From positions 1 to 32,243 of the IMG/VR virus record IMGVR_UViG_3300032156_000052: a stretch of 32,243 nt of DNA; one strand, 5' to 3'. A model generated the notes under the pieces. It was not told the origin of the DNA. It searched no databases and saw only the letters and a list, made by a program, of their open reading frames with translations. Positions within the stretch are counted from its first letter, which is position 1. Each line of letters begins with the position of its first letter. This document shows, one piece after another, positions 1 to 32,243 of the stretch. Origin of the DNA: a virus. The position numbers were made by a program, and so were the translations under genes.

Positions 1-211
1 CCGTTGCCCCGGCACTATCACTGGTAAACCGTATATCGCCCCCTGCAGCCTGAGCGGCATACGCTCCTGAAAATATTCCCGCTGGAACATTAGAAGTAGA
101 TTGTGTACCTGTCCAACACACAAGAGTTGGAAAGTTAGTTAAATCAGCACCAACCTTAGTATGATCTATGGTCAAGGCACAAGAATATTTCCAAGCCGTC
201 GTGATAGCCAT
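1..211 (-). CDS. DUF2341-like surface/fibre protein, N-terminal fragment
   Basis: An open frame starts at the ATG at 211-209 and runs off the left edge, giving 70 residues beginning MAITTAWKYSCALTIDHTKV. The pattern of an aromatic start, an ITIDHTKVG-type strand, NFPTLV, and GGDIRFTSDSAG near residue 60 matches the start of DUF2341 domains. These often precede lectin-like or concanavalin-like folds in surface proteins and phage fibres. It begins just after the stop of the next minus-strand gene, so it is likely co-translated. The family call is by pattern only; the C-terminus and function are outside the window. Confidence 0.6.
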   Translation of the reverse strand, partial: MAITTAWKYSCALTIDHTKVGADLTNFPTLVCWTGTQSTSNVPAGIFSGAYAAQAAGGDIRFTSDSAGAT

Positions 212-212
212 A

Positions 213-791
213 TTAGATGCCCAATATTAAAATTGCATTATCAATATTGGAGTTCACAATGTACTTGAGATCATTATCCGTTGCCTGACCACCAGCAGTT
301 TGAACCGTTGCATTCAAAGACACAAAAGAGATCATGATTGTAGTGTGCACAGTTACATCGCTGAGGGCCTGCCCTGCCCATAAAAGTCTCTTGGCATGAT
401 TTGTAGTTGAAGGAGCTTCGTTAAGAACATCGAACGAAGCTTGAATAATAGCCGCAACGATCCGGCTGCGCATAACAGAGCTGTTGTAAATCTTATAAAT
501 AGCCGACAAAGAATTAACGCCCGTAGTAAGGTCCCTATTCACATCATTCCTGATCTCATCGCGGTCATAATAGGCCACCTCACTACCTGTGCCCTCTTTA
601 TAGACATAAAAATGAATATTTTGACGATATCCAACCGGTTTTTTATTTTCCTCAGACAGGCCGGTCTCGAAAACATTAACGATATACCACGTCACAAAAT
701 TAGCATCTTCCGCCTGATTAACTACGATGGATCCATCAGTTACAGATGGAAACTGGGCTTTGATCTCCGCTATCAGTTGTGCCTTAGTCAT
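213..791 (-). CDS. Unknown 192-aa protein in the tail-fibre locus
   Basis: I do not recognise this protein. It is 192 residues from the ATG at 791-789. A TTG six bases upstream is also in frame, but the AGGAG at the end of the collagen-like gene sits six bases before the ATG and decides the start. The N-terminus (MTKAQLIAEIKAQFP) looks helical; the rest is mixed, with no signal peptide, membrane segment or cysteine motif. It lies between a collagen-like fibre gene, whose stop codon overlaps its ribosome site, and a DUF2341-like gene one base downstream. This suggests a fibre accessory, adaptor or chaperone, which is inference from position. Confidence 0.7.
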   Translation of the reverse strand: MTKAQLIAEIKAQFPSVTDGSIVVNQAEDANFVTWYIVNVFETGLSEENKKPVGYRQNIHFYVYKEGTGSEVAYYDRDEIRNDVNRDLTTGVNSLSAIYKIYNSSVMRSRIVAAIIQASFDVLNEAPSTTNHAKRLLWAGQALSDVTVHTTIMISFVSLNATVQTAGGQATDNDLKYIVNSNIDNAILILGI

Positions 792-800
792 TATCAACTC

Positions 801-2033
801 CTATGTCCGGTAATACAATAAAACCAATGATGCTTGAGTAACAGTCGCGTCACTCAGAACATTTACTTCTACAATATTTCCAAAAGCCCCTGTGGAATCC
901 GTCCATCCCACCGTAGTCCCTGTCGAGTCTCGCTTAGCCACCAAGGACGGGGCAGTACCTCCCGTATTCATAGTCGTTTGTGCCGGCCATGTTGTGAATG
1001 AGGTCGCCTTTTTCAAATCAAAAGCAATAGATCCCGTTGCATCTGCATATACTTGCCAGTTCGTTATAATCAAAGGATATGGTATAAAAATCTGACCCTT
1101 AGCTCCCGTAGTCGGAACCGCTCCACCACCATCTACAACAAAAGTCATTGCTCCAGTAACGCCGGAAAATCCTGTGAGCCCTTGTATCCCTGTCTGTCCC
1201 TGGATACCCGTCTGACCTTGGAGACCCGTCTGTCCCTGAATGCCCGTCTGTCCCTGGATGCCTGTCTGTCCCTGAATACCCGTCTGTCCCTGAATGCCCG
1301 TCTGTCCCTGGATGCCTGTCTGTCCCTGAATACCCGTCTGTCCCTGAACTCCTGTCTCACCTATGAGTCCTGTCTGCCCCTGAACTCCAGTTTCACCTGT
1401 GAGCCCTGTCTGTCCCTGAACTCCTGTCTGTCCCTGTACCCCCGTCTGACCTTGGATACCAGTCTGCCCCTGTATTCCTGTCTGTCCCTGAACTCCTGTC
1501 TCGCCTATGAGTCCTGTCTGACCTTGAACTCCGGTATCACCCTGAACTCCGGTCTGTCCCTGAACTCCGGTTTCACCTATGAGCCCTGTCTCACCTATGA
1601 GTCCCGTCTGTCCCTGAACTCCCGTCTGCCCCTGAATCCCTGTCTGTCCCTGAACTCCTGTCTCACCTATGAGCCCCGTCTGTCCCTGAACTCCTGTCTC
1701 TCCCTGAACTCCCGTCTGTCCAACTAAACCTGTTTCACCCGTAAAACCCGTAACACCTAAGACACCTTGGACACCTGTTGCGCCCTGATTTCCTTGTGGC
1801 CCCTGAAAACCTTGGACACCTTGTACACCTGTATCACCCTGAAGACCTGTGGTGCCAGTCAATCCTGTAGTGCCAGTTACTCCTGTCTCACCTTGCTCAC
1901 CACCGGAAGGACCGGTTAATCCAGATAGTCCAGTAATTCCAATAAGTCCTGTGACTCCTTGCAAACCCTGAGACCCAGAGCCACCTTTGAGTTCTTGCCA
2001 ATTTGAACCATCGTAGATTTTTAATATTGACAT
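801..2033 (-). CDS. Collagen-like tail fibre / adhesin (410 aa)
   Basis: The protein has a 16-residue leader (MSILKIYDGSNWQELK), then about 275 residues of uninterrupted Gly-X-Y triplets (about residues 18-294), then a 116-residue C-terminal domain rich in beta and aromatic residues. The triplets mostly form a six-residue unit of the type G-[VIL]-[QTI]-G-[EQD]-T, with almost no proline. Such repeats form trimeric triple helices and occur in phage tail fibres; the C-terminal domain probably trimerises or binds the receptor. The start has a GGAG six bases upstream. The leader resembles short attachment segments of fibre proteins, but its partner is unknown. It is the second collagen gene in this locus. 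Confidence 0.85.
   Translation of the reverse strand: MSILKIYDGSNWQELKGGSGSQGLQGVTGLIGITGLSGLTGPSGGEQGETGVTGTTGLTGTTGLQGDTGVQGVQGFQGPQGNQGATGVQGVLGVTGFTGETGLVGQTGVQGETGVQGQTGLIGETGVQGQTGIQGQTGVQGQTGLIGETGLIGETGVQGQTGVQGDTGVQGQTGLIGETGVQGQTGIQGQTGIQGQTGVQGQTGVQGQTGLTGETGVQGQTGLIGETGVQGQTGIQGQTGIQGQTGIQGQTGIQGQTGIQGQTGIQGQTGLQGQTGIQGQTGIQGLTGFSGVTGAMTFVVDGGGAVPTTGAKGQIFIPYPLIITNWQVYADATGSIAFDLKKATSFTTWPAQTTMNTGGTAPSLVAKRDSTGTTVGWTDSTGAFGNIVEVNVLSDATVTQASLVLLYYRT
1152..1985 (-). repeat. Tandem 18-bp collagen-coding repeats (second collagen gene)
   Basis: The DNA encodes consecutive Gly-X-Y triplets in an imperfect 18-bp period, seen on the plus strand as recurring CTGTCTGTCCCTGAA-type words. 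The most regular stretch is roughly 1170-1740. The same units occur in the larger collagen gene at 4290-6638, so recombination within and between the two genes is possible. Confidence 0.9.
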
Positions 2034-2057
2034 TCCGAGCTCCGATTATCTCAAAAC

Positions 2058-3854
2058 TTATTCATACACAAAAGTTACATCAGTTGCTGCATTTGCTGTA
2101 GTAAAGTATAATCCAGTATAAAAATCTAAATTGTAAGTCATTTCAAACCCCACCATAGAATATCCATTACCAGCGTTAGTTGGGACAATCAAAGCTATAG
2201 GACTGGAATTGGTAATAGCATCATACACATTTATAGTAGTTCCGGGCACCCAAGAATTAACCATAATCTTATTCAATCTACCCGGACCATATTTAAGTAC
2301 CCCAGAACTTACACCGTGATAATTCTTATATATGGGGGAGGTATCTACAAGTCCCAATCTATGTATAACAGCATTACGAACAGCTAAAGTCAAAGGAGTT
2401 GCCTGTGCTCCAGTATTAGTATTGCTCATATAAACATAATGCATCAAAGTTGATGACCAAGGATCTGTAGAAGCATTTACAGTATGAAGTGTCACTCCGT
2501 TGATTACAAAATATACTTTACTATTACTCCAATATATCTCAAAAGTAGTATTCGTTGTTGTAGGTGCAGTAGTAGCGCCAATATTACCATTAAATGATCC
2601 GTTACTTACTACAGCTTCACTTGTAGCTTTTACAGTAACTACACTTACTACTGTGCCTGATAATCTAAAGAAAGCTCCATCAGATATAGTTGGCATGGTA
2701 TTACCATATGCCACACCCCATTGACGCACATTATTAGTAGTTCCTGTATCCCCTAATATTACATTAGATCTATATCTTAGACTGCTTCCACCTACATATC
2801 TTGCTCTTCTAACAGAGTACAATCTTGCGAACGCCGCTGCTCCAGTACCAGATGATAATGTTACTAATGAATTACTCTGTACTACAGTCCCATCAACCCC
2901 AACTCCTCCTATAGTACTTACTGATGTAGACCAGAAATTTGGATCAACAGCACCTGAGAAACCGTTCAGGTCAAATTGTGCTCCCACTAATCTTACTGGT
3001 GTTACTGACCTGATTTCTCCTTGTGGTGTATTTTCACTTTCCCAACCATAACAATCCTTAGCTGTCGCTATTTTTAAATTTCCATTGGGATCTAAAGATC
3101 TAGGAAGCGCTTCCACTATGGGGCACAAAGCTGTCTGTAACCTAAATGTAGTGGTTGTTGCCCCCCCTGAAGTTATTACTATTTTAACATACGATGATAT
3201 AGCTTGTACCGTTACACCAAAATTATCGCTGATATGATAATAATACGTGTCTATCAAATCCCAATTAGAATTATCTGGAGATTGTTCAACTTTTACAGTA
3301 CAATTTTGATTAGCAAATAAAGACACCTGTATTCCAGCCACGCCCAAAGTAGATGTACCTGTTATAGGATCAAACGTGTAACTATTTCCTGAATTCAAAT
3401 TAAACGCGGGGGAACTTGCAGAATTAGTAGCATCCGTTACTACTGATTGAATCATAGATCCATGCGTAAACATGAAATTGGTTACAGCAGCTACTACAGT
3501 AACGGTAACTGCAGCAGTACCTGTAGTCCATGCGGAAGCCCTACATCTAAGCTGTGTTAATCCTGTAACATTAAATATTCTATACGTTCCATTGCCGGAT
3601 GTACCAACACCACTTGCACTAAACTGTGTTAAAGGTATACCTGAATACACGGGATCATTATTAATCTGTGTAAACCATATCTGTACCCAGTTACTACCAT
3701 CTGCACTACCTTCCATTACAAGGGTGCCTGTCCATGTACCCGTAACCACAGCACTTGCTGAATTATGGCCTGTAAGCGCCTGAGTTACAGTTTGATTCTG
3801 CGCAGCTATGTTTCCAGTAGTTGCGGCATCATTAACCACTTTCCAATATGACAT
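2058..3854 (-). CDS. Beta-rich virion fibre-associated protein (598 aa)
   Basis: The sequence is rich in Thr, Ser, Gly, Asn and Val. Two similar beta domains lie in the first about 260 residues: each has a hydrophobic strand pair followed by an EGSADGSNW or EQSPDNSNW motif (near residues 49 and 190). The middle region (about 290-500) contains a pattern (FRLSG, later FEIYWSNSKVYFVING) that resembles concanavalin-like sandwich domains of phage fibres. AAGGGG five bases before the ATG supports the start. It sits between the two collagen-like genes and is visibly more AT-rich in third codon positions than the baseplate genes. A receptor-binding or fibre-decorating role is inferred from composition and position. 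Confidence 0.7.
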   Translation of the reverse strand: MSYWKVVNDAATTGNIAAQNQTVTQALTGHNSASAVVTGTWTGTLVMEGSADGSNWVQIWFTQINNDPVYSGIPLTQFSASGVGTSGNGTYRIFNVTGLTQLRCRASAWTTGTAAVTVTVVAAVTNFMFTHGSMIQSVVTDATNSASSPAFNLNSGNSYTFDPITGTSTLGVAGIQVSLFANQNCTVKVEQSPDNSNWDLIDTYYYHISDNFGVTVQAISSYVKIVITSGGATTTTFRLQTALCPIVEALPRSLDPNGNLKIATAKDCYGWESENTPQGEIRSVTPVRLVGAQFDLNGFSGAVDPNFWSTSVSTIGGVGVDGTVVQSNSLVTLSSGTGAAAFARLYSVRRARYVGGSSLRYRSNVILGDTGTTNNVRQWGVAYGNTMPTISDGAFFRLSGTVVSVVTVKATSEAVVSNGSFNGNIGATTAPTTTNTTFEIYWSNSKVYFVINGVTLHTVNASTDPWSSTLMHYVYMSNTNTGAQATPLTLAVRNAVIHRLGLVDTSPIYKNYHGVSSGVLKYGPGRLNKIMVNSWVPGTTINVYDAITNSSPIALIVPTNAGNGYSMVGFEMTYNLDFYTGLYFTTANAATDVTFVYE

Positions 3855-3863
3855 ATAGGCCCC

Positions 3864-7665
<3,802 letters not shown>

Positions 7666-7669
<4 letters not shown>

Positions 7670-8985
7670 GACATACCACATTGAATGACAAATTCACCCT
7701 GCATGGATCTCGCGCCGTATGGCGACCAGCCTGCAAATCCAGTAGTAACAGACGGAGACATCTGTAAAGTCGATGAACTGGGGAACTGTATAATATCTCC
7801 AACGGCATGGGTACCGTTGGAGAGCATGTGTGCCAACCCATATGCTGTGCTGTCCGCACCGGAGGCATATGCCGCGGGTAGAACCAGCGCTGCCGTCGTG
7901 GTTGATGTATTACCCGTACCGGCCACATCAAACTGCACTACAGCTGTGCGCCCCAGCTTATAGGCACGCACCGTTCCCACGGGACTTGCAAAGCCGGTAA
8001 AGCTGCACTGTGCCCATATATCCTGCCAGTGATAACCTTCACTTTGGATAGTAGCCCCGGGCAGGAGCTCCAGACATGCCGTGGCATCCGGGTTACGTGT
8101 GCCGCCAGTGGTGTACAGAAACTGGGCAATGTCTTTGTTAACATTCGTGGGCCCAGCGTTTACATTTACAACTATACGGCATACTGATGAGCTATACGCC
8201 ATACTTTTAATACGAGCAAATACACCATCACCATACGCAGCAGGGCCCGAGAATGCCAGGGCAGGGCCTTTGTCCGCATCGGTGGGGGAATCAGTTACAT
8301 TGCGACGGAGTATTAATGCGTCGGGAGAAGGATCCGCATCCAGCACAGACTTGACAAAAGTACCATCACCCGCGAAGGTTGTATGCGGAGTCTGCATCGT
8401 TAGCAGATTATTAGTATTGGACCATGACATGTACGCGGGCACAGACCCGGAGTAGTTATCACAAAACAAGATGTTGCAGTTTTTGGTCGTGTCCGCGTAC
8501 AAGGCCATCTCCGCATCACCCTTATTTATCACCGCAAGTGTGGTGCCGGAAAATGCTGTATACCCTGTCGCATTACCTATAATTTCGGTGGTCTTTGTGA
8601 TCCCGGTACCACCAGCGCGTACATGCAGCGGGCCAGTCACATAGACCTGATTGCTGGATACATAGGCAGGGGCACTTGACAAATCGGTAGATGATGCCCA
8701 TGAGGTCAGGTTACCGGCTACCCCTGACCCGGACACACCCGTGCTCAGCAACGCCCAGTCACTGTTGGTGATACCATCCACCAACTGGTACATGGCATTG
8801 GAGTCCGTGCAAAACACTACCATACCCTCTTGTCGTTGGAGAGACGGTATCGCGTCCCTCAATACGGTAGAGTCCACACTCCGCCATCCACCTGCCCCAT
8901 ACAAGGCATCATGCGTGCCATACACATCCGCAGTATCAGTCGGCACGATCTTGGCCCCAACTACTGTCCCAGGAATTGATCCCAT
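7666..8985 (-). CDS. Tail fibre protein (439 aa)
   Basis: The ATG at 8985-8983 has AAGGAG seven bases upstream, so the in-frame ATG 31 codons earlier, inside the preceding gene, is unlikely. The N-terminus has a fibre-type segment (TADVYGTHDALYGAGGWRSV) seen at the base of phage fibres. A long Ser/Thr/Ala-rich shaft follows, then a C-terminal beta domain (about 335-439) with VRAYKLGRTAVVQFDVAGTG. This tip pattern (cell-surface binding or trimerisation) recurs in virion fibres. Its stop overlaps the start of the glycosyltransferase gene. Confidence 0.75.
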
Positions 8986-8995
8986 AATTATCTCC

Positions 8996-9955
8996 TTAAG
9001 AAATGACCATAGTGACCGTGCCCACGATCGAAGTCGGCGACGTATAGCAGTTATAGTTTTCCGTATTTCCATAACCATTGCTCACCGATACTGTTGTAAG
9101 ATTCCAGATCGTCAAGAACCCATTCACACTAAGCGTGGCCGTGCCCCATGAGCTCGGGTACGCGTAGTAAATGTAATTGCTTCCGCCGGCCTGCGTGAAC
9201 GATGCCTTGGCCCGGGATGAAGCAGCATCCACCGATAGCGTAGTACCGCCCGACAACGCCGCCTCAATGATCGTCTCATTAGGCGTGGCCGAGGCACTCT
9301 GCCCCCAATACTTGGGCAATTCAAACCGTAGGTACTCTGTATCGGAAGCTGTTGTTGGATGAGCGTCCGTGCCAGTAACCGTTACAACCTGATCGGCTGT
9401 AAGGGCTATGCCCGTGTAAATCTGGGATAATGCACCCACGCTCAGCACCCCACCATACGCACCAATAGTGGTGATGCTCTGGGAGGTCAGATAATTATTA
9501 TGTGTCCAGGTCGCAGTCAAGTCGGTGCACGTCTGACCCTTGTACATGATAGCCGGATTAAGAGAGAGCGTGTAGGACAGAGTCGTGTACAGCAACCAGT
9601 CCAATGCTTGCTGGACATTGCTCATGTCCGGGTGATCCACATGATTGTAGAGCACGTCCGAGGCCCATATCGACCCGGCAAACGGTGAGCAAAACATCTG
9701 AAGATTACTGTCCAGTTGCAAGAACCCTGCCGTGGTCTCCAGAGGCATGGTCAGCTTGTGATTGATATTATCAACCGACAACACGACCGTGGAGGTGGAA
9801 TCGGTCAGCAAGCCATGTGTATGCTCACCCACCACAAACGTCTTCGTCTTCTCGGGAAGCTTGCCCAAGATATCCTCGAACAGGGCTATCTCCCGATTGT
9901 AGTTTGGGAACTCCAGGTAGCTGTTGAGCTCGTATCCGCGATATGAAAATGACAT
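8996..9955 (-). CDS. Baseplate-proximal fibre-like protein (319 aa)
   Basis: I do not recognise a named family. It follows the baseplate J (gp47-like) gene, where Mu encodes gp48 and then the fibre, but residues do not show the gp48 pattern. The N-terminal about 130 residues look like an attachment/helical domain (YRGYELNSYLEFPNYN, later NVQQALDWLL). The C-terminal two thirds are Thr/Ser/Val-rich beta, including a DQVVTVTGTDAHP segment. AAGGGAG seven bases before the ATG supports the start. It may link fibres to the baseplate; that role rests on position only. Confidence 0.65.
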   Translation of the reverse strand: MSFSYRGYELNSYLEFPNYNREIALFEDILGKLPEKTKTFVVGEHTHGLLTDSTSTVVLSVDNINHKLTMPLETTAGFLQLDSNLQMFCSPFAGSIWASDVLYNHVDHPDMSNVQQALDWLLYTTLSYTLSLNPAIMYKGQTCTDLTATWTHNNYLTSQSITTIGAYGGVLSVGALSQIYTGIALTADQVVTVTGTDAHPTTASDTEYLRFELPKYWGQSASATPNETIIEAALSGGTTLSVDAASSRAKASFTQAGGSNYIYYAYPSSWGTATLSVNGFLTIWNLTTVSVSNGYGNTENYNCYTSPTSIVGTVTMVIS

Positions 9956-9967
9956 ATGACAACTCCC

Positions 9968-11065
9968 TTAAATGTGCGACAAGATCACAAAGCTACCTAC
10001 GGAATCCCACATGTATCCGGCATACGGCACCTGATCCGTGGTCGGCAACTGTACATCAATTACCGTTGCACCATTGTTAACACATATAGCTGTGAGCCTT
10101 GATAAGTACAGTGTGTCACCCGGAGCCATGCCCGCCATGAATGATCTGATGTCCGCTTCCACTTGCTCGAGATCCACCGTGGCCGGTGACATGCCGATCT
10201 GTATCACAATCGTCGACAACTGTACCATAGACACCGTAGTCCCAGACGCAGTTACGGGCCTGAGTGATTCCACATTGGTCACCACAGCCCTGCGCAATGT
10301 CTCACCCGCGGGCATATTAATGATTGACATATCATTGGGCACTATGGTGATGTCCACCGTCCCAGCCGGCACTGCCGGGGGCGTAGCTACATAGGCATTA
10401 ACCACGGAATACATGGTAGTGGCATCCATGGGCGTGATCGTGTGTACACCCGATCCCTGCGTGCCCAGGGCAAGAGCCACTGTGCTATCCGCCGGCGTAG
10501 CCATCTGTATCGAGCTTGAGTCATACCTCAGCGTCCAGTAGTCCGTAGAAGCCGTTAAGCCGCTGGGCATAGTTCCTGTCGTGGTCCATTGTACCCGGGC
10601 ATTATCCATCCAGTCCTGCGTGGTAGTAATAATATTGGTGCTGATATTAAGGGCCGAGGGTGTAAGGGTCTCGGCCACAGCAAACGGCACAGCCGGGGTG
10701 CCTTGAGGCGTGCCCGTGAGCGACCAGTCCCGGTAATCCTTAGCCGTTCCACCGGCCGGGGGCATCTGCAGATATTCCATCACCCTCTGCGCATAGTCAT
10801 GATCCGTCTCATCGGTCAATCGGGCAATGCCGAAGATTCCCAGCGCCCAATGGTTGAGCGAATCGGTATCAGCCGTGTCCAAAAAGATCTGATCGGCCAA
10901 ATAGTCTTGATACTTGTACAGGCCCCACAGCATTGAGGCAAGGCATGCGGCCTTGATGTACACGATACTACCCTGTGTGATATCCGGGGCCGGGTCCAGG
11001 TTCTGATACCGACGCAGGATCTCTTCCAGGAGGCCGTCAAAGTCTTTGAGAAATGGAGAAGCCAT
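9968..11065 (-). CDS. Baseplate J-like protein (Mu gp47-like, 365 aa)
   Basis: The N-terminal region resembles gp47/baseplate J proteins, which form the wedge that joins the central hub to fibres: DITQGSIVYIKAACLASMLW, then LDTADTDSLNHWALGIFGI (about residues 34-98) and a DYAQRVMEYLQMPPAGGTA segment. A later part with AGTVDITIVP and VEADIRSFMAGMAPGDTLYL matches the C-terminal part of the family. A Thr-rich insertion (about 130-220) separates the two. GAGG five bases before the ATG, overlapping the gp46-like stop region downstream of its partner, supports the start. Confidence 0.85.
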   Translation of the reverse strand: MASPFLKDFDGLLEEILRRYQNLDPAPDITQGSIVYIKAACLASMLWGLYKYQDYLADQIFLDTADTDSLNHWALGIFGIARLTDETDHDYAQRVMEYLQMPPAGGTAKDYRDWSLTGTPQGTPAVPFAVAETLTPSALNISTNIITTTQDWMDNARVQWTTTGTMPSGLTASTDYWTLRYDSSSIQMATPADSTVALALGTQGSGVHTITPMDATTMYSVVNAYVATPPAVPAGTVDITIVPNDMSIINMPAGETLRRAVVTNVESLRPVTASGTTVSMVQLSTIVIQIGMSPATVDLEQVEADIRSFMAGMAPGDTLYLSRLTAICVNNGATVIDVQLPTTDQVPYAGYMWDSVGSFVILSHI

Positions 11066-11072
11066 GTTATCC

Positions 11073-11513
11073 TCAATGCGCTATAGGGCTTATGGTCTGC
11101 ACAATATTACCATTTACAACTTGGAAATTAAACACAGAGTAGTCCGAATTAGAGTCCATGCCCACGGTCCGGTACATGGCCCATGATACTATTAACCCAT
11201 TGGGCTGGGTAGCCGTGACCTTAATGTTCATCCGGGTAAAATCATCCGTATCTCTCTCCACGATCACGTCTATGGTCTTGGCCCGACCCACCTGTATGAG
11301 CCACTTAAGGGCCTCTTGACAGTACTGTTTCGCAAGATTGAGCGAGGATTCCGTAATCTTTTTGATCTTATACAGGTCACTACCAAAGGTCGGGTTGAGG
11401 GCAAAGGAGCCCTTATTGATTGTCAATGATGTAAACATATCGGTCCGGATGTCCGTGTTCTTGGTCCACGTCATTGTTGCACCGGGTGTTGCTGGGTCAA
11501 GTGCAAAGTCCAT
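11073..11513 (-). CDS. Baseplate protein, Mu gp46 family (146 aa)
   Basis: Residues 22-90 show the GP46 pattern: a DIRTDMFTSLTINKGSFALN segment, GSDLY, then a helical stretch and a strand with IDVIVERDTDD. The family is related to T4 gp25-type wedge proteins, which sit around the baseplate hub and start sheath polymerisation. The start ATG overlaps the stop of the gp45-like gene as TAATG, so translation is probably coupled. Order gp45-gp46-gp47 is as in Mu. Confidence 0.85.
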   Translation of the reverse strand: MDFALDPATPGATMTWTKNTDIRTDMFTSLTINKGSFALNPTFGSDLYKIKKITESSLNLAKQYCQEALKWLIQVGRAKTIDVIVERDTDDFTRMNIKVTATQPNGLIVSWAMYRTVGMDSNSDYSVFNFQVVNGNIVQTISPIAH

Positions 11514-12142
11514 TATATTGCCTGCGTCGTTGATGTCAGATTAGCCGAAGTCATAGCTACTACAGGGGCACCCGTGGTACCTCCCGGAGCCGTGTGCGTA
11601 TGTGCGTTGTAAAGGGTCATGAACGTATCGTTCACCAGCTTTTTTAGCAAGGCCACCTCGGTAGATCCGAGTTGGATGTGAGAGCCAGCACCCGCCTCCA
11701 CATTAACATTACCGTACACAGCCGTCAAATTTACCCCGCCACCATCTGTGTCACCCGAAATAATCTGCACATCCCCGGATCCTATGATTATCTGACTTTG
11801 ATTATCTGGACTTCCTTTTGATGGATTGACCAAGTATACAATAGATCCTTGAGAATTATCAGGATTATAAAGCAGTACTTCCCCGGGCTCCAGAACACTA
11901 ACTATACCGCCTTCTTTAATCTTCCCCGGATTCTCCGCAACCGATATGGAATTATTGCCATATTCCAGGACCACGTTCTCAGTGCCCTCTGTGGGACTCG
12001 ATGCAAACCCGTAGTGCTGAATGAACTTACCACGGAGTGTCTCGTTGGGCCGGCCATCGGCATTATACGTGCGGTATGGGCCCTTGGCCTCCACCACCAT
12101 ACCCGCAACCTTTTTAAGTATACCCTTTATTACTTCAAGCAT
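11513..12142 (-). CDS. Baseplate spike / assembly protein V (Mu gp45-like, 209 aa)
   Basis: An N-terminal OB-fold-like part (about 20-105) is followed by a beta-rich segment (118-162) typical of a trimeric membrane-piercing spike. Near the C-terminus is His181-Thr-His183 within YNAHTHTAPGG. In P2 gpV and Mu gp45 such an HxH motif binds an iron ion at the tip. An acidic Gly-rich part (SGDTDGGGVN) precedes the spike helix. The start overlaps the upstream hub gene by 13 bases, with no strong ribosome site of its own, so coupling is likely. Confidence 0.85.
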   Translation of the reverse strand: MLEVIKGILKKVAGMVVEAKGPYRTYNADGRPNETLRGKFIQHYGFASSPTEGTENVVLEYGNNSISVAENPGKIKEGGIVSVLEPGEVLLYNPDNSQGSIVYLVNPSKGSPDNQSQIIIGSGDVQIISGDTDGGGVNLTAVYGNVNVEAGAGSHIQLGSTEVALLKKLVNDTFMTLYNAHTHTAPGGTTGAPVVAMTSANLTSTTQAI

Positions 12143-13440
12143 GATCGACCCGGATCCGTTTTGTTAAGCGACTCTGAAATGTAATTGTTGAACCCACCCG
12201 GTAACCCCAACTCTAGCACAGTCGTCTGACCGGAGTTCTTGTTGGCCCGAAACGTGACCCCATACACCAGCATCACATCATCAATGATCGGTATCATCTC
12301 ATCGTGCAGCATAGCCAGGTGGTTGATATGATACGGGGCCTGTCCCGACGGGGAATGGCCATGCATCGTGTACTTGACATTATACAACTGTCGGTTCTGC
12401 TGCATTAAAGCATTGTTGATAAGGCTATTGCCGGCCTTACGCCATACCGTTGCCGAGGCCGTATCGGTGATGGATGAGGCAAACTTGGTCAGGCCCATGT
12501 ACCCGCGCTTGGTACTGTTGGATCCTATCTTGTCTATTATCAAGTAGGTGGGCACGGCTTTTTCAACCTCCCACTCCTGCTGATATGTCTGCTCATCCTG
12601 TGTTGATCCCACCAGACGTCGGAACTTGTAATAGCTCGATATGTCCGTTGAGAACGAGGCCTCAATCACATTGTTGTCATTGTTGGAAAGGAAATTATTA
12701 ATGGGCCATGCATCGTCAGTGGCAATCGTGCCGTCCGTGTTATAGCTCATGGGCTTTTCCATCTCGGACTCATCCGTGCTCAACAGCCTATGCACCTTGA
12801 TCTCATTGGTGCCGGGTATGTGATACAGCATCAGTCCCATGCCGTTTAACAAATCAGAAATGAAGTCATGCAACGTCTGCCCATAACGGGCCTTGATCTC
12901 TTCAACAGGCCCTACCGTGGTCAGTGTCTGCGTTGCCTGGTCCGTGTACGATACGGACAGCTTGGGTATCGCCAGAGTTCCTTGCGGCACTTTCCCAGCA
13001 TTAACCCACCCCGCAGGGGTTATGATGTAGTCAGTAATCTTACCATTTGTTCCTATCCGAGACAATGTATTGATTGACGAATTGAGAATGTCCTCGATGA
13101 TAGTCTTTACCACGGACTTTTTAGGGTAGGTTTTCGCCTTGATAATCATGTTGTCCACCAGGACCTGCATCATGTCCCGGCCCGAGATCGCCTGCTCAAA
13201 CGAGGTCTTGGAATAGGACTTCTCCACCCGATCCAAGTACCCCGACATAACCATTACACCGTTCACCACCCATGAGAATGATACAGACTTACCTGCAAGG
13301 TCAACGATATAGTTATTGTCAATGACTGCATTGAAGTTACCACATGCCTGGAAGATGTCCCATGACAGGGAGTAGCTCTTAACGTGATCAAAGATTTTGT
13401 TGTTGAGACGGAACTCAACGACATCTTTCTCAATCCGCAT
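12130..13440 (-). CDS. Baseplate hub protein (Mu gp44 / late control gpD-like, 436 aa)
   Basis: Length and position between the gp43-like and gp45-like genes match the hub, the trimer that holds the spike. Visible parts include an N-terminal beta domain with SLSWDIFQACGNFNAVID (about 24-41), a YLDRVEKSYS segment, and a central YGQTLHDFISDLLNGMG (about 189-205) typical of hub proteins that share the gp27-like fold. The ATG lies 11 bases inside the upstream gene and has no clear Shine-Dalgarno site, suggesting coupled translation. Confidence 0.82.
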   Translation of the reverse strand: MRIEKDVVEFRLNNKIFDHVKSYSLSWDIFQACGNFNAVIDNNYIVDLAGKSVSFSWVVNGVMVMSGYLDRVEKSYSKTSFEQAISGRDMMQVLVDNMIIKAKTYPKKSVVKTIIEDILNSSINTLSRIGTNGKITDYIITPAGWVNAGKVPQGTLAIPKLSVSYTDQATQTLTTVGPVEEIKARYGQTLHDFISDLLNGMGLMLYHIPGTNEIKVHRLLSTDESEMEKPMSYNTDGTIATDDAWPINNFLSNNDNNVIEASFSTDISSYYKFRRLVGSTQDEQTYQQEWEVEKAVPTYLIIDKIGSNSTKRGYMGLTKFASSITDTASATVWRKAGNSLINNALMQQNRQLYNVKYTMHGHSPSGQAPYHINHLAMLHDEMIPIIDDVMLVYGVTFRANKNSGQTTVLELGLPGGFNNYISESLNKTDPGRSCLK

Positions 13441-14734
13441 AAATGCTCACATTACCAGACGTAAACGTGGGGTTGTGTACCCCCGGATTAAGGGCTCGTA
13501 CCCTATCCGCTGCATGGTATGATAACCCGTACTGTGCACATAGTACATGCAACGGCACATTATTGGTATTGATAACAATAACTTTCTTTTTGTTAAGTTT
13601 TACATCATCGGCATAGGTAGCCAGGTCCGCGGCCATCTTCAACAGGTTCTCATTTTCTCTATCATCAAGAAGAACCTCTTGGATCATGTTGCGGGTCGTG
13701 GCCAGTATAGCCTCCACATCACCCACCGACATCACAGCTATTGTAGGCACATTGGATATGCGCCGGCCAGCAAGATCGAACGCCGGGGTCTTTTCCACGG
13801 CCTTGGCCGTGTCCGTGGCCACTTGGTCCTGCTTATAGCTCTTAGCACATACCTGTGCCACCTGCCCGGCTCCAAGGGCCCGAATATGCTTGTGGTAGAA
13901 GTCGGCATGGGATCCGGTAATGGCATCGCCCATATGCCCTATCTCAGCCACAATAGCATCGGCCATGGTCGATGGGGCTTTGCTTAGGCTCGCCAGAGAG
14001 TACACCACACGGTCTATGGCATGGGTGATAGAGGTCAGGATCCGACCCGGCACATCAAATGCCAGGTCCACGGCAGACTCTATACTGTCAATCGGCTGTG
14101 TGACTGTGTTGAGCAATCGGTCAAACTTGGAGCACGCTGCGTCTGCTTGCTGGATAAAGTCCCGGGCAGGGGCCGTGAGCTTGGCGAACTGTGAGTTCAT
14201 ATTCTGATCGAATTTGATGGCCTTGTCCAGCAGCTGACCCACAGCGGACATGCCCTTCTTCATTTTTCCCAAGACATTATTACGTAGCTTCACCTGCTCT
14301 TGTGCGATGAGTTCATCAATCGACTCTGTGTCGTATGTAAATGACTCATCGAGGATATTGTTCTCAACGAACGCTATCTCGATCTCTACATAGTCCTGGG
14401 TATCGTTATGCACAATGGTCAAGGAGTCCACATACCCGAGCAGAGTCCCGTACTTGGGGTGCACCAATGTGTGCTGCACTGAGGAGTCGGATACATCTTG
14501 GATAAAGTAGTAATGATTGCTATAATTGGCGGAAACATTGCCGGCGACTGGAAGGGTTGCAGGCCCGAAGAAGTATGCCTTGAACCGGATCTCACGGGCA
14601 CGATTGCCAAAATTGTTGATGATAGCGCCATCAGTGTTGAGGAACTCATGGCGTACCAGAGACGACTGGACATTATCACTGATGTCCAGTATGTTAAGCT
14701 CGTAGTTATCTAATGACGCAACGAATGGTTTCAT
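13430..14734 (-). CDS. Tail protein with DNA-circularisation N-terminal domain (Mu gp43-like, 434 aa)
   Basis: The first about 90 residues carry the pattern of the DNA_circ_N family (LVRHEFLNTDGAIINNFGNR and a FKAYFFG strand); despite the name, members act as tail/baseplate proteins. A long helical region (about 145-300) follows, and the last about 40 residues (VPLHVLCAQYGLSYHAADRV) resemble a LysM-type domain. The start forms ATGA with the tape measure stop. Its place between tape measure and hub matches Mu gene order, and it probably sits between the tube end and the hub. Confidence 0.82.
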   Translation of the reverse strand: MKPFVASLDNYELNILDISDNVQSSLVRHEFLNTDGAIINNFGNRAREIRFKAYFFGPATLPVAGNVSANYSNHYYFIQDVSDSSVQHTLVHPKYGTLLGYVDSLTIVHNDTQDYVEIEIAFVENNILDESFTYDTESIDELIAQEQVKLRNNVLGKMKKGMSAVGQLLDKAIKFDQNMNSQFAKLTAPARDFIQQADAACSKFDRLLNTVTQPIDSIESAVDLAFDVPGRILTSITHAIDRVVYSLASLSKAPSTMADAIVAEIGHMGDAITGSHADFYHKHIRALGAGQVAQVCAKSYKQDQVATDTAKAVEKTPAFDLAGRRISNVPTIAVMSVGDVEAILATTRNMIQEVLLDDRENENLLKMAADLATYADDVKLNKKKVIVINTNNVPLHVLCAQYGLSYHAADRVRALNPGVHNPTFTSGNVSIYAD

Positions 14735-16368
14735 GATTCTGCAGCCTGCATAAACGTTACTCCACCCTTAACCACTCTAACCATCTTCTTTTTGACTTTT
14801 ACCGCAACATCCTCCCCATCAATAGCAGCATGCACTTCCACATTGGTTACAGGAGAATTGCTTTGGGGATTATTTCTGCTTTGTATTGCAGCCTGCAATG
14901 CTGCTTGAGCCGATGTCTGTTCGGGATGCAACAGTTTGTAAATATCTCCGCCAAGTTTTTCTAAAACATTTTCACCACCAGATTGCTTGAGTGCCCATCG
15001 GGTAGCTTCAAATGTTGCCAGACCAACGGCAGTGCCTATGGTTAGTTTGCTCAAAAGTCCCATTGCCCCGGCCCCACCTGCAGCTCCGCCTACACCGGGT
15101 ACTCCTCCCCCAACCGTGACCACATACATAGGGTTAGCGGGGGATGATCCAAGGGCACCAAGGCCACCGCCCTTACCTTTACCCTTAACCGCTCCAGCAA
15201 CGTTGAGCACCAAGCCCAGTAACTGCAGAGCCTTGACCCCTGCATACAATGTCCCCAACACCACGGCAGCGTCCTTAATGTACCCCGCCCATCTTTTAAT
15301 CTTCTCAGGATCCTTGGTAAGTTCATTAATGTACTTTGTTAAATCCGCGATATAAGGCCCAAGGGTTTTATCAGCAAGTGCAAATATCGCTGTATGTACA
15401 CCGGTAAGTGCCGAGGAGAAATCACCTGCGGCTATCTGGTTATCGGTGAATATGTCATCCAGTTTTATTTTACTCTGCGCCTCAGTTAATCCATCCACAT
15501 CATTTATCAACTTAAGTATGGCATCCCCGGATTTACCGAATATGGCGCTCGCTGACAATCGTCGCATGCCCTCTGGAAGGGTTCTTAACTTTTTCAAAAT
15601 CTCATCCACGGAAGGCAGAACGCCTTTGGATATATTAAATCCTAACTGTTTCATTTCCGCTCGGGCAGGCTTTAGGACCATTGCCCTATACGCATTCGAC
15701 ACAGCCTGCGGGTTGCCGACAAACATACTCTTGACCAGATAATCCGTAATCTCTTTGAGACTGGCCTTGGGATTACGTCGCTTATACGACTGCACAAGCT
15801 CTCCAGCCTGGGGCATGATCTCGGCAAAATTCATTTCAACACCCTTTTGCTTACCAAAAGAGTATAGGGTTTTGGTAAGGGATTGGAACTCCTCATTGGA
15901 TAGATTGGTTTCCTCTTTAAGAGTCCCCATCGATTTCCCCAATATTACACCAGAAACCCCTGAGGCCTTCATCAATTTGGCTGTATAGTCTAAATTATCA
16001 TTGACAAACTTAATATCTTTCGATTCTTTAAGGAATTCATCCGCAAGATTAGCTACATCTTCCTTGGTATTTTTGGTCGCAATACTTGTAGTGATTATCT
16101 TGTCCTTCATCGCCAACATCTCAGCCGTGGATAACGACGCATTGATCTGCATGCGACGCATCTTGGTATCAAACCCAATGACATCCTGTCCCAGCCGTAC
16201 CACTTGTGCCGAGACCTTGGCAACGGCCCCCGATAACAGGTTACCCGCTGCTACGCCCGCCATCAATGACCCGGTGAAGATATTAGACGCACCCTTGGCC
16301 TGTCCCATAGCCTTTGTAAACTGGGATATATTAGCCCGAAGGGTAAGAATGAATTCTTTGTCAGTCAT
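14731..16368 (-). CDS. Tail tape measure protein (545 aa)
   Basis: This protein sets tail length. The N-terminus (LRANISQFTKAMGQAKGAS) and the helical 40-330 region match the TP901-type tape measure core. A hydrophobic stretch near 365-395 (YIKDAAVVLGTLYAGVKALQ) and a Gly/Ala-rich part follow. By the usual rule of about 0.15 nm per residue the tail would be near 80 nm. AGAGG seven bases before the ATG supports the start, and the ATG overlaps the end of the frameshifted chaperone product. Third positions are rather AT-rich compared with neighbours. Confidence 0.88.
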   Translation of the reverse strand: MTDKEFILTLRANISQFTKAMGQAKGASNIFTGSLMAGVAAGNLLSGAVAKVSAQVVRLGQDVIGFDTKMRRMQINASLSTAEMLAMKDKIITTSIATKNTKEDVANLADEFLKESKDIKFVNDNLDYTAKLMKASGVSGVILGKSMGTLKEETNLSNEEFQSLTKTLYSFGKQKGVEMNFAEIMPQAGELVQSYKRRNPKASLKEITDYLVKSMFVGNPQAVSNAYRAMVLKPARAEMKQLGFNISKGVLPSVDEILKKLRTLPEGMRRLSASAIFGKSGDAILKLINDVDGLTEAQSKIKLDDIFTDNQIAAGDFSSALTGVHTAIFALADKTLGPYIADLTKYINELTKDPEKIKRWAGYIKDAAVVLGTLYAGVKALQLLGLVLNVAGAVKGKGKGGGLGALGSSPANPMYVVTVGGGVPGVGGAAGGAGAMGLLSKLTIGTAVGLATFEATRWALKQSGGENVLEKLGGDIYKLLHPEQTSAQAALQAAIQSRNNPQSNSPVTNVEVHAAIDGEDVAVKVKKKMVRVVKGGVTFMQAAES

Positions 16369-16959
16369 CGTCAGGCCTCTGTACGCGTACCTTATCGGGA
16401 TTTTCCAGACGATCTCTTACTGCTTCGTCAAGGGCCTGGTAGAGGATCCATTGCCCGAACGTTAGATCTTTGGCGGGACGGCCAAAGAAATGAGCAGCTT
16501 TCTCAACGTGGACAAACTGGTAATGGAGCCAATAGTCCCGCCGGGATTTTTTTTTACTGACAACAACAGCTGGTCAAACTCGTGATCAGACATGTTGTCC
16601 GGTGACGGTGAACACTCCTGCTCCCAAGACATATACTGCTCCGCAAGATCCTTCTTCTCTGGTCCTGTCAATAACCTGCGGAACTCCCCCACCGTCTTAC
16701 AGATGGGCTCTTCCAACTTCTCGGGATCATGTAGTGCCCTGTAAAGCAACTGCGTGACCTTCTCCGACTCATACTCATCGGCGGTCACCATGCTTATGTC
16801 AATCTTCGCACCTTTGAATAACTGTTCCGTAGCGAATGCAGCGTCCTGGTGCTCCTGCTGAGACAGGACGCGCATTGCTATAGTAGTCTCCGTACCCGGC
16901 CAGGTAATCGACTTGACATTGCCGATACCTGCCTTAAGCCTGGATAGGAGGTCGGACAT
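16361..16959 (-). CDS. Tail assembly chaperone, -1 frameshift product (199 aa)
   Basis: The upstream frame (137 codons) can pass into the -1 frame at the slippery A AAA AAA within the A9 run, adding 62 residues (KSRRDYWLHYQFVHVEKAAH, then FFGRPAKDLTFGQWILYQAL and a basic/acidic end) before a stop at 16363-16361. The second part has no start codon of its own near its beginning and would otherwise be unexplained between the chaperone and the tape measure. Lambda G/GT and Mu gp41/41' do the same: both products assemble the tail with the tape measure. The frameshift is inferred from the sequence. Confidence 0.78.
16462..16959 (-). CDS. Tail assembly chaperone, zero-frame product (165 aa)
   Basis: This is the main product without frameshift. 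The protein starts MSDLLSRLKAGIG, has an RVLSQQEHQDAAFATEQLF segment (about 30-48) and a helical acidic middle, typical of the tail chaperones located between tube and tape measure. The ATG at 16959-16957 overlaps the tube stop as TAATG. After the slippery site at codons 136-137 the zero frame continues for 28 residues to the stop at 16462. It should be absent from mature virions. Confidence 0.82.
   Translation of the reverse strand: MSDLLSRLKAGIGNVKSITWPGTETTIAMRVLSQQEHQDAAFATEQLFKGAKIDISMVTADEYESEKVTQLLYRALHDPEKLEEPICKTVGEFRRLLTGPEKKDLAEQYMSWEQECSPSPDNMSDHEFDQLLLSVKKNPGGTIGSITSLSTLRKLLISLAVPPKI
16547..16555 (-). promoter_or_regulatory. Programmed -1 frameshift site (A9)
   Basis: Minus-strand GTA AAA AAA AAT contains the heptamer A AAA AAA in the correct phase. 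A short GC hairpin (TCCC-GGC-GGGA) at 16546-16536 follows at once and could stall the ribosome. The downstream -1 frame stays open to the start of the tape measure gene. Confidence 0.75.
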
Positions 16960-17372
16960 TAGATCGCCCCCGCTACCACACCGGTAACACCAGTGCCTGT
17001 GTCATTTCCATTGGCATCGGACCGGGCCGAGGCCGCAAGTGTCACGGTCTGCACCAGTTCATTCTCGCCATCGATCTTGGCATCACCAACCTCGAGCACT
17101 GCGACAGATGAGAACGTAACACTCTGTCCACCATCATACGTAATGACCAAGGTAGCTGAACTACCAAAGTCCTGCATCCAGTTAAACACATTGATAGCCT
17201 CTTGGGGCACTACGTACTCCACTTCCACCTGGAACCGCTTGGTGAGCGGTGCTACTCCCGATTTGTACATAAGCGGTACTTGCTTGGCCGCAGTCACCGC
17301 CTTTTGGGTCACCGATTTGAAATTGTCGATCTGCTGCCCGTTAACGTCCAGCAGAGCTCTGGTTACAAACAT
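16959..17372 (-). CDS. Tail tube protein (137 aa)
   Basis: The small protein after the sheath gene forms the inner tube in Mu-like myoviruses. It begins MFVTRALLDVNGQQIDNFKS and continues with a beta-rich VEVEYVVPQ segment, an ITYDGGQSVTF strand, and a DAKIDGENELVQTVTLAA strand, consistent with the tube fold. TAGGAGG five bases before the ATG gives a strong start. The stop overlaps the chaperone start. Confidence 0.8.
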   Translation of the reverse strand: MFVTRALLDVNGQQIDNFKSVTQKAVTAAKQVPLMYKSGVAPLTKRFQVEVEYVVPQEAINVFNWMQDFGSSATLVITYDGGQSVTFSSVAVLEVGDAKIDGENELVQTVTLAASARSDANGNDTGTGVTGVVAGAI

Positions 17373-17381
17373 GTATGCCTC

Positions 17382-18848
17382 CTATAGTATGAGATCAATT
17401 ACGCCGGCTAGTACGTGCAGACCTTGCACGATGTTTGTCGGGATCTTAACGTCGAGCCTGCTGGTATCCTGGGAATCGATCTCGACGATTACGCCAGACC
17501 GATACAGGGTCACATTCTGTACAATTTCCAAACCCTCAAGCAAATACAACACATCCAGTACCTCGGCCTTGACCTTGGCCGGTGTCCGGCTTGACAACTT
17601 GGATCTGGGGAACCGCAGCGACAACCGGGTCCGTACCTGCGACCGCACATAGTCCAGCGTGCGAAACGTGGTGATGTCCCTCAGAGTCGGATCAGGTATA
17701 CCCAACGTGGTGATATACGACGACACAGCCCGCACAATCTGCACCGTGTTGCCCACCACTTCAAACGGGGTCACGCCCGCTGCCAATGCCGCTTCCTGCT
17801 GTGTCCTTGTCAGTCTGTCAACCACTGCACAAGGAGCCACAGGGGCCAGTACCAGCCCGTCATACGGGATCGCCGGGTCAGGGTTATACGCAATCATCGC
17901 CCCATACGCACCAGCAATCTTGAATGTCTCAGTCTTTGCCTGCTGGTCGTTGACATAAGATATGTACCCAAGGCTCAGACGACCATCGTTCATCGTCGTT
18001 CCGGCCAGGGTTTGAACCGTTGCCAATGAACCAACCTTATCGGTAGCAGCCACATACTGCGTAGCAGGCCGCTGTTCCATAGGACCACTTACAAAGTCCA
18101 CAAGAGACTTGACTTTGGTCATGGCCGTGGAAGTGGGCAGCGTATTGATAATCACGCTATACCCGGCAGAGGCTATGCACCCGCACGGAGTAGTAGTGGT
18201 ATCATAGGCACCCAAGTCTGGGTCCGTTGCCCCGCCCGTAGGCTGATTAATCGTGATGCTGGATAGGCCCGCAGAGGCCTTGGCCGAGAGGGCAATGTGG
18301 TTACCAACTGTGCCCTTGTTGCGAGCTACCATGGTTATCGTGCCCGCAGAGGTACTATCGGTCACTGGTATGTAGTTGGCCACATTGGCGATATTGGTAT
18401 GGGCAGCAGCCGTAATGGCCGCCTTGGTATCGCCAGACGCGTAATTGGTATCTACCTGCACATCGCCTATCCACATGCTGAGCGTGCCCGCTGCAGAAGC
18501 TGTGGTGTCGCCAATCACTATGGATCCTGTCGCATCCACGGCCCCGCCCGCATCGGCTATGCCCACGCACGAGATCGCTGCATTGGCATTGGCCTGCAGA
18601 GCGGCCCTACACGTGAGATGGGCCACTGACCCGGCTCCGAAGTACCCCTGAGCAGCGCCATCGCTAAAAATCTGGTATGGGGTATTGGCTGTGGCAGTGC
18701 CAGCACTAGTCTTTTGGGCCAGGATCACCACTTGGTCATTCTGAGCTGTCAAGCCATTCAGGGCATTGCTTGTGTTGAGCTCAAAATACTTGCCCGGTTT
18801 CAGGACCGAAGAAGGGATCTGAGAGAAGCTGATATTCGGAGATGCCAT
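17382..18848 (-). CDS. Tail sheath protein (Mu gpL-like, 488 aa)
   Basis: The contractile sheath. The N-terminus (FSQIPSSVLKPGKYFELNTS) and the C-terminus (DVKIPTNIVQGLHVLAGVID) match Mu gpL, and a middle domain (about 120-215, Ala/Thr/Ser-rich) is the variable, surface-exposed one. The conserved core is about 310-470 (DGLVLAPVAPCAVVDRLTRT). AAAGGAGA lies seven bases before the ATG. Its presence fixes the phage as a myovirus. Confidence 0.9.
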   Translation of the reverse strand: MASPNISFSQIPSSVLKPGKYFELNTSNALNGLTAQNDQVVILAQKTSAGTATANTPYQIFSDGAAQGYFGAGSVAHLTCRAALQANANAAISCVGIADAGGAVDATGSIVIGDTTASAAGTLSMWIGDVQVDTNYASGDTKAAITAAAHTNIANVANYIPVTDSTSAGTITMVARNKGTVGNHIALSAKASAGLSSITINQPTGGATDPDLGAYDTTTTPCGCIASAGYSVIINTLPTSTAMTKVKSLVDFVSGPMEQRPATQYVAATDKVGSLATVQTLAGTTMNDGRLSLGYISYVNDQQAKTETFKIAGAYGAMIAYNPDPAIPYDGLVLAPVAPCAVVDRLTRTQQEAALAAGVTPFEVVGNTVQIVRAVSSYITTLGIPDPTLRDITTFRTLDYVRSQVRTRLSLRFPRSKLSSRTPAKVKAEVLDVLYLLEGLEIVQNVTLYRSGVIVEIDSQDTSRLDVKIPTNIVQGLHVLAGVIDLIL

Positions 18849-18864
18849 CGTATTTCTCCTTTTG

Positions 18865-19404
18865 TCAAGTTATGAAATCTGAAGCTCGTGTTGAATCCGT
18901 GTTAACATCATCATGGGGCTTGAGCCAGTACATCGCCAGTATGCTCTCCAGAGTCCCAAGGTCGTCCTTGTCCTGCATGGTAACATTGTATGAGGCCCAA
19001 AACTGCAACTCATAAATCTGATACCCTGCCCGGGCCACGTCATACGTCGTAATATTGCGAAAGCCCATGGGTATCATCGGGTTCTCGAGCGCCAGACCAA
19101 ACTTCTGCAGCGTCAAGAATTCCGAGATACTCTCAATGAGCTTATAGATACCCTCTTTGCGTTTCCCCTCTCCCCGTGAACCACCCATCAAGTGCCCAAA
19201 GATTATCACTAAGGAGATGGTCATCCGGTACTTATACGTCGTCAGCGTAACCTGCTCTGCCCGGGCCTGGTTAATCGAAATGTTCACGGCTGGGCGGGTC
19301 AGGTTAAGCTGCCGGTCAATCAGATCCTTAAATCCTATCTCCCGTACATCAAGACCGTTCGCCTTGAGACTATCAAGTATGGCCTCTGTCAACTGAGTCA
19401 TCAT
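18865..19404 (-). CDS. Head-tail joining protein, Mu gp37-like (DUF1834, 179 aa)
   Basis: The protein shows the DUF1834 pattern: LTEAILDSLKANGLDVREIG at the start, a basic-to-hydrophobic middle (YKYRMTISLVIIFGH), and a C-terminal strand region with YDVARAGYQIYELQFWASY. It is placed between the gp36-like and sheath genes, as in Mu. The family is thought to sit at the head-tail junction (tail terminator-like), which is inference from position. The ATG overlaps the gp36-like stop as ATGA, so translation is coupled. Confidence 0.82.
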   Translation of the reverse strand: MMTQLTEAILDSLKANGLDVREIGFKDLIDRQLNLTRPAVNISINQARAEQVTLTTYKYRMTISLVIIFGHLMGGSRGEGKRKEGIYKLIESISEFLTLQKFGLALENPMIPMGFRNITTYDVARAGYQIYELQFWASYNVTMQDKDDLGTLESILAMYWLKPHDDVNTDSTRASDFIT

Positions 19405-19841
19405 AGGGGAACGGCCGTCCAGTTACGGGTAATCGTCTGGGTCAACGGATAATCAATGCCCGCCCTTTTGTTGCTCATAATCCATGTGGGGTTATCAGCC
19501 ACCGGAAATGGGCTAAGCCGGCCCTTCTGCATATCACCCAACGCCTTCATACAATAGTCATAATCCTCTTTGATCGGGTCTGGAAGCGTGAGAGCCAGAC
19601 TTCTCTTGAACAGAAAGTATATAGATAACTTGACAGCAAGATCACGGATCAGATCCGGTACCACGGTCAGAGGCACTTCGTACCGCCCCCGCATGTACCC
19701 ATCGATGAGATCCTGTGCCCGAGCTATGGCATAGTTGATTTTGTCAAGGTCTACCTCATCGGTATCCTGATCATCGGACAACTGCTTGAGGATATCCTTG
19801 GGTATCGCATTGACCAGGTCGGTCGAGGTACAATATGCCAT
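19401..19841 (-). CDS. Head-tail connector protein, Mu gp36-like (DUF1320, 146 aa)
   Basis: The first residues (MAYCTSTDLVNAIPKDILKQ) and the helical segment IARAQDLIDGYMRGRYEVPL (about 58-77), followed by a PDLIRDLAVKLSIYFLFKRS helix, match DUF1320 proteins of the gp6/gp15-type adaptor class. These adaptors bind below the portal. GGGAG four bases before the ATG supports the start. The gene follows the capsid gene after a 95-base gap that holds a hairpin. Confidence 0.85.
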   Translation of the reverse strand: MAYCTSTDLVNAIPKDILKQLSDDQDTDEVDLDKINYAIARAQDLIDGYMRGRYEVPLTVVPDLIRDLAVKLSIYFLFKRSLALTLPDPIKEDYDYCMKALGDMQKGRLSPFPVADNPTWIMSNKRAGIDYPLTQTITRNWTAVPL

Positions 19842-19867
19842 AATGCTCCCTGCTATTTTAACCAGTC

Positions 19868-19915
19868 CTCAGGGGCTGGGAACCCCGCCGGGCCCATGCC
19901 CCTGAGACCGGTCTC
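19868..19915 (-). terminator. GC-rich hairpin plus palindrome downstream of capsid gene
   Basis: CTCAGGGGC at 19868-19876 pairs with GCCCCTGAG at 19898-19906, extended inward by GGG/CCC around one bulged A. A 12-base palindrome GAGACCGGTCTC (19904-19915) overlaps it. The hairpin lies between the capsid stop and the gp36-like gene. No U-run follows, so it may attenuate or process the message rather than end it fully; that would favour more capsid than downstream protein. Confidence 0.5.
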
Positions 19916-19936
19916 ACACAACACAACACACGAAGA

Positions 19937-20932
19937 CTACGCAATTGTGGTAGTCCACGCGTACCCAACATCAAGAGCCACCGGCGCGATCTCGGTCATC
20001 TCAGTTACCTGATAGATTGTTGACCGCACCTGCTCATCCCTGTACCCACGTACATATCTCATAGAGCCCATGTACGGAAGACGGAACTGGAAGCCTGCCG
20101 ACAACGCACGCAGGCCCGGGGCCTCGCGATAGTACAGGAAGGCATTGCCACGTGCACTTGGATTCCAAATGCCCGTGCCAGTAAACGTCGCGTTGGTAGC
20201 GTTCTTGTTCTCTTTCTGCGACGTATAGATCCCACGGCCAATGAGCACTTCGTCGAGCTGCAACAGAGAGGCCAGAAGGTCCGCTGTGAACACGGCCTTT
20301 TCCGTATATTTCACTTTATCCGCGACCACTGGATTGGTTTGCAAAGCCACAAACGTTGCGAAGTCGATCACCAGCACATTGGGCTCAACACCCGTACCGG
20401 CAAGGATCGTCTTCTTGGCCGCATAGATGTCCTTGACAAGAGAGTTTGCTGTCGTGTCAAGTGCCCATCCGCCGGCACCAGCACTGGGCGCTGAGCCACC
20501 GGTTGTACCATCCGCCCACTTGTTGCCATAGATCACGTCCGAGATCTGCTTCTCTTTATAGAGATCGATCTTGGTCGTGGCAAGCTGAACGGCGTCCACG
20601 ATCGGCTGCAGAGGCATCTGTCCCGGCTGACTGGCGATGTCCAGGAGCTCGTCGGTCACGGGTACTTCCGCCGAGATCTGGCGAGGATTGACAAACTGCG
20701 TATCAATGTTGTAATTGAAACGCTTCGTCAATGAACCTTCCGCCCGGTAGAGTTCCCCGTCGGCCAGACGAAACAAGTTCGCCTTAGCGTACTTGAGAAT
20801 CTTGGACTGCAATGTCGGAACCGGAACAATCGGAAACACGCTGTCGCCGATCATGAACTTCGGCTTGTACTGGATGCTGATATTCTGTATCGCTACAGGT
20901 ACCGCAACTTGTAGTTGACTAGGAAGAGCCAT
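19937..20932 (-). CDS. Major capsid protein (HK97-fold type, 331 aa)
   Basis: The sequence shows a known capsid pattern: an N-terminal arm, GDSVFPIVPVPTLQSKILKY (about 29-48), YNIDTQFVNPRQISAEVPVT, a helix of the TTKIDLYKEKQISDVIYG type, VEPNVLVIDFATFVALQTNP and VADKVKYTEKAVFTADLLA, then a C-terminal beta part. AAAGGAG lies seven bases before the ATG. Order after the protease and decoration genes fits a head module. No long scaffold delta domain is fused to it; that role may sit in the protease gene. Confidence 0.88.
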   Translation of the reverse strand: MALPSQLQVAVPVAIQNISIQYKPKFMIGDSVFPIVPVPTLQSKILKYAKANLFRLADGELYRAEGSLTKRFNYNIDTQFVNPRQISAEVPVTDELLDIASQPGQMPLQPIVDAVQLATTKIDLYKEKQISDVIYGNKWADGTTGGSAPSAGAGGWALDTTANSLVKDIYAAKKTILAGTGVEPNVLVIDFATFVALQTNPVVADKVKYTEKAVFTADLLASLLQLDEVLIGRGIYTSQKENKNATNATFTGTGIWNPSARGNAFLYYREAPGLRALSAGFQFRLPYMGSMRYVRGYRDEQVRSTIYQVTEMTEIAPVALDVGYAWTTTIA

Positions 20933-20963
20933 GTCTTTCTCCTTTGTAGTTTACTGTTTCAGT

Positions 20964-20986
20964 GATCGTAAAACCTTATTACGATC
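20964..20986. repeat. 8-bp inverted repeat between decoration and capsid genes
   Basis: GATCGTAA and TTACGATC (20964-20971 and 20979-20986) flank a 7-base loop, directly after the decoration protein stop. It could end or stabilise transcripts, or do nothing; there is no T-run of terminator type. Confidence 0.4.
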
Positions 20987-21421
20987 TTAGGACACGACCG
21001 TGCTGTCGGCACCAGGGCTGCAGTCCATCAGACGCACTGCAATAATGTCGCCTGTGGTCGTTGCAGACTCAAGAGCAATGGCACGTGCGTACTTGGTCTG
21101 CGATGTGGCATCGCCAACCGTAGTGGCTGTACCGTACTGGTCGGGAACCAAAAAGTTTCCGGCGCTCACGGGGTGCGACACCTGCAGTCTGGTCACGCCA
21201 CTGATTGCAATCGCCGGGGGCACAGGGCCATCCACACCGGTATTGCCAGTGGGGGTACCCGTGGCCGAGGGCTGGTTGGTCAGCACACCAAGTGCAAAGC
21301 TGCCCGTGGTGCACGGTGCCACACGACCCGTCGAATCGAACTTGACAAACATGTACTGGTACGCGGACAGGTCCACGCCAGCGGGAAAGCTAACGGTATA
21401 TTCTGGAAGATTCCAAGCCAT
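20987..21421 (-). CDS. Capsid decoration protein (DUF2190-like, 144 aa)
   Basis: A small beta-rich protein directly upstream of the capsid gene. The pattern of SAYQYMFVKFDSTGRVAPCT, GSFALGVLTNQP, VTRLQVSHPVSAGNFLVPDQ and YARAIALESATTTGDIIAVR fits DUF2190, seen with capsid proteins of many phages and thought to stabilise the head by binding its outer surface. AAGGAG eight bases before the ATG supports the start. Confidence 0.75.
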   Translation of the reverse strand: MAWNLPEYTVSFPAGVDLSAYQYMFVKFDSTGRVAPCTTGSFALGVLTNQPSATGTPTGNTGVDGPVPPAIAISGVTRLQVSHPVSAGNFLVPDQYGTATTVGDATSQTKYARAIALESATTTGDIIAVRLMDCSPGADSTVVS

Positions 21422-21464
21422 GATTGATCTCCTTGTGGTAAAAGTTTATTACTCTATCAGCACA

Positions 21465-22733
21465 CTACCTGCTGCCCTGAAGATATGCCCGCATGTCGTC
21501 CGGGTGCTCTTCACCGACGCACTTCAGAGCGTCAACGTAGCTTATTTTTGGATCCAACTTCATCTTGTCCTCAATGAACTTCTCAATGCTCGGCACGCCC
21601 ACCAAGGCATCCTTGGCCGGGGCATTGGGTATTGTCAAGAGCTCGCCAAACTCTACGACCTTGGCCTGGCCCCTGAGATATGCCTTGTACATCTCAACAC
21701 TGGTCAGCTGTCCCTCGGCAAATGACCGGGTCCCATCCACCTGCCCACGCAGGTTCAGGTTCTCAATCTCTTTGTCGAGGTCCGCGGGACGTAGGCGTCC
21801 TTCGGATACCAGAGCTTCGCAGAATGACTTATTGTCCGTGGCCTCTACCTTAGCTGTCATCAGCTTTTCCAGACTTACAAAACGGGCCTCAAGGCCAGAG
21901 ACCGCGGTCTTGAGATCACTGTATTCCTTTACCATGTCCTTTGTCTCAGCCTTGACTTCCGCCTCTGCCTTGACCTCTGGTACAACAGGTGTGGCGGGTG
22001 TTGCCTCTACGAACTCCTTCTTTTCCTCAGGCTTTACCTCTGGAGCTTTCTCCTCAGGCTTGACCTCTTCGGTCTTCGCCTCAGGCTTAACCTCGGAAAA
22101 CTCCTTGCCCACTTCCATTTTGAAAATATTGAAAATCTTCTCGTACCATGAGACCTTGGCCTTGAGCTCCTGAACATCTGTATCTTTCAACATAACACTA
22201 GTCCTTTCGTTGAAATTGAATATGCGTGAAGGTCGGTTTTCAGCGAAATGTAAAGGAGTCAGGCCCTTGATCGCCGGCTGCATGCCGCCCAGAAATCCAA
22301 TATGCCGTATGGTCCCATCCTCGTACAGGGATAGAGACCTGGTCTTGTATGACCCCGTCTTGAGAGCCTTGACAAAATCCTTATTGAGCTCGCCCAACTT
22401 GAGCATCAACTTTCCTCCCGCAGCATATGCCGATTTGATCCAACCGTATGCCGGGGAGTTGTCCACGGGATGACCCAGACACACAGGGGCCGGGGCTGTG
22501 GCAGAAATCTGGTTGTATTTATCCGCAATCTTTTTGACATCATCCTCAGTCCACGTATCGGTCTTACCATTGGCATCGGTATGGGTGCCGGCGCAGAAGC
22601 CCTCTACCTCAAGGTCATCTTCATCCTCAATATCGTCATCGTCAATGTCTTGCTCAATGTCCTTGTGGGCCACAGGACCCGCAAAGTTGCGGATGAGATC
22701 GTCCCTAATAGTCTTGGCCTCTTCGTAAGTCAT
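21465..22733 (-). CDS. Prohead protease with fused scaffold-like region (Mu gpI-like, 422 aa)
   Basis: The N-terminal 165 residues have the phage protease I pattern: LGHPVDNSPAYGWIKSA (His88 region), YKTRSLSLYEDG (Ser133 region), and GFLGGMQPAIKGL (146-158). The acidic stretch D30-E43 and the Glu/Lys/Pro/Val repeats at about 210-270 are followed by a helical segment (about 270-300), as in scaffolds. The usual layout is a protease whose C-terminus guides head assembly and is later cut. AAGGAT before the ATG supports the start. The catalytic residues named are inferred from pattern. Confidence 0.82.
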   Translation of the reverse strand: MTYEEAKTIRDDLIRNFAGPVAHKDIEQDIDDDDIEDEDDLEVEGFCAGTHTDANGKTDTWTEDDVKKIADKYNQISATAPAPVCLGHPVDNSPAYGWIKSAYAAGGKLMLKLGELNKDFVKALKTGSYKTRSLSLYEDGTIRHIGFLGGMQPAIKGLTPLHFAENRPSRIFNFNERTSVMLKDTDVQELKAKVSWYEKIFNIFKMEVGKEFSEVKPEAKTEEVKPEEKAPEVKPEEKKEFVEATPATPVVPEVKAEAEVKAETKDMVKEYSDLKTAVSGLEARFVSLEKLMTAKVEATDNKSFCEALVSEGRLRPADLDKEIENLNLRGQVDGTRSFAEGQLTSVEMYKAYLRGQAKVVEFGELLTIPNAPAKDALVGVPSIEKFIEDKMKLDPKISYVDALKCVGEEHPDDMRAYLQGSR

Positions 22734-22742
22734 AGTGTATCC

Positions 22743-22823
22743 TTAGTGATCCGTCGACTTCAAAAAACCTTTGGCCTGCTCAGCAGTCCACCGATATACG
22801 CTGTCGTTGTTTTTATCGGGCAC
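22743..22823 (-). CDS. Possible 26-aa micro-gene overlapping the DUF5661-like gene
   Basis: A GTG at 22823-22821 starts a 26-residue frame ending in YRWTAEQAKGFLKSTDH, in the +1 frame relative to the gene it overlaps (stop at 22813). It may be a small coupled gene, a +1 frameshift tail, or chance. The following protease gene's AAGGAT lies at its end. Low support. Confidence 0.25.
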   Translation of the reverse strand: MPDKNNDSVYRWTAEQAKGFLKSTDH

Positions 22824-23328
22824 CGTCTTGCTCCATGCGTAGGAGCCGTGAGTAATAATCCGGGATCTCAACCAGGTGGTCCAGGGCTATCTTAGCCGCC
22901 ACCATCTCATCCTCGGTATGCTCATGCTCAATGATAATGCCCAGCTTCAACTGCTCAGGGTCAATGTCCTCTTCCCCTTTGTCACTGTTGGCCCATGCGC
23001 CCTGGCTAAAAAAATCCGCCCGGAACTCCACATCCGGTAACATGTCATAACGGTCTAACAGATCATCGGCCTCAGCATATTGAACTGTGGGAGTGCGAAT
23101 AGCAACAGGGGTAGCAACAGAGGATGCGGAAACAGGCTCAGAATGCTTTTGCTCAGACTTGACAATAGCATAATGCATTGCCTGAGCTTTCTTGATCGCA
23201 GTCTTACGCCCGTACTTGGCAAAGGGGAAACTCTTAATGACTGAGCCCACGGGCTTGTCACGAGATCCACCAGTATCCTCGTGCCCATGACGCACTTCCG
23301 CAGCCGTTTTAGTGACCACTACGGACAT
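22813..23328 (-). CDS. DUF5661-like head-locus protein (171 aa)
   Basis: The C-terminal about 50 residues carry a recognisable block, DPEQLKLGIIIEHEHTEDEM, followed by AKIALDHLVEIPDYYSRL. The EHT...IALDHL...PDYY pattern is shared by DUF5661 proteins, often encoded in phage head modules. The N-terminal part is basic and low-complexity with a SVASS-type linker (about 65-80). The gene is the first of the minus-strand late operon, so it may be made first. The ATG has only a weak GAGA upstream. Function is unknown. Confidence 0.7.
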   Translation of the reverse strand: MSVVVTKTAAEVRHGHEDTGGSRDKPVGSVIKSFPFAKYGRKTAIKKAQAMHYAIVKSEQKHSEPVSASSVATPVAIRTPTVQYAEADDLLDRYDMLPDVEFRADFFSQGAWANSDKGEEDIDPEQLKLGIIIEHEHTEDEMVAAKIALDHLVEIPDYYSRLLRMEQDGAR

Positions 23329-23345
23329 GCAATTTTCTCAGTTCT

Positions 23346-23360
23346 GGCGTTTAAAACGCC
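23346..23360. promoter_or_regulatory. Operator-like inverted repeat in the divergent promoter region
   Basis: GGCGTTT-A-AAACGCC is a perfect 7-bp inverted repeat around one base, just left of the rightward -35 and inside the early leader of the leftward transcript. It is placed to regulate both late directions, as a repressor or activator site. Confidence 0.45.
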
Positions 23361-23366
23361 TATAAC

Positions 23367-23395
23367 TTGCCAAAAATCTATCTTTAATGTATTAT
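23367..23395 (+). promoter_or_regulatory. Rightward promoter for the terminase operon
   Basis: TTGCCA (23367-23372) and TATTAT (23390-23395) are spaced by 17 bases, a good sigma70-type pair. Transcription would start about 30 bases before the terminase small-subunit ATG, which has a perfect GGAGGT site. Confidence 0.5.
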
Positions 23396-23414
23396 ATTTA
23401 CCAAGGGAAGTCAA
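23386..23414 (-). promoter_or_regulatory. Leftward promoter for the capsid/tail operon
   Basis: On the minus strand TTGACT (23414-23409) is followed, after 17 bases, by TACATT (23391-23386). The -35 is good and the -10 weak, as expected of a late promoter needing an activator. It overlaps the rightward -10, so the two directions may compete. Confidence 0.35.
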
Positions 23415-23430
23415 TAGCGGGAGGTAATTT

Positions 23431-24030
23431 ATGCCGGAAGTACCCAAAAACATCTTCACCAGCGATCCTTACAAATACGTTTTGAACGACCCGCCTCCAG
23501 ACCCCAACGACCCAGACATGGCCATGTACCCCGAGTCGCACGAGCTTGATACGGCAGGTCTGCCCACAGACTCCACAGCAATCATGGATATCCCGGCCAC
23601 GTACACGAGCTACATGGTGCAACCCGGCATAATCAGCAATGCCTCTGAGTCCGTTAAGGCCCGCAAACAAGTATTCCTGAGCAAGTATCGTGAGCTCAAT
23701 GGCAACATGTGTTTTGCAGCAGAAGCCGTGCCCGTAGCTCTATCAACGGTATACAAATGGCTACATAACGATAAGACCTTTGCCCAGGCCGTCGACGACA
23801 TCAACACCATGTTTGACGACGTTGCCGAGACATGGGCCCGCAAGCGAATGCTCGAGGGCCGATGGAAAGCGGTCACGTATTGGCTCGAAAACAAATGTAG
23901 ACATAGGGGATGGGTCGGCGAACATTTGATGGCTGAAGGTAATATTAAGCTTGAGGTCATACGCAAAACTGTGGGGGCCGCCCTAAAAGAGGTAGTTGAC
24001 AATGGCACAAGCGCCCCGAAATCAACCTGA
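23431..24030 (+). CDS. Terminase small subunit-like DNA-binding protein (199 aa)
   Basis: Directly upstream of, and overlapping, the large terminase gene. Residues about 80-125 form a helix-turn-helix-like segment (FLSKYRELNGNMCFAAEAVP, then LSTVYKWLHNDKTFAQAVDD), as in small terminases that recognise the packaging site. The first about 70 residues are Pro/Asp-rich and probably disordered. The C-terminal part (EGRWKAVTYWLENK and beyond) would oligomerise. GGAGGT before the ATG is near-perfect. Identification rests on position and the helix-turn-helix. Confidence 0.75.
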   Translation: MPEVPKNIFTSDPYKYVLNDPPPDPNDPDMAMYPESHELDTAGLPTDSTAIMDIPATYTSYMVQPGIISNASESVKARKQVFLSKYRELNGNMCFAAEAVPVALSTVYKWLHNDKTFAQAVDDINTMFDDVAETWARKRMLEGRWKAVTYWLENKCRHRGWVGEHLMAEGNIKLEVIRKTVGAALKEVVDNGTSAPKST

Positions 24031-25393
24031 GCTACACGACAGTCAGATTGTTTTCGAATATACCCAACTCCAACAAAAAATCTTTTTGGACTCCCGGGCC
24101 AAGTATGTCGTCGCGTCGTGTGGCAGACGCAGTGGGAAAACATTCGGGGCCGTTCAAAGTATCATAGATCAGTGTCTCGATAAAAAAGATCAGAACATCC
24201 TGTGGGTAGACCTGCAATACAACCAGTTGCTTGGGTATGTTGACATTTATTGGAAGCCCATACTCAAGCGCCTGCACCCGACCTTGTGGCGGTGGAAAGT
24301 CTCGCAGAGAGAGATCCATATCCTATCCAACACCATCTCCCTGCGTAGTGTGGACCGCCCCGACCTGCTCGTGGGCCGGGGCTATAACACGGTCATCCTC
24401 AACGAAGCGGGCATTGCCCTGCACGAGGACCGTACCCTATGGACCCAGATCATATTGCCCATGATGCTCGACTACCCAGACTCCCGGGCATTCCTCATCG
24501 GCACCCCACGCGGTCTGGTTGATAGGGCCGGTCTGCAATCGCTCTACTACGACATGTACCTCAAGGGCCTGGCTATGGACCCACAGTATGAGTGCTACAA
24601 GTACTCAACGTATGATAATCCGTATCTATCACAGCAAGGTATCCGGGATCTCGAGACCGAGATCCCGCCCTCTCTAAGAGCACAGGAGCTCTATGGTGAG
24701 TTTGTTGACGCATCGGAAACTCAGATATTCAAACCGGAATGGTGGGATATCGTTGATAAGTTGCCCGAACCTAACCAAATATACCGCAAGTTTTTGTCAA
24801 TCGATACCGCATTCTCAACCAAGGATTCTGCGGCTGAGTCCGCATGTACTGCGTGGATCAAAACACATGGCGGGCAATTCTTTTGCCTGGACCTGTGGCA
24901 CGGTAAGGTTGCATACCCCGACCTGGTCCGACAAGTAAAGCGATTGATAGATCATCACAATCCAGATAACGTAATCATTGAGAATAAGGCCTCGGGCCAG
25001 TCATTGATCCAGTCCCTCAAAAACGACATCGCCAATCTACCCATCACACCATGGGAGCCCGGGTCCAAGGACAAGGTGAGCAGGGCAGCGGCTGTGACAA
25101 ATTATCTGGAAGCGGGGAGGGTGCATTTACTTAGAGGATTCTGGAATCAGGATCTCATCAACCAATGCACGATCTTCCCCAACGGGGACCTGTCCGATAT
25201 TGTGGACACCATATCCATGGCACTGGGATGGGCGAAAAATGCCGAGGTCAATATCAAGTCCATCGTGTCCCGCAAAATCATACCCACAGTGCCTCGGGGT
25301 TATCCGATGATGAGCATGGGTCAAGATAATACACCTGTATCATATGTATCACGTACGACCCGGGGCCGTGTCCCTGAGGGCTACCCAATATAG
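24002..25393 (+). CDS. terL: Terminase large subunit (463 aa)
   Basis: The packaging motor and nuclease. Walker A is GRRSGKT at 41-47. The Walker B strand is VILNEAG (131-137) with Glu135 as the likely catalytic residue and Asn in place of the usual Asp. A GTPRG coupling motif lies at 167-171. The nuclease domain shows LSIDTAF (Asp268), VIIENKA (Glu327) and LSDIVDTI (Asp399/Asp402). AGAGGT eight bases before the ATG at 24002 favours this start over a TTG two codons earlier. The start overlaps the small subunit by 29 bases. Confidence 0.93.
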   Translation: MAQAPRNQPELHDSQIVFEYTQLQQKIFLDSRAKYVVASCGRRSGKTFGAVQSIIDQCLDKKDQNILWVDLQYNQLLGYVDIYWKPILKRLHPTLWRWKVSQREIHILSNTISLRSVDRPDLLVGRGYNTVILNEAGIALHEDRTLWTQIILPMMLDYPDSRAFLIGTPRGLVDRAGLQSLYYDMYLKGLAMDPQYECYKYSTYDNPYLSQQGIRDLETEIPPSLRAQELYGEFVDASETQIFKPEWWDIVDKLPEPNQIYRKFLSIDTAFSTKDSAAESACTAWIKTHGGQFFCLDLWHGKVAYPDLVRQVKRLIDHHNPDNVIIENKASGQSLIQSLKNDIANLPITPWEPGSKDKVSRAAAVTNYLEAGRVHLLRGFWNQDLINQCTIFPNGDLSDIVDTISMALGWAKNAEVNIKSIVSRKIIPTVPRGYPMMSMGQDNTPVSYVSRTTRGRVPEGYPI

Positions 25394-25407
25394 AGAGGGA
25401 ATGCATT

Positions 25408-26865
25408 ATGTCAAGGAAGCATCATCGGAACTTTGTTGAACAGCCGAGCTATATGGCACCCGCTGCATCGGCAAATGCCACGGCTACCGATCCATACATG
25501 GGAGCTACGGACACGACCTACGATCCCACATTCAATGTGACTTCGAAGAAGCCTTACATAGGAGAGATCGTTACCCGTAGCACTGTGTGGGACTACTACC
25601 GCACGTCTGTTGCGTTGCCTAATCCATCCATCATCCTCCAGCGTCTGGGTCGGGGGGTCGAGGCATACGATGACCTGTTACAGGATGCCCGGGTCAAGGC
25701 ATGCCTCAATAACAGACGGGCCGGGACACTGGCCCTCAAGTATAGCATCGATCAGAACGAGGCCCCCGCCCGTCTTTACAAACTAATAGAACGTCTATTC
25801 GAGACGTATGACGTTTACACCATCATGTCCGAAATGTTAATGGCCCCATTTTATGGCTTTAATATTACCGAGATCATCTGGGGCAAGGACAGCGGAATGA
25901 TAGTGCCTGAGAATATTATTGGTAAAGCAGCACGATGGTTCTACTGGGACGACACCAACACTTTGCGATATCGCACGAAACGGAATATGACTCTGGGCGA
26001 GCCCCTGCCCCCGAGAAAGTTCCTTGTAAGTAAGTATCATTCGAGATATGAAGACCCGTATTCTGGTAATGAAAGTTTGGCTTCGGCATGTTACTGGCCC
26101 GTGCATTTTCGCAGACTGGTAATGGGTATGTGGGCCCCGAACTTTATTGAACGATACGCTGCCCCATGGATTGACGTGACCATGGAAACGGGACTACAGC
26201 AAGAGCGTTTACAGGAAATAATGGACGTGATCCAGAACACGTTCAACGACGGGATCATCGCCCACCCTGAGAATACCAAGATCCAGGCCCTGCCCATGGG
26301 CGATGCCAAGTCGATGGAGAACTACACCATGTTCGTGGACATGCTCAACAGGGAAATCGACATGGCTGTGCTGGGCACCAACTTGACAACAGAGGTTAAG
26401 GGTGGATCGTTTGCGGCTACCTCGGCACACATGACCGTGCGATCGGACATTGTCATGGAAGATTCCCGGATGATTGAGAGCGCATTCAACACTCTCATTG
26501 AGTACATCGCATACTTCAACTTCGGGGCACAGTCTAAGTTGCCCAAATTCCGTCTCTATAAGAACGAGCCGGCAACCGTGGAACGATCCACAATCGACGT
26601 GAACCTGCAGAAGCTCGGGGTCAAGTTTACAAAAGAATATTTCACCCGGGCCTATGAACTGGATGACGAAGAGTTCGACGTTGGGCCCGCACCCACTATG
26701 CAAGGACTGCCTGGTGAGCCCCCGGCAGAGGGTGAGACGGGCGATGTGGGGGCACAAGACGCTACCAAGATTCGGGACGCGGGAATTGAGAATAAAGATC
26801 CCAGTTCTAATACATCAACAAAAGTTGCTATCAATAGGGCGCAGAAGAAGGGATCCCCCACATGA
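25408..26865 (+). CDS. Portal protein (Mu gp29-like, DUF935, 485 aa)
   Basis: The portal ring through which DNA enters. The DUF935 pattern is clear: YDDLLQDARVKACLNNRRAG (about 90-109), APFYGFNITEIIWG, FIERYAAPWIDVTME, and a C-terminal helix/loop with NREIDMAVLGTNLTTEVKGG (about 315). The last about 50 residues are Pro/Gly/Glu-rich. The gene follows the terminase by 14 bases and has GAGAGGGA upstream. The start is well placed. Confidence 0.92.
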   Translation: MSRKHHRNFVEQPSYMAPAASANATATDPYMGATDTTYDPTFNVTSKKPYIGEIVTRSTVWDYYRTSVALPNPSIILQRLGRGVEAYDDLLQDARVKACLNNRRAGTLALKYSIDQNEAPARLYKLIERLFETYDVYTIMSEMLMAPFYGFNITEIIWGKDSGMIVPENIIGKAARWFYWDDTNTLRYRTKRNMTLGEPLPPRKFLVSKYHSRYEDPYSGNESLASACYWPVHFRRLVMGMWAPNFIERYAAPWIDVTMETGLQQERLQEIMDVIQNTFNDGIIAHPENTKIQALPMGDAKSMENYTMFVDMLNREIDMAVLGTNLTTEVKGGSFAATSAHMTVRSDIVMEDSRMIESAFNTLIEYIAYFNFGAQSKLPKFRLYKNEPATVERSTIDVNLQKLGVKFTKEYFTRAYELDDEEFDVGPAPTMQGLPGEPPAEGETGDVGAQDATKIRDAGIENKDPSSNTSTKVAINRAQKKGSPT

Positions 26866-27140
26866 CCCATAGTGAGGATGATATGTACAAAAATCACCGC
26901 GAAGAATGTGAGAACATTTTTATGACAAACAAACGGGCTCTGCACATCATGTGGGCAGTAGTAATTGTGGCGTTAGGAGTCTTGGGATCAAGTGTTGCGT
27001 GGGCCCTGACCACTACCACGTCTTTGTCCAGACTAGAAGCTGTGTCCACGGCACAGGCTGCCGATATTACCCTGCTCAAGGCCACATATGCAAACATAGA
27101 TGTTAAACTTGACAAAATCCTAATCATGAGACAGCAATGA
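26862..27140 (+). CDS. Small membrane protein with coiled coil (92 aa), dual start possible
   Basis: One hydrophobic segment, WAVVIVALGVLGSSVAWAL (about 31-49), follows a positively charged stretch, and a helical, Leu/Ile-rich tail follows (about 55-90). This resembles XhlA-type proteins, spanins or accessory holins, but none is certain. The ATG at 26862 overlaps the portal stop (ATGA) with AAGGGA upstream. A second ATG at 26883 has GAGGAT, so two forms 7 residues apart may be made. Membrane insertion is likely; a lysis role is only a guess. Confidence 0.6.
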   Translation: MTHSEDDMYKNHREECENIFMTNKRALHIMWAVVIVALGVLGSSVAWALTTTTSLSRLEAVSTAQAADITLLKATYANIDVKLDKILIMRQQ

Positions 27141-27526
27141 TTACGTGGGACTTTGACTCCTCAGTGCCAGACGACTGGGTCGATGAAGCCGGGGACAAGG
27201 CCGAGGACCTGGGTCCGGTCTTGGACAGTATTGGCAGATTATTAGTTGACAGTGTTCACAAGAACTTCCAGGCCGAAGGACGCCCGGACCCTTGGCTGCC
27301 CCGGGTGGACAACCTCAGTCACCCCCTCTTACGTAAGACGGGGGCACTGTATGACTCCATCGCCTACGATGTTAACGGTCTGGACGTGAACGTGTATAGT
27401 GAGACAGGCTATGGGCAGTATCACGATGAGGGAACGTCCAGATTACCTAAGAGGCCGTTTCTGCTTATGCAGCCTGAGGATGAGGGGGAGATACTGGATT
27501 TGATCGCCAAGCACTTTACAGATTAG
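27137..27526 (+). CDS. Virion morphogenesis protein (Mu gpG-like, 129 aa)
   Basis: The pattern NLSHPLLRKTGALYDSIAYD, then TGYGQYHDEGTSRLPKRPFL matches the phage virion morphogenesis (gpG/tail completion) family. Such proteins have a role near the head-tail junction. The ATG forms ATGA with the membrane protein stop, so it is coupled. No Mu gpF-like gene is present between portal and gpG. Its 3' end runs into the convergent small operon. Confidence 0.85.
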   Translation: MITWDFDSSVPDDWVDEAGDKAEDLGPVLDSIGRLLVDSVHKNFQAEGRPDPWLPRVDNLSHPLLRKTGALYDSIAYDVNGLDVNVYSETGYGQYHDEGTSRLPKRPFLLMQPEDEGEILDLIAKHFTD

Positions 27527-27713
27527 GACTTCCTTTCATCGCCTCCTCTTGCTCTGCTTTAACCATTGCTGTCATCATATCCATGACAAATCGCTGCTTT
27601 GCATATCGCAACTCCAATGTTCTAATCTTGGCTCGTGCCTCTTCCATCTCAGCTAAAGCGGACTTCTCATCGTAAGCAGCCAGCTCGCGTTGAAACTCAA
27701 GTTGACTTGGCAT
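27516..27713 (-). CDS. Small coiled-coil protein (65 aa)
   Basis: An AAGGAG six bases before the ATG makes this a credible gene. It is almost wholly charged helix, with an EMEEARAKIRTLELRYAKQR segment and no cysteines. I cannot assign a family. Its 3' end overlaps the convergent gpG-like gene by 11 bases. Confidence 0.65.
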   Translation of the reverse strand: MPSQLEFQRELAAYDEKSALAEMEEARAKIRTLELRYAKQRFVMDMMTAMVKAEQEEAMKGSPNL

Positions 27714-27716
27714 CTG

Positions 27717-27785
27717 TTACTCCTTTGCAAAAAAACCTTCCAAAAAGTTTACGACAACATCAAGATTGCCATGATGCCGGGTCAT
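27717..27785 (-). CDS. Possible 22-aa coupled micro-gene
   Basis: The ATG forms ATGA with the stop of the 138-aa gene and reads MTRHHGNLDVVVNFLEGFF to a TAA. Its last codons carry the AAGGAG of the next gene. It could be a leader peptide that opens the next ribosome site. No family is known. Confidence 0.35.
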   Translation of the reverse strand: MTRHHGNLDVVVNFLEGFFAKE

Positions 27786-28198
27786 AATTTGAAATACTCC
27801 GTTATTTGTTTGTAAAGCAACAACCGCTCAGGCTCATGTTTGGTGTAATCAGCCCGGGACTTGATAACGTAATGCCGATCAATGATCTGGTCCACACATG
27901 ATCTAATTATCATGTGCACAGCCGCTTTGAATGTTTGAATATTACCTGTCAATGCCACAGTACTTGTGTATGTGGACAGGTCATCCCGGTAATACCATGT
28001 CAACTTACCCTCAATGTCCAAGTTGGACATCCTCAGTTCCAGGCCCATCGCCCCGCCCGATAACGACGACCAAATGTCCCGTGCCTCTTGTTTGTACATA
28101 TCATCTACCTCAGCTTTATCATTTTTGTCGCCATACTTTTTATATAAGCCATAATCTCCGGACGGATCAAGGGCACTCCAAAATACCTCAGTCGCCAT
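27782..28198 (-). CDS. Unknown 138-aa protein of the small operon
   Basis: The start is decided by GGGAGGTGA, seven bases before the ATG at 28198-28196; the longer in-frame version upstream lacks a ribosome site. The protein begins MATEVFWSALDPSGDYGLYK, has a central strand-rich part (about 50-85, MGLELRMSNLDIEGKLTWYY) and a helical C-terminus (about 90-138). I see no cysteine or catalytic motif. Its operon partners include zinc-ribbon and winged-helix proteins. No function assigned. Confidence 0.65.
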   Translation of the reverse strand: MATEVFWSALDPSGDYGLYKKYGDKNDKAEVDDMYKQEARDIWSSLSGGAMGLELRMSNLDIEGKLTWYYRDDLSTYTSTVALTGNIQTFKAAVHMIIRSCVDQIIDRHYVIKSRADYTKHEPERLLLYKQITEYFKL

Positions 28199-28491
28199 GT
28201 GTTGGTCACCTCCCGTACCGACCACACATGCCTCCTCCACACCCCGTCCCCCAATAACCCGTACCCCACTCGCATTATCGGTCGATACTGCTTTTTCATT
28301 CTTCCTTGTAAATAATAAACAATAGCCAGCTCGGATCGCAGACATGCATAAGCACAGTGCCCTGTCGGCGGCTCTACGATATCCTCTCTCCCGCTTGTCA
28401 GTATTCTCTGATCCCATATACCTCCCCATCGTGTATCAACCCGTGACCCGCCAACGCTCAGGAGCACTTCCTCCAGTCGATCGTGGTCCAT
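28105..28491 (-). CDS. Unknown basic 128-aa protein
   Basis: An open frame of 128 codons between the winged-helix gene and the 138-aa gene, overlapping the latter out of frame by 94 bases. It contains a hydrophobic core (AYACLRSELAIVYYL) and a basic middle (QGRMKKQYRPIM). GGGTAA upstream is only a weak ribosome site. The other long frame here is less convincing. Whether the tail past 28198 is translated is uncertain. Confidence 0.4.
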   Translation of the reverse strand: MDHDRLEEVLLSVGGSRVDTRWGGIWDQRILTSGREDIVEPPTGHCAYACLRSELAIVYYLQGRMKKQYRPIMRVGYGLLGDGVWRRHVWSVREVTNTWRLRYFGVPLIRPEIMAYIKSMATKMIKLR

Positions 28492-28655
28492 GTATGTGTA
28501 TTACCCTTTCGATCTATCAGCCCCAACAGCCTTAGTTGCCTCAAGGTCCATTTACAGGCGGGAAGCGATATCCCCAACTTATCCGATAACTCCCTCATCC
28601 GAGCCACACCATATTCCCTGAGATACCCGATGATTTGCCGGTTACGTGTCAACAT
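28458..28655 (-). CDS. Winged helix-turn-helix protein (at least 65 aa)
   Basis: The segment RNRQIIGYLREYGVARMREL, SDKLGISLPACKWTLRQLR, then LLGLIDRKGNTHTW forms a classic winged helix: helix 1, recognition helix, and a short wing. It may be a transcription factor of the phage. The ATG at 28655 has AAAAGG at a loose 11-base spacing; earlier TTG or ATG codons in the same frame (to 28934) overlap the zinc-ribbon gene, so the true start is uncertain. Confidence 0.6.
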   Translation of the reverse strand: MLTRNRQIIGYLREYGVARMRELSDKLGISLPACKWTLRQLRLLGLIDRKGNTHTWTTIDWRKCS

Positions 28656-28726
28656 GTACTTGTGAACCTTTTCCCACGGGCACACCACCTCGTCTGGTAT
28701 ATCTTGTGTCAACGATACCAAGTATA

Positions 28727-29182
28727 CTAATTCTTCTGCGCTCGCTCTTTTAACTGTTTGTCGTACTGTGTATACATGGCCTTCAGGTACATCTTCACAA
28801 ACGTCATCTTCGGATCCGTACTCAAGGAAATCTTGGTTCCACATGCTTGACAAAATATCCAGGCGTCTTCCGCCCATTGTGTACCCTCGGGACGCATTGA
28901 CCACACGGTCCCCATGTGCAACGGCTTGGCGCATATATCACACCTCGGATTCTCTATGTTATTTCCCAACTCCGATTGTACAAGATACATCCTGTCCCGG
29001 AATAAGAAGCTGTTGGGTATGGGCATCTTTTCCCCATTTGTAAACTTAGCGACATGGCACAGGCCCGGAACATCGTGCACGTTCCTCAGCCAGTTGGCGT
29101 CGATGTGCCCAAGCAGGTGCCGGCTATTTTTGAACCCAAGCACATGGGCAAGTCGGGCAAGGATCTCACCGTTGATCGGCAT
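28727..29182 (-). CDS. Zinc-ribbon protein (151 aa)
   Basis: Cys81-x2-Cys84 and Cys111-x2-Cys114 make a likely zinc ribbon (CDICAKPLHMG and FCQACG). The first about 75 residues are helical (ILARLAHVLGFKNSRHLLGH) and the C-terminus is basic. GAGG four bases before the ATG supports the start, which overlaps the upstream gene by 17 bases. It may bind nucleic acid or a protein partner; no family is certain. Confidence 0.65.
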   Translation of the reverse strand: MPINGEILARLAHVLGFKNSRHLLGHIDANWLRNVHDVPGLCHVAKFTNGEKMPIPNSFLFRDRMYLVQSELGNNIENPRCDICAKPLHMGTVWSMRPEGTQWAEDAWIFCQACGTKISLSTDPKMTFVKMYLKAMYTQYDKQLKERAQKN

Positions 29183-29444
29183 AACGCCTCAAGAGTTTAT
29201 TAATCTCGCTTTGGAACTGTCTGGTGGGAATCTCCATGTTGCGCAGGGTTTCGTACGCCGCGTCAAACTCTAACCTGTGCTTAGAGTCGATCATCAAGTG
29301 GTTGAGGGATGACTCAGGGAAAGTGATCTCCTCCCTCTGGGTCTCATGCCAGCCCGTAGAGCTCTTGTAGCGCTGCCCAGGCACACGTCTGGTACGGGTC
29401 ACGGGCGGGGGTTGCTTGCCCTGGGCAAGTTCGTAGCGGGTCAT
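29166..29444 (-). CDS. Unknown basic 92-aa protein with structured leader
   Basis: A GGGAG site five bases before the ATG is part of a long stem (see the RNA element 29449-29520). The N-terminus is Pro/Arg-rich and the C-terminal half is helical (EFDAAYETLRNMEIPTRQFQ). No family is recognised. It is the first gene after the RNA element and is followed by the zinc-ribbon gene. Confidence 0.55.
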   Translation of the reverse strand: MTRYELAQGKQPPPVTRTRRVPGQRYKSSTGWHETQREEITFPESSLNHLMIDSKHRLEFDAAYETLRNMEIPTRQFQSEINKLLRRYADQR

Positions 29445-29448
29445 TGGG

Positions 29449-29520
29449 TCTCCCGGGTGCCCAAGCCCTCAGTCTGGGGCACACGCCCCGGGAGAGGTAC
29501 GTGTGTATGTCCCCAGACTG
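29449..29520 (-). ncRNA. Candidate cis-regulatory RNA: pseudoknot burying a ribosome site
   Basis: Two perfect complementary pairs interlock. TCTCCCGGG (29449-29457) pairs with CCCGGGAGA (29487-29495), and CAGTCTGGGG (29470-29479) pairs with CCCCAGACTG (29511-29520). This is the topology of an H-type pseudoknot. GTGCCC (29457-29462) can also pair with GGGCAC (29477-29482), competing with three bases of the second stem. On the minus-strand RNA the first stem includes GGGAG, the ribosome site of the 92-aa gene at 29444. This could be a riboswitch, protein-bound or temperature-responsive control site. Seen by eye only; no known class is matched. Confidence 0.55.
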
Positions 29521-29548
29521 GGACCGGGCTGTGGTTAATAATCTACCA

Positions 29549-29782
29549 TTACGCGGCTGCCAGGGCCAGACGCATCGTTGATGAGCTATCGGAGCCTCTC
29601 CCAGACCGCACAGGAGCCCCGCCACGGCCTGTCAAACCGAATACCTCCCCAGAGCCCATCTCCCGGGGCTCCCCGGCCGTCTGGAAGCGGGCCTGGCACA
29701 CTGGGCAAGTTCCGGCAATGGCTTCGCTGGACCAGTGCCGTAGGAACAAGTCTGCTTGACATCCGGTACATTTGATAATCAT
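29549..29782 (-). CDS. Small zinc-ribbon protein (77 aa)
   Basis: AAAGGAGG lies five bases before the ATG at 29782, favouring it over the ATG six codons earlier. The start MIIKCTGCQADLFLRHWSSE and later CPVCQARF place two CxxC pairs about 20 residues apart, as in small zinc ribbons (Com-like or rubredoxin-like knuckles). The tail is Gly/Ser/Arg-rich. It is the first gene of the minus-strand early operon. Mu-type phages carry a small zinc protein, Com, but identity with it is not shown. Confidence 0.7.
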   Translation of the reverse strand: MIIKCTGCQADLFLRHWSSEAIAGTCPVCQARFQTAGEPREMGSGEVFGLTGRGGAPVRSGRGSDSSSTMRLALAAA

Positions 29783-30011
29783 TTGGGCCTCCTTTATCAT
29801 AGCGTAGGTATCAATAGATTATTAAACGGACAGGTAAGTCTAATGATTGCAGGTATTTAAGAGAAAATGGGATAGTATAATGGTTTAATGGTTAGGGCAA
29901 TAAAGTCAATGTGGCCTTGGAAATTTTCGAGGGCCTTGAAAAAAGATCCCACAGGATTCCTCGGCATATCTCTGGATCAGCAAGCAATCCTGACCGGCAA
30001 AAACTGTGATG

Positions 30012-30027
30012 GGACCCGGCCGGGTCC
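30012..30027. repeat. 16-base perfect palindrome
   Basis: GGACCCGGCCGGGTCC is fully self-complementary and GC-rich in an otherwise AT-rich region, so it stands out as a possible protein-binding site or cruciform. Confidence 0.6.
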
Positions 30028-30173
30028 AGGGCCCGAAAGTTATTGTGACAAAAATAACGAGCATTTTCTCTTTCCGGTCCCCATTAGGCCTTTTTTATCA
30101 TATTTTATCTTTTTATGATACTTATACTCTTTTATTATCTTATTAGATAGATAGATAGTGATTGAAGAAAATA

Positions 30174-30345
30174 CCTGTTGGTATTGTTGTTTAATAATAA
30201 AATCAATGACTTATGACTTGTTGGTTACTTGTTGGTTACTTGTTGGTGAACCTGTGTGGATCCTGTTGGTTTATGGAGAGCCTCCAAGTCACTTCCAAGT
30301 CACTTCCGACAGGTTTTCTCTACCAACAGGATCTTTACCAACAGG
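30174..30345. repeat. Iteron-like array of CYTGTTGGT (candidate replication origin)
   Basis: The 9-base motif C(C/T)TGTTGGT occurs seven times: direct at 30174, 30217, 30228, 30239 and 30262, and inverted (ACCAACAGG) at 30322 and 30337. The three at 30217-30247 are 11-bp tandem units; the two inverted ones lie in 15-bp tandem copies. Two further 11-bp tandem copies of TCCAAGTCACT lie at 30283-30304. It adjoins an AT-rich stretch and lies upstream of the primase-like gene, which fits an origin bound by an initiator, or a cluster of operators. Confidence 0.6.
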
Positions 30346-30386
30346 ATCTTTACTACCAATCTATGGTGTAGGATCTCACGCCAAGG

Positions 30387-30406
30387 GTGTTCTCAACTGA
30401 GAACAC
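30387..30406. promoter_or_regulatory. Operator-like inverted repeat upstream of replication genes
   Basis: GTGTTCTCA-AC-TGAGAACAC is a perfect 9-bp inverted repeat. It sits 26 bases before the -35 of the rightward promoter and would suit a dimeric regulator. Confidence 0.5.
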
Positions 30407-30432
30407 TTAATGAATTAAATAAAGATAGAGTA

Positions 30433-30460
30433 TTGACATAGCTCTGGGATGATATATTTT
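30433..30460 (+). promoter_or_regulatory. Rightward promoter for the replication genes
   Basis: A perfect TTGACA (30433-30438) is followed 16 bases later by TATTTT (30455-30460); TATATT at 30453 gives 14. The start would lie about 40 bases before the ATG at 30508. Confidence 0.45.
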
Positions 30461-30507
30461 CTCTATGCAGTTTAATTATTAACTCCCCAAAAGAAAGGAT
30501 AAAGGTT

Positions 30508-30807
30508 ATGAAAACTGTATGTGTTCCGATGCCGGACACTGCCGGGATGAGAAAGATTATGCAGAAAGTTGCAGGTCTACGTGATTATCGCAAGGTGCCT
30601 GTATACTCTATATATGCCTATGCTCTTGTCAAATTGGCGGCTGAGATGGCCGTTATGGATAAGAAAGAATTGCAGGCCGAAGCTGACGAGGCTGTGAAAC
30701 TTTTTTATGAATTTGCTGGAGATCAATTCCGCAAGGAGCTCGAGCAAGACGATTTGACGCCAACAAACAGTTCCAAGGTTGAACCGGAACCGGTTAAAGC
30801 CCTGTGA
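30508..30807 (+). CDS. Unknown helical 99-aa early protein
   Basis: AAAGGA eight bases before the ATG supports the start. The protein begins MKTVCVPMPDTAGMRKIMQK; residues about 30-80 are strongly helical (YSIYAYALVKLAAEMAVMDK), and the end is acidic and disordered. Its stop overlaps the GTG start of the primase-like gene (GTGA), so the two are coupled. No family is recognised; a replication accessory role is inferred. Confidence 0.65.
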   Translation: MKTVCVPMPDTAGMRKIMQKVAGLRDYRKVPVYSIYAYALVKLAAEMAVMDKKELQAEADEAVKLFYEFAGDQFRKELEQDDLTPTNSSKVEPEPVKAL

Positions 30808-31775
30808 CCGAGGTAATTTCGGGACTTTTTGACCCTAATACCTTAACTGAGATAGCTTTATCGCCGAGGCTCGTAAGGGTCTCTCCACCCGCGATCGCTT
30901 TTTGTCGGCCGCTTTCGTGGGGAAAAATATATGACTTTTTTTCCCACCGGGGCGATTACCGATCCAACAATAAGGATAATCAGGGCTTCAAAACGGGTTT
31001 ATTTCGGCATGTCTCCGGTCCTGAATTATATAAGTATGCTGAGGAATCCGAGGCCAAACGTAAGGCCGGCAAAAAGTTTCCCATGAAGCATCTGAAAACT
31101 CCTGAGCTCATGAAATCATGGAGTGATCAGATGACCACATTTACAAATACAAGTGACTTCTTGACATTGCGTAGAAACACGCACGTCTTGGAAAGTTCTT
31201 CCCTTTTTGTCGACATAGATAATGCCTCGAAGCTCACGCCAGAAATGATTCTCCCCATATTCCGATATATGAACGTCTCATATATTGCATACAGCACACA
31301 TTCATCGAAGCCGGAAAAACCTCGATGGAGATTGATTTTGCCGATGTGTAAATCCGTTGAGTTTGGATCTATATGGAAAGCGTGTAATGATTTACTTTTC
31401 CAACTTATAGATCCAGGTCTATATTTTTCAAAGCTTGGTCACATAGATCTCACCTGCATTGACCCATCTCGTTTTTTCTATCTCCCAAACTTTCCAATCG
31501 ATGGCGCTCCATTACATATAGGGGCGTGGTCACCGGCCATCGCATATAGGCCGTTCCTTGAACTTCATCTTGTCAACCAAGCGCTCGACCCAGAAAAAAT
31601 GTCCGCGCTTTGCAAGTACAAGGTGAGCAGTGCTTATTCGGTATCGCAATATCGAAAAAGTATGAGGAGGAACGACAATGCCCTTACCGATATCTCCAAA
31701 TCAGAGAATCTCTGCTCTGCTGACTATAATTCAGGCCCTGGGACAGGACAATCTCAAGTTTTGTCAATCAGTTAA
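30804..31775 (+). CDS. Primase-polymerase (AEP)-like replication protein (323 aa)
   Basis: GTG start overlapping the upstream stop. The pattern fits an archaeo-eukaryotic primase-type catalytic core: LFVDIDN with Asp137-x-Asp139 (motif I), YSTHSSKPEKPRWRLILP with Ser164-x-His166 (motif II), and CIDPSRFFYLP (Asp220, motif III region). Such enzymes start DNA synthesis in phages and plasmids and are often fused to a helicase. Here the catalytic part stands alone, and the last 37 residues (after about 285) overlap the next gene in another frame and look unlike a folded domain. Confidence 0.7.
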   Translation: MTEVISGLFDPNTLTEIALSPRLVRVSPPAIAFCRPLSWGKIYDFFSHRGDYRSNNKDNQGFKTGLFRHVSGPELYKYAEESEAKRKAGKKFPMKHLKTPELMKSWSDQMTTFTNTSDFLTLRRNTHVLESSSLFVDIDNASKLTPEMILPIFRYMNVSYIAYSTHSSKPEKPRWRLILPMCKSVEFGSIWKACNDLLFQLIDPGLYFSKLGHIDLTCIDPSRFFYLPNFPIDGAPLHIGAWSPAIAYRPFLELHLVNQALDPEKMSALCKYKVSSAYSVSQYRKSMRRNDNALTDISKSENLCSADYNSGPGTGQSQVLSIS

Positions 31776-32243
31776 AGCCCTTGAAAAATTGTCATATGAT
31801 ACACAGCGTCTTTACATAAAATGTCCATGGATTCATCAGCACACGACACCTAACCATGATACGGACGCGTCAATTCTATTTACCGGCACATATTCTAGTA
31901 ATCCGGAATATCACTGTTTTCACCAGCACTGTGACGGACGTCAATATTCGGATGTGGTTGATTACGTTATTGAAAACAACCATGAACACCTGCCTGAATT
32001 TTTCTCACATCTGTTTCACCCGCAAGATATTGAAGATCCCGTCGAGCGATCTCGACTTGAGACGGCCATTTTCATTCTTGGTGGAGGAGACCCGACTCCG
32101 TCTTCTGTTCCTGAGACGATTATGGATCTGGGCATGTCCACGATCCCTATCACAACCCCCCCTGCTATTGTCTCAGACTCTACAGCATCATTGGCAATAC
32201 CAGAAGATATTGCGGCATATGTTGACAGTTTTTTGGACACATC
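31678..32243 (+). CDS. Zinc-finger replication protein, N-terminal part
   Basis: The frame opens at the ATG at 31678 with GAGGAGG seven bases upstream and stays open for 188 codons to the right edge. A zinc-binding set is visible: Cys49-Pro-Trp-x-His53-x-His55, then Cys80-x-His82-x-x-Cys85 (YHCFHQHCDG). This CPW...H...CxHxxC pattern occurs between primase-polymerase and helicase parts of phage replication proteins. A helicase domain is expected beyond the window. The start overlaps the primase-like gene by 98 bases. Confidence 0.75.
   Translation, partial: MPLPISPNQRISALLTIIQALGQDNLKFCQSVKALEKLSYDTQRLYIKCPWIHQHTTPNHDTDASILFTGTYSSNPEYHCFHQHCDGRQYSDVVDYVIENNHEHLPEFFSHLFHPQDIEDPVERSRLETAIFILGGGDPTPSSVPETIMDLGMSTIPITTPPAIVSDSTASLAIPEDIAAYVDSFLDT

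Follow-up and report, generated by a model that had tools for sequence, protein, structure and literature searches.

The leader described here belongs to a minus-strand operon of small genes in IMG/VR virus record IMGVR_UViG_3300032156_000052, the whole 32,243 bases of which constitute the window. Judged from its gene content, including a Mu-type portal (PF06074), a terminase, a tail sheath and a virion morphogenesis protein, the window represents an uncultured Mu-like phage. The operon runs from 29782 and encodes, in order, a 77-aa zinc ribbon, a 92-aa protein, a 151-aa protein and a winged-helix protein (Table 1). The zinc-ribbon ORF also has a longer 83-aa reading that begins at 29800. Between the 77/83-aa ORF and the 92-aa ORF lies an intergenic gap of 104 nt (29445-29548), the length given in the preliminary description, with minus-strand orientation throughout. 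In its own frame, the 92-aa ORF has a gene-like codon-use score. Its product has no family match above cut-off, and structure prediction followed by a PDB fold search returned no structure match.

Table 1. Coordinates of the operon, leader and related features
Feature	Position	Strand	Remarks
Zinc-ribbon gene, 77 aa	29549..29782	-	ATG at 29782 after AAAGGAGG; C-terminal half disordered
92-aa gene	29166..29444	-	Downstream of hairpin; best-scoring frame by codon use
Rod hairpin	29459..29529	-	25 nested pairs plus short loop pairs; MFE fold in every context tried
Rod outer helix, 9 bp	29521-29529/29459-29468	-	Two 1-nt bulges, two G-U pairs
Rod middle helix, 10 bp	29511-29520/29470-29479	-	
Rod bulge, 5 nt	29506-29510	-	
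Rod inner helix, 6 bp	29500-29505/29480-29485	-	CACACG/CGUGUG
Apical loop, 14 nt	29486..29499	-	UACCUCUCCCGGGG; bears anti-SD 9-mer UCUCCCGGG (29487-29495), perfect RBS complement
SD-containing element	29449..29457	-	CCCGGGAGA with GGGAG Shine-Dalgarno; 3' arm of possible loop-SD pseudoknot
Near-match to Mu Com SELEX motif	29446..29462	-	GGGCACCCGGGAGACCC; one mismatch; on RBS
Alternative helix enclosing SD and AUG	29422..29463	-	UGGGCA (29458-29463)/UGCCCA (29422-29427); competes with outermost part of rod
Third exact CCCGGGAGA in window	29659..29667	-	Inside zinc-ribbon gene; with one further C, 10-nt complement of hairpin loop
Post-capsid hairpins in relatives	L002:3250-3321, L004:4102-4223, L006:3608-3700, L011:1513-1604		

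Elsewhere in the window, two long collagen-like G-x-T-G repeat proteins are encoded on the minus strand (801-2033 and 3864-7106). The region between the divergent operons (30158-30507) carries direct repeats (ACTTGTTGGTT three times, TCCAAGTCACT twice and TCTYTACCAACAGGA 2.5 times) together with 12-bp inverted repeats and lies near a primase-like gene (30804-31775); it is possibly a replication origin or control region.

Two perfect pairings had been proposed for the leader, one of 9 bp (29449-29457 with 29487-29495) and one of 10 bp (29470-29479 with 29511-29520). Both are present and interlocked, and the GGGAG of the 92-aa gene (29450-29454, 5 nt from its ATG) falls, as proposed, within the first of them, where it is part of the 3' arm. 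Folding of the leader reveals, in addition, an inner and an outer helix that are absent from the preliminary description. These merge the second stem into one rod (29459-29529), which changes the interpretation of the leader. In four sequence contexts, pairing probabilities are about 0.99-1.0 for the inner helix and for the inner portion of the outer one. The leader has a minimum free energy (MFE) of -52.9, with z of -4.4 to -4.7 versus shuffles, and ranks with the most stable 105-nt stretches in the window. The intercistronic hairpin is real. The single most stable 105-nt stretch (29589-29693, minus strand) lies in the GC-rich 3' half of the zinc-ribbon gene, and the surrounding 29560-29710, taken in one piece, folds only slightly better than its own shuffles (z -1.2).

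The opposite strand of the leader reaches only -47.3 (z -1.8), versus -52.9 (z -4.7) on the transcribed strand. The transcribed strand folds better because of its G-U pairs, and this strand preference favors an RNA element over a DNA one. The comparison bears on the proposal that the long inverted repeat between these genes is a DNA-level dyad or a transcription terminator. A DNA dyad would have no need of the G-U pairs that make one strand more stable. The sequence following the stem, ACCCGGGAG, lacks a U-run (a T-run in the DNA), so it is not an intrinsic terminator, and a terminator scan gave no match. We regard a dyad or terminator as very improbable.

The pairings within the leader are themselves non-random. 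An interlocked pair of helices, each of at least 8 bp and together within 100 nt, occurs only here in the 32-kb window. Across 3000 dinucleotide shuffles of the leader, an interlocked 8/8 arrangement arises once and a 9/9 arrangement never. When the hairpin is held fixed, 9 consecutive bases of its 14-nt loop are complementary to the initiation region (p~0.002), and the upstream complement to the ribosome-binding site (RBS) of the 92-aa gene, at 9 nt, is the longest among 33 phage genes (next best, 7). These results also weigh on a neutral explanation, in which a GC-rich, self-complementary stretch (57-72% GC versus 50% for the window) folds by chance. The local GC content is indeed high, and two copies of the palindrome CCCGGG pair automatically; however, shuffles that preserve composition fail to reproduce either the folding or the pairings of the leader, making a chance origin distinctly unlikely.

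The leader has two interlocked helices, one of which contains the Shine-Dalgarno (SD) sequence, as expected of an SD-sequestering pseudoknot. If this pseudoknot acted as a switch, the apical loop would pair with CCCGGGAGA and shut off the 92-aa gene whenever a protein, ribosome or helicase opened the outer helix; closing of the outer helix, or an alternative helix over the SD and AUG, would provide the other states. Consistent with such a switch are the 9 + 10 bp interlocked arrangement, found in 0 of 3000 shuffles, and the length and significance of the match between loop and RBS. The energetics favor the rod. The 12-nt linker of the pseudoknot (29458-29469) is the segment occupied by the 9-bp outer helix of the rod. 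Without the outer helix, the pseudoknot amounts to -33.7 plus about -22 kcal/mol for the 9-bp stem (the S2 stacking gained once the linker is free), or -55.7 kcal/mol before any closing penalty, versus -56.9 kcal/mol for the nested ensemble. By these energy-model estimates the rod is favored by about 1 kcal/mol at zero penalty, and the usual closing penalties of 7-15 kcal/mol leave the pseudoknot 8-16 kcal/mol worse. The order of transcription acts in the same direction, as the outer helix closes first: every length of nascent RNA from 29470 on prolongs the same rod, which is finished before the SD is transcribed. The pseudoknot, though possible, is thus predicted to be a minority state, and we consider a loop-SD switch unlikely.

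The same calculations bear on the suggestion that interlocked stems hide the RBS. Opening the RBS of the 92-aa gene costs 4.9 kcal/mol in the nested ensemble, which is the median value (rank 18 of 33 phage genes). With average accessibility, and with the nested rod preferred even at zero penalty, a concealed RBS is not the predicted ground state, and on the energy-model estimate the pseudoknot is not the stable fold of this leader. A thermosensor is likewise at odds with the predicted SD exposure, which in the nested model is flat between 20 and 65 C (0.37-0.42). As for a riboswitch, no Rfam family matches at gathering score, and relaxed thresholds yield only noise matches. What remains of the preliminary description is a structured leader beside the RBS of the 92-aa gene, which is real, although the pseudoknot is not its favored state.

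The idea of competing pairings fares better in part, as alternative helices do exist, but not as a simple on/off pair of states. Depending on context, the helix that would enclose both SD and AUG is 1.0-4.5 kcal/mol less favorable than the ensemble. From its complementarity, the copy of CCCGGGAGA at 29659-29667 could also pair with the hairpin loop.

Phage leaders of this general kind have been described. Sequestered initiation sites are known from T4 genes e, soc, 49 and I-TevI, and the leader of T4 gene 32 forms a pseudoknot (PMC3014915). The earlier statement that phages rarely show such leaders is therefore too strong for structured leaders generally. The gene 32 pseudoknot, however, is possibly the only viral one that serves translational autoregulation, according to the same review (PMC3014915). 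Located 67 nt before the start codon, it nucleates gp32 on an RBS that is A+U-rich (PMC3014915). The leader described here resembles it, and the rpsO operator, in that a pseudoknot may form before a phage RBS. It differs in that the stem would take in the SD itself and in that a nested rod outcompetes the pseudoknot. With T4 e, soc, 49 and I-TevI it shares an RNA helix near a phage initiation site; in those genes the SD or AUG is within the helix (PMC3014915), whereas in the fold favored here the SD is of average accessibility.

The gene upstream of the leader suggests a different form of control. In phage Mu, Com acts on the mom initiation region. The gene order here is that of com-mom, with a small zinc ribbon bearing a disordered tail encoded immediately before the gene that would be regulated. 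The 77-aa protein has a CxxC-x17-CxxC ribbon followed by a disordered tail, which is the Com-like layout; in a single-sequence model, block pLDDT is 70-86 in the first 40 residues and about 40 beyond. Both this layout and the Com SELEX motif, GAGNNCC(N)2-3GAGNNCC, have been described (PMC6483171). Allowing at most one mismatch, the motif occurs four times in the window; two of these copies are in this operon, one of the two exactly on the RBS. As in com-mom, the initiation region carries a GA-containing CC(N)2-3GAG motif. By composition, a match on the RBS is expected at a frequency of 1-2%, and 0.3% of shuffles contain at least two copies, values that apply to a motif selected for Mu Com and chosen after the sequence was seen.

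On these grounds the 77-aa ribbon might bind RNA at or near the next RBS and alter the initiation region of a target other than mom. Comparison of the proteins argues against this. The Pfam model PF10122 (Zn_ribbon_Com) matches Mu Com (36.8 bits) and misses the 77-aa protein, BLASTP of the 77-aa protein against Mu Com finds nothing, and other zinc-ribbon Pfam models give matches below cut-off only. A motif selected for Mu Com need not suit so distant a ribbon. No mom-like modification gene is recognized downstream of the ribbon, the position being held by the 92-aa protein. Further differences from com-mom are that the genes do not overlap and that the RBS is preceded by a strong rod hairpin of its own; in Mu, an 81-nt stretch surrounding the mom start (L003:1020-1100) folds no more stably than its shuffles do. 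The leader and zinc-ribbon operon are not classed as a Com system. By analogy they may work in a Com-like manner, although control of this type is improbable. Highly improbable is a combined, three-state leader, in which loop-SD pairing would occur only with the outer helix open and would be gated by the upstream Com-like ribbon.

Comparison with relatives speaks to the hairpin as a class of element. Searches of viral contigs for relatives of the 77-, 92- and 151-aa proteins, tblastn searches of phages with the 77- and 92-aa proteins, a DNA search of phages and plasmids with the leader, and a search of viral contigs for the exact leader pattern all returned none. A portal search in viral contigs and terminase and capsid profile searches in genome contigs also found no relatives. 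Capsid profiles did recover ten viral contigs, with capsids of the relatives 35-67% identical, one of which (L005) has terminase and portal homologues besides. Because no convincing relative of either the 77- or the 92-aa protein is encoded on any of the ten, no covariance model of the leader could be built.

Only one other gap in the phage has a comparable rod; it lies behind the major capsid gene (19842-19936, minus strand, z -4.9). Among the relatives, L002, L004, L006/L007 and L011 have strong hairpins, unrelated in sequence, in the equivalent gap, and L005 has a weaker one; the stretches folded for L008 and L010 contain none. These hairpins mostly lack a U-run, and their position is conserved across diverged relatives while their sequence is not. 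They are not homologous to the leader rod. Their recurrence suggests that intercistronic rods are a habit of the lineage. The hairpin of L004 matches Rfam RF02996, the int-alpA RNA, at L004:4159-4224 (46.9 bits, above gathering). It adjoins an HNH endonuclease-like ORF, an unusual location for int-alpA RNA.

A further precedent is found in T7-type early mRNA, in which intercistronic RNase III hairpins, long, imperfect and with an asymmetric bulge, lie between the genes of an operon. The leader rod is likewise a long, imperfect intercistronic hairpin with an asymmetric bulge, although it has no sequence relationship to the T7-type hairpins.

Taken together, these observations lead us to favor, tentatively and at somewhat less than an even chance, an intercistronic RNA hairpin of the minus-strand operon that separates expression of the zinc-ribbon gene from that of the genes behind it. 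The transcript would fold co-transcriptionally into the nested rod, complete before the SD region is made, and the rod would then decouple the zinc-ribbon gene from the genes that follow. Several routes could produce this effect: processing of the mRNA, with the rod as an RNase III-type substrate; protection of the upstream 3' end; or slowing of transcription or of ribosome passage. The 92-aa gene would then be translated at an average level from its own site. In functional terms the rod probably tunes the operon, and the most economical reading is that of a processing, stability or stoichiometry element. This hairpin reading leaves unexplained the 9-nt complementarity of loop and RBS (p~0.002), unless that arose by chance in a GC-rich stretch, and the match is compatible with a conditional OFF state for translation.

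If the rod is merely an intercistronic stabilizing or processing hairpin, it is an ordinary element, though one of a kind that the lineage seems to reuse. If it is regulatory, the small-gene operon of this uncultured Mu-like phage lineage would gain a point of control at the RNA level, and it would become possible to test whether genes other than mom are under the control of Com-type zinc ribbons. A three-state leader, if true, would constitute a Com-type translational switch for such a gene.
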